Below are positions 1 through 64,000 of a stretch of DNA of 64,000 nt, one piece after another. How positions within the stretch are numbered: position 1 is the stretch's first letter; each line of letters begins with the position of its first letter. This DNA is from Puia dinghuensis (GTDB lineage: Bacteria; Bacteroidota; Bacteroidia; Chitinophagales; Chitinophagaceae). The notes below the pieces were generated by a model. That model had not been told where the DNA came from. It made no database searches and saw only the letters and a program-made list of their open reading frames with translations. A program made the translations under genes and the position numbers. The stretch lies in assembly GCA_026225275.1 (NCBI GenBank), contig JAMFSL010000074.1, forward strand, positions 1 through 64,000. Reading direction: 5' to 3'.

Positions 1-893
1 TTAGCGCGGTTCAGTTTCTTCACCAGGTGTTTAGGAACTCCGTCGACTGCTGTGATATACGGCAGGTTGATCTCCGTTTCGCTGGAAGAAGACAACTCGA
101 TCTTAGCCTTTTCAGCGGCCTCTTTCAGGCGCTGCAGGGCCATCGGATCTTTCCGCAGGTCGATATTTTCATCTTTCTTGAATTCATCGGCCAGCCAGTC
201 CATGATCAGCTTGTCAAAATCATCCCCACCGAGGTGCGTGTCACCATTGGTGGACTTTACTTCGAATACCCCGTCGCCCAGTTCGAGAACGGAGATGTCG
301 AATGTACCGCCGCCTAAGTCGAATACGGCGATCTTTTCGTCCTTTCCCGCCTTGTCCAGCCCATAGGCCAGTGCGGCAGCCGTCGGTTCGTTCACGATCC
401 TACGGACAGTCAGCCCGGCAATTTCGCCGGCTTCCTTGGTCGCCTGACGCTGCGCGTCATTGAAATAAGCGGGAACCGTAATAACGGCTTCCGTCACCTC
501 CTGACCAAGATAATCTTCCGCAGTCTTCTTCATTTTCTGAAGGATCATCGCAGAGATCTCCTGGGGCGTGTAAAGACGCCCATCGATATCGATCCTTATC
601 GTATTGTTGTCGCCTTTGACGACTTTATAGCTCCAGTGCGTGATTTCATTGGTCACTTCATCAAAACGACGGCCCATGAACCTTTTGACCGAGGCGATCG
701 TGTTCACCGGGTTCGTGATCGCCTGACGTTTGGCAGGGTCTCCGACCTTTCTTTCTCCGTTTTTCAGGAAAGCCACGATCGATGGGGTCGTGCGGCGCCC
801 TTCATCGTTGGCGATGACAACGGGCTCGTTTCCTTCCATGACGGCTACACAACTGTTGGTTGTGCCGAGGTCAATACCTATAATTTTTCCCAT
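1..893 (-). CDS. dnaK: Chaperone protein DnaK (Hsp70), N-terminal part only
   Basis: Hsp70 chaperone that binds unfolded polypeptides in an ATP-driven cycle with DnaJ and GrpE in the cytoplasm. Translating the minus strand from ATG at 893 gives about 297 residues, cut by the window edge. The opening [20 protein letters not shown] is the phosphate-1 signature of actin-fold Hsp70. It is followed by the [13 protein letters not shown] stretch and the phosphate-2 motif [19 protein letters not shown]. Only the nucleotide-binding domain is present; the substrate-binding domain lies outside the window. The 120 bp upstream show no CIRCE-type inverted repeat, so an HrcA operator is not supported here. 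Identity is certain. Confidence 0.98.
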
Positions 894-1014
894 ATTGATT
901 TGATTTTATCAGATTTTAAGGTTTGCAAAATCATCCGGAGTGGATTGACAATCATTATGCCATGCCATGAAAAGTGAAAAAATGGCAGGTGGAGGCAGCC
1001 TCTTGGCAGGTCCG

Positions 1015-2385
1015 TCAGCGGGCAACTTCCAGGACGGGTTTTAGAGATGTGTCCCTAAACACGTAGTCAGCCACTTCATCAAGTCCCGGAATGACGGAAT
1101 TAAAGGAAATACCTGTTCCCGCCATTTTGACCATACAAATGTCGTTTTCTCCATCGCCTACTGCCACAGCGTCCGCCAGGCTGATCCCGAAGCGGTGCAG
1201 AATGTACTGGAACATATTGGATTTGCAATGGTCGTGATCACACTGGCTGAATTTGTCCTTGAGCAGTTGGGAAGGGATCCTCACCTCGCCTGTCGCCACG
1301 CTTTTCTGGAATTCCAGCTCATTTCCGAGGGTGAAATCGAGCCCCAGCAGGTTTTTGACATGATTGGCGATAGAATGGTAGCTGTCGCTGATAATACCGC
1401 AGACATAGCCTCGGACCTGCAGTTCCCGGATGACCTGCACGGCATCCCCGATAAGGGGAATGGATTCCACAACATGGATCAGTTCGGCGAAAGTCTTCCC
1501 TTCCAGCAGGCGGCCGATCTTCTGGGTTTTGATAAAGTTGCTTTTAGGCTGCGCCTGGATATCCGCCAATTCGCGGGCAAAGCCGAACCGTTCGGCAGCC
1601 GCCTGGATAAAGCTGCCCTGCAACAGTACCTGGTCCATGTCGAATACGATCATCTTCCGGGGCTGCCGGACCAGTTCCTTCAGGGCGAATTCCACCTGTT
1701 CGCGCATCATCGGGACGGAATCTTCCTGTCGCCGGCTGCCATCGAAGATGTTCACCCGCTTGAAAATAGCGTTGGCGACCTGTTTGGCCATGCGGCCCAG
1801 CACATGCAACGGCTGCCGGTCGTTCTCGACTTCTCCGATCTTGACCTCTTTAATGCGGGCGCGGACCTGGTGCATATCGATCAGCAGTCCGATATCCACG
1901 CCGTAGTCATTCTCGAATTCGACCTTCTGTAAGATCGATTTCTTGCCCGCGATCATACCGCTGAGCGGTTGACGAAATTCCAGTAAATGGGGGAAAAAGA
2001 ATTCCAGCATCGGTTTGACCAGGATCTCGGCCACGCGGCCGGCGGGGCGTTCGAAGTATGATTTGACAAAATCCGCCTCGTCTTTAATGAGGGGCGCCGT
2101 CAGTATCCCGACGATGTCTTCTTCATAATCCGGAAGATCGGCCTCCAGGAAGACGATGATCTCATTTTTGGCCATCAGCAGGCCTTCCCGCATCGATTCT
2201 CCCTTTCCTACATGCGTAGGAGTAATCACCTTCACATTTTCCTTTCCCGCCTCGGCTACGGTCGCATCCGTCGACATGTCGTCAACGACAATGATCTCAT
2301 TCACCAGTTCGTTCCGCTTGGCCTGACGAATGACCTGTCGGATGGTTTTTTCTTCATTTAGAGCGGGTATAATGACGCTGATCAT
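1015..2385 (-). CDS. Glycosyltransferase (GT2/GT81-like) fused to HAD phosphatase
   Basis: A 456-residue two-domain protein. Residues 1 to about 225 are a GT-A glycosyltransferase: the N-terminus SVIIPALNEEKTI, the acidic motif VVDDMSTDAT near residue 35, and a later QPLSGM...YGVDIGLLID region that resembles glucosyl-3-phosphoglycerate synthases (GT81). Residues about 240-456 are a HAD phosphatase with motif I FDMDQV, motif II IISDS, a motif III lysine in CKSN and motif IV GDGEND. The arrangement suggests one polypeptide that makes a glycosyl-phosphate and then dephosphorylates it, as in compatible-solute synthesis, but the substrate is inferred. A simple polyprenyl-type GT2 with an unrelated HAD is the alternative. 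It stands alone, 120 bp downstream of the dnaK start. Confidence 0.75.
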   Translation of the reverse strand: MISVIIPALNEEKTIRQVIRQAKRNELVNEIIVVDDMSTDATVAEAGKENVKVITPTHVGKGESMREGLLMAKNEIIVFLEADLPDYEEDIVGILTAPLIKDEADFVKSYFERPAGRVAEILVKPMLEFFFPHLLEFRQPLSGMIAGKKSILQKVEFENDYGVDIGLLIDMHQVRARIKEVKIGEVENDRQPLHVLGRMAKQVANAIFKRVNIFDGSRRQEDSVPMMREQVEFALKELVRQPRKMIVFDMDQVLLQGSFIQAAAERFGFARELADIQAQPKSNFIKTQKIGRLLEGKTFAELIHVVESIPLIGDAVQVIRELQVRGYVCGIISDSYHSIANHVKNLLGLDFTLGNELEFQKSVATGEVRIPSQLLKDKFSQCDHDHCKSNMFQYILHRFGISLADAVAVGDGENDICMVKMAGTGISFNSVIPGLDEVADYVFRDTSLKPVLEVAR

Positions 2386-2446
2386 GGGCGTTCATGCCCC
2401 TAAAATTATGCCAATAACTTTTCACAAGAGTCTGACAAACAAGAAT

Positions 2447-2454
2447 TAAATTTG
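2447..2454 (+). promoter_or_regulatory. Bacteroidota -7 promoter element (TAAATTTG)
   Basis: TAAATTTG matches the TAnnTTTG -7 consensus of Bacteroidota housekeeping promoters. It lies 25 bp before the TTG start of the AraC-type gene. No clear -33 TTG was found at the expected spacing. Confidence 0.45.
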
Positions 2455-2479
2455 TTTACATCCTTTTAATTTCTATCCC

Positions 2480-2893
2480 TTGCCGATCGCCGCCGACGTA
2501 TATCAAAAAATTGTCAGGGCTAAAATTTATATCGACGAAAATTTTCAGCAGCCCATCGACCTGCATCGCCTGGCCCGCGAGGCTTGTGTCTCCCGTTTCC
2601 ATTTTCACCGGCTGTTCACCCGGATCTATCGCACGACGCCACACCGGTACCTCACCCAAAAACGGATCGAACAGGCCCGGGTATGGCTGGTCGGCGAGGA
2701 CCATTCTATTATGGAAATTTGTAACCATATTGGATTTGAAAGCATCGGATCGTTCAGCACGCTGTTCAAAAAGGAGATCGGTCATGCGCCCCGTGATTAT
2801 CGTCAGCTGGCCCACGCCAGAAAACAGCAGGTACAGCAACAACCGCGCAGGGACTTCGTCAGAGCTTCGTCCCTCGCTCTTCCTCGCCCGTAA
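2480..2893 (+). CDS. Small AraC-family regulator, interrupted by in-frame stop
   Basis: HTH-only AraC/XylS-type DNA-binding protein of 137 residues. Both helix-turn-helix motifs are visible: LHRLAREACVSRFHFHRLF near residues 28-46 and the second around IMEICNHIGFESIGSFSTLF near 77-96, followed by the family-typical GHAPRDYR. It starts at TTG; no ATG is available upstream. The reading frame stops at 2891-2893, but the same frame continues to 3005-3007 and encodes IPQCFIDQHGW and later DKSNIQEV, which look like the normal tail of small AraC proteins. The stop lies in a hairpin-rich insertion at about 2850-2913. The DNA-binding part is complete, so the product may still function. A VOC gene follows 22 bp after the extended frame, a common pairing. 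Confidence 0.75.
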   Translation: MPIAADVYQKIVRAKIYIDENFQQPIDLHRLAREACVSRFHFHRLFTRIYRTTPHRYLTQKRIEQARVWLVGEDHSIMEICNHIGFESIGSFSTLFKKEIGHAPRDYRQLAHARKQQVQQQPRRDFVRASSLALPRP

Positions 2894-2913
2894 CCTTCGC
2901 TTCGCTCGGTTAT
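2850..2913 (+). repeat. Small hairpin-rich insertion inside the AraC gene
   Basis: Two adjacent imperfect palindromes. GGGAC (2850-2854) pairs with GTCCC (2869-2873), and TAACC (2891-2895) pairs with GGTTA (2908-2912), both with TTCG-rich loops. On the minus strand the first contains GACGAAG twice, separated by 4 bp. The segment separates two parts of an AraC-like reading frame without shifting it and supplies a TAA stop. It looks like a short repetitive element, but no second copy was found in this window. Confidence 0.5.
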
Positions 2914-3029
2914 CCCACAATGTTTTATAGACCAGCACGGATGGGACCTTCCCCTGTCCATTGACAAAAGCAATATTCAAGAAGTCCCTCCGCAGGAGAT
3001 CGCTTAGCTTTGGTCTAAACACTTTGATT

Positions 3030-3443
3030 ATGATCACCAAACTCTCACACGTCAGCCTTTTTGTGCTCGACCAGGACAGGGCGTATGACTTCTATGTTAA
3101 CAAACTAGGGTTCAAAGTACATACCGATGCCAAAATGGAAAACGGCTTTCGCTGGCTGACGATCACGCCGCCGGAACAGCCAGACCTGGAAATCAGCCTT
3201 CTGACACCGCTGGCCGGTGGGATGGGTTTTGACGAAGAAACGAAAGCGGCATTTCGGGTACTGTTGGAAAAAGGAGTGCTGGGTGCAGGGGTGATGCATA
3301 CGCCCGACTGTCTGGCCACGTACGAAGAGCTAAAAGCTAAAGGAGTTACTTTCAAGTCGGCACCCAAGGAGCAGTTCTATGGTACTGAGGCGTTGATCAC
3401 TGATGGAGTGGGTAATTGGTTCAGCATGACACAGCCGAAATAA
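3030..3443 (+). CDS. VOC (glyoxalase/bleomycin-resistance fold) protein
   Basis: A 137-residue protein of the vicinal-oxygen-chelate superfamily, a fold that binds a metal and small substrates. The opening MITKLSHVSLFVLDQDRAYD followed by FYVNKLGFKV is the first beta-alpha-beta unit. The second unit contains a YEELKAKGV helix and ends with ITDGVGNWFSM, as is usual for this group. The ATG at 3030 was chosen over an upstream in-frame start at 2961 because homology begins there. It follows the AraC-type gene on the same strand, so co-expression is plausible. The substrate is unknown; glyoxalase I activity is not implied. Confidence 0.85.
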   Translation: MITKLSHVSLFVLDQDRAYDFYVNKLGFKVHTDAKMENGFRWLTITPPEQPDLEISLLTPLAGGMGFDEETKAAFRVLLEKGVLGAGVMHTPDCLATYEELKAKGVTFKSAPKEQFYGTEALITDGVGNWFSMTQPK

Positions 3444-3464
3444 TGTTTTTACAGATCCGCCAGA

Positions 3465-3956
3465 TCATTGTTGCTCGTTACTGTTCTCTACCCGGAAAGT
3501 GAAATTCTTCTGCGTCAGATAGCTGAAGGAAACGACGATGACTGTCGTGAAGACCTTGGCAATCGTTGGATAAATATGGAATTGCTCGACGAAGAGCTTG
3601 ATGAAGATGATGTTTAGCCCGATACAGATGATCACCAGCACGAAATACCGGAAAAGCTGCACCCTTCCATGCAATGTACTACCCGTAAAGACGATGTTCC
3701 GGTTGAGAAAAAACCCCGTGGGGAAGCTCACGCAAAATGCAATGATGACGGAAGCGACATAAGGCGAGAGTGTCCAGGTACCCAAATGGATATTATCCTT
3801 GTGCAGGATATAGTTATAACTGAACCAATACATCATGATATCCAGCAAGGTAGTCGTGCCGCCGCAGGCTGCATACCGGAAGGTTTGCAGCGGCATCAAC
3901 CGGCTGAATGGAGGGTAAAAAAAATCAATAAAACCGACAATCCGCTTCTTTAGCAT
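3465..3956 (-). CDS. GtrA-family membrane protein
   Basis: A 163-residue integral membrane protein with about four hydrophobic segments. The core features of GtrA/DPMS3 proteins are present: QTFRYAACGGTTTLLDIMMYW at residues about 24-44, FPTGFFLNRNIVF in the middle and SYLTQKNFTF near the end. The family is associated with moving or positioning lipid-linked sugars for cell-surface glycosylation. No glycosyltransferase partner is adjacent on the same strand. It converges with the VOC gene across 21 bp and is divergent from argS. Confidence 0.85.
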   Translation of the reverse strand: MLKKRIVGFIDFFYPPFSRLMPLQTFRYAACGGTTTLLDIMMYWFSYNYILHKDNIHLGTWTLSPYVASVIIAFCVSFPTGFFLNRNIVFTGSTLHGRVQLFRYFVLVIICIGLNIIFIKLFVEQFHIYPTIAKVFTTVIVVSFSYLTQKNFTFRVENSNEQQ

Positions 3957-4038
3957 CAGTGCGTTCGCTTAGGCCTCAAAGATAATTACAAAATGTGATT
4001 TGGCCATTCATAATGCCTTACTATTCGTTAACATGCAG

Positions 4039-4046
4039 TACTTTTG
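4039..4046 (+). promoter_or_regulatory. -7 promoter element for argS (TACTTTTG)
   Basis: TACTTTTG fits TAnnTTTG and ends 17 bp before the argS start codon, implying a very short leader. Confidence 0.5.
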
Positions 4047-4063
4047 CGTCCAATTAGTGGAAA

Positions 4064-5872
4064 ATGGATATTGATATTATCAGCCAGATCAAAGCAGCCA
4101 CCAGTCAGGTCCTTGAGGATCAGTTCGCTTTTTCCCTGCCGGCCGGCGACGTCCCTGTCAATGAGACGAAACCGGAATTTGAAGGCGATTATACGGTGGT
4201 GTTGTTCTCTTTTGTTAAATCATTGAAAAAATCACCGGAAGCGCTTGGTACGGAACTCGGCCAGGCATTGGTCGGCCGCTATCCCCAATTGTTCGCCCGG
4301 TACAATGTGATCAAAGGATTCCTCAACCTTACCGTTGCCGATGCCCACTGGCTGGATTTCCTCAGCCAACAGCATAACAATAGGGATTTCGGCCGCAAAT
4401 CATCGAATGGCCAAAAGGTGATGGTGGAATATTCCTCGCCCAATACCAACAAACCTCTCCATCTCGGCCATCTCCGCAATAATTTCCTGGGCTGGAGCAT
4501 TGCCCAGATCTATTCGGCCAACGGTTACGAAGTCTTTAAGACCTGTATTGCCAACGACCGCGGTATCCACATCTGTAAGAGCATGATCGCCTGGCAACTG
4601 TTTGCCAATGGCGCCACCCCTGCCAGCACGGGTATCAAGGGCGATCATTTCGTCGGCGATTATTATGTACTCTTCGGGACGGAGCAAAAGCGGCAGATGG
4701 AACCGCTGATAGCCGCCGGTATGGACAAGGAACAGGCAGAAAAAGAAGCGCCCATCATGAAGGCTGCCCAGCAGATGCTGGTGGATTGGGAGGCCGGCCA
4801 ACCTGACGTCATCGAATTGTGGAAAACGATGAACAGCTGGGTATATGCTGGTTTCGATGTGACCTACAAAAGGATCGGCAGCGATTTCGACAAAACATAT
4901 TACGAAAGTAATACCTACCTGCTCGGCAAAGAACTGGTGGAAGTGGGCCTGCAAAAAGGCGTTTTCTTTCAAAAGGATGACGGCAGTGTGTGGATCGACC
5001 TGACAGCCGATGGCCTCGACCAGAAGATCGTTCAGCGGCGGGACGGCACAGCCGTCTACATGACGCAGGACATCGGCCTGGCGGTCCGCAAATATGAAGA
5101 ATTCAAGTCCGATCTCAGCGTATATGTGGTGGGTGATGAACAGAATTACCATTTTAAGGTATTAAAGCTGATCTGTCAGAAGCTGGGCCTGCCCTCTGCC
5201 GATGGTATCTTCCACCTGAGCTATGGCATGGTGGAACTGCCGACGGGTCGGATGAAGACACGCGAAGGCACCGTTGTCGACGCCGATGAGATCCTGGATG
5301 AGATGCATGCCGAGGCAGAGAAGAAGACGATCGAACAGGGCAAAACCGAAGGATTTAGTCCCGATGAGCTGCAAACGTTATACGAAACGATCGGACTCGG
5401 CGGCCTCAAATTTTTCCTGCTGCGCGTCGATCCGAAGAAGAAAATGTTGTTCAACCCTGAAGAGTCTATCGACCTTCACGGCTATACCGCGACGTTTATC
5501 CAGTATGCCTATGCGCGGATCCGGAGTATCTTCCGGAAAGAGGGAGCCGCGGCCAGCGAAGGGGCTGGCGCAACGGTTTCAAGCGCTTCCGTGGCAACGG
5601 ATCTTCTTCCCCTTGAAAAAGCCCTGTTGATCACGCTCGAAAAATATTCGACTGTCCTCGAACAGGCAGGTGTGGAAATGAGTCCTTCCGTCATCGCGAC
5701 GTATGCTTTTCAGCTGGCGCAGGCGTTCAATTCTTTTTATAATGTGCATTCAGTCTCTAATGCAGAGACCCCGGAAAAGAAAGCATTGCGCCTTCAATTG
5801 GCGCAGTTGACAGCCATTGTCTTGAAATCGGCCATGGCATTATTGGGGGTCAGGATGCCGGAGAGGATGTAA
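4064..5872 (+). CDS. argS: Arginine--tRNA ligase
   Basis: Class I aminoacyl-tRNA synthetase that charges tRNA-Arg. It is 602 residues, slightly longer than the usual 550-590. The N-terminal Add-1 domain is followed by the HIGH signature as HLGH at residues 133-136 (within NKPLHLGHLRNN). The second signature is the ArgRS-type RMKTREG in place of a canonical KMSKS, near residue 393. The C-terminal DALR anticodon-binding domain ends in LGVRMPERM. It is monocistronic with its own -7 element upstream and a strong terminator downstream. Confidence 0.98.
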   Translation: MDIDIISQIKAATSQVLEDQFAFSLPAGDVPVNETKPEFEGDYTVVLFSFVKSLKKSPEALGTELGQALVGRYPQLFARYNVIKGFLNLTVADAHWLDFLSQQHNNRDFGRKSSNGQKVMVEYSSPNTNKPLHLGHLRNNFLGWSIAQIYSANGYEVFKTCIANDRGIHICKSMIAWQLFANGATPASTGIKGDHFVGDYYVLFGTEQKRQMEPLIAAGMDKEQAEKEAPIMKAAQQMLVDWEAGQPDVIELWKTMNSWVYAGFDVTYKRIGSDFDKTYYESNTYLLGKELVEVGLQKGVFFQKDDGSVWIDLTADGLDQKIVQRRDGTAVYMTQDIGLAVRKYEEFKSDLSVYVVGDEQNYHFKVLKLICQKLGLPSADGIFHLSYGMVELPTGRMKTREGTVVDADEILDEMHAEAEKKTIEQGKTEGFSPDELQTLYETIGLGGLKFFLLRVDPKKKMLFNPEESIDLHGYTATFIQYAYARIRSIFRKEGAAASEGAGATVSSASVATDLLPLEKALLITLEKYSTVLEQAGVEMSPSVIATYAFQLAQAFNSFYNVHSVSNAETPEKKALRLQLAQLTAIVLKSAMALLGVRMPERM

Positions 5873-5890
5873 GTTGATGCAATAAATTTA

Positions 5891-5915
5891 AAGGTGCCCA
5901 TCGGGCACCTTTTTT
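5891..5915. terminator. Bidirectional terminator between argS and glgB
   Basis: Perfect 9-bp stem AAGGTGCCC / GGGCACCTT with loop ATC, followed by T residues on the plus strand and preceded by A residues, so it can serve both converging genes. It overlaps the glgB stop codon. Confidence 0.85.
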
Positions 5916-7869
5916 ATTTCAACACCACCGCCCCTAACGGCGGCAAATGCACAATGATCTCATATCTGTCGGCAGGCTCATCGACGAGCCGAACGGGAAC
6001 GGCCGGATTATTCGTATCCCCTGTCCCCCAGTATTTTTTGTCATCGCTGTTGAAGATTTCCTTCCAGGCACCTTTTCCCAACGCATAGACCTTCCAGTCC
6101 CTACGTACCACCGGTGTCAGGTTCAGGATCACCAGCAGGTCGCTGGCGGGGTCTTTGCCCTTGCGACGGTACACAATGACGCTCTCACCCCGGTGTTGCA
6201 GATCCACCCACTCGAAGCCGTAGATCGTAAACTGGTTCTCATACAACGCCTTCTCGCCGCGCAACAGCTTATTCAGATCGCGGACACAGTCTTTCAGCAG
6301 CCGGTGACTGTCATATTGCAGTAAGCCCCAGGGAAGCTCCGTCTTGTAATTCCATTCGGTTGTCGCCCCGAACTCGTTGCCCATGAACAGCAGCTTGCCG
6401 CCGGGATGGGTCATCATGTAAGTGTACAACAATCTGAGATTAGCGAATTTTTGCCAGTCATCCCCCGGCATCTTGTAGAGCATCGGCGATTTTCCATGGA
6501 CGACCTCGTCATGGCTCAGCGGCAGGACAAAATTTTCATCATAGTAATACATCATGCTGAAGGTGAACTTATCCTGGTGCTCTCGCCGGTAGACGGGATC
6601 CAGTTTGAAAAAGTTCAGCGTATCGTGCATCCAGCCCATCATCCATTTCATGCCGAAACCCAATCCGCCGGCAAAGGTCGGACGAGTGATGCCGGGCCAG
6701 TCTGTCGCTTCTTCGGCAATCGTCTGCACATCGGGAAAATCCCGGTACACCATCTCGTTGAGGTTCTTAATAAAAGCGATCGCCTCCAGGTTACCGTCAC
6801 CGCCGTGTTCATTCGGTTCCCACTCCCCTTCTTTCCGGGAATAGTTAAGCTTCAGCATGCTACTAACGGCATCTACGCGCAGGCCGTCGATATGATAACG
6901 GTCCAGCCAATACCGTGCATTGCTCGTGAGAAAGGATTTGACCTCCCCCCGCTTGTAATTGAAAATATAGCTGTTCCAGTCCGGGTGGAACCCCTTGCGC
7001 ATATCGGCATATTCGTACGTGTTGGCGCCGTCGAAAAGATACAGCCCGTGATAGTCATAAGGAAAATGAGACGGTACCCAATCGAGGATAACGCCGATGC
7101 CTGCTGCGTGAAAAGCCTCCACCAGGGCCATAAATCCCTGCGGGTCACCGAACCGGGAAGTGGGGGCATAATAGCCCGTGCCCTGGTACCCCCAGCTGCC
7201 ATCGAAGGGATGCTCCATGACCGGCATCAGTTCAACATGCGTAAAGCCCATCTCTTTCACATAGGGCACCAATAGATCACACAACTGAGCATAGCTGTTA
7301 TACGATTCTTCGCTGAAAGCGTTTGGTCGCATCCAGCTCGCCAGATGCACTTCGTAGACACTCCAGGGGGCATCCAGCGAATTATGCGCTTTGCGGTCAG
7401 TCATCCATTGCTTGTCCTTCCAGTCATAGTCCAGTTCCCATGTGATAGAGGCCGTCTGAGGCCGCATCTCCCAGAAATAAGCATATGGATCGCCCTTGTC
7501 CAGTGTGCCGCCGCCAAAACCCCGGATATGATATTTGTATGCCTCTCCTGTCTTGAAATGTGGAATAAACCCTTCCCAGATACCGCTCCGGTCCAGTCGG
7601 ACGAACAGTGGATGGGTATCCGATCCCCAACTGTTGAAATTGCCGATGACAGACACCGCCGTAGCATTGGGCGCCCAGACGGCAAAATAATAGCCTTCCG
7701 TATCTAACACCGTGGCCCGGTGCGAACCCATCAACTCGTATATACTATAATGCGTGCCTTCCTGAAAATTGCGGATATCTTCGTCTGTAAACAGCGAATA
7801 GTTCCAGACCGGTTTTGTCGAATCAACAAAATGGATCTCTTCATACTTCGGACCGGTAGTTGTTCCCAC
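5914..7869 (-). CDS. glgB: 1,4-alpha-glucan branching enzyme
   Basis: GH13 enzyme that introduces alpha-1,6 branches into glycogen. A CBM48 domain is visible at about residues 50-140 (FAVWAPNATAVSVIGNFNSW). The catalytic barrel follows, with the nucleophile in HIDGLRVDAV, the acid/base Glu in IAEEATDW and LSHDEVVHGK near the active site. The C-terminal all-beta domain starts around VIVYRRKGK. A longer frame opens with TTG at 7896. I place the start at GTG 7869 (MGTTTGPKYEE) because the preceding residues are low-complexity basic; this choice is uncertain. The gene belongs to the glycogen set at 5.9-18.8 kb but is separated from glgC/glgA by an unrelated pair on the other strand. Confidence 0.95.
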   Translation of the reverse strand: MGTTTGPKYEEIHFVDSTKPVWNYSLFTDEDIRNFQEGTHYSIYELMGSHRATVLDTEGYYFAVWAPNATAVSVIGNFNSWGSDTHPLFVRLDRSGIWEGFIPHFKTGEAYKYHIRGFGGGTLDKGDPYAYFWEMRPQTASITWELDYDWKDKQWMTDRKAHNSLDAPWSVYEVHLASWMRPNAFSEESYNSYAQLCDLLVPYVKEMGFTHVELMPVMEHPFDGSWGYQGTGYYAPTSRFGDPQGFMALVEAFHAAGIGVILDWVPSHFPYDYHGLYLFDGANTYEYADMRKGFHPDWNSYIFNYKRGEVKSFLTSNARYWLDRYHIDGLRVDAVSSMLKLNYSRKEGEWEPNEHGGDGNLEAIAFIKNLNEMVYRDFPDVQTIAEEATDWPGITRPTFAGGLGFGMKWMMGWMHDTLNFFKLDPVYRREHQDKFTFSMMYYYDENFVLPLSHDEVVHGKSPMLYKMPGDDWQKFANLRLLYTYMMTHPGGKLLFMGNEFGATTEWNYKTELPWGLLQYDSHRLLKDCVRDLNKLLRGEKALYENQFTIYGFEWVDLQHRGESVIVYRRKGKDPASDLLVILNLTPVVRRDWKVYALGKGAWKEIFNSDDKKYWGTGDTNNPAVPVRLVDEPADRYEIIVHLPPLGAVVLK

Positions 7870-8003
7870 AATAATTATTTTATTCTTTTTATGCAAAAAG
7901 AGCGCCCTCGCATCTTAACGTAAATTTAAGGGATAGGGTTTGCATATCCGTTTTTTTAAAAAGTAAATTGCCTCGCCCCTCGTAAACGTCAAAACCTTAT
8001 ATC

Positions 8004-10799
8004 TTGAAACTAGTCTGCCTTTTTCTACTGAGCTTGCTGACCTTTACGGCTGTGAAGGCCCAGATTAGCATCAGCGGAAAAATCTCTGATACCGCAGAGA
8101 GAAAAGCGCTCCCCAACAGCTCCGTCGTGCTTTTACGTCAATCCGATTCCATTCTCGTCAAATCCATCCGCGCAACGGGATCGGGCGAATTCCGGTTCAG
8201 CGGGATCCTCAAAGGCAAATATCTGCTGTTGGTCACCTACCCTGCTTATGCCGACTATGTGGATGAACTTGAGGTAAAGGATTCTATCACCCCTGTTGTT
8301 CTGCCGCTTATCGGCCTGGAGCTGAAAAGCAAATTGCTGGAGACGGTGGTCGTCAATGGCAGCAAAGGCTCCATGCGCATCAAGGGAGATACGACTGAAT
8401 TTAACGCCGACAGCTTCAAAGTCGCGCAGGGCGCCACGGTAGAAGACCTGCTGAAAAAACTGCCCGGCATCGAGGTCGATCACAATGGCCAGATCACCGC
8501 CCAGGGCGAAACCGTCAAGAAGGTTCTGGTCGATGGGGAAGAGTTCTTCGGGGATGACCCCACCCTGGTGACTAAGAACCTGAGTGCCGATATGGTGGAT
8601 AAAGTGCAGGTGTATGACAAGAAGAGCGACCAGGCCGCCTTTACCGGCATCGACGACGGTCAGCGGGAAAAGACGATCAATCTCAAGTTAAAAGACAGTA
8701 AGAAGAATGGCTATTTCGGGCGGCTGACAGCTGGCGGCGCAACCGACGGCTATTTTGATGAAGAGCTGATGGCCAATTATTTCAGAAAAAAGGAAAAGCT
8801 GGCTCTATATGGGATCCTCTCCAACACCGGCAAGACCGGTCTGAACTGGCAGGACAGGGACACCTACGGGCAAAGTTTCGCCAGCGGCCTGGATGTGGAC
8901 CAGAATACCGGCGATATCTCTTTTACCGGGCCGGCCGATGACGACCTGGATACCTGGAACGGACAATATTCAGGTCAGGGCTACCCGACTGTCAAGACCG
9001 GCGGTCTCCATTTCAATAATAAATGGGATAATGATCTGCAGTCGCTGAACGGCAATTACAAGTACATGAACCTGTCCATCAATGGCAACAGTACCACCAA
9101 TTCGGAAGTCATCCTCCCGGATACGTTCTATTATAATAACTCGACGCAGAAATTCAACCGGCAGATCATCCGCCACAGCTTTAACGGCGTCTATGACCTG
9201 GCGATCGATTCCACTTCTTCGATCAAGCTGCAGGCCGATGGCGGCACGGATCACAAGATCGATAACGAATCCGATTATTCCGAAGCCCTCGGCAGCGACA
9301 GCAGTCTCGTCAATCAGAATACGCATACCATCAGCACCGTGGGTGACAACCGGGCCGTCAACAGCAACCTGTTGTGGCGGAAGAAGCTGGGCAAGCCGGG
9401 ACGGACGCTGTCATTGAATATCCGCGAAAATTACAGCGACAATACCTCTTCGGGCTATCTGTATTCCAATACGGAATTTTACACCCGCGGTCTGCCCACC
9501 CAGGATTCGCTGATCGATCAGTACAAAAATTACCTTACGCAGAATATCCTGGTCGAGTCCAAACTACTCTTTACCCAGCCCGTAGGGAAGGGCTCCTTCC
9601 TGGGCTTCGATTACGGCATCGGCATCAACAATACCCATTCAGACCGCAACTCCTATAACAAGTCCGGGGATGGAAAATACGATGAGCTGGATTCGGTTTA
9701 CAGCAACAACTATCAATACAATATCCTCACGCAGCGGGGCGGCCTGTCCTATACGCTGATCCGGAAGAAATTCCGGTTCACCGCCGCCAACGATGTCGCC
9801 TTTGCCGGTTACCAGCAGCACGACCTGGTGGCAGACACATCGTCGCACCGACATTTTGTCAACTGGTATCCTAATGCCGGCTTACAATACAGCTTCGCGC
9901 CCCAGGAACGATTATCGATCAACTACTATGGCAATACGAAACCACCAACCCTACAACAATTGCAACCCATCGCCAACAATGAGAATCCGTTAAACGTCGT
10001 GACCGGCAATCCGGGGCTGAAGCCGCAATTCGCCAATAATTTCCGGTTGAATTTTAATGACTTTAAGATCTTCACAGATGAGGAGATCTGGGCCAGCGCT
10101 ACTTATTCTTTTACGAGCAATGCTATCAGCGACGCGCTCACAGTGGATGACACGACCGGTAAGCAAACGACCCAATCCGTCAATGTCAGCGGTAATTATT
10201 CTTTGGGGGCCAATGCCAGTTACGGTTTCAAATGGAAAGGGCCGGACATGCATTTCCGGTTCGGCGGCTCCGTACAACAAAGCAATAATGTCACCATCGT
10301 CGACGATGTCGTCAATGCGACCCGTTCCGGTACTTATGGCGCCGATTTCGGCTTCTGGAAGTTCAAGGAAAAGAAATACGATGTGCATATCAGGTTCAAT
10401 GCAAACTACACGACGAGCAAGTCCAGCGATGATCCGACACTGACCACCCATTATTTCACCTACGAGATCGAACCGAGCGCGGACGTCTTTCTGCCTCTCC
10501 ATTTGCAGATCCATGCCGACGGCGACTTCAATATCCGGCAGAAGACGCCGGTATTTACGTCGAATAATGATGTCTATATTGTCAATGCCTGGTTCGGTAA
10601 GAAATTACTCAAGAATGACCAACTGCTGTTAAAGGCTGCGGTCAATGATCTGCTCGATCAGAATAACGGGTTCAGCCGGAATGTGAGTAGCAGCATTATT
10701 ACCCAGAATACGTATACTACGATCAAACGATATTTTATGTTCTCCGTGGTCTGGAACTTCGCCAAAGCCGGTACCCCAGCCCCGCGTCAGAACCAATAA
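8004..10799 (+). CDS. Outer-membrane beta-barrel protein with carboxypeptidase-regulatory-like domain
   Basis: A 931-residue TonB-receptor-like protein. It has a signal peptide (MKLVCLFLLSLLTFTAVKAQ, TTG start), then a CarboxypepD_reg-like domain (ISGKISDTAERKALPNSSV, residues about 21-105). A plug-like region follows (GATVEDLLKKLPGIEVDHNG, KVLVDGEEFFGDDP), and then a long barrel typical of the OMP_b-brl_3 family. The last residues VWNFAKAG resemble a barrel-terminal strand. The cargo is unknown, and no SusD partner is adjacent. The GLPGLI gene follows after 17 bp, the usual pairing for this family. Confidence 0.88.
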   Translation: MKLVCLFLLSLLTFTAVKAQISISGKISDTAERKALPNSSVVLLRQSDSILVKSIRATGSGEFRFSGILKGKYLLLVTYPAYADYVDELEVKDSITPVVLPLIGLELKSKLLETVVVNGSKGSMRIKGDTTEFNADSFKVAQGATVEDLLKKLPGIEVDHNGQITAQGETVKKVLVDGEEFFGDDPTLVTKNLSADMVDKVQVYDKKSDQAAFTGIDDGQREKTINLKLKDSKKNGYFGRLTAGGATDGYFDEELMANYFRKKEKLALYGILSNTGKTGLNWQDRDTYGQSFASGLDVDQNTGDISFTGPADDDLDTWNGQYSGQGYPTVKTGGLHFNNKWDNDLQSLNGNYKYMNLSINGNSTTNSEVILPDTFYYNNSTQKFNRQIIRHSFNGVYDLAIDSTSSIKLQADGGTDHKIDNESDYSEALGSDSSLVNQNTHTISTVGDNRAVNSNLLWRKKLGKPGRTLSLNIRENYSDNTSSGYLYSNTEFYTRGLPTQDSLIDQYKNYLTQNILVESKLLFTQPVGKGSFLGFDYGIGINNTHSDRNSYNKSGDGKYDELDSVYSNNYQYNILTQRGGLSYTLIRKKFRFTAANDVAFAGYQQHDLVADTSSHRHFVNWYPNAGLQYSFAPQERLSINYYGNTKPPTLQQLQPIANNENPLNVVTGNPGLKPQFANNFRLNFNDFKIFTDEEIWASATYSFTSNAISDALTVDDTTGKQTTQSVNVSGNYSLGANASYGFKWKGPDMHFRFGGSVQQSNNVTIVDDVVNATRSGTYGADFGFWKFKEKKYDVHIRFNANYTTSKSSDDPTLTTHYFTYEIEPSADVFLPLHLQIHADGDFNIRQKTPVFTSNNDVYIVNAWFGKKLLKNDQLLLKAAVNDLLDQNNGFSRNVSSSIITQNTYTTIKRYFMFSVVWNFAKAGTPAPRQNQ

Positions 10800-10816
10800 C
10801 AGTCAAACAGAACGTT

Positions 10817-11578
10817 ATGACCAGGATTTTTTTATTCACTGTATTGCTGTTGACCATAGCCCGGCGTTCCGGTGCGCAGAATAACATCTTCCTTTCGCAA
10901 GGCAGGATAGAATATGAAAGAAAGGTCAACCAGTATGCCCAAATGGAGGCGGCGATGGACCCCAATGACGAGTCATGGACGGAGCTGCGAAAAAAATTGT
11001 CGGGCAATCAGTTCAAGACAGATTACTTCAACCTCGAATTCACCCGGACCAAAACGCTATACCATCCCGGCCGGGAAAGTCCTGACAAACCCATCCAGTT
11101 CTTTTTCCAGCCGCCGGCTCAGGATAATGTGGTCTGGTCTGACCTGGACCAGGATCGGAGCGTGAGCCAGAAACACGTGTTCGAAATGATGTTCCTGGTA
11201 CAGGATAGCCTGAGGCCGATCAAATGGAAGATAACGGACGAAACCCGTACCATTGCCGGTTTTACCTGTCGCCGGGCGAATGCCATGATCATGGATTCCA
11301 TTTATGTGGTGGCTTTTTATACCGACGAAATTCTCACCCCCGGTGGTCCGGAGTCCTTTACAGGCTTACCAGGTATGATCCTGGGTGTTGCGCTGCCCCA
11401 TGAGCATGTTACCTGGTTTGCAACCAAGGTCGAGGCTGTCAGCATACCCGAAACGGGTGTGGCGGTACCCGCAAAAGGGAAAAAGATCAATGAGGCAGGG
11501 CTGAAGGCATCGGTAATGGAATTGATGAAAAACTGGAATAAGGAGGGGCGGCAGTATATGCAGGACGTGCTATTGTAA
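10817..11578 (+). CDS. GLPGLI family exported protein
   Basis: A 253-residue secreted protein with N-terminal hydrophobic signal TRIFLFTVLLLTIA. The family-defining motif is present as FTGLPGMILGVALPHEH near residue 185, close to the consensus G-L-P-G-L-I. The family is restricted to Bacteroidota and its function is unknown. It is usually encoded directly after an outer-membrane barrel protein, as here. Its stop codon overlaps the 3' end of the convergent amylase gene by 9 bp. Confidence 0.9.
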   Translation: MTRIFLFTVLLLTIARRSGAQNNIFLSQGRIEYERKVNQYAQMEAAMDPNDESWTELRKKLSGNQFKTDYFNLEFTRTKTLYHPGRESPDKPIQFFFQPPAQDNVVWSDLDQDRSVSQKHVFEMMFLVQDSLRPIKWKITDETRTIAGFTCRRANAMIMDSIYVVAFYTDEILTPGGPESFTGLPGMILGVALPHEHVTWFATKVEAVSIPETGVAVPAKGKKINEAGLKASVMELMKNWNKEGRQYMQDVLL

Positions 11579-13426
11579 TTCCAGCACCCACATCGTCCGG
11601 CCGGGGATCATCGCTTTCGTTCCCAATGGATATGTTTGCCCCGTCACCACATCGACGCCCTTTGTAAAACCACCCGTCCGCTGGCTATAATGGCTGAAAT
11701 CGATCGCGGCCGGCTGCAGGCCGGTATTCATCGCGCATAGAATAGTCTGCTTTACATCATACCGGAAATAAACATACAGCGCTTTATCCGGCACATACTG
11801 CATTAACTTGCCGGTTGTGAGTGCCGAAGATCCGCGCCGAAACGTTCCCAGCGTCTTTACGAGCCGCTGGACAGCCGCTTCATCCGGTGACAAACCGGCG
11901 CCGGTAAAAGCATTCTTCGGGTCACCGGGCCAGCCACCCGGAAAATCGAGCCGGACCCAGCCATCGGGTTTGGCCACTCCTTTCATGAGGATCTCCGTTC
12001 CATAATATAACTGCGGGATACCGCGCTCCGTCAGCAGCCATTCAAGGCCCATCTTCTGTCCGGCGACGTCTTCGCCGATCTCGGAAAAGAACCGGGTCAT
12101 ATCATGGTTGTCGAGGAAGATGACGTTACGCATAGGGTCGTCATACAGGAAATCGTTACTCAACGTATTGTATAAATCGTTCACTCCGCTGCCATTGTCG
12201 GTAGTGTCTTTGATCGCGGCCTGGATGCCGGTGAAAAGACATTGAAAATCCGTGGCGCCCATGAGGTTGCTTTTGAAGGGGAGGGAGAGATGGTTTCGGA
12301 CAAAATACGCTTGGTTGGGGGTTCCGTGTACCCACGTCTCGCCGAACATCGTCATCTTTGGATACTCATCGATCAATGCCTTATTACACCGGTTCATGAA
12401 TTCCAGGCTATTATAAATATACGTATCGATGCGCCAGCCATCCACGCCAAACGTCTCTACACACCAGATCGCATTTTCGATGAGGAATTCCGCGAGGTCA
12501 GGATTGTCCTGGTTGAGATCGGGCATCTCACGCGTGAACCAGCCGTCGCTGGTGGTCTTTTTGTCGATATCGCTCGCGTGCGGATCGATCAGCGGCTGAT
12601 CTTTGTAATTAGTCTGGGTGTATTCCGGCCATTGATGCAGCCAGCTTTTTTCCGGCAGATCCCGGATGAAGAAGTGATACGATCCGACGTGGTTGTAAAC
12701 GGCGTCCTGTATCAGCTTCATTCCGCGCCGGTGAAGCGAGTCCGCAAGCCTTTTATAGAGCAGGGCGCCTCCAAGCCGCGGGTCGATGGTATAGTGGTCA
12801 GTAAATGCATAGCCGTGTTCTGTCCGGTTAGGCATATCGTTCTCCAGGACCGGCGTCATCCACAAGGTCGTTACCCCCAGGCTCTGCAGGTAGTCGAGGT
12901 GGTTGATGATACCCTGGAGATCGCCGCCATGGCGTAAGAAGATCGAGTCCCGGTTCAGGGATTGATCCCGCATGCCCCGAACGCGGTCGTTGGAAGGATC
13001 GCCGTTGCTGTAGCGGTCGGGCATGAGGAAGTAGATGAAATCTTTGGCAGTAACGCCCGAGGCGTATTCCGTCATGTTACCTTTGCGCCGCGGTAAGAGG
13101 GCATAGCGGATTTCGATGGGCTCGCCCCTGCCCTTCGGATGGATGGTGAGGGTGAGGTTCCCCGGCTTTGTTGTGGGAGAGATACGGAGATGGAGGAAGA
13201 GATAGTTGGCGTTGTCAACGCGATGCCAGTCGGCGAGAGTGACGCCGGGATACGATACGGTGACGGAGGCGGCCTTTCCGATGTCTTTTCCGTGGATCAT
13301 CAGTTCGGGTCTGGCGTATTTCATGCCGACCCACCAGTTGCCGGGGTAGACTTTTAGCGTTTCCTGGGCGGGTGATGCGACTGACAGCACCAGCCAGGCG
13401 CAGAGAAGGAAGATGAGCTTATTCAT
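11570..13426 (-). CDS. Exported GH13 alpha-amylase/neopullulanase (SusA-like)
   Basis: A 618-residue glycoside hydrolase acting on alpha-1,4-glucans, exported by the signal peptide MNKLIFLLCAWLVLSVASPA. An N-terminal immunoglobulin-like domain of the cyclomaltodextrinase type (to about residue 115) precedes the GH13 barrel. In the barrel, DAVYNHVG, the nucleophile in VDGWRIDTY, the acid/base Glu in MFGETWVHG and FLDNHDM are all seen. The start is ATG at 13426; an upstream in-frame extension has coding content unlike a protein N-terminus. It lies 4 bp behind the MFS gene, so it is the last gene of glgA-glgC-MFS-amylase. It probably degrades maltodextrin or starch in the periplasm or at the surface. 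Confidence 0.92.
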   Translation of the reverse strand: MNKLIFLLCAWLVLSVASPAQETLKVYPGNWWVGMKYARPELMIHGKDIGKAASVTVSYPGVTLADWHRVDNANYLFLHLRISPTTKPGNLTLTIHPKGRGEPIEIRYALLPRRKGNMTEYASGVTAKDFIYFLMPDRYSNGDPSNDRVRGMRDQSLNRDSIFLRHGGDLQGIINHLDYLQSLGVTTLWMTPVLENDMPNRTEHGYAFTDHYTIDPRLGGALLYKRLADSLHRRGMKLIQDAVYNHVGSYHFFIRDLPEKSWLHQWPEYTQTNYKDQPLIDPHASDIDKKTTSDGWFTREMPDLNQDNPDLAEFLIENAIWCVETFGVDGWRIDTYIYNSLEFMNRCNKALIDEYPKMTMFGETWVHGTPNQAYFVRNHLSLPFKSNLMGATDFQCLFTGIQAAIKDTTDNGSGVNDLYNTLSNDFLYDDPMRNVIFLDNHDMTRFFSEIGEDVAGQKMGLEWLLTERGIPQLYYGTEILMKGVAKPDGWVRLDFPGGWPGDPKNAFTGAGLSPDEAAVQRLVKTLGTFRRGSSALTTGKLMQYVPDKALYVYFRYDVKQTILCAMNTGLQPAAIDFSHYSQRTGGFTKGVDVVTGQTYPLGTKAMIPGRTMWVLELQ

Positions 13427-13430
13427 GTGG

Positions 13431-14804
13431 TTAGGTCTGTTGGTCGGCGAAGAATCCGGCCTTTTCCTGCTCCAACCGGATGGCGCCCCCGTCATAGACG
13501 AAGAGGACGGAGATCGCCGCGGCAATCAGGCAGAAGCCTGCCAGTACGATGGCATCAATCGGCTGGTTGTTATAAAGATGCCTGACGATCCAGCCGCCGA
13601 AGAGCCCGTTAACAATCTGAGGCAGTGTAATGAAAAAATTGAAAATGCCCATGTAGATGCCCATCTTCCCGGCCGGAATGCAGCTGCTGAGAATGACATA
13701 AGGCATCGCGAGGATGCTGGCCCAGGCCAGTCCAACGCCGATCATGCTGACGTATAGTTCCCAGGCGTTGTGAGCGAAAAAAATAGAGATCAGGCCTATC
13801 CCACCGGCCAGCAGTGAGATGGCATGGGTGATCTTGCGGCCAAATATCCTGGTCATCGGCGTCAGGCATAGCGCATATACCGCCCCGACAGCATTGTATA
13901 CGCCAAACGCATTGCCCACAATATTCCCCGCATCATTGCCCACCTTCGTCGTCGCATAGTGACCCGTCAGGCCAAACACATGCGTGGCCACGGCATCCGA
14001 CGTAAAGACCCACATACTGAACATCGCAAACCAGCTGAAGAACTGCACCACATCAAGCTGCTTCATTGTTTTGGGCATCCGGAGAAAGTCTTTTGCAATC
14101 TCCCCCAGTCCGGCCTTTTCTTTTTCCGCCGGCTGCGGTCCCTGGTATCGTTTGAATTCCTCCGGTGGATACTCTTTCGAGAAGAGAACCGTCACCAGGA
14201 TCGCCAGGATAAAGAGCGTAGCGCCGATATAAAAGGAATATTTGATATTATCAGCGATGCCATCGGGGCCGGGGACCTGACTAAAACCCATCCAGGCGAG
14301 GAGACTGGCCATATAGGAACCGCCCACCGCCCCCACCCCGATGAGAAAAGCCTGGATCGCGAAGCCCTTCGCCCGTTGAGAGTCGGGTAGATTATCCGCG
14401 ACCAGTGCCCGGAATGGCTCCATCGCCACGTTGAAAGAGGCATCCATGATCATGACAAACCCAGCGCCGATCCATAAGGCAGGGATGACGCCTGCCATGC
14501 GGCCCGAATTAGGAAGAAGAATGAGCGCAAGAGCAGATAATAGCGCGCCGGTGAGGAAATAAGGCTTGCGTCTCCCCAGGCGATTCCAGGTCCGGTCGCT
14601 ATAATGTCCGATGAGCGGCTGCACGATCATGCCCACAATGGGAGCAACGATCCAAAATAAAGGCAATTGGTCTACGTCCGCGCCAAAAGACCGCAGGATC
14701 CGGCTGGTGTTGGCATTCTGCAAGGCGAAGCCACACTGGATTCCCATAAAGCCAAAGCTCATGGTAAAGATCTGACCGGTTGTCAGCAGCGGTTTAGCGG
14801 TCAT
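13431..14804 (-). CDS. MFS sugar transporter, SLC45/maltose-type
   Basis: Major facilitator with about 12 membrane segments. The N-terminus TGQIFTMSFGFMGIQCGFALQN, the loop GHYSDRTWNRLGRRKPYF with the GRR motif between helices 2 and 3, and the PFRALVADNLP segment are typical of the SLC45-like sugar:H+ symporter group. The ATG at 14804 was chosen over a TTG two codons upstream. It lies directly upstream of the amylase (4 bp) and 65 bp after glgC, which supports uptake of maltose or maltodextrins. The substrate is inferred from context. Confidence 0.87.
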   Translation of the reverse strand: MTAKPLLTTGQIFTMSFGFMGIQCGFALQNANTSRILRSFGADVDQLPLFWIVAPIVGMIVQPLIGHYSDRTWNRLGRRKPYFLTGALLSALALILLPNSGRMAGVIPALWIGAGFVMIMDASFNVAMEPFRALVADNLPDSQRAKGFAIQAFLIGVGAVGGSYMASLLAWMGFSQVPGPDGIADNIKYSFYIGATLFILAILVTVLFSKEYPPEEFKRYQGPQPAEKEKAGLGEIAKDFLRMPKTMKQLDVVQFFSWFAMFSMWVFTSDAVATHVFGLTGHYATTKVGNDAGNIVGNAFGVYNAVGAVYALCLTPMTRIFGRKITHAISLLAGGIGLISIFFAHNAWELYVSMIGVGLAWASILAMPYVILSSCIPAGKMGIYMGIFNFFITLPQIVNGLFGGWIVRHLYNNQPIDAIVLAGFCLIAAAISVLFVYDGGAIRLEQEKAGFFADQQT

Positions 14805-14869
14805 GTGCAATCATTTAAGATGAAAACCGTGGGGACGCCCGGCCGGTTATGATCTGGATGCGGCCGTCA

Positions 14870-16144
14870 TCAGATGACGAATCCGTTCGGCAGTACCGCC
14901 CCTTTCTTAATGACCACGACGCCTTCCTTCACGGTATACAAAGAGTGATCGGAATTCTCGAGATGATGTCCGCCATTGATGCGCACGTCATCTCCGATCC
15001 GGCAGTTCTTATCGACGATGGCATTGCGGATATAGCAGCGGTGGCCGATGCCGACCGTCGGCAGGCCATGAGCCTGCGCCTGTTCGATCTCCTCGATCGT
15101 CTCGTAGAAGTCGACGCCCATCAGGTAGCTGCTCACAATCGTCGTTCCGGTCCCGATGCGGGTGCGGATACCGATAACGCTGTTCTCGATGCGGGAAGCA
15201 TTGATGATGCAGCCTTCTGCAATGATCGTCTTCTCCAGCGTGGTGCCGCTGATCTTGGCAGGTGGCAGCATGCGGGCGCGGGTATAGATGGCTTTTTCGT
15301 TGTCGAACAGGTTAAAATCGGGGATATCCTTCGTCAGTCCGAGGTTGGCTTCGAAAAAGGAAGGAATGTTACCGATATCCGTCCAGTAACCTTCATACTG
15401 GTAACTGACCACTTTGTATTTCTCCAGCGATTGGGGAATAATTTCCTTACCGAAGTCCGTGGATTCCACATATTCATTTTGCAGGAGGTCTGTTAACAGC
15501 TGACGATTAAAGATATAAATACCCATAGACGCCAGATAATGCCGTCCCTGCGCCTGCATCGTATGGCCCGTATCGCTGATCCATGGCTGGAGAACATCCT
15601 TTTTAGGCTTTTCTGTGAAGGAGGTGATATAACCGTTTTCATCCATTTTCATGATCCCGAAATCCGAGGCATCCTTGTCATTGACAGGGATCGTGGCGAT
15701 GGAGATATCCGCACCCTTCTTCTTGTGATGTTCCAGCATTTCCATGAAATCCATCTGGTAGAGCTGGTCACCGGAAAGGATCAGCACGTACTCACTGTCG
15801 AAAGGCCCGAGGTGGCGAAGACATTGACGGACAGCATCGGCCGTACCCTGATACCACGTGGGATTGTCCGGCGTCTGCTCGGCAGCCAGTATATCCACAA
15901 AAGCAGAACTGAAGGCGCTGAAATGATAGGTGTTTTTGATATGCCGGTTTAACGAAGCTGAGTTGAATTGCGTTAGCACGAACATCCGGGTGATGCCCGA
16001 GTTGAGGCAATTGGAGATCGGGATATCGACGAGGCGATACTTCCCGGCTATAGGAACGGCAGGCTTCGAGCGGCTGGCGGTGAGGGGGTATAATCTGGTT
16101 CCGGCTCCTCCTCCTAATATGACTGATAAAATCTCTTTTGACAT
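14870..16144 (-). CDS. glgC: Glucose-1-phosphate adenylyltransferase
   Basis: Makes ADP-glucose from glucose-1-phosphate and ATP, the committed step of bacterial glycogen synthesis. In about 424 residues the nucleotidyltransferase signature VILGGGAGTRLYPLT opens the protein. KPAVPIAGKYRLVDIPISNC, WYQGTADAV, LSGDQLYQMD and FTEKPKK follow, and a C-terminal left-handed beta-helix region with an isoleucine-rich repeat pattern (GEDVRINGG-type turns) ends it. ATG at 16144 is preferred over TTG at 16150. It sits 73 bp after glgA in the same orientation. Confidence 0.97.
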   Translation of the reverse strand: MSKEILSVILGGGAGTRLYPLTASRSKPAVPIAGKYRLVDIPISNCLNSGITRMFVLTQFNSASLNRHIKNTYHFSAFSSAFVDILAAEQTPDNPTWYQGTADAVRQCLRHLGPFDSEYVLILSGDQLYQMDFMEMLEHHKKKGADISIATIPVNDKDASDFGIMKMDENGYITSFTEKPKKDVLQPWISDTGHTMQAQGRHYLASMGIYIFNRQLLTDLLQNEYVESTDFGKEIIPQSLEKYKVVSYQYEGYWTDIGNIPSFFEANLGLTKDIPDFNLFDNEKAIYTRARMLPPAKISGTTLEKTIIAEGCIINASRIENSVIGIRTRIGTGTTIVSSYLMGVDFYETIEEIEQAQAHGLPTVGIGHRCYIRNAIVDKNCRIGDDVRINGGHHLENSDHSLYTVKEGVVVIKKGAVLPNGFVI

Positions 16145-16217
16145 ATACAATCGGTTTGTTGAATGATGATTAAATAATTATTCCAACCTATCTTTTATTC
16201 TTCTTCTTAACGGCTTT

Positions 16218-17642
16218 TTAATACCCATCCCGCGCCCGTTGATACAGATCCAGGTATGCCTTTACGCTGGCCTGCCAGCTAAAATCCAGTTGCATCATCC
16301 GGGTCCGGGTCTCTTTTAACATTTCCTGTTGCTGGAACAGCTCGACTGAACGCCAGATGCCATGCGTCATGTCACCTACCGTCGCGTGAAGGAAGCGAAT
16401 ACCATACCCTCCCGGATCTCCGTAGTCGATCACGGTGTCATGCAACCCGCCGGTATCCCGGACCACCGGCACGGTGCCATAACGGAGGGCATACAGCTGA
16501 TTGAGCCCACAGGGTTCTACCCGCGATGGCATCAGGATGAAATCGGCCCCCGCATAGATGAGATGGCTGAGCCCTTCATCATAGCCGATATAGGTATTGT
16601 AATCACCCCTCGACATATCCCTGATGGATTGTAAATGATTTTCGATGCCGGCCACGCCGCTGCCGAGAATAAAGAAGTTCATTCTGCGGCCAAGATAATA
16701 GAAAGATTCTTCGATCGTTTGCGGTAGCAGGTCTGCACCCTTGTCGACGACCAGCCGGCCGATAAAAGTGATCAGCGGTTTTGTCGGGTCGAGGCCGTAA
16801 CGGCTGCAGAGTTCTTCTTTATTCTTCCGCTTACCTTCCTCCACCGTGTCTACCGAATAATGATGCTCGATATAAGTATCTTTCTCCGGATCCCAGACGA
16901 CCGTGTCGATTCCGTTCAGGATGCCGCTGCATTTACCCTTTTCATACTCCAGCAGGGCTTCGAGACCGGCCGCGTTGTACTTCATTTCCTCCAGGTAGGT
17001 AGGACTGACAGTCGTCACTTTCCAGGCGCAGCGGATGCCGCAGGCCAGGGGGTTCAAGGCCCCACCCCATTCCATCAATCCCCGCTTCCAGATATCCCAG
17101 TCAGGAATTAACACTGTTTTGTCTATGCCGGTCTGACCCTGGTATTGAGCGTTGTGGATCGTCAGTATCGTTGCGATGCCCTGCAGTTTCTGGTAGGCAT
17201 AGCAGTGTTTGAACATGAAAGGAATGAGGGCCGTATGATGATCGTGGACATGGACGACGTCCGGCTGGTGGCTCCAGGAAGCCAGCCAGTCCACCACGGC
17301 AATCTGGAAGGAAAAAAAGCGTTCGGTGTCATCAGGATAGCCGTAGATCTTCTCGCGGTCCAGCAACCCATAGATATCTACCAGATAGAGATCGAATCCC
17401 AATTTGTTGGTCGCCTCTTTGATGACCGTATAATTGAACCAGTAATTATGTAAGTGGGTATATCCTTTGTGTACGACCTCCCATTGGTTGTCGCGAAGGA
17501 ACTTCGTCCGGTACATCGGCATGACCACTTTGGCAATATGTCCAAGTTCCCGCTGGTATTTAGGCAATGCGCCCACCACGTCACCAAGCCCCCCGGCCTT
17601 TGCCACCGGATAACATTCTGCCGATACATGAATTATTTCCAT
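16218..17642 (-). CDS. glgA: Glycogen synthase (ADP-glucose, GT5)
   Basis: Transfers glucose from ADP-glucose to growing alpha-1,4-glucan. The 474-residue protein starts MEIIHVSAECYPVAKAGGL. The KxGGL nucleotide-binding motif appears as KAGGL, with GDVVGALPK immediately after. The C-terminal GT-B domain has the ADP-sugar site MPSRVEPCGLNQLYALRYG and TGGLHDTV. An in-frame extension to 17732 is discarded because homology begins at 17642. It is the first gene of the leftward operon glgA-glgC-MFS-amylase; the 169 bp gap to the divergent glucokinase holds the regulatory region. Confidence 0.97.
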   Translation of the reverse strand: MEIIHVSAECYPVAKAGGLGDVVGALPKYQRELGHIAKVVMPMYRTKFLRDNQWEVVHKGYTHLHNYWFNYTVIKEATNKLGFDLYLVDIYGLLDREKIYGYPDDTERFFSFQIAVVDWLASWSHQPDVVHVHDHHTALIPFMFKHCYAYQKLQGIATILTIHNAQYQGQTGIDKTVLIPDWDIWKRGLMEWGGALNPLACGIRCAWKVTTVSPTYLEEMKYNAAGLEALLEYEKGKCSGILNGIDTVVWDPEKDTYIEHHYSVDTVEEGKRKNKEELCSRYGLDPTKPLITFIGRLVVDKGADLLPQTIEESFYYLGRRMNFFILGSGVAGIENHLQSIRDMSRGDYNTYIGYDEGLSHLIYAGADFILMPSRVEPCGLNQLYALRYGTVPVVRDTGGLHDTVIDYGDPGGYGIRFLHATVGDMTHGIWRSVELFQQQEMLKETRTRMMQLDFSWQASVKAYLDLYQRARDGY

Positions 17643-17778
17643 TGAAACTTTTATTATGCGGACAAAGGATCTTTGAGAGGTTTCAGCCCAAGAGATGCAA
17701 GCAATTTCGTTCAATTTAGTAAGGTTTTTCATTAAACGGCGTGTCAGAGATGAAAAAATTTTCTCCCGTTCAAACCAT

Positions 17779-17786
17779 TATCTTTG
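17779..17786 (+). promoter_or_regulatory. -7 promoter element for the ROK kinase (TATCTTTG)
   Basis: TATCTTTG matches TAnnTTTG and ends 25 bp before the start codon at 17812. A clear -33 TTG is not obvious. Confidence 0.5.
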
Positions 17787-17811
17787 CAACCCTATATAAA
17801 CTATTCTTCCC

Positions 17812-18798
17812 ATGGCAAAGGCCTCTTCTTCTCTCTCTTATGAATCATTGGCTATCGGCATCGATATTGGTGGTACCGGCACCAAGTACGGCATTGTGGA
17901 TCGCAACGGTAATGTACTGTTCTCCGGTGAAATGTCCACCCGTGGGTTTGCACAGGTGGAAGACTTTATTGACGAATTGCACAACAATCTGCTGGTCCTG
18001 ATCGACAAGGCGGGCGGTTCCGGCAGGATGCGGGGGATCGGAGTCGGCGCTCCCAATGGCAACTATTATAGCGGCACCGTCGAATATGCGCCGAATCTTC
18101 CGTGGAAAGGCATCCTTCCTCTCGCCAAGCTCATGCAGAACAGGTTCCAGCTGCCTGCCATCCTGACCAATGACGCCAATGCAGCGGCCATCGGTGAAAT
18201 GATGTATGGCGCTGCCAAAGGGATGAAAGATTTCATCATGATAACGTTGGGAACCGGTGTCGGCAGCGGCATTGTCGCCAACGGTAAACTCATTTACGGT
18301 CATGACGGCTTTGCCGGAGAATTGGGTCACACCATCATCATTCCTAATGGCCGTTATCATGAAGGCACGGGGAAGAAGGGTTCGCTGGAAAGTTATGCTT
18401 CTGCCACCGGTGTCAAGCTCACCGCGATAGAAAAGCTGGATAACAGCACCGAAAGCAGTCTCCTGCGGGACGTGCCCCGGGAAGGGTTGGATTCCAGAAA
18501 AGTCTATGATGCGGCCATCCAGGGTGACAGGCTGGCTAAAGAGGTATTCGATTTCACCGGGTCGGTACTGGGTATGGCCCTCGCCAATTTCGTCATGTTT
18601 TCCAGTCCTGAAGCCATCATTCTTTTTGGTGGTTTGACCAAGGCGGGAGACCTTATACTCAAGCCTACGCGGGAGCATATGGAGAGCAATCTTATCCAGG
18701 TCTTTCAGAATAAGGTCAAGATCCTCGTGAGTCATTTGAAGGAGTCCGATGCCGCGATTCTCGGGGCGAGTGCGTTGGTGTGGGATATGAAGGGATAA
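17812..18798 (+). CDS. ROK-family glucokinase, zinc-motif cysteines absent
   Basis: A 328-residue sugar kinase that probably phosphorylates glucose. The ATP-binding loop IGIDIGGTGTKYGIV is at residues 15-29. The catalytic Asp lies in LTNDANAAAIGE, and LGTGVGSGIV and GFAGELGHT are conserved. The ROK zinc site, usually CxCGxxGCxE, reads HEGTGKKGSLES here: the cysteines are replaced and the final Glu is kept. This may be the normal form of a Bacteroidota subgroup. It is divergent from the glgA operon, fitting a role in feeding glucose to glycogen. The next gene begins one base after its stop, on the other strand. Confidence 0.9.
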   Translation: MAKASSSLSYESLAIGIDIGGTGTKYGIVDRNGNVLFSGEMSTRGFAQVEDFIDELHNNLLVLIDKAGGSGRMRGIGVGAPNGNYYSGTVEYAPNLPWKGILPLAKLMQNRFQLPAILTNDANAAAIGEMMYGAAKGMKDFIMITLGTGVGSGIVANGKLIYGHDGFAGELGHTIIIPNGRYHEGTGKKGSLESYASATGVKLTAIEKLDNSTESSLLRDVPREGLDSRKVYDAAIQGDRLAKEVFDFTGSVLGMALANFVMFSSPEAIILFGGLTKAGDLILKPTREHMESNLIQVFQNKVKILVSHLKESDAAILGASALVWDMKG

Positions 18799-19746
18799 TT
18801 ACTTCCTCTTAATAAGGAAGACAGCAGGCAGCGGTCGCTCTCCATCTTTATCCGTAGGCAGGATCGTCTCTTTTCCGTTGACCAGCATACAGCTGCTGCC
18901 CCCTCCGTCGAGGTTCAATGCTTCATAGCAACCCAGGCTCAGCAGGATACGGGCTTCCTGCTCTAATGTAGCACCGGCAGCCACTCCCGGCGTCCGGCCC
19001 TGGATAGCCAGGATGATCAACTGACCGTCACGGGTGTAACCCATCGCTGTGCGCGGATGGTAGTCGTTCCTGGAATCGGGAAACAATTGTTCCTCACGAT
19101 TGGTAATGCGGATCTTCCCATCATAGATCAGCACCGGCCCTCCCCCAACGGCTGTTCGCATCTTCCACCATTTCCAGTCGATATTGTGCAGATCGTAGAT
19201 CAACGGTACCGTATCTTTCCCCTTGGCCACCACCGGCATCTCTTCGAAGGCATAAGGCCAGCGCCGACTCGTATCGGTAAATGTCCAGGCCACATCGGCC
19301 TGCCGGTCGCGATCAATCCCAATAGCACCGCGGGTGGGATAATAGAATAAAAGGGAATCATTGCCGGTGCCCTTCAGAGAGACGACATTGTAGTTGATGA
19401 GCCTGCCATCGCGGACGACGAGGCTGAGATTTTCACCGGTCTCCTGGGAAAAGAAAGTACAATTGACGATCAGTAAAGGGAATTGTTCCAGCTGGTAATA
19501 TTCCGAAGGAGTAAATCGTTTGCCCTGCCCCGTTTGTGTTGTAAACTGCAGTTTACGATCTTTCAATCTGGCCGCAACATAATAGGCGACGAAGGGCAAT
19601 CCGCCGAGGGAATCGGGAGACCGGTAGACATGCATCGAAGGGGGCAGCGGGCCATAGGCCGAATCCACCATTCGCCAGCGCAACTGGGTGCGGCCGGTGA
19701 GGGCGGCGACGAGAAGGAGGCTGAGCAAAAGAGGTTTGGCGATCAT
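18799..19746 (-). CDS. Exported phosphodiester glycosidase family protein (NAGPA/DUF2233)
   Basis: A 315-residue secreted protein; the signal peptide is MIAKPLLLSLLLVAALTGRT. The NAGPA domain (phosphodiester alpha-GlcNAcase-like) is recognised from LIVNCTFF, RTAVGGGPVLI, HPRTAMGYTRDGQLIILAIQG and the terminal LNLDGGGSSCMLVNG. The family removes sugar caps from phosphodiesters, but the bacterial substrate is not known. ATG at 19746 is 2 bp after the lipA stop, so it is the downstream gene of a lipA operon; no functional link to lipoate is evident. Confidence 0.88.
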   Translation of the reverse strand: MIAKPLLLSLLLVAALTGRTQLRWRMVDSAYGPLPPSMHVYRSPDSLGGLPFVAYYVAARLKDRKLQFTTQTGQGKRFTPSEYYQLEQFPLLIVNCTFFSQETGENLSLVVRDGRLINYNVVSLKGTGNDSLLFYYPTRGAIGIDRDRQADVAWTFTDTSRRWPYAFEEMPVVAKGKDTVPLIYDLHNIDWKWWKMRTAVGGGPVLIYDGKIRITNREEQLFPDSRNDYHPRTAMGYTRDGQLIILAIQGRTPGVAAGATLEQEARILLSLGCYEALNLDGGGSSCMLVNGKETILPTDKDGERPLPAVFLIKRK

Positions 19747-19748
19747 GG

Positions 19749-20684
19749 CTATGCGGTCATCTCCTTTGTCCGGAGCCATTCGGACCGGCCATAACCAGGG
19801 ATCACATGACGTTCGCTGTGATAGGAAGACCGTACCAGGGGGCCGCTTTCTACATAATCGAATCCCAGCTGATAACCCGTCTCCCGCAGTTCGGCAAATT
19901 CGTCCGGATGGACGAACCTGACTACCGGCAGATGCTTTTTCGTCGGCTGCAGATACTGGCCGAGAGTAATGACATCCACCCCGCTGCTGCGAAGGTCCTT
20001 CATCGTCTGGACGACTTCTTCCATGCGTTCGCCCAAACCTAGCATCACTCCGGATTTCGTCCGCATGCCGCCTTCCTTCAACACCTTCAGCGTCTCCATG
20101 CTGCGCCAGTATTTCGCCTGAATGCGCACCTGCCGCGTGAGTCTTTCTACCGTTTCGATATTATGGGAGACGACTTCGGGAGCTGCTTCGATGATCCGGG
20201 CAATATTCTCCTTTTCGGCCTTAAAATCAGGGACCAGTGTCTCCAGCGTCGTCGTTGGATTCAGTGCTTTGACGGCGCGGATCGTATTCTGCCAGATGAT
20301 ACTGCCGCCGTCTTTTAATTCATCGCGGTCTACCGAGGTGATGACGGCATGCTTCACTTTCATGAGATAGATCGCCTCAGCTACCCGCTGGGGCTCGTCC
20401 CAATCAACGGCATCCGGGCGGCCTGTGGCGACGGCGCAAAACCCACAGCTCCGGGTGCAGACATTCCCGAGGATCATAAAGGTGGCTGTTCCTTCGCCCC
20501 AGCATTCGCCCATATTAGGGCAATTACCGCTTTCGCAAATGGTATGTAATTTATGGGTATCTACCAGGCCGCGGACATGCTTGTAGTTTTCGCCGATGGG
20601 GAGCTTGACGCGTAACCAGCTCGGTTTCTTTATTTTATCAGTCTCAGGCGTGGTTGCCTGAGTACTGCAGGGTGATTCTTGCAT
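19749..20684 (-). CDS. lipA: Lipoyl synthase
   Basis: Radical SAM enzyme inserting two sulfurs into octanoyl groups on lipoyl domains, such as that of pyruvate dehydrogenase. The auxiliary cluster cysteines are in [12 protein letters not shown] and the radical SAM triad in CTRSCGFC. The C-terminal RSSYHSE carries the serine ligand typical of LipA. About 311 residues, starting at ATG 20684 (MQESPCSTQ). A TATTTTTG motif on this strand (20696-20689) lies only a few bases before the start, so the message would be nearly leaderless if that promoter is used. pdhA, whose complex needs lipoate, is at 49 kb. Confidence 0.98.
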
Positions 20685-20725
20685 CCTGCAAAAATACGTC
20701 AAATACGACACAAAAGCCGCCGATG

Positions 20726-21574
20726 CTATTTTCTGCCGCCGAAGAGAATGGCGACGTAGGAATTGAAAAAGAAATGCGTTCCGTTAATGCCGTACATGAG
20801 ATTGATATCGCTGGCATAATATTCCTCCGTCACCCCCACCTCGATCGCCGCGACCGTCCTGTTTTCCCGGCCATAATCGAACCGCATTGCCTGCCGGGCA
20901 TTGAGGGCTGGTTTGAAGGCTACTTTATCCCATCCCGCTGTAAAGCCTGCGGCTCCGGTGGGCTGATAACCGAATAGCTGGGGATTGTTCTGAGAGGCTT
21001 CCAGCTGGGCGTAGGTCATCTGCGTGCTGGCGCCGGTAATCGGGTTGCTCACATCCAGCAGATATGGTTTGAGGAGCCCCAGAGTAAGGCCGCCGCTATA
21101 CAGGTACGATACGGCTACGCCGTTCTTATTGCCTTTACCGCCGATGAGGCGTTGCTGGCCAATGGCCGCCTTCACTTCATAGAGGTTATTGGCTTTGAAG
21201 GGGACGACTGAAGAAAAGTTATAGCCGTCTGTCGTTGCTGTAATATGATGTTCTTTGGGGCTGTGTACTTCATTCAGTTCGAACTGATACAAAAGCATCT
21301 TATTTATCGTCTTGAAATAGCCCTTTTCGAAGGAAAGTCCGTATCCGTTGCTGGACAGATGAATACCGAATACGTTTTGTTTGTTGAAGATAATGTTGCC
21401 TTCATCATCCGTCATCATGCTTTTTTTGTTCACATGACGTCTGTTGTTCTGCATGGTTCGGTAGGTGGAAGTACTGTCCTGGGCCAACAGTTGCATCACC
21501 AGGGTAGAGGCGAGAAAGGTCAGAAGGATTATTTTATAACCGAGAGCCGATTTTGGCGTCTTTGATCTACTCAC
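20726..21574 (-). CDS. Exported hypothetical protein, probable outer-membrane barrel
   Basis: Not recognised as a named family. 282 residues with a GTG start, a basic N-terminus and a hydrophobic stretch ([18 protein letters not shown]) consistent with a signal peptide ending near residue 32. The rest alternates polar and hydrophobic residues with many aromatic ends ([19 protein letters not shown]; terminal [15 protein letters not shown]), which suggests a small beta-barrel inserted in the outer membrane. It precedes lipA by 42 bp on the same strand and could share its transcript. Confidence 0.6.
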
Positions 21575-21622
21575 TGTTAAGGATTTAATATAACTGCCGT
21601 AAATTTAGGCAAAATTTGCACA

Positions 21623-22051
21623 ATGACTTCAACAGTTATTTACGAAGGAGAATTGCATACGGTTGCCCGGCACCTGCAATCCGGCAGTGAAATAGAGACT
21701 GACGCGCCCACTGACAATCAAGGAAAAGGGGAGCGATTTTCGCCCACCGACCTTCTCGCGACCTCTCTTGGCGCCTGTATGGCCACCACGATGGGCATCA
21801 AGGCCCGGGACCTGCAGGTAGACCTTCGCGGCATGAAATTATCCATCCTGAAGATCATGAAACCGGATCCCCGCCGGGTCGCCGGTATCAATGTCGTATT
21901 CGACTTTCCGGCTACCCTGCAGGTGGACGACAAACAAAGGACCATCCTGGAAAGAACGGCGCATACCTGTCCGATCATGTACAGCATCCATCCCGACCTT
22001 GAAGTAAAGGTGGAGTTCAACTGGAACCAGACGCTGGTGACTCAAGGATAG
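21623..22051 (+). CDS. OsmC/Ohr family peroxidase-like protein
   Basis: A 142-residue thiol protein of the OsmC fold, which reduces organic hydroperoxides using two cysteines. Both are present: C52 in LGACMATT and C116 in HTCPIMYS. The RFSPTDLLATSLG segment preceding C52 is typical of the YhfA-like subgroup rather than Ohr. The gene's last 35 bp overlap the convergent DUF2851 gene. No regulator is adjacent. Confidence 0.9.
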   Translation: MTSTVIYEGELHTVARHLQSGSEIETDAPTDNQGKGERFSPTDLLATSLGACMATTMGIKARDLQVDLRGMKLSILKIMKPDPRRVAGINVVFDFPATLQVDDKQRTILERTAHTCPIMYSIHPDLEVKVEFNWNQTLVTQG

Positions 22052-23285
22052 GCTCGGGTCTCAGTAATCGCTGGCCTATAGCGCAATCGAGGCATTTTCG
22101 GTTATCACAGTAATTTTTCTTCAATTCCAGCAGGGCCTGCGAGACGGCTGCATTCGGTATGGGGATACCCAGCCGTCGCCAGCCTCTGAGGATTGTATTG
22201 TCTTCCGGACCGGTCTCTTCCAGCCAGCGGAGCGCCTTTTCCTGGTAGGCAGGCAGGCCCCGCAGCCAGCCATAGGTGAAAAGCAGCGGGATAAAAGCAT
22301 TGATGATCAGGTTTTTCTTTATCATGTCCCCCATCCGATGGCCTGCCGCCGTGACATCCAGCAGGGTATCCAGGTCCCGCGGCGATTCCGCATCGCGGAT
22401 GCTCCCGAACCAGCCGGAATGGTGGGCTATTAAGGCCGCCAGCTGCGCCAGCCTGACCGTAGGGAAATGTGCCGGCCGCATCCGGAGGAAAGACAGGGGG
22501 ATATGCAGTGATCCCGCCTGCCCCAGCAACAGGGCTTCCAGCCGGGCAGGATCATCACGACGGCGCATGAGCAGGGTGATCGGCAGACTCCGGGCTATGG
22601 CCTCGAATGCCGCGGTGTTGACCGGCTGCCCCATGCTGCGGGCCATCAGCCACCAGGTAGTCTCTTCCCAATGCTGTTGATTATCATCGAGGCAGGAACG
22701 GATGAAAAGGGCGCGTTGCTCAAGGCGGCGCCTGGTCAGCTGCCGCAGCCAGACATCCCGGGTGGAAGGATCCACCGCAGGTAATCTGCGTTCACAGGGA
22801 ATAAAGGACCGGCTGTTCATCCATTGCCGGTACCGGTTCAGCATTAGTTTCGGGATGCGGTGGCCGAGGACGAGTATGGGCACCCCGCCAGGCGGATCAT
22901 TCTCCATGGGTCCATCCCCGGGGACCACGGGTCCCCTGGCCGAAGGCCAATTATTAGCCGATTTGCCCCGAGAGGGTACTTTAGCCAATAGCCCCGAGGG
23001 GCAAATCAGGTCATTTTCAAAGACGACGTGCAGTATGACCTGACTGTAATGGGTATCCGCGTCATGGGCATGACGATGCCAGTCCGATGTCCTGATATGC
23101 AGTTCGACGGGTCCTTCGTGAAGAATGCCGCCGATGCTGACGCTGGCGTGCAGGAAATCCGGACCCTGGTGACTATTCGGGTCGCCGGTGGAATAGATCC
23201 ATACCGGATCGCCGGCCTCCGTTAATAATTCGCGGTGATTGAAATAGCGGAACCGCCAGATGAAGTGTAATAGTTCCTCACGCAT
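22017..23285 (-). CDS. DUF2851 family protein with in-frame palindromic insertion
   Basis: A 422-residue cytoplasmic protein of unknown function, typical of Bacteroidota. Family-like features are the start MREELLHFIWRFRYF, HQGPDFLHA, GPVELHIRTSDWHRHGH-like text (RHAHDADTHY) and the C-terminal cysteine set CDNRKCLDCAIG near residue 400. Residues about 93-127 form a proline/glycine-rich stretch unlike the rest. They are encoded by a palindrome-dense DNA segment (22916-23007) between two END tripeptides, which suggests a mobile element inserted in frame. An in-frame upstream extension to 23333 is rejected. It is the last gene of the operon DUF2520-kdsC-UbiA-maf-DUF2851. Confidence 0.85.
   Translation of the reverse strand: MREELLHFIWRFRYFNHRELLTEAGDPVWIYSTGDPNSHQGPDFLHASVSIGGILHEGPVELHIRTSDWHRHAHDADTHYSQVILHVVFENDLICPSGLLAKVPSRGKSANNWPSARGPVVPGDGPMENDPPGGVPILVLGHRIPKLMLNRYRQWMNSRSFIPCERRLPAVDPSTRDVWLRQLTRRRLEQRALFIRSCLDDNQQHWEETTWWLMARSMGQPVNTAAFEAIARSLPITLLMRRRDDPARLEALLLGQAGSLHIPLSFLRMRPAHFPTVRLAQLAALIAHHSGWFGSIRDAESPRDLDTLLDVTAAGHRMGDMIKKNLIINAFIPLLFTYGWLRGLPAYQEKALRWLEETGPEDNTILRGWRRLGIPIPNAAVSQALLELKKNYCDNRKCLDCAIGQRLLRPEPILESPASGSS
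22916..23007 (-). repeat. Palindrome-rich element inside the DUF2851 gene
   Basis: Several perfect inverted repeats are packed in 92 bp: GGGGACC (22920-22926) with GGTCCCC (22930-22936); TGGCC (22937-22941) with GGCCA (22945-22949); GATTTGCCCC (22960-22969) with GGGGCAAATC (22998-23007); and nested GCCCC (22991-22995) with GGGGC (22998-23002). The flanks read GAAAATGACCTG and GAGAATGATCCG on the coding strand, an imperfect direct repeat. The segment is a multiple of three with the coding frame kept open. Confidence 0.65.
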
Positions 23286-23339
23286 TTTCTTCTCCTCCTG
23301 TTGCAAATTACAGAAGGCCCGACAATCCGGCAACTGAAG

Positions 23340-23903
23340 TTATTGCCACTTTCGCAGTGCCTGCACTACCCTGCTGACGGGCAGTCCCATCACGTTATAG
23401 AAATCGCCTTCGATACTCTTGATGCCCACCACACCGATCCATTCCTGTATCGCATAGGCGCCCGCTTTATCGTAGGGTTGATACCGGTCGACATAGCCTT
23501 CGATCTCCGGAAGGCTGAGGGGATGAAACCAGACCGCAGTCCGGTCATAAAAGGATACTTCTTCTTCTCCGCGCAGCAGGACCACGCCGGTGATCACTTC
23601 ATGCCGTTGTCCGGCCAGCCTCGACAGAATGCCGATGGCGTCAGCCCTGTCCCGCGGCTTGCCGATGATCTCCTCTCCCAATACGACCACAGTGTCCGCC
23701 GCCAGGATCGTGCGGCCGTCGGTGGCCGGCCCCTTAACGGCCAGCGCCTTGTTCCGGGCAATGAAAACTGGCACTTCGGGTATAGCCAGGCCAGGGGGCC
23801 AGGTCTCGGCTGTCTCTTTGACCAGGATGTCAAAGGGGACTTCCGCCCATTCCAGTAATTGTTTTCTCCGTGGCGAGCCGGAGGCGAGGATGATACGTTG
23901 CAT
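23340..23903 (-). CDS. maf: Maf-family nucleotide pyrophosphatase
   Basis: House-cleaning enzyme of 187 residues that hydrolyses non-canonical or excess nucleoside triphosphates, probably dTTP/UTP (YhdE-like). The Maf signature ILASGSPRRKQLLEWA opens the protein. ARNKALAVKG, LAADTVVVLGEEIIGKP and GDFYNVMGLPVSRV are the conserved catalytic and substrate-binding regions. It is separated by 8 bp from the UbiA gene and 54 bp from the DUF2851 gene, all on the same strand. The UbiA-KdsC-Maf neighbourhood is familiar from other Bacteroidota. Confidence 0.95.
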   Translation of the reverse strand: MQRIILASGSPRRKQLLEWAEVPFDILVKETAETWPPGLAIPEVPVFIARNKALAVKGPATDGRTILAADTVVVLGEEIIGKPRDRADAIGILSRLAGQRHEVITGVVLLRGEEEVSFYDRTAVWFHPLSLPEIEGYVDRYQPYDKAGAYAIQEWIGVVGIKSIEGDFYNVMGLPVSRVVQALRKWQ

Positions 23904-23911
23904 AGTTCGTA

Positions 23912-24859
23912 TTAAGTCAAATATTGAGTCAGATAGATAATCCCCATCGACAAGATACCCGCCAGCATGACGCCTTTGATAGCGCCGCTCAGCACGTGAT
24001 AATCCTTTTTCGTCTGTGCCTGGTATAATTTACGCAGGACCCGGATCAGGGGCAAATCGAGCAGCAGGATTCCATAGACGACCATGGGCCAGCCCATCCG
24101 CAAGGCGGCATAGATCTCGATGACCACCAGCGATCCGGCCAGCACCACGATCCACGTGCCCGCGAATACCTTGGCGACATTCACGCCCCAAACGATCGGC
24201 ATGGTATGACAGCCATAGCGCGCATCACCGTCCATATCCTCGATGTCCTTGACCACTTCCCTGATGAGGCTGCTGATAAAGGCAAACCCGGCATAGACGA
24301 TGGCAAACTTGAAGAGACGGGATAATATCAGGCTGTATCCGGCATCCTCCGTGAAGCGTATTTCGCACAAATACAACACCAGGATCACCCATGCCGTCAG
24401 CAGCGAGATCAGTATATTGCCGATCAGCAACCGGCGTTTGAAGGTCGTGCTGTAAAAGTACAGTAGCATTACACAGCCGAGATTCGACAGCACCACCAGA
24501 GGATTCCGCAGCTTCCAGCTGATGTACAGTCCCAGCAGTATCCCGAGGCCGGACAGGATCCAGTGCCAGAGTATAGTCCATCGTCTTTTGATGATCTTTT
24601 CCACCACGAGCCTGTCGGGTTTGTTGACTCTGTCGATATTCAGATCGAAATAATCATTTATAATATAACCGGCAGCGGCGATCAGCACGGAAGAAAGCGC
24701 CAGCAGGTAAAAAAGACCGGGCCGCAGCATCACAGGGTATACAGACTGACCGGCAAAAGACGGCCGCAGGATGAAATAATAGAAAAGGTGCTGCGTGAGA
24801 AGGATGAACACCAGATTAGGCCATCGGATAAGGCGGAAAAAAGCTCCGATCAACTGCAT
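23912..24859 (-). CDS. UbiA-family prenyltransferase (geranylgeranylglycerol-phosphate type)
   Basis: Integral membrane prenyltransferase, 315 residues with about eight hydrophobic segments. The first aspartate motif is NDYFDLNIDRVNKPDR (near residue 70). The second is DIEDMDGDARYGCHTMPI (near residue 205); both bind prenyl diphosphate through Mg2+. The subgroup found with KdsC and Maf in Bacteroidota is usually annotated as geranylgeranylglycerol-phosphate geranylgeranyltransferase. The acceptor cannot be read from sequence; a quinone or heme-type acceptor is an alternative. It is separated from the KdsC-like gene by 6 bp. Confidence 0.85.
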   Translation of the reverse strand: MQLIGAFFRLIRWPNLVFILLTQHLFYYFILRPSFAGQSVYPVMLRPGLFYLLALSSVLIAAAGYIINDYFDLNIDRVNKPDRLVVEKIIKRRWTILWHWILSGLGILLGLYISWKLRNPLVVLSNLGCVMLLYFYSTTFKRRLLIGNILISLLTAWVILVLYLCEIRFTEDAGYSLILSRLFKFAIVYAGFAFISSLIREVVKDIEDMDGDARYGCHTMPIVWGVNVAKVFAGTWIVVLAGSLVVIEIYAALRMGWPMVVYGILLLDLPLIRVLRKLYQAQTKKDYHVLSGAIKGVMLAGILSMGIIYLTQYLT

Positions 24860-24865
24860 AGGAAT

Positions 24866-25387
24866 TTATTTTGAGGCAACAGATGGATTGAGTTCCCAGT
24901 GACCGTTCAACTTCAATACCTTTTCAATGACATCCCGTACACATCCCTGGCCGCCGCCAAACGATGAGATATAGCCTGCGATATGGCGGATTTCCGGCGC
25001 GGCATCGGCCGGCGCACAGGCCAGCCCTACCCACTGCATGGGTGTATAATCGGGGATATCGTCCCCCATATAGAGCATGGCTTCCTGTTCCAGCCCATGC
25101 TCCTCAGCATATTTCTGCAAAACTTCCACTTTATTATGAACATCCAGAAAGATATCGTGGATACCCAGGTAGTGCAACCGTTGCCGGACCCCTTCGGAAT
25201 TGCCGCCGGAGATAACCACTACCCTGTACCCTTTCTTAACAGCCATCTGTAAAGAATACCCGTCCCTCGTGTTCATCCGCCTCACCTGTTCACCCGTTCC
25301 GAATACCTGTACACTGCCATCCGTCATGACGCCGTCTACATCGAAGACGAATGTCCGAATCAATTTGAATTTTTCAAGTACGCTCAT
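24866..25387 (-). CDS. kdsC: KdsC-type HAD phosphatase (3-deoxy-D-manno-octulosonate 8-phosphate phosphatase)
   Basis: Small cap-less (C0) HAD hydrolase of 173 residues that would release Kdo from Kdo-8-phosphate in LPS core synthesis. Motif I is FVFDVDGVMTDG (residues 13-24), motif II ISGGNSEG, and motif IV YMGDDIPDYTPM. The segment SSFGGGQGCVRDVIEKVL is typical of KdsC. No other Kdo gene is nearby, so a related phosphatase role (for example on another sugar acid phosphate) remains possible. Confidence 0.88.
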   Translation of the reverse strand: MSVLEKFKLIRTFVFDVDGVMTDGSVQVFGTGEQVRRMNTRDGYSLQMAVKKGYRVVVISGGNSEGVRQRLHYLGIHDIFLDVHNKVEVLQKYAEEHGLEQEAMLYMGDDIPDYTPMQWVGLACAPADAAPEIRHIAGYISSFGGGQGCVRDVIEKVLKLNGHWELNPSVASK

Positions 25388-25429
25388 ATTACATTGATTA
25401 ACAGGCCGTAAAAATAGTTGAATTCCCCT

Positions 25430-26212
25430 TTAGGGAGCCGGAATTTCCTTTATCCGGTAAAATTCTTCTATTTTAATTGTAAATAATTTATATAAATCAC
25501 TTGAGATCTGGTAATTGGATAATAATTTCAAATGTCTGTCGCTCGTAATTCCATCCCCTCTGACAGCCGGCCCGGTCTGCATATCGCGGGGTGGAAAACG
25601 TTTGACGCGTTCGGCTGTTTCGTGGATGAGGGGTAGCAGCAGGGAAAAGTCGATACCCTCTTTTGTACAGAAATCATCTGCCAGCGTATACAGGAAGTTG
25701 GAGAAATTATTGACCATCACGGCGGCCAGGTGCAGCTTTAGCCTGGTGCTGTCGTCCGCCTGCTGCACGAGAGGTGACAGCGTCGCCGCGAAGGCCGTGA
25801 CGACCAGAAGGTCTTCCGCCCGATGGGCATCCACCAGCAGGGGGATCTCCGGAAAGGGTCGGACGGCCGCTTTCAGGCTTTGCAACGGATAGAGTACTCC
25901 GCAATGCATACTGACCTCCAGCAGGGCGGAACCGGGAACAGCGCCCGCGGTATGCACTATCAGTCGGCCAGGTAGTGACAGGACGTTCCTCAACTGTCCG
26001 AGGCCCCGGTCGCTGATGGCCACTATATAGATGTCGGCCGTCCGGTCGATCTCCTCCCACCGGGTCGTATAGGGACATCCCCATTCAGCCGCCAGCAGTG
26101 CTGCCGGCTCCGGGCTGCGTGCGACAATCTGCACCAAATCATGTCCGGCTGCTGCTGCCTTTCCACCCAACACTGTGGCGACATTTCCGGATCCGATCAT
26201 TACGACTTTCAT
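25430..26212 (-). CDS. DUF2520/Rossmann-like oxidoreductase-type protein
   Basis: A 260-residue protein with an N-terminal Rossmann domain (MKVVMIGSGNVATVLGGKAA, dinucleotide-binding GSGNVA). Its C-terminal helical domain matches the DUF2520 type (LHLAAVMVNNFSNFLYTLADDF, LLPLIHETAERV). It resembles F420/NADP-dependent and pyrroline-5-carboxylate reductase-like proteins, but its substrate is unknown. ATG at 26212 is preferred to one seven codons upstream, since the Rossmann strand begins there. It is the first gene of the operon that continues through kdsC, UbiA, maf and DUF2851. Confidence 0.85.
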   Translation of the reverse strand: MKVVMIGSGNVATVLGGKAAAAGHDLVQIVARSPEPAALLAAEWGCPYTTRWEEIDRTADIYIVAISDRGLGQLRNVLSLPGRLIVHTAGAVPGSALLEVSMHCGVLYPLQSLKAAVRPFPEIPLLVDAHRAEDLLVVTAFAATLSPLVQQADDSTRLKLHLAAVMVNNFSNFLYTLADDFCTKEGIDFSLLLPLIHETAERVKRFPPRDMQTGPAVRGDGITSDRHLKLLSNYQISSDLYKLFTIKIEEFYRIKEIPAP

Positions 26213-26216
26213 TGCG

Positions 26217-26224
26217 TATTTTTG
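26217..26224 (+). promoter_or_regulatory. -7 promoter element (TATTTTTG) for the alpha/beta hydrolase
   Basis: TATTTTTG matches TAnnTTTG and lies 18 bp before the GTG start at 26243, inside the short divergent gap to the DUF2520 gene. Confidence 0.4.
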
Positions 26225-26242
26225 TGAAAACATTAATTCGCT

Positions 26243-27112
26243 GTGAATTTAAAGCAAAAACTCGCAATACGTTATGTCCGTGCGGAGCTAAATATCCTTT
26301 CGCTGGTCGATGCCCGAAAGGCGGCCATCAAGGCCTTTCGGCTTTTTTGCACGCCGCAGAAAAAAACAACCGGAAAATACCCTGACATTTTCTCGGCCGG
26401 TGAACGACTTGCTTTCCGTCTGGAAGGGCATACCGTCCGCGGGCATCGCTGGGCGCCTTATTCCGACTCGCTGACACCCGATCCCATACCCCCGAAAAAG
26501 GTCCTGATCGCTCATGGCTTCGAATCGTCTTCCCGGTCCTTCGACGCTTATATCGCCGCGCTGTTGAAAGAGGGCTATGAAGTCTTTGCCTTCGATGCCT
26601 CCGGGCATGGCCGATCCGGCGGCAAGCGTATCCTGCTAAGTGACTACGCCCGGATGTTGCGGTTCATCGAGCAGAACTATGGTCCTTTTCACGCCTGGAT
26701 AGGGCATTCCCTGGGCGGCCTGGCGCTGGTTCTTGCCCTGGAAGATTTACCTGTCGATCCGCATGCCCGCCTGGTCCTGCTGGCGCCGGCGGTGCAGCTG
26801 ACATCCGCTGTGGAGACCTTTGCCGGCGTGCTGGGGCTGGCCCCTGCGGTCGTGCAGGAAATGAACCGGTATGTGGAGGAGATCGGCGGTCATCCTTTTT
26901 CCTGGTATTCCCTTCGCCGCGCCATCGGGCAGGTGCAAGCCGCTATATTATATTGCCAGGATGAAGATGACCTTATCACTCCGGTGGCCGAAGCCCGTGG
27001 AGTCGAGCAGGACGGTCATGCCAATATAAAGTTCCTTTTTACATCGGGACTGGGGCATCGGAATATTTACAAGGCACAGGAGATGGTCGACCAGGTCATC
27101 GCTTTCCTCTAG
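26243..27112 (+). CDS. Alpha/beta hydrolase
   Basis: A 289-residue hydrolase with a GTG start. The nucleophile elbow is IGHSLGGLAL (Ser near residue 155), preceded by the oxyanion region LIAHGFESSSRSFDAYI and GHGRSGGKRILLSDY. The acid appears in YCQDEDDLITPV and the catalytic His near the end in GLGHRNIYK. No signal peptide, so probably cytoplasmic. The family resembles lysophospholipase/serine aminopeptidase S33 proteins; the substrate is unknown. A terminator-like hairpin lies within the first 110 bases of the gene. Its 3' end overlaps convergent pcm by 4 bp. Confidence 0.9.
   Translation: MNLKQKLAIRYVRAELNILSLVDARKAAIKAFRLFCTPQKKTTGKYPDIFSAGERLAFRLEGHTVRGHRWAPYSDSLTPDPIPPKKVLIAHGFESSSRSFDAYIAALLKEGYEVFAFDASGHGRSGGKRILLSDYARMLRFIEQNYGPFHAWIGHSLGGLALVLALEDLPVDPHARLVLLAPAVQLTSAVETFAGVLGLAPAVVQEMNRYVEEIGGHPFSWYSLRRAIGQVQAAILYCQDEDDLITPVAEARGVEQDGHANIKFLFTSGLGHRNIYKAQEMVDQVIAFL
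26314..26348 (+). terminator. Terminator-like hairpin inside the alpha/beta hydrolase gene
   Basis: CCGAAAGGC (26314-26322) pairs perfectly with GCCTTTCGG (26333-26341), followed by C and six T. This has the form of an intrinsic terminator but sits about 70 nt into an open, conserved coding region. Function as an attenuator is inference. Confidence 0.45.
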
Positions 27113-27765
27113 CTGTTCTTTCCATCCAGCATCGGGACAAAGGAAAAGTTGTCAAAGGTCTCTTCCGTTGCGCCGCCATCCGGCTGCCGGGTCAGGCGCA
27201 ACATCCGCTGTACCTGACCTTCCCCTACGGGGATGACCATGCGGCCGCCGGGTTTCAGTTGTGCGATCAGTTTCGGCGGAATAAACGGGGCAGCGGCCGT
27301 GACGATCACCTTGTCGAAGGGCGCGTATGTCGGCAACCCTTCGAATCCGTCCCCATAGAAAAATTTCAGTGCGGGATACTTCTTCAGGTAGGCAAACTGC
27401 TTGTTGTTATCGAATAATTTCTTCTGTCGCTCGATCGTGTAGACCTGGACGCCCATCTCCGCCAGCACGCAAGCCTGGTAAGCGCTGCCGGTGCCGATCT
27501 CCAGCACCTTGTCGAAAGGTTTCAGCTCCAGCAATTGCGTCTGATACGCGACGGTATAAGGTTGGGATATCGTCTGTTCTTCCCCGATCGGAAAGGCCCG
27601 GTCTTCATACGCGATCTTGTCGAAAGCGGAATCCATAAAATAATGCCGGGGGATATTCCCTATGGCCTGTAAGACGCGGTCGTCTGTGATGCCTTTGCTG
27701 CGAACCAGGTCTACCAGCTGCCTGCGGAGTCCTTTGTGCCGGTATGTATCATCAACTACTCTCAT
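27109..27765 (-). CDS. pcm: Protein-L-isoaspartate O-methyltransferase
   Basis: SAM-dependent methyltransferase that repairs isoaspartyl residues in aged proteins. 218 residues. Conserved parts are the region IPRHYFMDSAFDKIAYEDRA, the substrate-binding GEEQTISQPYTVA, the SAM-binding motif I VLEIGTGSAYQAC, and VIVTAAAPFIPP with LKPGGRMVIPVG. The N-terminal half and spacing agree with the family. Convergent with the hydrolase (4 bp overlap) and divergent from the MFS gene. Confidence 0.96.
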   Translation of the reverse strand: MRVVDDTYRHKGLRRQLVDLVRSKGITDDRVLQAIGNIPRHYFMDSAFDKIAYEDRAFPIGEEQTISQPYTVAYQTQLLELKPFDKVLEIGTGSAYQACVLAEMGVQVYTIERQKKLFDNNKQFAYLKKYPALKFFYGDGFEGLPTYAPFDKVIVTAAAPFIPPKLIAQLKPGGRMVIPVGEGQVQRMLRLTRQPDGGATEETFDNFSFVPMLDGKNS

Positions 27766-27873
27766 GGTTTAACGGGTGCTATAGTTTTTAGCGGCAATGC
27801 AAGATACCGCGCTTTCAGAAATTTTTACGCGATACCTTTTTCATTTGTATCTTTTGGCCTGCAATTCAACTGC

Positions 27874-29109
27874 ATGTATATGAAAGCAACAACCCGAATT
27901 CAGCTCTCCCTTTTGATGTTCCTGGAATTTTTCATCTGGGGGGCGTGGTACACAACGATTGGAGTCTATATGACTACCCATAATATGGGTAAGCTAACTT
28001 TCTGGCCTTTTACCGTCAACCCTATTGCAGCCATTATCGCTCCCTTCTTCATCGGACTGATCGCAGACCGATATTTCGCCACCCAGAAGGTACTGGGCAC
28101 GCTGCATATCCTGGGCGCGATCTTCATGTTCCTTACGCCTGCCGCGACGGGCAACCCATTGGTCTTTATTTTATTGCTGCTGGCGTATAATCTTTGTTAT
28201 ATGCCGACGATGGGCCTGGCCAACACCATTTGCTTTTACAAGATGACCGACCAGGAGAAAGAGTTCCCATTGATCCGGGTATTCGGCACCCTCGGCTGGA
28301 TCGTCGCGGGACTGATCATCAGTTTCGCGCTCGGGCGCTGGGCAGGCGGGTTAAAGGCGGAAGAGACGGCTATGCCTTTGTATATGACCGCAGCCGCCAG
28401 CCTGTTGCTGGGCCTTTATAGCTTCACGCTGCCGAATACGCCGCCGCCTGCTGCGGGGAAGAAGGTCTCCGCCCGGGCCATCATCGGTGTGGACGCGTTC
28501 AAGCAGTTGGGCAGCCCCACTTTTTATATTTTTCTGGCCGCCTCCTTTCTGATCTGCATTCCGCTGGCGGCTTATTATAATTTTACGCAGATCTTCCTCC
28601 AAAGCGCCAAATACAGCCATATTGCCGCCACCCAGACCCTGGGACAGGTATCGGAGACCTTATTCATGATCCTGATGCCCTTGTTTTTTGCGCGTCTGGG
28701 CGTGAAATGGATGCTCGCTGCCGGCATGCTGGCCTGGGTGCTGCGCTATTCCTTGTTTGCGCTGGGCGCCCCTGAACTGGTCGACTGGATGATATTGACC
28801 GGCATCGCTCTACATGGCATTTGCTATGACTTCTTTTTCGTGACCGGCCAGATCTATGTCGATACCAAGGCCACGCCGGAAGTCAGAGCGCAGGCGCAGG
28901 GGCTGATCGTCTTTGTCACCTACGGGGTAGGCATGCTCGTCGGAGCGCAGATCGCCGGCTGGGTCTACAACGGATTCCTGAAAGACGCAGACGCGCTGAC
29001 CCTGCAGCAATGGCAGAGTTTCTGGTGGATCCCCGCCATGTTCGCCGCAGCCGTGTTGGTGCTGTTCATCGCTTTGTTCCATGATAAAAAGAAAACTGTA
29101 ACGCAATAA
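27874..29109 (+). CDS. MFS transporter, nucleoside:H+ symporter-like
   Basis: About 411 residues and 12 membrane segments. The start region RIQLSLLMFLEFFIWGAWY, the helix 2-3 loop GLIADRYFATQKVLG and the LANTICFYKMTDQEKEFPLIR motif match the NupG/XapB-like nucleoside symporter group. ATG at 27874 (or 27880) is preferred; the in-frame segment upstream to 27736 lies across the divergent promoter region. A Gfo/Idh/MocA oxidoreductase follows after 12 bp, so the transported compound may instead be a sugar or sugar derivative. The exact substrate is undetermined. Confidence 0.88.
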   Translation: MYMKATTRIQLSLLMFLEFFIWGAWYTTIGVYMTTHNMGKLTFWPFTVNPIAAIIAPFFIGLIADRYFATQKVLGTLHILGAIFMFLTPAATGNPLVFILLLLAYNLCYMPTMGLANTICFYKMTDQEKEFPLIRVFGTLGWIVAGLIISFALGRWAGGLKAEETAMPLYMTAAASLLLGLYSFTLPNTPPPAAGKKVSARAIIGVDAFKQLGSPTFYIFLAASFLICIPLAAYYNFTQIFLQSAKYSHIAATQTLGQVSETLFMILMPLFFARLGVKWMLAAGMLAWVLRYSLFALGAPELVDWMILTGIALHGICYDFFFVTGQIYVDTKATPEVRAQAQGLIVFVTYGVGMLVGAQIAGWVYNGFLKDADALTLQQWQSFWWIPAMFAAAVLVLFIALFHDKKKTVTQ

Positions 29110-29121
29110 CGACTATTTTCT

Positions 29122-30315
29122 ATGCCCAAAATAGCTATGCTCGGCGCCGGCTTTATCGCCAGGTTCTATGCCGACTCCATTCTTGGCCAGCGCAGCCGGG
29201 ATTCCATTGTCAGCGTCTATTCCCGGCGTAAAGAAAGCGCCGAAAAATTCGCGCTTGACTATCATTGTAAGCATTCGACCACGGAAATGGAAGAATGTAT
29301 CGCCCATCCGGCAGTCGATCTCGTCTGTATTTCCCTGCCCAATAACCTGCACGAAATTGCCGTGCTGCTGTGCTGTAAGCACAACAAGGCTGTCATGACG
29401 ACCAAACCGCTGGGTCGCAATGCCACCGAAGCGCGACGCATGCTGGAGGCCGTCGAAGACGCCGGCATCTTCAACAGCTATCTCGAAGATCTCGTGTATA
29501 CCCCGAAATTTCTCAAAGCCTATGACAGCGTCAAGAATGGCGCTTTGGGCAGGATCCTTTGGGCCAAATCGCGTGAAACGCATCCCGGGCCACACAGTGA
29601 CTGGTTCTGGGATATCGAACAGGCGGGAGGTGGCTGTATCCTTGACCTGGGTTGTCATTGTGTAGAGATTGCCCGTTCTTTCATCGGCAAGGATATCCGT
29701 CCCGTCGAAGTCATGTGCTGGGCCGAAACCCAGGTCAAGCCTATCGATGCCGAAGACCATGCCATCGGCCTGGTGAAATATGAAAATGGGGCGATCGGCC
29801 AGTTCGAGGTCAGCTGGACCTTTCGTGGGGGGCTGGACCTCCGCGACGAAGTGATGGGTACGGAAGGCACGATATGGATCAATAATTTCCTGCGCACCGG
29901 GCTGGAAATGTTCACGACAGGCAAAGGAGCCGACTACGTCGCGGAAAAGGCGGAAAGTAATACCGGCTGGCTGTTTCCCGTGGGGGACGAACTGAACGAC
30001 CTGGGCTATAACCATATGTTCACCGACGTCTTCAATGCCCTTGAAAAAGGAACACCGCCAAAGGAAACGTTCTATGACGGTTATGTCGTCAATGCCATTC
30101 TGGACGCGGCTTACCGCTCGGCCAAAACAAAATTATGGGAGCCCGTTACGCTGGACATCTGGCGGGGGAAAATTGGCGTCAGTGCCGACAGTCATTTGAC
30201 CGAATATGATGCCGATCACTGGCTTGTCAAGGAAGAAATGACCCATTACGGTGCAAAAAAGATTATCCTCAAACATAAATCGACTGGAAAAATAAGTGAA
30301 CGAACGTCTGGCTAA
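29122..30315 (+). CDS. Gfo/Idh/MocA family NAD(P)-dependent oxidoreductase
   Basis: A 397-residue protein with an N-terminal Rossmann domain (KIAMLGAGFIARFYADSIL; GxGxxA-like), the SLPNNLHEI segment and the lysine motif as TTKPLGRNA near residue 95. The C-terminal alpha/beta domain includes GGGCILDLGCHCVEIARSF, where the D and H are catalytic in relatives. No signal peptide. Members oxidise or reduce sugars, inositols and amino sugars. The upstream MFS gene (12 bp) suggests uptake and oxidation of one compound. Confidence 0.92.
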   Translation: MPKIAMLGAGFIARFYADSILGQRSRDSIVSVYSRRKESAEKFALDYHCKHSTTEMEECIAHPAVDLVCISLPNNLHEIAVLLCCKHNKAVMTTKPLGRNATEARRMLEAVEDAGIFNSYLEDLVYTPKFLKAYDSVKNGALGRILWAKSRETHPGPHSDWFWDIEQAGGGCILDLGCHCVEIARSFIGKDIRPVEVMCWAETQVKPIDAEDHAIGLVKYENGAIGQFEVSWTFRGGLDLRDEVMGTEGTIWINNFLRTGLEMFTTGKGADYVAEKAESNTGWLFPVGDELNDLGYNHMFTDVFNALEKGTPPKETFYDGYVVNAILDAAYRSAKTKLWEPVTLDIWRGKIGVSADSHLTEYDADHWLVKEEMTHYGAKKIILKHKSTGKISERTSG

Positions 30316-30325
30316 ATTTTTTCTT

Positions 30326-31633
30326 ATGGGCAATCGGGTTTCGACACTGAAATGGACCATCCTGGTCATGGCCGGTCTGTTCGTTTTTTCCCATGCGCTG
30401 AAAAGAGATATCCTCTATGAGAGGTCATACACGGGAGATCTCCGCAATCGCGTGGTAGGCGCGAGGATCATCAAAGACAAAGGCTCCCCGTATTTTTACA
30501 AATGGAAAAAGGGGGACGGCTTTCGTTACTACGATCCCGGCAATTTCGATGCGGCCCACCCTTCTATCACCACGACCTCACCCTTTTTTGAACAGCTGCT
30601 ATCGCCGGTGGTCGATCTGCCCCAATCGCAAATCGAGCAATTTTGGCTGATATTTGAATACCTCGCGCTGGCCGGTATGGTGATCTTTATTTTTTCATGG
30701 TCAACAACCGACAAACAACGGCTGGCGGTCGGTTGGCTATACCTGTTATTCCTGATGACCAACGCATGGAAAGATCATGTAGCCGTGGGACAGAGCTATA
30801 TCGTCATCCCCCTGTTCACGATGCTGTTCTTCGCCTGCTGGCAAAGGGTCCGGAATATCGGCTGGGCGCTTGCTGCCGGAACAGCCGCCGGCTGCCTCCT
30901 GCTCATTCGGGTCAATACACTGGTCTTTTTTATCCCATTTATATTCCTGATTCCGCGCTACCCCCGTTCATGGATAGTCGCTTTTTTTGCGCCCGTTATT
31001 ATTTTGCTGGGCTGGTCCGTCCTCGACAAGCGGGAATCCGGGCTCTGGAAGGATTACGAGCAGATGGTACAGGAACAGATCGTTATTCAACAGGAGCTGC
31101 ATCCCGTCCTACAACACAACGATCCCGACCCCCATTTCAAAGAATGGGAAGGGATCAATATGGATGCCGTTGATGCTGCAACGAAAGAACAAAACGATCC
31201 GATCTACAAGGAAAATGGCAATTTCTTCATGCTCGTCAGACTGATATTTCACCGGAAATTATCGGTGGCCTTTCTGGGCCTATCGGCTATTTTCCTGATC
31301 GCGGCCCTGACCATCTTCTTTTATTGGCTTCACGCGCCTTTTGGGCGCCAGGATGTAGCCCGGGTGGCCCTATTCGGTTACTGTTTGTATATGATCTCCG
31401 ACCTCTTCTCCCCTATTTACCGGGGTGAGTATTACGCGGTACAATGGTTATTTCCATTGTTGATAGCGGCTGGGACCTACCAGGGCCGCATGAAAGCGGC
31501 ATACGGGATTCTCCTGGCCGGTCTGCTGCTGAGTTGTATCCACCTGCCCTTTGTCAAATTCAGCAATACTATTGGGGAATACCTCTTCCTGGTGGCTCTC
31601 CTGGCCATTTCCATGCGGAAGAAAGTGTTGTAA
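30326..31633 (+). CDS. Multi-pass membrane protein, GT87/DUF2029-like
   Basis: About 435 residues with roughly 9-10 hydrophobic segments. The first large loop (YERSYTGDLRNRVVGARIIKD, FDAAHPSITTTSPFF) and the segment ending in HVAVGQSYIVIPLF resemble polyprenyl-phosphate-mannose-dependent GT-C mannosyltransferases of the DUF2029/GT87 type, but similarity is weak. The ATG at 30326 was chosen; a GTG at 30296 would overlap the upstream gene by 20 bp. It probably adds a sugar to a cell-envelope molecule; this is inference. Confidence 0.6.
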   Translation: MGNRVSTLKWTILVMAGLFVFSHALKRDILYERSYTGDLRNRVVGARIIKDKGSPYFYKWKKGDGFRYYDPGNFDAAHPSITTTSPFFEQLLSPVVDLPQSQIEQFWLIFEYLALAGMVIFIFSWSTTDKQRLAVGWLYLLFLMTNAWKDHVAVGQSYIVIPLFTMLFFACWQRVRNIGWALAAGTAAGCLLLIRVNTLVFFIPFIFLIPRYPRSWIVAFFAPVIILLGWSVLDKRESGLWKDYEQMVQEQIVIQQELHPVLQHNDPDPHFKEWEGINMDAVDAATKEQNDPIYKENGNFFMLVRLIFHRKLSVAFLGLSAIFLIAALTIFFYWLHAPFGRQDVARVALFGYCLYMISDLFSPIYRGEYYAVQWLFPLLIAAGTYQGRMKAAYGILLAGLLLSCIHLPFVKFSNTIGEYLFLVALLAISMRKKVL

Positions 31634-31699
31634 TCGCCTGTCAGCCAGCCCTCCCATATTGGGCGATTTAACTATGCACATCCGTGGATAAACTTAGCA

Positions 31700-31728
31700 T
31701 TGTTTTTAGCCTAGCAATGTTATTTTTG
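31700..31728 (+). promoter_or_regulatory. Promoter of the nrdBA operon
   Basis: TTG at 31700-31702 and TATTTTTG at 31721-31728 are separated by 18 bp, a good match to the Bacteroidota TTG-N17-23-TAnnTTTG promoter. Transcription would begin near 31733, giving a leader of about 155 nt. Confidence 0.6.
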
Positions 31729-31732
31729 AGTT

Positions 31733-31887
31733 AGCTATTTACCGGAGAGGTAAACTCTCCGAACAACAGCCCTGCCGCGAGGTGGTATGTCAGAGGGTTT
31801 TGAAGGAATCATCCCCCAAGCCATTGTGGTTTTTTTAAAGGCCGAGGACCATCCCCGGCTAATTTATTCATCTGCAATCTATTAACA
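31733..31887 (+). promoter_or_regulatory. Structured 5' leader of nrdBA, candidate regulatory RNA
   Basis: Four consecutive hairpins can be drawn: a perfect 7-bp stem CGGAGAG/CTCTCCG with loop GTAAA; CTGCC-GCGA-GGTGG with a GNRA tetraloop, flanked by CCCT...AGGG; AAGCCA-TTG-TGGTTT (31818-31832) followed by T residues, like a weak terminator; and GCCGAGG...CCCCGGC (31841-31859). It does not match the cobalamin, purine or 2'-deoxyguanosine riboswitch cores I know. Regulatory function is inferred from structure and from its position before ribonucleotide reductase. Confidence 0.4.
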
Positions 31888-32859
31888 ATGGAGAACGGAA
31901 ACGAGGTCTTATTGAAGGAAAATAAAGATCGGTTTGTCATCCTGCCGATCAACTATCCCAAAGTGTGGGAAATGTACAAGAAGCACGAGGCCAGCTTTTG
32001 GACGGCGGAAGAAATCGACCTGGGCAGTGATCTGCAGTATTGGAATAAATTAAACGATGGGGAGCGGCATTTTATTTCCCATGTGCTGGCTTTCTTTGCC
32101 GCCAGCGACGGCATCGTCAATGAGAATCTGGCGGTCAATTTCATGAGCGAGGTGCAGTTGCCGGAAGCCAGGTGTTTTTATGGTTTCCAGATCATGATGG
32201 AGAATATCCATTCGGAGACATACGCCCTGTTGATTGATACCTACATCAAAGACCCGCAGGAAAAGCATCGGCTTTTCCATGCCATCGATACCGTGCCTGC
32301 CGTCCGGAAAAAGGCCGATTGGGCGCTCCGCTGGATAGAGAACGGATCGTTTGCCGAAAGGCTCGTCGCCTTTGCCGCCGTAGAGGGGATTTTCTTCAGC
32401 GGCAGTTTCTGCAGCATATTCTGGCTGAAGAAAAGGGGTCTGATGCCCGGGCTGACCTTCAGCAACGAGCTGATCAGCCGCGATGAGGGTTTACATTGCG
32501 AATTTGCCTGTCTTTTGTATAGCATGCTGGAAAACAAACTATCCCACGAAGCTGTTATAGGTATTATCGGGGATGCGGTCAGGATCGAAAAGGAATTCAT
32601 TACCGAAGCGCTGCCGGTAGATCTTATCGGCATGAATGCCAAGCTGATGCAGCAATATATCGAATTCGTGGCGGACCGTTGGCTGGACCAGCTGGGTTGT
32701 GCTAAATTGTACAATGCCACCAATCCGTTTGATTTCATGGAAATGATCTCCTTACAGGGAAAGACCAATTTCTTCGAAAAGCGGGTCGGCGATTACCAGA
32801 AGTCGGGGGTCATGTCCACTAAAGAGTCACAGAGTTTCAGTTTGGAAGAGGATTTTTAG
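31888..32859 (+). CDS. nrdB: Ribonucleotide reductase class Ia, small subunit (R2)
   Basis: Houses the diiron-tyrosyl radical that starts reduction of ribonucleoside diphosphates by NrdA. 323 residues. All ligands are seen: D44 in EEIDL, E105 and H108 in MENIHSETY, the radical tyrosine Y112 in the same motif, E166 in AAVEGIFF, and E200 with H203 in SRDEGLHCE. The C-terminal tail that docks on NrdA is SFSLEEDF. It is 57 bp upstream of nrdA and preceded by a good promoter and a structured leader; NrdR boxes were not evident. Confidence 0.98.
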
Positions 32860-32916
32860 CGGGCCACGGGCCTATCATAAGCCGATCAGATCGCAAACCC
32901 ATTAAATTCATCATAT

Positions 32917-35304
32917 ATGTTCGTCGTTAAGAGAATCGGAAAATCGGAATCCGTCAAATTCGATAAGATCACTGCCCGGATAGAAAAGCTCAGCTATGGC
33001 CTCGACCGCCGCTTCGTCAACTCCACCGAGGTCGCTAAAAAGGTCATCGAGGGGCTTTATGATGGTGTTACCACTACGGAGCTGGATAACCTGGCGGCCG
33101 AAACGGCAGCCTCGCTGACTGTCAAACATCCTGACTATGCGCTGCTGGCGAGTCGGATCGCGGTGAGCAATCTGCATAAGAACACCATCAAGAGCTTCTC
33201 GGATACGATGCGGCTGCTGTATGAGTGCACCGACAGCAAGACCAGAAAACATGTTCCCCTGCTGGCGGATGATATCTGGGCGATCATCCAGGAAAATGCC
33301 GAATTGTTGGACTCGACGATCATTTATGACCGGGACTATGGGTTCGACTATTTCGGATTCAAGACACTGGAAAAATCTTACCTGTTGAAGGTCAACGGGA
33401 AAGTGGTTGAACGTCCTCAGCATATGTATATGCGGGTCGCCATCGGTATCCATCGCGACGATATCGAGAACGCCATCAAGACCTATCACCTGATGAGTGA
33501 GCGTTGGTTCACGCATGCCACGCCTACCCTCTTCAATGCCGGCACACCCAAGGCGCAGATGAGCTCCTGCTTCCTGCTGACCATGAAAGAAGACAGCATC
33601 GACGGCATCTATGACACGCTGAAACAGACCGCCAAAATATCCCAGTCGGCAGGCGGCATCGGGTTGGCCATTCATAATATCCGGGCTACCGGCTCCTACA
33701 TTGGCGGTACCAACGGAACCAGCAACGGCATCATCCCGATGCTCCGCGTATTCAATGACACCGCCCGCTATGTAGACCAGGGCGGCGGCAAACGCAAGGG
33801 CGCTTTTGCGATCTATCTCGAGCCCTGGCATGCCGACGTATTTGAATTCCTCGACCTGCGCAAGAACCATGGCAAGGACGAAATGAGGGCCCGAGATCTG
33901 TTCTATGCCCTTTGGGTGCCCGACCTGTTCATGCAACGGGTGGAGGCCGGCGGCGACTGGAGCCTGTTCTGCCCTCATGAAGCGCCGGGACTGCCCGAAA
34001 CCTGGGGCCCCGAATTCGAAGCACTGTATACACAATATGAAGCGGAAGGCCGCGCGCGGCGCACCGTCAAGGCACAGGACCTGTGGTTCGCCATTCTGGA
34101 TGCGCAGATCGAAACGGGCACGCCGTATCTGTTATATAAGGATTCGGCTAATAGTAAGAGCAACCAGCAGAACCTGGGGACCATCAAGAGTTCGAACCTC
34201 TGCACGGAAGTGATCGAATATACCTCTCCCGATGAAGTAGCCGTCTGTAACCTGGCTTCTTTGGCGCTGCCCCGCTTTGTCAACGGCGGACAGTTCGACC
34301 ATCAGAAGTTATATGATGTGACTTATGAAGTGACGAAGAATCTGAACAAGATCATCGATCACAACTATTATCCCATCGAAGAGGCCCGCAACTCCAATAC
34401 CCGTCATCGTCCTATCGGACTGGGGGTGCAGGGGCTGGCCGATGCCTTTATCCTTTTAAGGCTGCCTTTCGAAAGCGATGCCGCCAAACGACTCAACAAG
34501 GAGATCTTCGAAACCATCTATTTCGCCGCTATGACAGCGTCCAAGGATCTCGCGAAGATCGAAGGCCCTTATGAGAGCTTTGCCGGATCGCCGACGTCCA
34601 AAGGTCAGTTCCAGTTCGATCTGTGGGGCGTAGAACCCACCCATCGCTGGGATTGGTACCGGCTGAAAGACGAGGTCGTAAAATTTGGCATCCGCAATTC
34701 GCTGCTGGTAGCGCCGATGCCCACCGCTTCGACTTCCCAGATCCTGGGCAATAACGAATGTTTCGAACCTTATACATCCAACATCTATGTACGCAGGGTA
34801 CTCAGCGGGGAATTTGTCGTGGTGAACAAGCACCTGCTGAAAGACCTGGTCGAGCTCAACCTCTGGAACGATGACATGAAGACCAAGATCATCTTCAACA
34901 ATGGTTCCATCCAGGCCATAGATGAAATCCCGCAGCACTTAAAAGATATCTATAAGACTGTTTGGGAGATCAAAATGCGCACCATCATCGACATGGCCGC
35001 GGACAGGGGCGCCTATATCTGTCAGTCCCAGTCCCTCAATCTTTTTGTCGATTCGCCTTCTGCGAATAAGCTGACATCCATGCATTTTTACGGCTGGAAA
35101 AAAGGATTGAAGACCGGGATGTACTACCTGCGTACGCAGGCGGCTACACAGGCCGTACAGTTCACCGTCGAACGGCAGGGTGGTAAGATGATCGAACCCC
35201 TGGCGAACCCGGCGGCAGTGCAGGTCGCCGTCGCAGAGGCCGGTGAGGATGTGGTCGGTCCGACATGCAGCATGGAAGATGGTTGCGTAACCTGCAGTGC
35301 TTAA
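32917..35304 (+). CDS. nrdA: Ribonucleotide reductase class Ia, large subunit (R1)
   Basis: Catalytic subunit that reduces ribonucleotides to deoxyribonucleotides. 795 residues. The ATP-cone regulatory domain occupies about residues 1-90 ([20 protein letters not shown]). Active-site residues: C218 in QMSSCFLL, N427/C429/E431 in SNLCTEVIE and C444 in AVCNLAS. The radical-transfer tyrosines lie in the later region near MYYLRTQAA, and the C-terminal redox pair is CVTC at the very end. It is followed by a strong terminator. Confidence 0.98.
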
Positions 35305-35333
35305 ATAAGGTCTGACAGCGTCTAAAATAAACA

Positions 35334-35371
35334 CTTAGGGGCCCCTTTAACGGCGGCCCCTAAGTATTTTT
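35334..35371 (+). terminator. Intrinsic terminator after nrdA
   Basis: Ten-base perfect stem CTTAGGGGCC (35334-35343) / GGCCCCTAAG (35355-35364) with an 11-base loop, followed by TATTTTT. Confidence 0.85.
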
Positions 35372-35440
35372 ACTATTGACAGTTTCGCGTCTGGTATTTA
35401 GTTTAGCTCTTTCCTATTCGTAACCCTAAATGAAATCCGT

Positions 35441-35512
35441 ATGTTTACACGCACAAATCTCCTCGGCGCCAGTTTGTTTTTATTAGTCGCAATTCTTCAG
35501 ATGGCTATCTGA
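35441..35512 (+). CDS. Possible 23-residue hydrophobic small protein
   Basis: ATG at 35441 opens a 23-codon frame encoding MFTRTNLLGASLFLLVAILQ plus MAI, that is, a basic polar head and one hydrophobic segment long enough to cross a membrane. It sits in the 229 bp gap between nrdA's terminator and the 3' end of the phosphohexomutase. There is no promoter evidence. It could be chance, since short hydrophobic frames are frequent. Confidence 0.2.
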   Translation: MFTRTNLLGASLFLLVAILQMAI

Positions 35513-35533
35513 GGAATTCAATGGAACGGGCGT

Positions 35534-37264
35534 TTATCCTTTCAGGTTCATGTCCCGGATGATACCATCGATCCTCGCACCCAGTTCGGTGTTAACCCTG
35601 TCATAGTCAGCGGCGGCAGGCAGATTGGCGTGCACGCTGAAATAGAACTTGATCTTCGGTTCGGTGCCCGATGGACGGGCGGAGATCTTGCTGCCGTCTG
35701 CCAGGATGAATTGCAGCACATTGGAGGCAGGCAGCCCGATAGCCCAGGATTCGCCGGTCTGCAGGTTCTTACCCGTGCGCGATTCATAGTCCAGCAATTG
35801 CACGACCGGTGAGCCATTGACGACTACGGGGGGGTGACTGCGATAGGCGCTCATCATCTCCGCAATTTCCTTTTGTCCGTTCATTCCCTTGCGGGTAATG
35901 GAGATCAGAGATTCTTTGTAAAAACCGAATTGGACATATAAGTCGATTAGCTTATCATACAGGCTGCGCCCTTTGTCTTTTTCATAGGCCGCCATTTCGC
36001 ACAGCAGCGCTACGGCGCTGACCGCATCCTTATCTCTTATCTGGCTGCCGATCATCAGTCCATAGCTTTCTTCGCCGCCGATGACATAGTTTTCCTGCCC
36101 CTCTTTTTCCTTGATCAGCTCGGCGATCCACTTGAAGCCCGTCAGGACGTTATAGCATTTTATCCCGCTCTGCCGGGCGATCTCGTCGATCAGGTCCGTC
36201 GTCACGATCGTCTTCACCACCATATCGTGTGGTCCGGCGATGCCCTTTGCCTTGCGGGCTTCGATCATATAATTGAAGGCAAGGACCGCAGTCTGGTTGC
36301 CGTTCATCAGAATCCATTGACCTTTCTTGTCTTTTACGGCAATGCCTACCCGATCTGCGTCGGGATCCGTTCCCAGTAAAATATCGGCATCGATCGCCTG
36401 TGCTTTACGCAGTCCGATGTTCATGGCCTCGCTTTCTTCGGGATTGGGATAAATGACGGTCGGGAAATTTCCGTCGGGCGTAGCCTGTTCATCGACAACA
36501 TGCACATTAGTAAAGCCGAAACGCTGTAACACCTCCGGCACCAGTTTAATGCCCGTACCGTGGATGGGCGTATAGACAATTCGCAGGTTATGCTGGCGCT
36601 CAATGACCTCAGGATAGACCGACAGGCTGCGCACCATCGCGATATAAGCCTCATCGACGTCCTTTCCGATCATCGTGATATTCATTTCACCCCCACCCCA
36701 TTTTACTTCGTCGATGCCGGCGATCTTTTCCACTTCGGCAATGACATTGCTATCATGAGGGGGAACGAGCTGTCCACCGTCGTCCCAATACGCTTTATAG
36801 CCATTGTACTCCTTAGGGTTGTGTGAAGCCGTACAGACCAGTCCGCCCTGGCAGTGGAGGTGCCGGATGGCAAAACTAAGTTCGGGCGTGGGTCGCAAAG
36901 ATTGAAACAAAAACACCTTTATCCCATTGGCTGCGAAAACGTTAGCAGCGGTCTCCGCAAAAAAGCGGCTGTTATTACGACTGTCATGGGCAATGGCCAC
37001 CTTTACCTGCAGATCAGGGAAAGATTTTTTCAGGTAGTTCGCATATCCCTGAGTAGCCATTCCGACCGTATATTTATTCAGCCGGTTAGTACCCACTCCC
37101 ATGATCCCCCGCAATCCGCCGGTTCCGAATTCCAGATTGCGGTAGAAGCTCTCTGTCAATTCATTAGGGTTTTCTTGCTGCAAACGGCTAACCTGATCCT
37201 TCGTTGCCTGGTCATAATTGCCTGTCAGCCAAACATTAATTTTTTTCTGAAGCGCAGCATCCAT
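35534..37264 (-). CDS. Phospho-sugar mutase (phosphoglucomutase/phosphomannomutase)
   Basis: Alpha-D-phosphohexomutase of 576 residues, interconverting hexose 1- and 6-phosphates; likely the source of glucose-1-phosphate for GlgC. The phosphoserine loop is CTASHNPKEYNGYKAY (near residue 145), the Mg2+ loop is GTDPDADRVG, the sugar-binding loop is GGEESYGLM, and the phosphate-binding loop near the end is RPSGTEPKIKFY. The N-terminal FGTGGLRGIMGVGTNRLN is diagnostic of the long PgcA/Pgm2 subgroup. Monocistronic. Confidence 0.95.
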   Translation of the reverse strand: MDAALQKKINVWLTGNYDQATKDQVSRLQQENPNELTESFYRNLEFGTGGLRGIMGVGTNRLNKYTVGMATQGYANYLKKSFPDLQVKVAIAHDSRNNSRFFAETAANVFAANGIKVFLFQSLRPTPELSFAIRHLHCQGGLVCTASHNPKEYNGYKAYWDDGGQLVPPHDSNVIAEVEKIAGIDEVKWGGGEMNITMIGKDVDEAYIAMVRSLSVYPEVIERQHNLRIVYTPIHGTGIKLVPEVLQRFGFTNVHVVDEQATPDGNFPTVIYPNPEESEAMNIGLRKAQAIDADILLGTDPDADRVGIAVKDKKGQWILMNGNQTAVLAFNYMIEARKAKGIAGPHDMVVKTIVTTDLIDEIARQSGIKCYNVLTGFKWIAELIKEKEGQENYVIGGEESYGLMIGSQIRDKDAVSAVALLCEMAAYEKDKGRSLYDKLIDLYVQFGFYKESLISITRKGMNGQKEIAEMMSAYRSHPPVVVNGSPVVQLLDYESRTGKNLQTGESWAIGLPASNVLQFILADGSKISARPSGTEPKIKFYFSVHANLPAAADYDRVNTELGARIDGIIRDMNLKG

Positions 37265-37397
37265 TAGTGAGGGTTTTCTGTTTGATAATCAGACCGAACC
37301 ATCGGTCCGATCAGGCAACAATTTCGGTACAATTGGTTATATGAGCAAATCTTGCCATAAAGATTCGTTAACGCTCTTTTATTATCCGTGGAAATGT

Positions 37398-37405
37398 TAT
37401 ATTTG
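37398..37405 (+). promoter_or_regulatory. -7 promoter element (TATATTTG) upstream of the GYF-domain gene
   Basis: TATATTTG matches TAnnTTTG, 135 bp before the ATG at 37541. The remaining leader includes a short direct repeat of AAGTATAAC near 37434-37455 and no strong hairpin. Confidence 0.4.
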
Positions 37406-37540
37406 TGCTGTCATTTCCCCTTTGACTCCCTGCCCAAGTATAACAAGTATAACTTACCCTTCACAATATCCGGTGAAATTTTTGCAGTTTTTCTGTACCG
37501 AATTGAATTCATTTTATACCTCTTAACCGGATAACGGATC

Positions 37541-38812
37541 ATGATGTATCTGCTTTTACGCGATAATAAACAAAGCGGCCCCTATTCTTTAGACGATTTA
37601 AAGACAAAGGGTCTTAAAGCCTATGACCTGGTATGGGTAGAAGGCAAGAGTGCCGCATGGCGGTATCCTTCCGAAGTCGGTGAATTGAGCGCGTTCGCGC
37701 CTGTAGTGGAGGAGCAGCCTTTCGATCGTTTTTACAAAAAGCCGGCGGCTACCCTCACATCTACTCCTCTTTATTCGGAAGATCAATCCACGACGACGCG
37801 TAAGCGCACCATCTATGTGACGATGCCTGGCGCCGCAGCCGCGCCTGTCACGGTTCGGGAGAGCGTTCTTGCAACACCCCGGGAGCCTGTGCGTGAGGTT
37901 CGTGCGGAGCCTGTACGGGAGGTTCGTGCGGAACCTGCGCGGGAGTTTGTTCGCCCGGTAGTGGATGCGGATGGGGAATTAATACCCCGCCCCAGACCCC
38001 GGAATAAGCCAGCCATTATACAACCCGTCCTTATCGGCGTGGGAATTTTGGTTTTGCTGGCCAGCGGTATCTTCATCGGTCTGTCCATCAACAAGGATAC
38101 TTCGGGATTGCCGAAACTGGCTTCCTCAACCAATAACAGTCAATCTTCCATTACGCCTACTACGGCGCAGCCACTGCCGGTGCCGCCCGTCGTTTCGCCT
38201 GGCGCCACTGCGCCCCAGGTGCAGCAGGATGATCCGACTGCGGTTACCCAAAACCGGGACCATTCTGGTTCGGCAACTTCTCCGGCTTCGATCTCTGTCG
38301 CGTCTTCTACGACCCCGGCTATCGGAAAGACAGGGAAAACGGCGGCGTCCAGGCAAAAAGCTATTATGCCCGGCAACCAGGCCGTATCACCAGTGAGCAG
38401 GACCGACTCTTCGGCAACCGGCCTTGCGGTCGTTCATCGCGAGACCGTACACCGGGCGGATGCGGCGGACAACTCCGATGCAGCCGATAAAGGATCGCTG
38501 AAAGTGAGCCTGGCCAGCCAGGTGTCTGTCGGAGCGAATAAGTATGAGGTAGGTACGTTTGGGGGCATCTCCAACCTCCAGGTCACTGTTGCCAACAAGT
38601 CGGCCTATCCTCTGGATCTCGTGGTGGTGGAAGTGCAATACATCCAGGCGAACAAGAAAACCTACAAAACTGAAAATTTATATTTCCATGGTGTCGGCCC
38701 CGGTATGGCATTGATGCAGGAGGCGCCTAAGAGCCCTCGCGGCGTCAAGGTAGAATATAAGATCACACTGATCAATTCCAAAGAACTCGGTCTATCCGAA
38801 TCTGGTTTATAA
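37541..38812 (+). CDS. GYF_2-domain single-pass membrane protein
   Basis: A 423-residue protein of unknown function. Residues 1-50 form a GYF_2/DUF4339-type module (YLLLRDNKQSGPYSLDDLKT, W at 32 and 40). A linker follows with three 8-residue repeats at 115-138 (EPVREVRA, EPVREVRA, EPAREFVR). One membrane helix lies at about 158-182, then a Ser/Thr/Pro-rich linker. A C-terminal beta-sandwich-like domain from about 318 contains SNLQVTVANKSAYPLDLVVV. The layout suggests an inner-membrane protein with a cytoplasmic GYF module and a periplasmic domain, or an envelope sensor; this is inference. Confidence 0.7.
   Translation: MMYLLLRDNKQSGPYSLDDLKTKGLKAYDLVWVEGKSAAWRYPSEVGELSAFAPVVEEQPFDRFYKKPAATLTSTPLYSEDQSTTTRKRTIYVTMPGAAAAPVTVRESVLATPREPVREVRAEPVREVRAEPAREFVRPVVDADGELIPRPRPRNKPAIIQPVLIGVGILVLLASGIFIGLSINKDTSGLPKLASSTNNSQSSITPTTAQPLPVPPVVSPGATAPQVQQDDPTAVTQNRDHSGSATSPASISVASSTTPAIGKTGKTAASRQKAIMPGNQAVSPVSRTDSSATGLAVVHRETVHRADAADNSDAADKGSLKVSLASQVSVGANKYEVGTFGGISNLQVTVANKSAYPLDLVVVEVQYIQANKKTYKTENLYFHGVGPGMALMQEAPKSPRGVKVEYKITLINSKELGLSESGL
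37883..37954 (+). repeat. Three tandem 24-bp coding repeats
   Basis: Three head-to-tail 24-bp units inside the GYF-domain gene encode EPVREVRA, EPVREVRA and EPAREFVR. The first two are identical at the protein level but differ at silent positions; the third has diverged. Such in-frame units often vary in copy number. Confidence 0.7.
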
Positions 38813-38998
38813 ATTATTACTAATGATTCATTAACATATAATTTCCTGCCATTCTCCCTAATTGGCATAGTAGTTGAAAACTACGCATTCTCAACCCCCT
38901 GTCGCCGGTTTACTCTTTTAAAAGCCTGTAGCAAGATCATCGGTCAAATGCATTGATGAAGCAGTTGTGCTTAATTGAGTATCAAAAATGGAATTGAA

Positions 38999-39316
38999 AT
39001 GAGAAATACAATCGTGCAATTAGTTTTGGTTATTATTGGGATTTCGAGTATTCATGCGGTCAGGCTGATGCAGACTGCTTCTTTTCACGTCCGGGTGTTT
39101 CCGACAACTGCTGTAGACAGGGTCTGGGCGATCCAGGGGCACGACTCAGTGGAGATGACAAATGTACAGGGGGAATATTACCTGCGTTCCATTAACCCTG
39201 GCGAATGGCAGGTATCCGTCGAGACGAATGCCCCCTATAGAGGTAGCCGCTACGACATGACCGTCAGGCCCGGTATCGATAAAGACCTGGGCGAGGTCCG
39301 TCTGGAGCGCGATTAA
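38999..39316 (+). CDS. Small exported hypothetical protein
   Basis: 105 residues. The ATG at 38999 gives a typical signal peptide (MRNTIVQLVLVIIGISSIHA); an upstream TTG at 38975 is less likely. The mature part (FHVRVFPTTAVDRVWAIQ, YYLRSINPGEWQVSVET, VRPGIDKDLGEVRLERD) resembles a small carboxypeptidase-regulatory-like or Ig-like beta-sandwich, in which a value is expressed as an end of a strand pair. No known function. It follows the GYF-domain gene after 186 bp and may not be co-transcribed. Confidence 0.65.
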   Translation: MRNTIVQLVLVIIGISSIHAVRLMQTASFHVRVFPTTAVDRVWAIQGHDSVEMTNVQGEYYLRSINPGEWQVSVETNAPYRGSRYDMTVRPGIDKDLGEVRLERD

Positions 39317-39361
39317 GCTCCGCGTGTGATCGTGTGATCGGAAGCATTCGCCCGACGCTGG

Positions 39362-40669
39362 TTACGCATGCTGTTGGATCAACGCCAGAGAAGGATATTT
39401 TTTCAGGAGGGCGGTTTCGGCGGTTGTCGCATCCGACAGGAACCAACTTTCCAGCAACGTATTGTACACCGACCGGAAATCGTATTGCATGGCAATATTA
39501 TCATTGACCGTCAGTTTATCCGGCCATGACGGATTCTGGCCGATGACGCCGCCCTGTACTTTCTCTCCAAATACAAATACCGGCGCTGCTGCTCCATGGT
39601 CAGTCCCGCCGCTGGCATTCGATTGAATCCTTCTGCCGAACTCCGAGAACGTCATTCCCATCACCCTGTCACCGACCCCCAATAAAGTAAGATCGTCCTG
39701 AAAAGCATTGATGGCCTCCGATAATTTGGCCAGCAGTCTGGCATGTGCGCCGGTCGTCGGATCTGTCGGCTCTACCTGTCGGGCATGCGTATCAAAACCG
39801 CCCATGCTCACCAGGTAAAATTGGGTCCTCAATCCTCCCGCTACCAGCCTTGCCACGATCTTCAACTGGTCGGCCAGCGGGTTCTTGTTGGCAGCAGGAT
39901 AGCAATCCGACTGTTTCGTCACCTTCTGCGCCGCGGCCTTGATGACCCCGGCATACTGATCTGTCTTGACGGCCATCTCACGGATATAAGCCAGCTGATC
40001 GCCGGAACGTGAATCCGCCACGGGCTCGGATTTATCATTGATCAGGTCGTAAAAGCTGTTCGGATTACTGATGGCCATCCCCATTGTCAACCCTGGTCCC
40101 TGTAACGCCGGGGACACCAGTGAACCCACCTGTATGGCCAGCGGATCGGGCATGTCCGGATTGGGATAGTTCCGGGGGAATTGCGGATATCGCTCATCCA
40201 GGTAACGGCCGGCCCAGCCCGTCGATAATATTTGCCCGGCATCCGCCCCGGTGAGCCAGATATCCGTTGCCCTGAAGTGTGAAAAATTAGGTTGGGGATA
40301 GCTGACACTCTGGATGATGGCCAGCTTGCCCGCTTCGAAGAGCCACTGCATTTCCGGCATGGCCGGATTCAATCCGGTCTGGTCGAAGCCCTTTAATCGC
40401 AATATCTTATTTTCGGGAATAGCTATATTGGCACGCGCGGCGTGATAAGCGTCATAGGATCCCAATGGGATCACGGTATTCAACCCGTCATTGCCGCCAT
40501 TCAGCTGGATCAGGACCACTACCCTGCCCTCGCCCAGTCCGCGTGCAGCTGACCCTAATAAAGGGCTACCGGCCCATGCGCGAAAGGACATTCCGTGTAC
40601 CAGTGATGGTAATACGACGGGCAATGTGAGAGCGGGCAATGTTTTGCGGATGAAATCCCTACGCTTCAT
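39362..40669 (-). CDS. DUF1501 family exported protein
   Basis: A 435-residue secreted protein with a twin-arginine-like N-terminus (MKRRDFIRKTLPALTLP). Conserved DUF1501 features include VVVLIQLNGGNDGLNTVIP, HFRATDIWLTGAD, MGGFDTHARQ and the near-terminal MTFSEFGRRIQSNASGGTDHGAA. The fold belongs to the alkaline-phosphatase/sulfatase superfamily, but the substrate is unknown. It lies 11 bp after the DUF1800 gene on the same strand; the two families nearly always occur as a pair, so they probably act together in the envelope. Confidence 0.92.
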   Translation of the reverse strand: MKRRDFIRKTLPALTLPVVLPSLVHGMSFRAWAGSPLLGSAARGLGEGRVVVLIQLNGGNDGLNTVIPLGSYDAYHAARANIAIPENKILRLKGFDQTGLNPAMPEMQWLFEAGKLAIIQSVSYPQPNFSHFRATDIWLTGADAGQILSTGWAGRYLDERYPQFPRNYPNPDMPDPLAIQVGSLVSPALQGPGLTMGMAISNPNSFYDLINDKSEPVADSRSGDQLAYIREMAVKTDQYAGVIKAAAQKVTKQSDCYPAANKNPLADQLKIVARLVAGGLRTQFYLVSMGGFDTHARQVEPTDPTTGAHARLLAKLSEAINAFQDDLTLLGVGDRVMGMTFSEFGRRIQSNASGGTDHGAAAPVFVFGEKVQGGVIGQNPSWPDKLTVNDNIAMQYDFRSVYNTLLESWFLSDATTAETALLKKYPSLALIQQHA

Positions 40670-40680
40670 GCTGGTTTGTT

Positions 40681-42381
40681 TTACATTAATTGATATTCGG
40701 GCATATCCATCAGGTGCCGGTATAACGCTTTGAGCTTATTTGTCACGGTATTCTTCGCTGTCTTGTCGTCGGGTTCAAAACGAACCGCAGGGTCGTTTGC
40801 CCGAAGGGCAGACATAGGATGTTTCGGATCGAGGGGTACTTTTTCCGAGGACCCCGAAGATCCGATACGTTGGTAAGCCTTCCAGGCATTCGTCCAATAA
40901 TGGTCCGAGGCCATGCCAACCAATCCGGACAGCAGAATATTCGTCTTGATGAATTGTAATTCTTCCATCGGCAGTTCGACGCTGTAGAGGGCATGTACCG
41001 AGTCGGCGATCAGTCGGTCCGGGTCGCCGGGTTCCGGCAGACCGGCGGCAAAAGCCACCGGGTCGATCACCACCTTTTTTCCGTTACGGCCCAGGCCGCC
41101 ATTGATCATCCGGTCTGAGAAGACATTCCGTTTTGGCAAGGTGTCCGAGCTGATCCAGAGCTTGTCGTATTCCGGTAGTTGGTAGTAGGCCTGCCAGCCT
41201 GCTACATTGGGCGGATCGCCGATATTCTGCTGCAGGCCGGCCGCCTGGTTGCGGACCTGTTCCCAAAAACCATACAGATCGGCATATTCGGCGGCATCAG
41301 GGAAGGCGACATCGAATTCCCGGCATAAGCCGACGGTAAAATCCACCGGGCTCTTTATCATGCTGCCATTATTGGCGGGATCGAAAAAATGGCGGCTGCA
41401 TAACAGTTCTTCGAGCACCGGCTGAATAGCATAGTCTTTTTTACGGAATAGTTTCGCCAGCGGTTGGATGACCTGTTGTTCCGTTTCGTCGTCTATGGTG
41501 TGATAAACAAAGAAGCGATATAGCTTGCGACACAGAAACAGCGACACTTCCTCCCGGGCAAAGATCATATCGAGCATCTGATCCAGTTCCGCCACGGCAT
41601 CCTTTCCCTTTATTCCCTTGATCACTGTGTTGCCGTAAAAAGCCGAAAATTGTTTATCCCCTTCATCATGCCGGTTAGGGTCGAAGGAAGAAGTATACGT
41701 CTTGTAATTGACCGTATAGCCGGTGAGCACCCGTGCGGCCGCCTTGACATCCGATTCCGTGTAATGTGAGCCGGGCCCTTTGCCAACGGTGAACAACTCC
41801 TGCAATTCCCGGCCATAATTTTCATCCGGCGCCTTTTTCGAATTGGCATACCCGTTAAGGTATCGGAGCATGGCAGGTTCGGTCGTCATCGCCTTCACCA
41901 ATTCCCTGAAGTTCCCCAGTGCATGTTCGCGCAACAGGGTATTATACTTGTAGCAGAACAAGGCATTGTCAACCGTATTCGTCTCGGTGACAAAATGGTT
42001 GTGCCAGAACAACAGCATTTTTTCCCGGAGACTCCTGTTCTGGTTGATCATCAGTCCCAGCCACCAGGATTTGAAGGAATTCTTGCGCCGGCCGTTGTTC
42101 ATGCCGTCGTATTTCAGGGACATCGTCCAATCATCGCCTGCCGCTATTTCGGGATCGGTATATTTGTCATCGTTGTAATTATTGATGGGGGCCGACGGTA
42201 TGGGGTCGGATGCATAGACCAGTTCCCTGACTGCTTTTTTAGGCGACTTTTTGAGGAAATAGGCCAGGTCCGATCGTTTGACGCCGAACATCGTACGCCG
42301 CAACAGATGGGCTGCCGTGGTCTCGTTCCAGGGCCCCTTAAAGCGCCTAATACCGGATGTTATGGAAGTTGGATTGGGCAT
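40681..42381 (-). CDS. DUF1800 family protein
   Basis: A 566-residue protein of unknown function. Typical features are AAHLLRRTMFGVKRSDLAYF near the start, WWLGLMINQNRSLREKMLLFWHNHF, NYGRELQELFTVG, YTESDVKAAARVLTGY and PPNVAGWQAY. No classical signal peptide is visible with this start, although partner DUF1501 proteins are exported. It is the first gene of the DUF1800-DUF1501 pair and divergent from the saccharopine dehydrogenase-like gene 75 bp away. Confidence 0.92.
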   Translation of the reverse strand: MPNPTSITSGIRRFKGPWNETTAAHLLRRTMFGVKRSDLAYFLKKSPKKAVRELVYASDPIPSAPINNYNDDKYTDPEIAAGDDWTMSLKYDGMNNGRRKNSFKSWWLGLMINQNRSLREKMLLFWHNHFVTETNTVDNALFCYKYNTLLREHALGNFRELVKAMTTEPAMLRYLNGYANSKKAPDENYGRELQELFTVGKGPGSHYTESDVKAAARVLTGYTVNYKTYTSSFDPNRHDEGDKQFSAFYGNTVIKGIKGKDAVAELDQMLDMIFAREEVSLFLCRKLYRFFVYHTIDDETEQQVIQPLAKLFRKKDYAIQPVLEELLCSRHFFDPANNGSMIKSPVDFTVGLCREFDVAFPDAAEYADLYGFWEQVRNQAAGLQQNIGDPPNVAGWQAYYQLPEYDKLWISSDTLPKRNVFSDRMINGGLGRNGKKVVIDPVAFAAGLPEPGDPDRLIADSVHALYSVELPMEELQFIKTNILLSGLVGMASDHYWTNAWKAYQRIGSSGSSEKVPLDPKHPMSALRANDPAVRFEPDDKTAKNTVTNKLKALYRHLMDMPEYQLM

Positions 42382-42456
42382 ATTCCTTACAGTCAGACAG
42401 AATTATGCCAAAAAAGTTTAATAGATTGCCTGTTAGCAGCCAGTTAACAAAACAAT

Positions 42457-43746
42457 ATGAAGGAGATTCTTCTTTTCGGCGCCGGAAAATCAGCCACCAG
42501 TTTGATCCAATACCTCATTGGTGTGGCTACGGAACGGGATTGGCGGCTAATCGTCGCGGAAACCAACCTGCCCCTGGCCGAGTCGAAGATCGGCGCTGCA
42601 TCCTGTGCCAGGGCCGTCGCGATCGATGTCGCACAAGAGGAGCAAAGGGATGCTTTGGTTCAACAGGCGGATATCGTCATTTCCCTGCTGCCCCCCGCCT
42701 TGCATTACCAGGTGGCGCTATCCTGTCTCAAAAACAGGCGCAATCTCCTGACGGCCTCCTATGTAGATGACTCCATCCGTGGGCTTGCGCCGGCTATCCG
42801 GGAGAACGGTCTGCTGTTCCTCTGCGAAATGGGCCTTGACCCGGGTATCGATCATATGAGCGCCCTGCAGCTGATCGGGGAGATAAAGGCGGGTGACAAC
42901 CAGCACATCGTTTCCTTCCATTCGCATACCGGTGGATTGGTCGCCCCGGAGAGTGACGACAACCCCTGGCATTATAAGATCAGCTGGAATCCCCGCAATG
43001 TGGTCCTGGCCGGGTCGGCCGGCGCCCGGTATAAGGCTGATGGGCAGATCGTAACACGCGCTTACCCCGACTTGTGGGAGGGGGGCGGCTCCATTGCGGT
43101 GCCTGGAGTCGGTCCGCTGGCCTGGTATCCCAACCGGGATTCGATGCCTTATATCGACCTTTACGGGCTGCAGGAGGTTTCCAGCTTCATCCGGACGACC
43201 CTGCGTCACCCCGATTTTTGCCGCGCCTGGGGCCCGATCGTCAGAGCCGGATTGACGGATGACCGGCGTCCTCTTCTTCAGGGGATCAGGACATTCGCTG
43301 ATTGGTCAGCCGCCTTGCTACCGCTGATCACCGCGGAGAACAAACCGCTTTATGACTTTCTGGGGTTTTTCGGGTCGGAAAGCCTGCCGGCCGGAGCTAC
43401 TACTTCCGCCGATATCTTGCAATACCTGCTGGAAACCCGGCTGGCCATGCAGCCATACGATAAGGACATGATCGTCATGCAGCATGAGATCGGGTTCATC
43501 AGGGAGGGAGAGAGATGGGTTGAAAGAAGCACTTTGGTGGTCAAGGGGCAGGATCATCTCAACACGGCTATGGCCAAAACCGTTGGATTGCCGCTGGGGA
43601 TCGCGGCACGGCTGGTGCTGGAAGGGAGGATCAAGCTGACGGGGCTTCAAATCCCGATTGTGCCGGAGTTATATGGGCCGGTGCTGGAGGAGCTTGCTGC
43701 GCAGGGAATCAGGTTTGAGAGGAGCGTTATGCCTGCCCTGGGATGA
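42457..43746 (+). CDS. Saccharopine dehydrogenase family protein
   Basis: A 429-residue Rossmann protein. The nucleotide-binding loop is EILLFGAGKSATSLIQYL (residues 3-20); DIVISLLPPALHYQVALSC, LTASYVDDSIRGLAP and LCEMGLDPGIDHMSA are characteristic of the saccharopine reductase fold. The C-terminal catalytic domain includes HSHTGGLVAPESDDNPWHYK. Possible roles are lysine degradation/synthesis or a spermidine-related reaction; no neighbouring amino-acid gene supports a choice. Monocistronic. Confidence 0.88.
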   Translation: MKEILLFGAGKSATSLIQYLIGVATERDWRLIVAETNLPLAESKIGAASCARAVAIDVAQEEQRDALVQQADIVISLLPPALHYQVALSCLKNRRNLLTASYVDDSIRGLAPAIRENGLLFLCEMGLDPGIDHMSALQLIGEIKAGDNQHIVSFHSHTGGLVAPESDDNPWHYKISWNPRNVVLAGSAGARYKADGQIVTRAYPDLWEGGGSIAVPGVGPLAWYPNRDSMPYIDLYGLQEVSSFIRTTLRHPDFCRAWGPIVRAGLTDDRRPLLQGIRTFADWSAALLPLITAENKPLYDFLGFFGSESLPAGATTSADILQYLLETRLAMQPYDKDMIVMQHEIGFIREGERWVERSTLVVKGQDHLNTAMAKTVGLPLGIAARLVLEGRIKLTGLQIPIVPELYGPVLEELAAQGIRFERSVMPALG

Positions 43747-43765
43747 ATAAGGGAAGTTAACAGAG

Positions 43766-45100
43766 CTAATTGACTTCGACCGACAAAACATTGAGGATCT
43801 GGTAATTGATGTCGCGGAAAAATATTTTGTATTTCCCTTTTCTCAGGTAGAGCATGTAGCTATTCTTGCCGTTGGTGATATAGGTCTGGTCCGCCGGCAC
43901 GAGGTTCCAGGCCGTATTGTTATTCAATTCGAATTCATTCTGATAATAACCCTGCACTAAGTACACGCCTGCAGTTGGCGGCTTGAGCGTTACCGGCTTT
44001 CGTGTTCCGCCCAGGCTCAGCCATTCTGGCCGGCCATCCTTATAGGTCGTTGGCGGATGGATCACGCAGAGATCATACAAATCCTTATCGGTCACATTGA
44101 TGGGGTTACCGTCGACCAGTGCGATGGACGGCTCGGTCAGCGGGAACCGGGCGATGTAAGCCTGGTAAATAACGCGACCGTAGGCGAAATTGCTCTCCTC
44201 TGTCATGTCAGTCTGATCGATCGTCAGCGGGTCGATGCCCGACATACGCCGGAAGGCTAATGCCATCGGGATATACCCATTAGCACCTGGCTTCTTGCTG
44301 ATATGCTCGTACGATGCATGCACCAGGATCTTAGCAGTAGAATCCTGTTGGATAACAGCATAGATATTGGCGGCCTGGATGGAATCCCGTTGACTGGCCG
44401 TGTGGTCGCCTGCGGCGGTATCCTCATACGACACCAGGGTATAGCCGATAGACAGGGCCTGACGGATCAATTCACTGGCGACGGGTTCTCCTGCATAATA
44501 CCCGGTGTGCATCGTCACCTTGTCCAGCGTATGATTGGAAAAGTTATCCAGCATTTCCATCGCCAGATAATGAAATCCCTGCCGGTACAGATCCTCCAGC
44601 AAGGATAGCGTGAAGGCGCGGTGGAGGGGTTTGGAGAAAGCCTCGTTGATCATGATCACGCGCCGGTTTTTGGCCGCCAGGTGAATATAGCTGCGGGCAT
44701 TGACATGCGTGATATCCTTCAGCCCTGCCGCCGTCTTGTATATCTTCCGGGTGGACACCTCATCGAGGGTGTCATAGCTTCTGATCAGGAATTGCATGGC
44801 CGTTTCATAATCGCCGATAAAGGCGAAGTACTGGCTCATTTCATCATAGAAGCCCTTGTCGGAGTAGATCTTTTTAAATTTCTGCTCATCGCGGAAGGCA
44901 TGATAAAAGGGAAAAAGATAGTGAAAGTTCCCCTTGGGCGTCAGCATCAGCACATTCAACTGGGGGCTGTACCCGATGGGGGCCGTTAACTTACAGTAAT
45001 CCTCTAATCGCTGCACGGAGGGGAAAACTTCCTGGGAAAATGCACCGGACGTCGCCAGGATCAGTCCTGCGAAAAGTAAAAACTTCTTAAATAGGCCCAT
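43766..45100 (-). CDS. Exported protein, ChaN/erythromycin-esterase-like
   Basis: A 444-residue protein with a signal peptide (MGLFKKFLLFAGLILATSGAFS). Residues about 135-300 contain RRVIMINEAFSKPLHRAFTL and GFHYLAMEML, which resemble the Glu/His-bearing segments of ChaN heme-binding and EreA-type proteins (pattern iNE-x-Hx4-R). The C-terminal part (residues about 340-440) is beta-rich. Family assignment is tentative; an alternative is a wholly lineage-specific secreted protein. It converges with the preceding gene, with 20 bp between them. Confidence 0.5.
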   Translation of the reverse strand: MGLFKKFLLFAGLILATSGAFSQEVFPSVQRLEDYCKLTAPIGYSPQLNVLMLTPKGNFHYLFPFYHAFRDEQKFKKIYSDKGFYDEMSQYFAFIGDYETAMQFLIRSYDTLDEVSTRKIYKTAAGLKDITHVNARSYIHLAAKNRRVIMINEAFSKPLHRAFTLSLLEDLYRQGFHYLAMEMLDNFSNHTLDKVTMHTGYYAGEPVASELIRQALSIGYTLVSYEDTAAGDHTASQRDSIQAANIYAVIQQDSTAKILVHASYEHISKKPGANGYIPMALAFRRMSGIDPLTIDQTDMTEESNFAYGRVIYQAYIARFPLTEPSIALVDGNPINVTDKDLYDLCVIHPPTTYKDGRPEWLSLGGTRKPVTLKPPTAGVYLVQGYYQNEFELNNNTAWNLVPADQTYITNGKNSYMLYLRKGKYKIFFRDINYQILNVLSVEVN

Positions 45101-45167
45101 CTGGCTGCAATATTAGAACAAGTCTTGTTAGGAAAAGTATAAAAATGGGGTTGGCGGCATTAGCGGT

Positions 45168-45872
45168 TTATTTTAATAAGCGCAGTTTCTCCTGCAGCAC
45201 CTTCACCCCCTGCGAAGCCGGCAACTCGATCGTTGTCAGGTTATGAATAGGCGACGTATACGGGATCTTCTTATCCACAATGAACTTATGCGCGCCGGGC
45301 AGCGCATAATCCACCAGCCCCGCCGCCGGATACACCACCAGCGAAGTCCCCACCACGACAAAAATATCCGCCGACCGCACCAGCGGCACCGCTTGCGCGA
45401 TCATCGGCACCGCCTCCTCGAACCAAACGATATGCGGCCGCAGCTGTGCGCCGTCTTCCGCCTTATGTCCCGGGAGAATGTCTTCCCGGATATCATAGAT
45501 CAGCGTCTCATCGGATTCGCTGCGCATCTTGAAGATCTCGCCGTGCAGGTGCATCACTTTCGTGCTGCCGGCCCTTTCGTGCAGATCATCGATGTTCTGC
45601 GTAATGATATGAACGTCAAAATCTTTTTCCAGTTCCGCCAGCCCCAGGTGGGCCGCATTCGGCTCGGCCCTGGCCACATCGCGCCGCCGCATATTGTAAA
45701 AATCGAGCACCAGGGCGGGATTCTTCCGCCAGGCCCGGGGAGTAGCGACTTCCGTCACTTCATAGCCTTCCCACAATCCATCGGAATCCCGAAATGTCTT
45801 CAGGCCGCTCTCGGCGCTGATGCCGGCGCCGGTGAGGACTACGATCTTTTTCTTATCGGATAGGCTTGCCAT
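45168..45872 (-). CDS. NAD-dependent protein deacylase (sirtuin), zinc cysteines absent
   Basis: Sir2-family enzyme that removes acyl groups from lysine using NAD. About 234 residues from ATG 45872. Conserved parts are VLTGAGISAESGLKTFRD, TQNIDDLHERAG, the catalytic His in MHLHGE, and VVGTSLVVYPA. The FYNMRRRD segment carries the Tyr-x-x-Arg typical of class III sirtuins that prefer succinyl or malonyl groups. The zinc-ribbon region (residues about 125-155), which normally contains four cysteines, has none. The EVE gene lies 32 bp upstream on the same strand and may be co-transcribed. Confidence 0.9.
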   Translation of the reverse strand: MASLSDKKKIVVLTGAGISAESGLKTFRDSDGLWEGYEVTEVATPRAWRKNPALVLDFYNMRRRDVARAEPNAAHLGLAELEKDFDVHIITQNIDDLHERAGSTKVMHLHGEIFKMRSESDETLIYDIREDILPGHKAEDGAQLRPHIVWFEEAVPMIAQAVPLVRSADIFVVVGTSLVVYPAAGLVDYALPGAHKFIVDKKIPYTSPIHNLTTIELPASQGVKVLQEKLRLLK

Positions 45873-45904
45873 AGGGTTGCAAAATAAATAAAACTCTTCA
45901 CTTT

Positions 45905-46315
45905 TTATTTCTCTCCCGCCATTTCCAGCACCACGGCCCATTCCTGATCGGTCACCGGCCCGACCGACAGCCTGCTCAGCCGGACGAGAGCCATATTGGC
46001 CAGCCTTGGTTCTGCCTTGACGGCCGCTAAACTAACGGGGTGATGCAACTGACGAACGGGTTTCAGATCGACGACTACCCATGCATCTTCTTCGGTGGTT
46101 GGATCCTGGTAATGTTCTTTCACGATTTTGGCAATACCGACGATCTCCATTCCTTCATTACTATGGTAATAGAAGACCTCATCATCTTTTTTCATCTCTT
46201 TCAGAAAATTGCGAGCGGCATAATTGCGAACGCCGTCCCAAAAGGTTTGCTTGTCTTTTTCGAACTGTTCCCAGCTATAAACAGAAGGTTCTGACTTAAT
46301 GAGCCAATGCGCCAT
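45905..46315 (-). CDS. EVE domain protein
   Basis: A 136-residue protein consisting of one EVE domain, related to PUA-like folds that read modified nucleotides. The start MAHWLIKSEPSVYSWEQFEK, WDGVRNYAARNFL, MKKDDEVFYYHS and VVVDLKP are diagnostic and match THYN1-like members. ATG at 46315 was chosen; an in-frame extension upstream lacks homology. Possible ligands are modified bases in DNA or RNA. It is followed by the sirtuin gene. Confidence 0.92.
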   Translation of the reverse strand: MAHWLIKSEPSVYSWEQFEKDKQTFWDGVRNYAARNFLKEMKKDDEVFYYHSNEGMEIVGIAKIVKEHYQDPTTEEDAWVVVDLKPVRQLHHPVSLAAVKAEPRLANMALVRLSRLSVGPVTDQEWAVVLEMAGEK

Positions 46316-46439
46316 ATAGAAGTTTTTTTGAATGACGGCAATCAATAATGAAACGTATTCCCGTATGTAATGCTGTCGGTTACATGTAACAAGCGCAAGA
46401 AACAAAATTATCAATCGAGAAAAAAATCAATTTCATTTT

Positions 46440-46780
46440 ATGCAACTATTGAAAAAAATAGGCTTGTTCATGTTTGCCGCCATATTGATGAACACCGCAT
46501 TTGCTCAGGAAACGACCGTACAGGTCGGAGGCGCTCCGATGTATCCGTCGAAGAATATCGTTGAAAATGCCGTTAATTCAAAAGATCATACCACGCTGGT
46601 TGCTGGCGTAAAAGCCGCGGGTCTGGTCGAAACGCTGGAAGGCGCAGGCCCCTTCACAGTCGCAAGCATCTCATCCTGAAGGACGAGAACGGCGGAATGG
46701 CGAAGATCACCATCAAAGATGTCTACCAGAGCAATGGCGTGATCCACGTCATCGATACGGTTTTGATGCCGAAATCATAA
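46440..46780 (+). pseudogene. Fasciclin (FAS1) domain protein, internally deleted and frameshifted
   Basis: The frame from ATG 46440 encodes a signal peptide (LFMFAAILMNTAFAQ) and the start of a FAS1 domain (SKNIVENAVNSKDHTTLVAGVKAAGLVETLEGAGPFTV), then runs into a stop at 46679. In another frame the following bases encode LILKDENGGMAKITIKD and VIHVIDTVLMPKS, the normal end of the same domain, ending at 46778-46780. The middle of the domain is missing and the two ends are out of frame, so a deletion near 46655-46670 has inactivated the gene. A complete relative would be expected to have about 190 residues. Confidence 0.8.
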
Positions 46781-46917
46781 AACATTGACTATCAATAGAA
46801 ATCTACTGAATAAATAAAGTAGGTTTTTTTAAATCCAGAAGTTATCGTCTTACGTATATAATTTCGAGGCCTGGTTTTAACCCTATTTAACGCTTGCGAC
46901 AGGTTGTTTTAAGGGTC

Positions 46918-46962
46918 AAGACCATCCGATAACTTAGGTTATATGGGTGGTCTTATTTTTTT
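46918..46962 (+). terminator. Hairpin terminator after the fasciclin remnant
   Basis: AAGACCATCC (46918-46927) pairs with GGGTGGTCTT (46945-46954); an inner stem ATAAC/GTTAT extends it, and ATTTTTTT follows. The remainder of the 46781-47013 gap shows nothing else recognisable. Confidence 0.75.
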
Positions 46963-47013
46963 GCCCATTCCTGAACAAAAGGCGGTTGTTGATCTACTCT
47001 TAGGAACTAATGA

Positions 47014-47730
47014 TTAGCTGTTTGCCAGTACGTCGGCAATATGCATGGTGCGGATGGGATATCCCTTGTGCCGGATATACCCGTCCAGGTGCATGAGGCA
47101 GGAAAGATCGGTGGAGATGATATAGTCGGCGCCCGTCTGCAGGGCGTTGTTGACTTTCTGGTCGGCCATGGCCACTGAAATGGATTCGAACTTAACGGCG
47201 AAGCTGCCGCCGAAACCGCAACAGGTCTCCACATCGTTCATCTCCACTAATTCGAGCCCCTTCACATGGGACAGCAGCTTCCGCGGTTCTTCCTTGATCC
47301 TGCATTCTCTTAACCCGGCACAGGAATCATGGTAAGTGGCCTTCCCGTAGAGGGATGCCCCGACATCTTCCACGCCCAGCACATTCACCAGAAAAGAAGA
47401 AAATTCGAAGGTCCGTTTTTGGAGGTCGCGGACATCATTATGGAGGGAGGAGTTATCAAATAATGTCGAGTAGTAATTCCGGACAAAGCCGACGCAGCTT
47501 GCGCTCGGCGCGACTACGTATTCAGATCCGGAAAAATCTTTCAGAAATTTTGTACAGACGTCGCGGGCTTCGTCTCTGAACCCCGCATTGAAGGCGGGCT
47601 GGCCGCAGCAGGTCTGTTCGGTATTGTATTCCACTTGTACCCCAGCCTTCTCCAGCACTTTCACCATATTGAAAGCCGTCTGTGGATAGAGCTGATCCAC
47701 GAAGCATGGTATGAATAACTGGATCTTCAC
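47014..47730 (-). CDS. lutA: LutA-type Fe-S lactate oxidation subunit
   Basis: A 238-residue (Fe-S)-binding protein with two CCG domains: CFVDQLYPQT with EQTCCGQPAFNAG, and DSCAGLRE with VETCCGFGGSFAVK. This matches LutA/YkgE, part of the LutABC L-lactate dehydrogenase complex. lutB and lutC are not adjacent, which is unusual. It starts inside the ribH stop (ATGA-type 4 bp overlap), so it is translated from the ribH message. A heterodisulfide-reductase-like role is the alternative. Confidence 0.88.
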   Translation of the reverse strand: MKIQLFIPCFVDQLYPQTAFNMVKVLEKAGVQVEYNTEQTCCGQPAFNAGFRDEARDVCTKFLKDFSGSEYVVAPSASCVGFVRNYYSTLFDNSSLHNDVRDLQKRTFEFSSFLVNVLGVEDVGASLYGKATYHDSCAGLRECRIKEEPRKLLSHVKGLELVEMNDVETCCGFGGSFAVKFESISVAMADQKVNNALQTGADYIISTDLSCLMHLDGYIRHKGYPIRTMHIADVLANS

Positions 47731-48221
47731 ATACTTTTTTGGAGGGCAATCATCTTCAATGCCGTAATACCTGCTTCTTCTCCTTTGTGGCCATGTTTGC
47801 CCCCGATCCGTTCGTCCGCCTGCTGCTGGTTATCTACCGTCAGAACGCCGAAGATCGTGGGAATGGGCATGGTCATATTCAGTTGCAAAATACCGTCCGT
47901 TACGGCCCCGGATACATACTCGAAATGGGGGGTATCGCCCCGCAGGACACAACCCAGGGCGATAAAGGCCTTCGGGCGGTCGTCCCGGTATTTATGTACA
48001 TCCCAGTAGGCTCTGATGCCAAATGGGATCTCGAAAGCACCGGGTACGGTGATCACTCTGCAAACAGCGCCTGCAGCCTCCAATGCTTGGCGGCATCCTT
48101 TTTCCAGCGCTCCGACGATCGCATCATTCCATTCCGTCCGGAAGATGACCACTGTTGCGCCTTTCACTCCCTGCAAGCCCGCGCTTGTGTTCAACAAATT
48201 ACTGTTGGCAACCTCTGCCAT
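47727..48221 (-). CDS. ribH: 6,7-dimethyl-8-ribityllumazine synthase
   Basis: Condenses a pyrimidine with 3,4-dihydroxy-2-butanone 4-phosphate in riboflavin synthesis, forming icosahedral or pentameric assemblies. 164 residues. Diagnostic parts are FRTEWNDAI, TVPGAFEIPFGI, ALGCVLRGDTPHFEYVS and PTIFGVLTVDNQQQADERIGG, with the catalytic His in TPHFEY. It is followed by lutA (4 bp overlap) and preceded by the TPR gene (10 bp), which suggests one transcript from the TPR gene. Confidence 0.97.
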   Translation of the reverse strand: MAEVANSNLLNTSAGLQGVKGATVVIFRTEWNDAIVGALEKGCRQALEAAGAVCRVITVPGAFEIPFGIRAYWDVHKYRDDRPKAFIALGCVLRGDTPHFEYVSGAVTDGILQLNMTMPIPTIFGVLTVDNQQQADERIGGKHGHKGEEAGITALKMIALQKSM

Positions 48222-48231
48222 AAAAAAAAAT

Positions 48232-48912
48232 TTATTGAGTGACGCCCAGTCTCGCCAGGTATTTATCGATATCGGTGCCTCGTTGTGACGTAGGATATTT
48301 GTCCTTGATCAGGCGATACATGGCGATAGCGTCCTGGTTCTTGCCCATGCTCTCATACAAATAGCCCGAACGGAAGAGATACTCGGGAGAGAGAAGTTCG
48401 TCTTTTTCGAAATACGTTCCGGCTTTTTTGTATTGCTCAGCAGCCTCCGCCTTCCGGTCCAACTCCGAATAAGCGTCGCCGAGCAGGCCATAATCCCGTT
48501 CCTGCAGTTCCTGTACAGAAGTAGAAAAGTCTTTCAGGTATTTAACCGCATTGTTATAATCGCCCATCTTAAGGTAACAGCTGCCTGCATAAAAAGCGGC
48601 CAGATTGGCTGCCTTCGTGCCGCTGTAACGGGAAATGACTTTAAGAAAACCTGCGTTGATATTGTCGCCGTTGAGCGCCAGGCGGGCAGAATCCAGGCGA
48701 TAATATTGTTCAGCTCTGAACATGGCTTCCGTAGCTTTCTTTTCATTGGGTTCGCTGACCAGGTTGTGGTAAGCGATAAGTCCTGCGACGATCACAACGA
48801 TCGTCAGCAGCGCATAGCTGACTATCTTACCATACCGATCCCACGCATTCTGAAGATCAGCGATTGGATTTTTCTCTTCTTCGAGGTGTGCAGGGTGTTT
48901 GATCTCTGACAT
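48232..48912 (-). CDS. Tetratricopeptide repeat membrane-anchored protein
   Basis: A 226-residue protein. A polar N-terminus is followed by a single membrane helix (IVSYALLTIVVIVAGLIAY, residues about 30-48). TPR-like repeats follow from about 95 (AAFYAGSCYLKMGDYNNAVKY, LLGDAYSELDRKAEAAEQY, FRSGYLYESMGKNQDAIAMY). It resembles YfgM-like ancillary proteins of the Sec/BAM area, projecting into the periplasm. Transcribed with ribH and lutA by spacing; no functional link is evident. Confidence 0.85.
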   Translation of the reverse strand: MSEIKHPAHLEEEKNPIADLQNAWDRYGKIVSYALLTIVVIVAGLIAYHNLVSEPNEKKATEAMFRAEQYYRLDSARLALNGDNINAGFLKVISRYSGTKAANLAAFYAGSCYLKMGDYNNAVKYLKDFSTSVQELQERDYGLLGDAYSELDRKAEAAEQYKKAGTYFEKDELLSPEYLFRSGYLYESMGKNQDAIAMYRLIKDKYPTSQRGTDIDKYLARLGVTQ

Positions 48913-48941
48913 CTTATTGTTTTATTTGGCTTTTATCGGTT

Positions 48942-49937
48942 TTAATCGACGATGAACGGATAGTTTTTATCGATATATACATCCTTCAATACCTCTGAGT
49001 CATCCGGCCAGGGTGATTCTTCGGCGAATTTAACAGATTCTGTGATCGTTTGGCCGACCCGGGCATTGATTGCGTCGATCTCTTCTTGGCTGGCGTATTT
49101 CTTTGACAGGATCGTATCCAGCACCATCTGGATAGGATCTTTCGCCTTGTACTCGTCCACTTCTTCCTTCGTCCGGTATTTCTGCGGATCGGAAATGGAA
49201 TGGCCCTTATACCGGTAGGTCTTGATTTCCAAAAGAGTCGGGCCATCTCCCTCGCGGGCTCTTTTCACGGCGCGGGCGACAGCTTCATGAACGGCTTCAG
49301 CGCTCATCCCGTCGATAGAATCCGCGGGCATTTCATAGGCGTCTGCCAGTTTGTAAATATCGACGACATTGGAGGTCCGCTCTACAGAGGTCCCCATGGC
49401 GTAGTTGTTGTTTTCGCAGATGAATACGACCGGCAGCTTCCACAGCATAGCCAGGTTGAACGTTTCGTGCAGCATCCCCTGACGGGCTGCGCCATCTCCG
49501 AAGAAGGTCAGTGAAACGTTATCCGTGCCTTTATATTTTTCTGCAAAAGCGAGTCCGGCACCTGTACCGATCTGCGCGCCTACGATGCCATGACCGCCGA
49601 AAAATTTTACATCTACGCCGAAGAAGTGCATGCTGCCGCCTTTACCCTTGGCCGCGCCCGTCGCCTTGCCGTATAATTCGGCCATACAGGCATTGGCGCT
49701 GACGCCTTTGGAAAGGGCCAGCCCGTGATCGCGGTAGGCGGTGATAAAGGGATCGTCGGCTTTGGTGGCCGTCATGCATCCCGCAGCAATCGCCTCCTGG
49801 CCTATATAGGCGTGAAAGAAGCCGCGGATCTTGCCGTCCATCTTATACTTTTCTTCTGCCATCAGTTCGAACTGGCGGATGAGCTGCATCAATTCGTACC
49901 AATACAGGTAGGTCTCTTTTGAAAACTTAGTAGCCAC
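48942..49937 (-). CDS. pdhA: Pyruvate dehydrogenase E1 component, alpha subunit
   Basis: Thiamine-diphosphate-dependent decarboxylase subunit of the pyruvate dehydrogenase complex. Conserved parts are IGQEAIAAGC, YRDHGLALSKG, GKGGSMHFF, GHGIVGAQIGTGAGLAFA, and the thiamine-diphosphate motif FGDGAARQGMLHETFNLA. The phosphorylation-loop-like region YRYKGHSISDPQKYR also aligns. I place the start at GTG 49937 (MATKFSKETYLYW). The alternative ATG 49979 leaves only a few bases after the likely promoter. The beta subunit is not adjacent, which is common in this phylum. Confidence 0.95.
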   Translation of the reverse strand: MATKFSKETYLYWYELMQLIRQFELMAEEKYKMDGKIRGFFHAYIGQEAIAAGCMTATKADDPFITAYRDHGLALSKGVSANACMAELYGKATGAAKGKGGSMHFFGVDVKFFGGHGIVGAQIGTGAGLAFAEKYKGTDNVSLTFFGDGAARQGMLHETFNLAMLWKLPVVFICENNNYAMGTSVERTSNVVDIYKLADAYEMPADSIDGMSAEAVHEAVARAVKRAREGDGPTLLEIKTYRYKGHSISDPQKYRTKEEVDEYKAKDPIQMVLDTILSKKYASQEEIDAINARVGQTITESVKFAEESPWPDDSEVLKDVYIDKNYPFIVD

Positions 49938-49995
49938 TGGTAGTAACGTTTTTTTAATAAAAAGCCCGTGCCTCCGCATCTTGGTCGGGCGGGGG

Positions 49996-50003
49996 CAAAT
50001 ATA
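49996..50003 (-). promoter_or_regulatory. -7 promoter element for pdhA (TATATTTG on the minus strand)
   Basis: The minus strand reads TATATTTG, fitting TAnnTTTG, about 17 bp from the ATG at 49979 and 59 bp from the GTG at 49937. This position favours the GTG start for pdhA. Confidence 0.45.
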
Positions 50004-50061
50004 CGGTGAAATCCGATTTGTTTCACGGAAAGATAATACTTTGCGGCCGAATCATTTGGCG

Positions 50062-51144
50062 TTGCTCAGCGTAAAAGACATATCAGTCATTCAGTTCAAG
50101 AACTACAGCCAGGCGACCTTTCGGTTTGACGAAAGGATCGTCGGGATCTGCGGCAATAATGGCGTCGGCAAGACCAACCTGCTGGATGCCTTGTACTACC
50201 TGTGCTTTACCAAAAGCTATTTTACCCGTTCCGACCAGCAGAATGTACAAAAAGGCGCCGCGGGCTTTCGGATTGAAGGCCATTTCGAGCTGGAGGGTAA
50301 ACAAACCGATATCGTCTGTATCCTCCGGGAGACCGGGAAAAAGGAATTCCTGGCGGATGGGGAGCCGTATGAGAAGTTTTCCCGGCATATAGGCCGGCTG
50401 CCCTGTGTGATCATCGCCCCGGACGATATTCAGATCATCACCGGCGGCAGTGAAGAGCGGCGACGTTTCCTCGATGCCCTCCTTTCCCAACTCGACCCCG
50501 AATACCTTCAAAACCTCATCGAATACAACAAGGTCTTGCAGCAGCGCAACGGCTTTCTGAAATCGCTGCCCGACAGGAGGCTGACTAACCGGAGCCTGCT
50601 GGAGGTCTACGATTCACAGCTGATCCGGCCCGGGGTCAGGCTGTTCGAGCGGCGACACCGGTTCCTGACCGATTTCCTGCCCCTCGCCGGGCGGTTTTAT
50701 ACCCTCATCGCCGGTTCCGAAGAGCCCCTGGCGCTTTCGTATGAAAGTCAGTTGTTGCAGACGTCGTTGCCTGACCTGTTGCGGGCAGGACTGGAAAGGG
50801 ATCTCTATCTCCAGCGCACCGGTAATGGGATCCATAAAGACGATATCGCCTTCCAGTTCAGCGATCAGCCCTTCAAATCCATCGCCTCCCAGGGGCAGCG
50901 GAAGAGCCTCCTCTTTGCGCTCAAACTGGCCGAATATGAGACCCTGAAAGCGGATAAGGGCTTCTCCCCCCTCCTGCTGCTGGACGATGTATTCGAAAAA
51001 CTGGATGAGATCCGGATGCATAATCTGCTGAACAAGGTCTGTCTACAGGGTGACGGTCAGATCTTTATCACCGATACCCATGCCGGGCGCATCCGGCAGC
51101 AGCTGGATAAATTGTCCGTCCGCTGCCAGATCATTGCACTCTGA
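50062..51144 (+). CDS. recF: DNA replication and repair protein RecF
   Basis: SMC-like ATPase that loads RecA at gaps. About 360 residues with Walker A GNNGVGKTNLLDALYYL (near residue 34), the signature-type segment SQGQRKSLLFALKLAEY near residue 280, and Walker B LLLLDDVFEKLDE. The start is at TTG 50062, giving MLSVKDISVIQFKNYSQ as in other RecF proteins; an in-frame extension to 49981 would cover the pdhA promoter. Divergent from pdhA. Confidence 0.96.
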   Translation: MLSVKDISVIQFKNYSQATFRFDERIVGICGNNGVGKTNLLDALYYLCFTKSYFTRSDQQNVQKGAAGFRIEGHFELEGKQTDIVCILRETGKKEFLADGEPYEKFSRHIGRLPCVIIAPDDIQIITGGSEERRRFLDALLSQLDPEYLQNLIEYNKVLQQRNGFLKSLPDRRLTNRSLLEVYDSQLIRPGVRLFERRHRFLTDFLPLAGRFYTLIAGSEEPLALSYESQLLQTSLPDLLRAGLERDLYLQRTGNGIHKDDIAFQFSDQPFKSIASQGQRKSLLFALKLAEYETLKADKGFSPLLLLDDVFEKLDEIRMHNLLNKVCLQGDGQIFITDTHAGRIRQQLDKLSVRCQIIAL

Positions 51145-51267
51145 ATCTTCTCTGCCCGCATCTGCATTAACAATAATTATGTACATTTTTTTACCTCATT
51201 AATGGGAATCGGTGATAAAAAAACCATATATTTATATTGATAAAACACCTGAAGAAAATTGACTGCT

Positions 51268-51717
51268 ATGCCATCCGACCTTGAATCTTCTATCCGGCGA
51301 ATAGAAGAAACGAATAGCCCCGATAACGCTTATTTTTCTTATTCCGTAGACGATACCGGAGAATATGGCCTCATTAAGGCCAACAAAGAGGGTTTGCGTT
51401 TATACGCCGCCGATCTGCTCAAGAATTCTCTGTTGTTGGAAGAAGAAGACATCAAGGAAGTGAAACCCATCTTTTTTTCCCCTAAAGAATGGATGTTCAG
51501 TGAGACCGGTTATAACCTCATTGCAGGCATCCTTCCCCAATACGAATGCCGGCGGAATATTTTAGCTGAACAGGAGCGACCTGTACGGGACATCAGAACC
51601 GGGGAGAAGAAGAAGCCCGTACTGATGTTTGTCCTCATGTGTATAACAGGAGCGCTGATTATGCTGGCTACTCTTAAAGCTTTTCCTACCTTGCGCCTAT
51701 GGGTGAACATTCATTAG
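51268..51717 (+). CDS. Hypothetical protein with C-terminal membrane helix
   Basis: Not recognised. 149 residues from ATG 51268 (a TTG three codons upstream is less likely). The soluble N-terminal part is acidic (SIRRIEETNSPDNAYFSYSVD, LLLEEEDIKEVKPIFFSPKEW). One hydrophobic helix (VLMFVLMCITGALIMLATL) lies near the end with a short tail. It looks like a tail-anchored inner-membrane protein. Its 3' end overlaps the DUF721 gene by 19 bp, suggesting translational coupling. Confidence 0.6.
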   Translation: MPSDLESSIRRIEETNSPDNAYFSYSVDDTGEYGLIKANKEGLRLYAADLLKNSLLLEEEDIKEVKPIFFSPKEWMFSETGYNLIAGILPQYECRRNILAEQERPVRDIRTGEKKKPVLMFVLMCITGALIMLATLKAFPTLRLWVNIH

Positions 51718-51980
51718 GAGACGCATTAAAAAAATTCCTTCATCAAAGTCGGTTAAAGGGTGATATACAGGCATTGCAGATTGGCGATGTTTGGGAGAAG
51801 ATCATGGGCAAGACCGTTGCGCGCTATACCGATAAGATAAGCATCCACGGGCAGACACTTTATATTAACACATCGGTCGCTCCGCTCCGCCAGGAGCTAT
51901 TATTTCAAAAAGAAAGGATCATCCAGCTCGTCAATGAGGCATTGGAGGAACAGGTGATCCGGGAGGTCGTCATTAAGTGA
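51699..51980 (+). CDS. DUF721/DciA-like protein
   Basis: A 93-residue protein of the DUF721 family, represented by DciA, a loader of the replicative helicase in other bacteria. The segments ALKKFLHQSRLKGDIQALQI, VWEKIMGKTVARYTDKI and LYINTSVAPLRQELLFQKER fit the family. Short members of Bacteroidota lack the N-terminal extension. It follows recF two genes upstream, in agreement with a replication context. Overlaps the convergent permease gene by 8 bp. Confidence 0.85.
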   Translation: MGEHSLGDALKKFLHQSRLKGDIQALQIGDVWEKIMGKTVARYTDKISIHGQTLYINTSVAPLRQELLFQKERIIQLVNEALEEQVIREVVIK

Positions 51981-53019
51981 GCCGCACTCTCGGATCAATC
52001 CAGCCGTATAACAGATCCGACAGCAGTCCCACCACGATAAAAAAGCAGGAAGTCACCAGCACGGATCCCATGACCACGGGGAAATCAAGCTTTTCCAGGG
52101 CATCAACCGTCACTTTTCCAATCCCGTTCCAGCCGAATATTGTCTCGACAAAGAACGCCCCCGCCAGCAATTCGGCAAACCAGCCGGTAATAGCCGTGAT
52201 CACGGGGTTCATGGCATTCCGTAAAGCATGCTTTCCAATGACCACACGAGGAGAAAGTCCTTTGGCATAGGCCGTGCGGATATAATCCTGGTCGAGGACA
52301 TCGAGTAAGGCGCCGCGGGTGAGCTGAGCGATGATCGCCAGTGGCCGGATGCCCAGTGTAAAGGCCGGCAGGATGAGATTCCCCAGCTGCAGATGACGGC
52401 CGGTGAACGGATCCGTATCGAAGAGGCTGCCTGTCATGTGCAGGCCTGTCCAGTCGCTGAGCACAAACCCGAATACGTATGCGATAACGATCCCCATGAA
52501 GAAAGAGGGGGCCGAGATGCCGATCACGCTGGCGACAATCGCCGAGGTATCCAGCCAGGTGCCCTTCTTCACCGCTGCCAGCACCCCGAGGCCAATGCCC
52601 AGGACCGTGGCCAATAGCATGGCGGCGGTGGCGAGGAGCATCGTTCCGGGTAACGCAGCCATCAGAATGTCCCACACTTCTTTTTTTGATTGGTACGACC
52701 TTCGCAGATAGGGCCATTTAATCGCCAGGCAGGTATTTCCGCCGATGAAGATCCCTTTCAGTCCTTTTTCCCGGATCCCCTCGCGGGTATGGATCGCGAT
52801 GGGGGAAATGTCGTCCAGATAATAGACGAATTGCTTCCAGCGGGGTTGGTCGAGGTTGAGCTCTTTACGAATATTATCCTGCGTCGCTGCATCAGCCCGC
52901 TGCCCGATAACGAGACGCGACGGATCGCCGAATCCCTGGAACAGGAAGAATACCGCTACGACAACGCCCAGCAGGACCAGCAGGCCGTAACACGATCGTC
53001 GTATGAGGTAACGTACCAT
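51973..53019 (-). CDS. ABC transporter permease, DppB/OppB type
   Basis: Inner-membrane permease of a peptide/nickel ABC importer. 348 residues with about six helices. The N-terminal helix (YGLLVLLGVVVAVFFLFQG) is followed by a long periplasmic loop; the EAA loop with the conserved Gly appears as DYIRTAYAKGLSPRVVIGKHALRNAMNPV. Partner genes (DppC, DppD/F, binding protein) are absent from the neighbourhood. The gene starts 2 bp after the DoxX stop and so is probably co-transcribed with it. Confidence 0.9.
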   Translation of the reverse strand: MVRYLIRRSCYGLLVLLGVVVAVFFLFQGFGDPSRLVIGQRADAATQDNIRKELNLDQPRWKQFVYYLDDISPIAIHTREGIREKGLKGIFIGGNTCLAIKWPYLRRSYQSKKEVWDILMAALPGTMLLATAAMLLATVLGIGLGVLAAVKKGTWLDTSAIVASVIGISAPSFFMGIVIAYVFGFVLSDWTGLHMTGSLFDTDPFTGRHLQLGNLILPAFTLGIRPLAIIAQLTRGALLDVLDQDYIRTAYAKGLSPRVVIGKHALRNAMNPVITAITGWFAELLAGAFFVETIFGWNGIGKVTVDALEKLDFPVVMGSVLVTSCFFIVVGLLSDLLYGWIDPRVRLT

Positions 53020-53021
53020 AT

Positions 53022-54149
53022 TTATTGTGCCGGCAGTTCATTGACTGCAGGTATCGCTTTTCCATAATCGGCATAGCTCCATTTGGCCAGGATCGTCCCG
53101 CCTTTGAGGAGATACAACGTGGGGTTGGCCCTGGCGGCAGTCTTAATGGCCGTCGCATCGCATTTCAGGATCGTCACGTCGGCGGCTATTCCCTGTTGCT
53201 GAACGAGTGCGACGAGGTTGTCGTAATCGCCGGTGATAAAGATGACTGGAATATGTTTGGCCTTAGCCATCGTCAGGATCACGCTGAATTTTTGGTCGGC
53301 GGGGTGCGCAGCATCCACTTCTTTTATGAATTCGAACAGCTTGTAGCCTTTCGCGGCCAGCAGGTCTTGTGTAGTATCCAGCCCCTCCCCTGTGGTCAGG
53401 ACAAAATCCTTGATCGCCGGCACAGCGTTGCCCTCACGCACTACCTTATCATAGCGGCTGACGAAATGATAGGTGCTATCAAAATCTTTTGGGAAATGAG
53501 CGGCATCGAATTCGAGCTTCTTTCCGTTCCTGTCGTACACCATCGTAATGACCGTGCTGTCAGGGAGGGCACCTGGTGGGATCTTCATTTTTTCGGGGAT
53601 GTTGTTCCCGACTTTATACGGCAGGCAATCCACAACGGGCAGATGAACCAGCACATGCCATTGAATGGCGAAGGAGGCCAGGGTGGCCAGGATCAGCACT
53701 CCGATGCTACCGGGAGACGGCAGGGCGGGTTGGATCTCGTACCGGACCAGGAAAAGAAAAAATACCAGCACCAGCAGTACCAGGTCCTTCGTAAAGGATA
53801 CGCCGGCGGTGATCGGGATACAGTCGCCGAAGCAGCCGCATTCCCGCACCTTACCCGACAGGTAGGCATATGCGGTGAGGAAGGTAAAGAAGATCATCAG
53901 CAGCAGGATCAGCCAGCTGAATAATTTCATCCGCCAGCCCAGAAGGATCGCCACTCCGGCTACGATCTCAAAGACAATCATGAGGAGAGAAAATGCCAGG
54001 GTGAAATGGTCCAGCCAGTGAAAATTCCAGACCTCGAAAAACTCCTGCATCTTATAGCTGAGGCCCAGGGGGTCGTCGGCTTTGATGAGGCCGGAGAAGA
54101 TGAAGAGGATGCCAACCAGTGCACGGATAATAGAGATGAGCAGCTTCAT
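53022..54149 (-). CDS. DoxX-like/BT_3928 family membrane protein
   Basis: A 375-residue protein. The N-terminal 150 residues form about four membrane helices of the DoxX/MauE type (ALVGILFIFSGLIKADDPLG, KVRECGCFGDC with three cysteines). A soluble C-terminal domain of about 200 residues follows, with a thioredoxin-like pattern (KFSVILTMAKAKHIPVIFITGD, PTLYLLKGGTILAKWS). This is the BT_3928 arrangement known in Bacteroidota, normally beside DUF1599 and tpiA. Here DUF1599 is 2 kb away, and only a fossil of its 5' end lies just upstream. Confidence 0.85.
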   Translation of the reverse strand: MKLLISIIRALVGILFIFSGLIKADDPLGLSYKMQEFFEVWNFHWLDHFTLAFSLLMIVFEIVAGVAILLGWRMKLFSWLILLLMIFFTFLTAYAYLSGKVRECGCFGDCIPITAGVSFTKDLVLLVLVFFLFLVRYEIQPALPSPGSIGVLILATLASFAIQWHVLVHLPVVDCLPYKVGNNIPEKMKIPPGALPDSTVITMVYDRNGKKLEFDAAHFPKDFDSTYHFVSRYDKVVREGNAVPAIKDFVLTTGEGLDTTQDLLAAKGYKLFEFIKEVDAAHPADQKFSVILTMAKAKHIPVIFITGDYDNLVALVQQQGIAADVTILKCDATAIKTAARANPTLYLLKGGTILAKWSYADYGKAIPAVNELPAQ

Positions 54150-54170
54150 GAACGAAATTAATTTATGATG

Positions 54171-54204
54171 GCCGATTCGTACTTTTGTGATCCATCGCGT
54201 AAAA
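54171..54204. repeat. 34-bp repeat: fossil DUF1599 start and likely folP promoter
   Basis: This stretch matches 56661-56694 in 33 of 34 positions. In the second copy it is the first codons of the DUF1599 gene on the minus strand, with upstream bases. Here the minus strand reads ATG, nine further codons and a stop (MDHKSTNRPS), a truncated copy. On the plus strand both copies contain TACTTTTG (54180-54187 here), a TAnnTTTG -7 box 37 bp before the folP start. Confidence 0.7.
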
Positions 54205-54224
54205 GTAAAGATAATTGAAGTTAT

Positions 54225-55061
54225 ATGTCAACTTTGAATGCAAAAGGCAGGTTATTGGCTATCCGCCGGCCGGTTGTCATGGGGATCATTAACAGGGCTA
54301 ACGATAGCTTTTATAGTGGATCCAGATTTCCGGATAATGATGGGCTGCTGCAACAGGCGGAAAGAATGATCGCGGATGGCGCTGACTGGCTGGACATCGG
54401 CGGCCAGAGTACTCGGCCGGGTGCGGCGGTGATCGGTGAGGAAGAGGAATTAACCCGGGTCATTGGTGCCATTGATCTGCTGCACAGGCGATGGCCGGAT
54501 GTACCGCTATCTGTGGACACGTGGTATGCGCGGGTGGCTGCGGAGGCAGTGGGGGCAGGAGCTTTTATCGTCAATGATATCAGCGGAGGCCAGCTCGATC
54601 CGGCCATGTTAGAGACCGTTGGGCGGTTGGGCGTGCCCTATATCTGTATGCACATGAAGGGGACACCTCAAACGATGAATAAGCAAGCGGTGTATGACGA
54701 CGTCGTCAGGGATGTCCTGGACTTCTTTATCCGGCGGATCGAAGATTGCCGGCGGGCGGGGATCCATGATGTTATCCTTGACCCCGGTTTCGGCTTTTCG
54801 AAAACACCGGTACATAATTTTCAGCTGTTGCGACGGCTGGATGTTTTCAGGATATGCGACAAGCCGATCCTGCTGGGCGTGTCGCGCAAGTCGACGATCT
54901 ACAAAACGCTAGGGGTAACTTCGGAAGAGGCGTTGAATGGGACTACCGTGCTGCATACGCTGGGATTGCTGCATGGGGCGGATATCCTTCGGGTACATGA
55001 TCCCAAAGAGGCAAGGGAAGCGATAAAGTTGATGGAGGCTTATCAGCAGGCTGCCTCCTAA
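54225..55061 (+). CDS. folP: Dihydropteroate synthase
   Basis: Condenses para-aminobenzoate with a pterin diphosphate in folate synthesis; target of sulfonamides. 278 residues. Signatures: VVMGIINRANDSFYSGS (usual MGIxNxTPDSF form, here NRANDSF), GADWLDIGGQSTRPGA, FIVNDISGG, ICMHMKGTPQTM, VILDPGFGFSKTPVHN and LLGVSRKS. The unusual Ala where Thr-Pro normally follows the Asn is a variation worth noting. It has its own -7 box in the 34-bp repeat and a terminator downstream. Confidence 0.95.
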   Translation: MSTLNAKGRLLAIRRPVVMGIINRANDSFYSGSRFPDNDGLLQQAERMIADGADWLDIGGQSTRPGAAVIGEEEELTRVIGAIDLLHRRWPDVPLSVDTWYARVAAEAVGAGAFIVNDISGGQLDPAMLETVGRLGVPYICMHMKGTPQTMNKQAVYDDVVRDVLDFFIRRIEDCRRAGIHDVILDPGFGFSKTPVHNFQLLRRLDVFRICDKPILLGVSRKSTIYKTLGVTSEEALNGTTVLHTLGLLHGADILRVHDPKEAREAIKLMEAYQQAAS

Positions 55062-55064
55062 TAA

Positions 55065-55094
55065 GAAAAGCGCCGACTAACGTGGGCGCTTTTC
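55065..55094. terminator. Bidirectional terminator between folP and FKBP copy A
   Basis: Ten-base stem GAAAAGCGCC (55065-55074) / GGCGCTTTTC (55085-55094), placed after folP and before the 3' end of the FKBP gene on the opposite strand. A homologous terminator follows FKBP copy B. Confidence 0.75.
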
Positions 55095-55116
55095 CAATAT
55101 GATCGAATTAAATCAA

Positions 55117-56103
55117 TTAATGCTGAGGCTGGGGCTGCTGGGGCATCGGTTGACCGGGCCGGCCGGGCATTCCGGGGCGCATCGGCATCCGTTGCATAGG
55201 ATTACCGCCCATTCCCATGGGAGGCTGTGCCGGTGTCGGCGGCGCATCCCTTACCGTATCGACAACGATATCGAAAATCAGGTTTTCAAACTGTTGGCCA
55301 CCGGGTCCTTTCTGGTCGTTGTAGGCCAGGAATGCCGGGATATACAGCGTACCCTTGCCGCCCTGGTGGAAATTACGCAGCGCGTCGTCCCATCCGGGGA
55401 TGATCTGGTGAGCGCCGACGACGAATTTGAAGGGCGTATTACCGGGTCCCGTCATGTTGGACTGGAAGACCTTTCCGCTCGGAAACAGCTTACCCGTGTA
55501 TCGGACAGAAACCTGCTTACCCGAGTCTACCTTGGGGCCATTGCCCGGGTCTTCCACTACATAATAAGCACCCTGTGCGCTCTTCTGGGCTTGGATATTA
55601 TTTTTGGCGAGGTAGGCCTCGACATTCTTCACTTCTTTATCCTTTTCCTTCTCCAGCTCGCTCGCCCTGTCAGCCATCAGCAGATCCTGGGAGGCAAAAA
55701 CGTCCGTTATTTTGAATGTGATGGTGATCTTGTCTTTCTTCTTCAGGAAAGGAGGCAGCTGACCACCACCCTTGCGTTGGATCGAATCGGCCAGCAATAC
55801 CACCACTGCGCGGTCCCCTTTGCGGAGCATCAGGAAGATCTCGTTGGGATTATAGATCGGTCCGACGCTGTCGGCACGATTGTAGAAAGGGAATCCGTCG
55901 TAAGTATTGGAAAGAACGGAGTCCCGCACTTTTACTATGATCTCCCCTTTGATGAACTCTCCTTTTTTGATAGTCGGTCCTTTCCCATCGGAATAGATCT
56001 TATACAGCAGGCCGCTTTTGGTCTTTTTGAAATCCGTGTTAGTGCAGGAAATGGCCGCCAGCAGGACCATACTAACCCATAGATACGAGGAGATGCTTTT
56101 CAT
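55117..56103 (-). CDS. FKBP-type peptidyl-prolyl isomerase lipoprotein, copy A
   Basis: A 328-residue lipoprotein: the signal ends in LLAAISC with Cys at about residue 20. Residues 25-130 form a degenerate FKBP-like domain. A charged linker (ELEKEKDKEVKNVEAY) follows, and residues about 170-290 are a canonical FKBP domain (YVVEDPGNGPKVDSG, VSVRYTGKLFPSGKVFQSN, VVGAHQIIPGWDDALRN, GGKGTLYIPAFLAYND). The tail is rich in Pro, Met and Gln. It probably assists folding of envelope proteins. It is a paralogue of the gene at 56753-57754; the canonical domain is nearly identical, the N-terminal domain less so. Confidence 0.92.
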   Translation of the reverse strand: MKSISSYLWVSMVLLAAISCTNTDFKKTKSGLLYKIYSDGKGPTIKKGEFIKGEIIVKVRDSVLSNTYDGFPFYNRADSVGPIYNPNEIFLMLRKGDRAVVVLLADSIQRKGGGQLPPFLKKKDKITITFKITDVFASQDLLMADRASELEKEKDKEVKNVEAYLAKNNIQAQKSAQGAYYVVEDPGNGPKVDSGKQVSVRYTGKLFPSGKVFQSNMTGPGNTPFKFVVGAHQIIPGWDDALRNFHQGGKGTLYIPAFLAYNDQKGPGGQQFENLIFDIVVDTVRDAPPTPAQPPMGMGGNPMQRMPMRPGMPGRPGQPMPQQPQPQH

Positions 56104-56127
56104 TGTTATTATAATTATTGTAATTGT

Positions 56128-56685
56128 TTATAAGGTATGCTTGCCTTCGCCGATGAGGATCAGGGCAAAAAGAGAATAATTGATAATATCGATGTAATTC
56201 GATCCGATGCCTTCGCTGATCAGGGTAGCGCCGTCGTGAGCCACCATCTGCCTGATGCGGAGGATCTTCATGAGTATGAGGTCTACAAAACTTTCCTGGC
56301 TCATTTCCCGCCATGCCTCGCCATAATCGTGGTTCTTGTCCACCATCGTCGCGCGGGCGATGGCCATGTTTTCATCATATAGTGGTCCGGCTTTCCCGGC
56401 GGCCAGTTCTTCCGGCACATCGGCGCCAAGCGATAGCTGGATCAGGCCGATGATCCCGTAGTTGACCATGGCTTTGAATTCTCCGGCCTTGTCCTCCTTC
56501 ACTTTTGCGCCGTTCGTCTCCTGCAGGGTTCGGATACGCCAGGCTTTGATATATAACTGATCGGCGATAGAGATCGTACGCAGAACACGCCAGGAAGTAC
56601 CATAGTCGTTTGTTTTCAGGATAAAGATATGTCTGCAGGCCGCGGCTGCCTCGTCATATTGCCGATTCGTACTTTTGTCATCCAT
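56128..56685 (-). CDS. DUF1599 nucleotide-modification-associated protein
   Basis: A 185-residue protein with two tandem repeats of the DUF1599 module (KTNDYGTSWRVLR near residue 25 and KNHDYGEAWREMS near residue 115). Each is followed by an acidic-helix pattern, suggesting an all-alpha nucleotide-binding or hydrolase-like fold. The family is annotated as nucleotide-modification associated, without a proven reaction. In relatives it sits between folP and the BT_3928 gene. Here it lies between the two FKBP copies, explained by a duplication followed by loss. Its 5' end is partly repeated at 54171. Confidence 0.85.
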   Translation of the reverse strand: MDDKSTNRQYDEAAAACRHIFILKTNDYGTSWRVLRTISIADQLYIKAWRIRTLQETNGAKVKEDKAGEFKAMVNYGIIGLIQLSLGADVPEELAAGKAGPLYDENMAIARATMVDKNHDYGEAWREMSQESFVDLILMKILRIRQMVAHDGATLISEGIGSNYIDIINYSLFALILIGEGKHTL

Positions 56686-56700
56686 CGCGTAAAAATATAA

Positions 56701-56730
56701 AAAAAGCGCCGACTCAGGTCAGCGCTTTTT
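56701..56730. terminator. Bidirectional terminator between DUF1599 and FKBP copy B
   Basis: AAAAAGCGC (56701-56709) pairs with GCGCTTTTT (56722-56730); an inner GAC/GTC extends it. Homologous to the hairpin at 55065. Confidence 0.75.
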
Positions 56731-56752
56731 CAATATGATCGAATTAAATCAA

Positions 56753-57754
56753 TTAATGCTGGGGCTGGGGCTGCTGGGGCATCGGTTGACCACCGGGCCT
56801 CATCATCGGTTGACCGGGGCGCATCGGCATACGTTGCATAGGATTACCTCCCATGCCGCCCATGCCCATAGGAGGCTGTGCCGGTGTCGGCGGTGCATCC
56901 CTTACCGTGTCGACAACGATGTCGAAGATCAGGTCTTCGAATTGTTTGCCACCGGGGCCTTTCTGGTCATTATAGGCCAGGTAGGCAGGGATATACAGGG
57001 TACCCTTTCCACCCTGATGGAAATTACGCAACGCGTCGTCCCATCCGGGGATGATCTGATGTGCCCCTACAACGAATTTGAATGGCGAATTACCGGGTCC
57101 TTCCATGTTGGATTGGAAGACTTTTCCGCTCGGGAATAATTTACCGGTATAGCGGACAGACACCTGTTTGCCGGAGTCAACCTTGGGACCATTGCCCGGG
57201 GTTTCCACGACATAATAAGCGCCCAGTGCGCTCTTCTGCGCCTGGATGTTATTTTTGGCCAGGTAGGCTTCGACATCCTTCACTTCTTTGTCCTTTTCCT
57301 TCTCCAGCTCCGAGGCCCTGTCAGCCATCAACTGGTCCTGAGAGGCAAAGATGTCGGTTATCTTGAAAGTCACGATGATCTTATCCTTCTTCTTCATAAA
57401 ATCCGGCATATGACCGCCAGATTTGCGCTGGATCGTATCGGCCAGCAATACCACCACTGCGCTGTCCCCTTTGCGGAGCATTCCAAAAATTTCAGTAGGG
57501 CTATATGATGGAGTGGCGCTGTCGACGCGGACATAGAAAGGAATCGAGCCGTAGGAAGAGAACAGGACCGAGTCCCTTAATTTCTCGCTGACCTGACCTT
57601 TCAGGAATTCTCCTTTTTTTGCAGTCGGACCTTTCCCGTCGGAATAGATTTTGTAAAGCAATCCGCTCTTGGTTTTTTTGAAATCCGAGTTAGTGCAGGA
57701 AACGGCTCCCAACAGGACCAGGCTAACCCATAAATACGACGAGATGGTTTTCAT
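56753..57754 (-). CDS. FKBP-type peptidyl-prolyl isomerase lipoprotein, copy B
   Basis: A 333-residue paralogue of copy A with the same layout: lipobox signal ending in GAVSC, degenerate N-terminal FKBP-like domain, charged linker, canonical FKBP domain (GKLFPSGKVFQSN, IIPGWDDALRNFHQGG, YIPAYLAYND) and a Met/Pro/Gln tail with an extra GMGGMGG. By eye, residues 150-300 differ from copy A at only a handful of sites, whereas residues 55-110 differ at many. The 3' flanking sequence with its terminator is also duplicated. It starts 11 bp after the nrnA stop. Confidence 0.92.
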   Translation of the reverse strand: MKTISSYLWVSLVLLGAVSCTNSDFKKTKSGLLYKIYSDGKGPTAKKGEFLKGQVSEKLRDSVLFSSYGSIPFYVRVDSATPSYSPTEIFGMLRKGDSAVVVLLADTIQRKSGGHMPDFMKKKDKIIVTFKITDIFASQDQLMADRASELEKEKDKEVKDVEAYLAKNNIQAQKSALGAYYVVETPGNGPKVDSGKQVSVRYTGKLFPSGKVFQSNMEGPGNSPFKFVVGAHQIIPGWDDALRNFHQGGKGTLYIPAYLAYNDQKGPGGKQFEDLIFDIVVDTVRDAPPTPAQPPMGMGGMGGNPMQRMPMRPGQPMMRPGGQPMPQQPQPQH

Positions 57755-57765
57755 TCTTATTATAG

Positions 57766-58773
57766 TTATTGTAATTGTGAAGAATTATCTTTTAATGCCT
57801 GAAGGAATTTTTGGACGGTCACTTCAAGAGTATCGCTGCTTCTTCCGCCGGCCGCATTGACGTGGCCGCCGCCCTCGAAATACTTCCGGGCGAAGACATT
57901 GACATCGAAATTGCCCTTGCTCCGGAAAGAGCATTTGACTTCTTCATCCCGGTCGATGATCAGAGCTGCCATTTTAATCCCCTGGATCGACAAGGGAAAG
58001 TTGACCAGTCCTTCCGTATCGCCTGTTTTGATCTCATAGCGTACCAGGTCTTTCCAGGGAATAGCGATGAGCGCGGCATTGTGCTCGTAAAAGATCTCCA
58101 TCCGGTTCTGGAGCACAAAGCCTGTAAAGCGCAGGCGGTTTTCCAGGAAATTATCGAACAGGTCATCATGGATCTGCGTATGGTTCAGGCCCGTATCCTT
58201 TAGCGCCGCCACCATCCGGTGTACTGCGGCCGACGCCCCCGGAAAACGGAAAGATCCCGTATCCGTCATCACTCCGGCGTACAGACAGGCGGCGATATCG
58301 ATATCGATCAGTCCTGCGTGTCCCGACCCGACGATAAAATCGTAGACCATTTCGCTGGTAGAGCTCTTCGCCGTATCGCTGACGCCATAATCAAAATAGT
58401 CTACTTCCGGCTGCTGGTGATGGTCGATCAGTATTTTTGTCGCCGAGACCTTCCGTAGGCGGTTGGCCATATGCCGGGTCCGGGCCAGTGTATTGAAATC
58501 AAGGCAGAACACCCATTGCGCCTGGTCCAGTACGGCCATCGCCTTGTCCGTGCTGTATTCATAATCAATGACCCCACCGCACCCGGGCATCCACTTCAGC
58601 CATTCCGCCCAGTTCGTCGGCGAGATGACCACAGGCTCATGTCCCAGTTGGCTGAGAAAATGAAACAGGCCCAGCGACGAGCCCATGGCGTCGGCGTCAG
58701 GCTTCTGGTGCATGATAATCACCACTTTTCGCGGCGCATCCAATAAGGGGTATATGGCTTCTATAGGCTTCAT
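57766..58773 (-). CDS. nrnA: Bifunctional oligoribonuclease/PAP phosphatase NrnA
   Basis: DHH/DHHA1 phosphoesterase of 335 residues that degrades nano-RNA and 3'-phosphoadenosine 5'-phosphate. The metal-binding motifs are IIMHQKPDADAMGSS (near residue 20), the Asp in FCLDFNTL, and DHH in ILIDHHQQP (near residue 137). The DHHA1 domain ends with KYFEGGGHVNAAGG. The last codons (QLQ stop) are also found upstream of FKBP copy A, as expected if this 3' end was included in a duplication. Confidence 0.93.
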   Translation of the reverse strand: MKPIEAIYPLLDAPRKVVIIMHQKPDADAMGSSLGLFHFLSQLGHEPVVISPTNWAEWLKWMPGCGGVIDYEYSTDKAMAVLDQAQWVFCLDFNTLARTRHMANRLRKVSATKILIDHHQQPEVDYFDYGVSDTAKSSTSEMVYDFIVGSGHAGLIDIDIAACLYAGVMTDTGSFRFPGASAAVHRMVAALKDTGLNHTQIHDDLFDNFLENRLRFTGFVLQNRMEIFYEHNAALIAIPWKDLVRYEIKTGDTEGLVNFPLSIQGIKMAALIIDRDEEVKCSFRSKGNFDVNVFARKYFEGGGHVNAAGGRSSDTLEVTVQKFLQALKDNSSQLQ

Positions 58774-58842
58774 TCAAAATGTTGGCAAAGGTGCAGAATT
58801 ATCTCTCAAATCCCAAGTTTTAGTTATTCCGTGACAATGTAC

Positions 58843-58850
58843 TACATTTG
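58843..58850 (+). promoter_or_regulatory. -7 promoter element for ndk (TACATTTG)
   Basis: TACATTTG matches TAnnTTTG and ends 23 bp before the ndk start codon. Confidence 0.5.
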
Positions 58851-58873
58851 CCACCCAAAATAGACTAGGAAAT

Positions 58874-59290
58874 ATGAGCAATCGCACCTTTACGATGATC
58901 AAGCCGGATGCTTTTTCCAAAGGCCATTCCGGCGCAATTATAGACAAGATCCAGGCCAGCGGATTTCGGCTGATTGCCCTGAAACTTACCCAATTATCAA
59001 AGGAGAAGGCGGGCGAGTTCTATGCCGTTCACAAAGCACGGCCCTTCTACGGTGAGCTGGTCGATTTCATGAGCAGCGGTCCCATTATCGCGGCGATCCT
59101 GGAAAAAGACAATGCCGTCGCCGATTTCCGCAAGCTGATCGGAGCTACCGACCCTGCGAAAGCGGAGGAAGGGACCATCCGTAAATTGTATGCGGCTAAT
59201 GTGGGCGAGAATGCCATCCATGGCAGCGACAGCGACGAAAATGCGTCTATCGAAGGAGCTTTCTTCTTCAGCGGACTGGAACAGATTTAA
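58874..59290 (+). CDS. ndk: Nucleoside diphosphate kinase
   Basis: Transfers phosphate among nucleoside di- and triphosphates through a phosphohistidine. 138 residues, usual length. [16 protein letters not shown] opens the fold, and the active histidine is H116 in [12 protein letters not shown]. It is monocistronic, with its own -7 box and a strong hairpin downstream. Confidence 0.97.
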
Positions 59291-59304
59291 CTAGTGCAGG
59301 CCCG

Positions 59305-59334
59305 GATTTTGAACGGGGTTTCCCGTTCAAAATC
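59305..59334. terminator. Strong hairpin between ndk and the TraB gene
   Basis: Perfect 13-bp stem GATTTTGAACGGG (59305-59317) / CCCGTTCAAAATC (59322-59334) with a 4-base loop at the meeting point of the two convergent genes. No long T tract follows, so it may be a terminator or an RNA-end stabiliser. Confidence 0.65.
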
Positions 59335-60209
59335 TACTGGTTCTTTATCGGATCGACTGTATATCCCTCTCTTCGCAACAGTTCGATGACACCTTCCTTT
59401 CCCGGCAGGTGTGCCGCTCCTACCGCTATCAGCAAAGATTTTCCGGGCAATAAGGTGTCCAGCTCCCGGGCCCATTTACGGTTGCGGTTATACAGCAACA
59501 GGTCCATATAGCCGCTCATCCCCGGATCATCCTTATCACTTAAATGACCGATACTATCGATATCCTGGTGGATGTACAATTCCGCCAGCTGTCGGGTCGC
59601 CGCCTTATTCTCATCTGCACTGTCGATATAATTGATCAGTTCTTTCGCCTGTTGCTCATAGGGAATACTATCGAACAGGCCGGCCTGGAAAGAGGCCGTC
59701 TCCAGTCCATTGACCGGTTTCTTTGCCGGTTCGGTGTGTAGCTGCTGCATGATCATCAGTTCCATCCCGTCGGTCGTCTGGCAATCCAGGCCCTGTTCTT
59801 CGATGAGCCCGCTGATCAGCATGGGTTTGAATCGTTCGAGCATGCTGAAAGGCAGCAGGGACGAGTGTTTGGCGAAATATTCCTTTACCCTGGCATATTC
59901 GTCCGGCTTCAGCAGATCGGATAAGGTTTTGCTGTCGTTCATCTTCATGTATTTCATCGAATTCAGCATGTCCGACATGTCGCTGAGGTTGATCTCGAAG
60001 TAGACCTCGTCGCAGACGGCGATCGCGGCCTTCAGACTATCCGTCAACTTTGCATCACTGGCGCAGAGGATGTGCATCGTACCGAAAAGATAAGAAGGTT
60101 TCGTGATCCCTTTGCCGGAGATCCGCCACAGCAGGGTATGCGGGGTCTGGGAAAAGGTAAGGGCGGCCGTCAGCAGACCTGCCGCCAGTAAGAATGATTT
60201 CTTTCTCAT
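59334..60209 (-). CDS. TraB/GumN family exported protein
   Basis: A 291-residue protein with a signal peptide (MRKKSFLLAAGLLTAALTFS). The GTMHI motif within PSYLFGTMHIL, the ELNL-like FEINLSD and the near-terminal SLLIAVGAAHLPGKEGV define the TraB/GumN/PrgY group, related to Tiki-type metalloproteases. A periplasmic protease-like role is plausible but unproven. Its start overlaps the ubiD stop by 4 bp (ATGA-type), so translation is coupled to ubiD. Confidence 0.9.
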   Translation of the reverse strand: MRKKSFLLAAGLLTAALTFSQTPHTLLWRISGKGITKPSYLFGTMHILCASDAKLTDSLKAAIAVCDEVYFEINLSDMSDMLNSMKYMKMNDSKTLSDLLKPDEYARVKEYFAKHSSLLPFSMLERFKPMLISGLIEEQGLDCQTTDGMELMIMQQLHTEPAKKPVNGLETASFQAGLFDSIPYEQQAKELINYIDSADENKAATRQLAELYIHQDIDSIGHLSDKDDPGMSGYMDLLLYNRNRKWARELDTLLPGKSLLIAVGAAHLPGKEGVIELLRREGYTVDPIKNQ

Positions 60210-62167
60210 GATATAACGGCCTCCGTGCCGTGTGGTTGGTCATTGACGATGGCCTCTTCGCCATACACCTGGTGTTTGAATTTCAGCGAAGGAGAAGGCA
60301 GGAAGGCTCCGATGCCGAGTTGCGCCCATTTTTCATCGACGGCATGGATCGTGGCGTCGTCTGCAATGATGATGTTCGGCCAGTCGCGGTGAAAATTATC
60401 CAGCGCCAGTGTCTTGCGGGTGCCATCCAGTCCCAGACAGGCGAATTGTTTGGTTGGATCGAGTCCCGATCTTTTTTGGATGAGGAAGTGATCCCGCCGC
60501 GGATCGAGGTTATTGCAGAACCGCCAGAGAGCCACCGGCAGATCGTTCGGATCGATGGTATGTTCGACATACAGGATCATCTTGATCCCTTCCATCTCTT
60601 CCAGACCGCATAATGCCTCGTGTAATGCGCGGATCTGACCCGGGCGATCTTTCTTCACGGCCAGGATCAGGCAAGGAATCCCCTGAGCCAGCAGGGACAG
60701 ATTGACAGCGGTGATTTCCGGCCACCGCGTCTGCAGCGTGGCCGTGGACAAGCGATTATATGCAACATCCTCCAGCTGCCAGATGGCAGTATCCGTCTCT
60801 TCTTCCATCTTGTCCGTCCCGTCGATGCACATCTTGCCGCCAAAGCCCAGTTTGCTGCAGCTGTGGTCCAGCACATCCATCGGGCCCTGGGAAAAAGACA
60901 CATCCGTCGCGGGGTTCAGGTGACGAAAGACATAGCGGGCCAGCAGCCGGTAATCCCGGATCGACGCCGGTGCATCGACGATGACGAGTATTTTATTGAA
61001 CATCATCTGGCCGGCGCCCCACATGGCATTCATGACCTTCTGACCCTGACCGGCATATTCCTTCCGGATCTGCGCGATGACGAGATTGTGAAAGACGCCT
61101 TCTACCGGCATCTCCATGTCGATGATCTCGGGGACCAGCGTCATTTTAATCGGCGCCAGGAAGATCCTTTCCGTGGCCTTTCCCAACCATGCATCTTCCT
61201 GTGGCGGGATACCGACGATCGTGGCGGGATAGACAGCATTTTTGCGGTGGGTGATAGCCGTGATATGAAAGCGGGGGTACCAGTCAGGGAGAGAATAGTA
61301 ACCTGTATGATCGCCGAAGGGGCCTTCCCAGATCAGTTCGTCGGTGGGATCGACATACCCTTCGATGATGAAGTCTGCGTCGGCGGGCACTTCGATCTCC
61401 GGCTGGGTGATACACTTCACCAGTTCGACCTTCTTTTTCCGGAGGAAGCCCGCCAGCATGTATTCGTCGACGTTCTCCGGTAAGGGGGCCGTAGCGCTAT
61501 AGGCGTAGACCGGATCGCCGCCGAGGGCGACCGCCACCGGCATCTTCTGGCCGGTCTTTTTATATTCGGCAAAATGCCGGGCGCTGACCTTGTGTTTATG
61601 CCAATGCATTCCGGTCATCGTCGGCGAGAATACCTGCATGCGGTACATGCCTACATTGCGGGTGCCGGTATGGAGATCTCTCGTGTGAATGATGGGTAAG
61701 GTAACGAAGGGGCCGCCATCTTTTGGCCAGCAGGTGATGACCGGCAGGCGGCTGATATCCGGGTCTTTCATGATGACCTCCTGGCATTCGCCCCTGCCGC
61801 TGCGGACGGCGGGCATCCAGCCGGCGAACTGGCCCAATTTGGGAAGGAGCTTCAGCTTATCCAGCAGCCCTTCACGGGGGGCGGACAGCAGTTTAAACAA
61901 CCCCTCTATCTCCCTGGTTGTGTCGTCCAGCTGTTCGACACCCAGGGCCATGCACATTCTTTTTTCGCTGCCATAGGCATTCATGAGGACGGGAAATTCT
62001 GTGCCGGTATTTTCAAACAGCAGCGCCTTTCCGCCGTCTCCGCTTTTGCTGATGCGATCGGTGATCTCTGCTATTTCCAATTTCGGATTGACAAATGCCT
62101 TAATCCGCAGCAGTTCGCCTGCTGCTTCGAGGGCATGGATGAACTCCTGCTGGTTCTTATAGGCCAT
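60206..62167 (-). CDS. UbiD family decarboxylase
   Basis: A 653-residue enzyme using prenylated FMN to decarboxylate aromatic or unsaturated acids. Features include LLFENTGTEFPVLMNAYGSE, VGMYRMQVFSPTMTGMHWHKH (with the conserved Arg), LALGGDP-like VALGGDPVYAYSA, and the catalytic Glu region LIWEGPFGDHTGYYS near residue 285. It is longer than E. coli UbiD (497 residues), as are menaquinone-pathway relatives. No UbiX partner is in the window, so substrate and cofactor source are unassigned. It probably forms an operon with the TraB gene. Confidence 0.9.
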   Translation of the reverse strand: MAYKNQQEFIHALEAAGELLRIKAFVNPKLEIAEITDRISKSGDGGKALLFENTGTEFPVLMNAYGSEKRMCMALGVEQLDDTTREIEGLFKLLSAPREGLLDKLKLLPKLGQFAGWMPAVRSGRGECQEVIMKDPDISRLPVITCWPKDGGPFVTLPIIHTRDLHTGTRNVGMYRMQVFSPTMTGMHWHKHKVSARHFAEYKKTGQKMPVAVALGGDPVYAYSATAPLPENVDEYMLAGFLRKKKVELVKCITQPEIEVPADADFIIEGYVDPTDELIWEGPFGDHTGYYSLPDWYPRFHITAITHRKNAVYPATIVGIPPQEDAWLGKATERIFLAPIKMTLVPEIIDMEMPVEGVFHNLVIAQIRKEYAGQGQKVMNAMWGAGQMMFNKILVIVDAPASIRDYRLLARYVFRHLNPATDVSFSQGPMDVLDHSCSKLGFGGKMCIDGTDKMEEETDTAIWQLEDVAYNRLSTATLQTRWPEITAVNLSLLAQGIPCLILAVKKDRPGQIRALHEALCGLEEMEGIKMILYVEHTIDPNDLPVALWRFCNNLDPRRDHFLIQKRSGLDPTKQFACLGLDGTRKTLALDNFHRDWPNIIIADDATIHAVDEKWAQLGIGAFLPSPSLKFKHQVYGEEAIVNDQPHGTEAVIS

Positions 62168-62214
62168 GAGGGAACAATACTTTTACAGTCGCCGGCGCAC
62201 GGCCGGGCGATCCG

Positions 62215-62222
62215 CAAAAATA
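62215..62222 (-). promoter_or_regulatory. -7 promoter element for ubiD (TATTTTTG on the minus strand)
   Basis: The minus strand reads TATTTTTG, fitting TAnnTTTG, 48 bp before the ubiD start. Confidence 0.45.
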
Positions 62223-62263
62223 GAACAACTTATGACCCGATAAGTTGAAGGCGGCTTATATTA

Positions 62264-63106
62264 TTAATACACTTTTTTCGGGCAGTCGATAACCCCTTTT
62301 TGCCGCCGGACTGCTGCGCCATCGTTGAGTGCGATAGTGACCTTGAGTCCGGACATATAATACCAGTCATCATGATGGGGGCCGCCGCGGGGGGTGCCGG
62401 CTGCGGGATAAGCGGGCCCGTCCCTGAGCTCATTGCCGCGATAGGCCATTTCCACTGCTTCCGGTCCTTTGGCGGCCAGCAGGACGGATTCGCTGATATA
62501 AGAATTACTGACGTCATCCAACTCGTCCGTAAACAATTTCCGTAGTCCGATCTCGTAGGAGAGTGTCACCTTGTCGGATATGCGGAATTTGATGCCGGCG
62601 CCGAATGGAATGGCCATCTGGGTGAGGGCATATTCTTTCCTGCCGGGATATTGCGGTAGTCCTTCGCCTTCCGTGCTCAGCGGGCGGAGGTAAACCTTTT
62701 TGCCGGTGGTGTCGTAGGCGTATGGGTTGAAATGATAGACTGCGGCGCCGACGAAGACGTAGGGAGTGACCCGATGGTTGCGAATATCGAACAGATCGTA
62801 TTCCAGCAGCACATTGAGTTCGCCGATATCCGTCTGGAAACTAAGATTCCGTGCCCGGAGGTCCGCAAAAGGAGAATAGCTGTCCGCCGCCCCTACCTTA
62901 CCGTAGGTCAGATTCGAAAGCAGGGCAAAATGCGGGTTGAGATCGTACTGGATACCTGCCCCGAACGACAGATGTGCCTGTTGTGTGGTATAGTTCTGGG
63001 ACTGCAGATCGCCGTTGTAATTGGAGAAACCACCGAATAAATTGACGTTCCATTGGGCCTGGGTAAGCAGCGGCGACAGCATCGCCACCAGCAAGAGCTT
63101 TTTCAT
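62264..63106 (-). CDS. DUF6089-like outer-membrane protein
   Basis: A 280-residue protein with a signal peptide (MKKLLLVAMLSPLLTQA). The mature start WNVNLFGGFSNYNGDLQ and the segments FGAGIQYDLNPHFALLSNL, VTPYVFVGAAVYHFNPYA and IPFGAGIKFRISDKVTLSYEIG match the eight-stranded barrel DUF6089 family of Bacteroidota. Many relatives are annotated as outer-membrane beta-barrel or PorT-like proteins. Function unknown. The 255 bp upstream to the tRNA holds no gene. Confidence 0.85.
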   Translation of the reverse strand: MKKLLLVAMLSPLLTQAQWNVNLFGGFSNYNGDLQSQNYTTQQAHLSFGAGIQYDLNPHFALLSNLTYGKVGAADSYSPFADLRARNLSFQTDIGELNVLLEYDLFDIRNHRVTPYVFVGAAVYHFNPYAYDTTGKKVYLRPLSTEGEGLPQYPGRKEYALTQMAIPFGAGIKFRISDKVTLSYEIGLRKLFTDELDDVSNSYISESVLLAAKGPEAVEMAYRGNELRDGPAYPAAGTPRGGPHHDDWYYMSGLKVTIALNDGAAVRRQKGVIDCPKKVY

Positions 63107-63333
63107 TCCTGTTTAGAATTAATTGGTAATTAGCGTTAATGACGGTTTAGCGAAGGGTGATGGATTGTTAAAAGGGATCGACCAGCGGATAGAGGAATAC
63201 CAGATGAGTAGATTTTTCGCTATACAGAGAGATTTGAAGTTGAGAGTTTAACGCAAGTATTGCGCCAAATATTGGAAAAGGGGTTGCCAAAAAAAAGTTA
63301 AAGGATTTGAAAAAGAATAAACCCTTTTTTTAC

Positions 63334-63341
63334 TACCTTTG
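63334..63341 (+). promoter_or_regulatory. -7 promoter element for tRNA-Pro (TACCTTTG)
   Basis: TACCTTTG matches TAnnTTTG, 20 bp before the mature tRNA. A TTTG at 63306-63309 lies upstream, slightly further than ideal for a -33 box. Confidence 0.6.
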
Positions 63342-63361
63342 CACCCCGCCGGATACATTTT

Positions 63362-63435
63362 CGGGACGTAGCGCAGCCCGGTAGCGCACTTGCATGGGGT
63401 GCAAGGGGTCGCAAGTTCGAATCTTGTCGTCCCGA
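63362..63435 (+). tRNA. tRNA-Pro (anticodon GGG)
   Basis: A 74-nt cloverleaf: the acceptor stem CGGGACG pairs with CGTCCCG and the D stem is GCGC/GCGC. The anticodon stem CTTGC/GCAAG holds the loop ATGGGGT, giving anticodon GGG at 63396-63398. The T arm carries TTCGAAT. The discriminator is A and CCA is not encoded. It reads proline codon CCC. A terminator follows, then a tyrosine recombinase gene, so the 3' end is a probable integration site. Confidence 0.97.
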
Positions 63436-63462
63436 CGAAAAGACGAATCAAAATCGATCAGA

Positions 63463-63496
63463 GCCTGTAAATATTCAATGTTTACAGGCTTTTTTC
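63463..63496 (+). terminator. Terminator after tRNA-Pro
   Basis: GCCTGTAAA (63463-63471) pairs with TTTACAGGC (63481-63489), followed by a run of T. Confidence 0.85.
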
Positions 63497-63550
63497 ATTT
63501 CCTGCCTGTCCAAAAATATCAGAAAAAGGCAGATTTCCGGTGTGCCACTA

Positions 63551-63705
63551 GGTGAGCTGAATCCGGCATGGAAGTTGAGCTCACCAGAAAGCCTTCAATT
63601 CATTGAACCACAGAATCATACGTCAATTTATTTGACATTTTTAGAGTGGATTCGAAATGGATTCGAACGTGCGGCCTGACATACAAAGTGAAGAGTGAAT
63701 TCGAA
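63551..63705. other. Repeats between tRNA-Pro and integrase, possible recombinase arm sites
   Basis: An 8-bp inverted repeat GGTGAGCT (63551-63558) / AGCTCACC (63578-63585) is followed by GGATTCGAA at 63648-63656 and 63659-63667 and a related GAATTCGAA at 63697-63705. GATTCGAAC at 63660-63668 is the reverse complement of GTTCGAATC in the tRNA T arm. These lie where arm-type sites of a tRNA-integrating element would be expected; their role is inferred. Confidence 0.35.
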
Positions 63706-63734
63706 TTATTTCAAAACCTATCAAAAAAATTGTC

Positions 63735-64000
63735 ATGAAAACGACGCATTCCTTCGGCATCGACTTTATTATTCGGCGGTGCAAGGAGAACAAAAAGAGA
63801 GCCCTTATTTATGCCCGCATAACCGTCGACGAAGAACGAAAAGAGATTTCTCTCAAAGAACCAATAGAAGCCTCTGATTGGGATTCCAAAAAAGAAGCAG
63901 TGAAGGGCAAATCCGAAGCGGTGAAATCGCTGAACCAGCACATCGAAGATGTTCGGTATAGGATCAAAGAGAAATACCGGACACTTTGCGATAAAGAAAT
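63735..64000 (+). CDS. Tyrosine recombinase/site-specific integrase, N-terminal fragment
   Basis: Reads from ATG 63735 to the window edge without a stop (about 88 residues). The start MKTTHSFGIDFIIRRCKENK, the strand ALIYARITVDEERKEISLKE and PIEASDWDSKKEAVKG form the arm-type DNA-binding domain found at the N-terminus of Bacteroidota integrases of mobile elements. The SAM-like and catalytic domains lie outside the window. It starts 300 bp after tRNA-Pro and points away from it, the usual arrangement at one end of an integrated element. Base composition here looks more A+T-rich than in the neighbouring genes. Confidence 0.8.
   Translation, partial: MKTTHSFGIDFIIRRCKENKKRALIYARITVDEERKEISLKEPIEASDWDSKKEAVKGKSEAVKSLNQHIEDVRYRIKEKYRTLCDKE

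Follow-up and report, generated by a model that had tools for sequence, protein, structure and literature searches.

How gene order changes in bacteria is debated, and duplication followed by reciprocal loss is an attractive route. Tandem duplication with random loss is the common model for animal mitochondrial genomes; as outlined for example in PMC5745709, the two copies made by a tandem duplication each go on to lose different genes, which gives a new order and at times leaves non-coding remnants. For bacteria, the SNAP model (Brandis and Hughes 2020, PMC7055797) holds that a segment is duplicated, that asymmetric loss locks the duplication and that a new linear order results. Its authors mention duplicate genes, as well as pseudogenes that have an active copy, among the traces that might be left, state that direct empirical evidence for SNAP was lacking so far (2020), and add that the process, once complete, shows nothing peculiar to SNAP. 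Brandis 2021 (PMC8046335) proposes segmental duplication and asymmetric loss for relocations of operon clusters and describes a retained duplicate section in Psychromonas ingrahamii. Among the titles and opening lines of abstracts that topic searches of the open-licence literature listed, we recognised no bacterial case with remnants at its joints.

Here we describe a locus of Puia dinghuensis (contig JAMFSL010000074.1) in which, very probably, one tandem duplication and two deletions, that is, reciprocal loss, moved a DUF1599 gene to a new place. The outline resembles that of the duplication-random loss model; unlike the mitochondrial cases, it concerns a bacterial chromosome, and an FKBP gene is kept in both copies. 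It likewise resembles SNAP in the duplicated segment, the asymmetric loss that would lock the duplication and the new order. However, the duplications that SNAP describes lie between direct repeats, span tens to hundreds of genes and are kept by selection, whereas the present unit is small and shows no long repeat at its joints. For the relocations in PMC8046335, the precise mechanism could not be determined, whereas in the present locus the joints are marked by remnants. Events of this kind are already known, and the value of the locus lies in being a completed, readable and well-preserved case. It looks completed yet is still marked, and so offers a search target: a short fossil of a gene end next to the gene's old neighbour, while the intact gene lies a few kilobases off. 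Because the locus shows which marks to search for, it becomes feasible to count such events systematically across conserved clusters.

The window, meaning the whole stretch of DNA that was analysed, is 64,000 nucleotides long, and the locus occupies 53-58.8 kb of it, in the order DoxX (minus strand), folP (plus), FKBP-A, DUF1599, FKBP-B and nrnA (all minus). We take the DHH/DHHA1 gene at 57766..58773 to be nrnA. The features are as follows.

53022..54149, minus strand: DoxX/MauE-domain gene (Pfam MauE and DoxX), ancestral neighbour of DUF1599
54163..54195, minus strand: left-copy DUF1599 remnant, a 10-codon open reading frame (MDHKSTNRPS and stop) with the start kept and a plausibly native stop
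54171..54204, no strand assigned: 34-bp fossil of the DUF1599 5' end, by sequence match to the intact gene
54200..54214, minus strand: promoter-like motif TTATCTTTACTTTTA upstream of the DUF1599 remnant, putative in function
54225..55061, plus strand: folP (Pfam Pterin_bind), left-copy survivor, sole match in the genome
55064..55095, minus strand: terminator-like hairpin of FKBP-A (fold z -5.25)
55117..56103, minus strand: FKBP copy A, left unit (Pfam FKBP_C)
56104..56127, minus strand: fossil made of the nrnA tail (56115-56127, ending in QLQ and stop) and the FKBP leader; duplication joint at about 56125-56128
56128..56685, minus strand: DUF1599 gene (Pfam), right-copy survivor, sole match in the genome
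56696..56713, plus strand: candidate short vestige of the 3' end of folP, which runs into the terminator; joint of the folP deletion near 56694-56696
56696..56735, minus strand: terminator-like hairpin of FKBP-B (fold z -6.55), about 10 nt ahead of the DUF1599 start codon
56753..57754, minus strand: FKBP copy B, right unit (Pfam FKBP_C), in its original place adjoining nrnA
57766..58773, minus strand: nrnA-type DHH/DHHA1 gene (Pfam), right border of the duplicated unit

The genome as a whole holds one folP, one DUF1599 and two close FKBPs.

To compare gene order, ten window proteins were searched by tblastn against the loci of relatives and the resulting orders were tallied. The close set consists of the 29 best-scoring loci, our own excluded, of 50 other genomes with a DUF1599 match (28 from the same genus and 1 from the same family); the wider set consists of the best 80 loci among the matches listed, and some genomes are common to both. 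DUF1599 sits between DoxX and folP in 29/29 close loci, and FKBP follows folP in 26 of them, the other three being short loci in which no FKBP was detected. Among the best 80 wider loci, folP adjoins DUF1599 in 76 and DoxX lies on its other side in 73, while FKBP comes after folP in 64 and nrnA after FKBP in 62; the misses include loci cut by a contig end, genes that escaped detection and real differences. The order DoxX-DUF1599-folP-FKBP-nrnA, which a sequence-only reading of the window had predicted to be ancestral, matches that of the relatives examined, and the placing of DUF1599 between folP and DoxX, part of what it had named as support, is found throughout the close set. The window's own order was seen in 0/109 loci (29 close and the best 80 wider), nor was an undeleted two-unit duplication present among them. 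Relatives with the window's order but no fossils, which the sequence-only reading had named as refuting, were not seen among them either.

The history that we propose starts from an ancestor with DoxX and DUF1599 on the minus strand, folP on the plus strand, and FKBP and nrnA on the minus strand. A tandem duplication would have followed, with one border at the end of DUF1599 and the other in the last codons of nrnA; since the two DUF1599 starts lie 2490 bases apart, the unit would have measured about 2.5 kb. In the left copy, a deletion would then have removed most of DUF1599, keeping its start region and plausibly also its last codon and stop. In the right copy, which would once have carried a second folP, a deletion would have removed that gene, so that the DUF1599 leader came to abut the folP end and the FKBP terminator. 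Both FKBPs would have been retained, and DUF1599 would have become fixed in its new place ahead of FKBP-A. The losses are complementary: the left unit has folP without a DUF1599 gene and the right unit the reverse, with a clear remnant of the lost DUF1599 and a modest one of the lost folP. With folP in one copy only and DUF1599 in the other only, the duplication could no longer collapse without loss. This scheme of duplication to the nrnA tail and loss of the left DUF1599 and right folP is in essence that of the sequence-only reading, and it is supported by the order in relatives, by the collinearity of a sister species and by the remnants at the joints.

The two same-strand FKBP paralogues with homologous 3' terminators reported earlier were recovered as two FKBP_C genes on the minus strand, each with a strong hairpin at its 3' end. 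The proteins are 86% identical, about 18% of bases differ between the coding sequences, and long stretches match between the two units, 3' ends included. Given that dN/dS between them is about 0.11-0.12, both are probably functional. In the sister species (G030, 87% complete) there is a single FKBP match, which is 88% identical to FKBP-B; FKBP-A, FKBP-B and this protein form one clade with support of 100/100. The pair is specific to the lineage of the window and G030; separately grouping FKBP paralogues older than the lineage, the other result named as refuting, were not seen.

The branching within this clade bears on the best-surviving alternative, namely that the second unit came from the sister lineage by recombination and then underwent the same losses. 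The best trees join A and B (99/85 in a 42-row protein tree, 85/76 in 15-row DNA and protein trees); B and G030 as sisters are not the best tree but are not rejected (AU p 0.21 for DNA and 0.24 for protein). Without an outgroup, sites at which two of the three agree number 70 for A and B, 60 for A and G030, and 90 for B and G030. With four outgroups, DNA site patterns for A+B versus B+G030 number 26/22, 21/26, 20/24 and 21/23, a slight tilt to B+G030 in three of the four. As to divergence, dS is 0.76-0.82 for A-B, 0.65-0.72 for B-G030 and 0.67-0.80 for nrnA between the two species, so that dS of A-B is not below that of nrnA and is as large as between the species. Such values and patterns lend recombination some room; against it stand the best trees and the tandem placement, which is the ordinary product of duplication, and we consider it improbable. 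Under tandem duplication within the lineage, the duplication is estimated from these divergences to date near the split from G030, just before or just after it.

The sister species also locates two of the three joints directly. Its contig C81 starts inside folP and continues with FKBP and nrnA; its alignment covers 54879-56127 in the left unit and begins at 56696 in the right unit, so that the homology ends on the proposed duplication and folP-deletion joints. A second contig ends inside DoxX, and DUF1599 was not found in this 87% complete assembly. Because its assembly is interrupted within folP and again within DoxX, a second unit in G030 is possible in principle.

At the duplication joint, the bases upstream of FKBP-A had been said to resemble the nrnA 3' end, and the resemblance proves exact over 13 bases. 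The 13-mer TTATTGTAATTGT (the reverse of ACAATTACAATAA) has just two occurrences within the window, one at 56115-56127 and the other in the nrnA 3' end, 57766-57778, with 0 matches in 100 shuffles. Upstream of FKBP-A, ACAATTACAATAA is the nrnA end and adjoins the DUF1599 stop. In relatives, the 13-mer is found once per locus in 21/32 loci (18/29 distinct), upstream of FKBP. A joint query of 111 bases (56090-56200) found a match in 18 of 33 genomes: matches to the FKBP/nrnA junctions of relatives extend no further than query base 38, except for one of 26 bases that reaches 41, and DUF1599 ends match from query base 36 or later. In G022 and G004, the query splits into two separate places, overlapping by 3 query bases. 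The overlap at the joint is 0-3 bp, and the joints show no long repeat. Because the overlap is so short, the duplication would probably have been illegitimate, although an original repeat could have been lost since.

At the folP-deletion joint, TATAAAAAAAGCGCCGAC (56696-56713) matches the end of folP in G030 at 17/18 positions. It may be read as a modest trace of the lost right-copy folP, modest because most of TATAAAAAAAGCGCCGAC is terminator common to both units, and it is an addition to the earlier account.

Beside DoxX, the remnant of DUF1599 is plainer. Positions 54171-54204 match 56661-56694, the 5' end of the intact gene, at 33/34; the 34-bp segment has only these two places in the window at <=3 mismatches and 0 in 100 dinucleotide shuffles, which upholds the match reported earlier. 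The 10-codon open reading frame, which ends 13 nt upstream of the DoxX start, was likewise borne out, but its reading as a simple truncation may give way to an internal deletion. The remnant's TCATAA end and 13-nt spacer resemble, by eye, the DUF1599 end of one relative (L010; G012 C60:2467-3009), and an in-frame internal deletion that kept the native stop is therefore plausible; assuming that the lost and the kept copy were equal in length, such a deletion would have taken out 175 codons in frame. DUF1599 ends in HTS or HTA with a gap of 11-13 nt to DoxX in 5/29 relatives (L007, L008, L011, L013 and L030), and in the remaining relatives the ends vary, with gaps from 10 to 514 nt. In L010, TCATAA and the 13-nt gap were read by eye, the automated reading having been misled by an in-frame TAG; this TAG lies near the start of the frame and may be a sequencing error, a sign of another start codon, or decay.

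These remnants weigh on a second alternative, in which FKBP alone was duplicated in tandem and DUF1599 moved separately between the two FKBPs. An FKBP-only tandem pair does exist in the genus (in G012), but such a history needs one further insertion, placed precisely where the nrnA tail meets the FKBP terminator, and by itself leaves the DUF1599 start beside DoxX and the folP-end trace unexplained. Moreover, Pfam found no transposase among the eight window proteins scanned, and we regard a separate move as very unlikely. The weakest alternative, that two strains or repeats were wrongly joined in an assembly of 365 contigs, is scarcely credible, the FKBP coding sequences being too different for repeat confusion, folP and DUF1599 each being present once in the genome, and the remnants themselves being short and partly drifted.

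Within the history of duplication and reciprocal loss, it is plausible, judging from motifs, that the DUF1599 start survived beside DoxX as part of the old operon's promoter and leader. On the DUF1599 strand between folP and DUF1599, TAnnTTTG or TATCTTT occurs in 24/29 relatives (shuffles: mean 1.6, maximum 6) and TATCTTT alone in 9/29 versus 0.4 in shuffles, the null being 500 single-base shuffles and the pattern having been picked after the sequences were viewed. TTATCTTTACTTTTA is kept in the left copy; the right copy is without it but carries, in a comparable position, TATATTTT, which departs from TAnnTTTG by one base. A separate candidate, TACTTTTG inside the DUF1599 start as a conserved folP promoter, was dropped, as it is not kept there in 15 relatives inspected. 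A combined account would be that of a completed bacterial duplication and reciprocal loss with remnants at all three joints, in which an in-frame deletion cut the left DUF1599 down to a leader of 10 codons for the reason that the DoxX operon still uses its start region as promoter and leader, in a cluster duplicated repeatedly in the family; we put this forward tentatively, at somewhat less than even chances.

Other relatives show duplications of their own. In G012 (L168:3957-5947), a pair of adjacent FKBPs lies between folP and nrnA; the two are sisters at 100/100, which is an independent FKBP tandem duplication within the same genus. L067 has the order DoxX-DUF1599-FKBP-folP-FKBP-nrnA; a quick tree joins its FKBPs as sisters (SH-aLRT 99), though a sparser tree puts one with L088 (96/60). 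It is possibly a second case, in which folP-FKBP would have been duplicated and the left folP lost. In L088, an FKBP lies between DUF1599 and folP, and nrnA was not detected in the locus. No nrnA-tail fossils were evident by eye in G012 L168, L067 or L088, and we therefore do not claim these as the same event. The NDK-nrnA-FKBP block of L048 (Deminuibacter soli) appears inverted relative to folP, and L107, titled a Streptomyces griseus MAG, has an FKBP that groups with Chitinophagaceae and is probably mislabelled.

The FKBP-A branch is longer than that of FKBP-B (0.14-0.16 vs 0.05-0.06 for protein, 0.13 vs 0.095 for DNA). Faster evolution of FKBP-A was not significant in Tajima relative-rate tests with four outgroups (p 0.07-0.34 for protein, 0.27-0.86 for DNA). 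In the pairs of the window, G012 and L067, the longer branch falls on the copy away from nrnA, three pairs being too few for a pattern.
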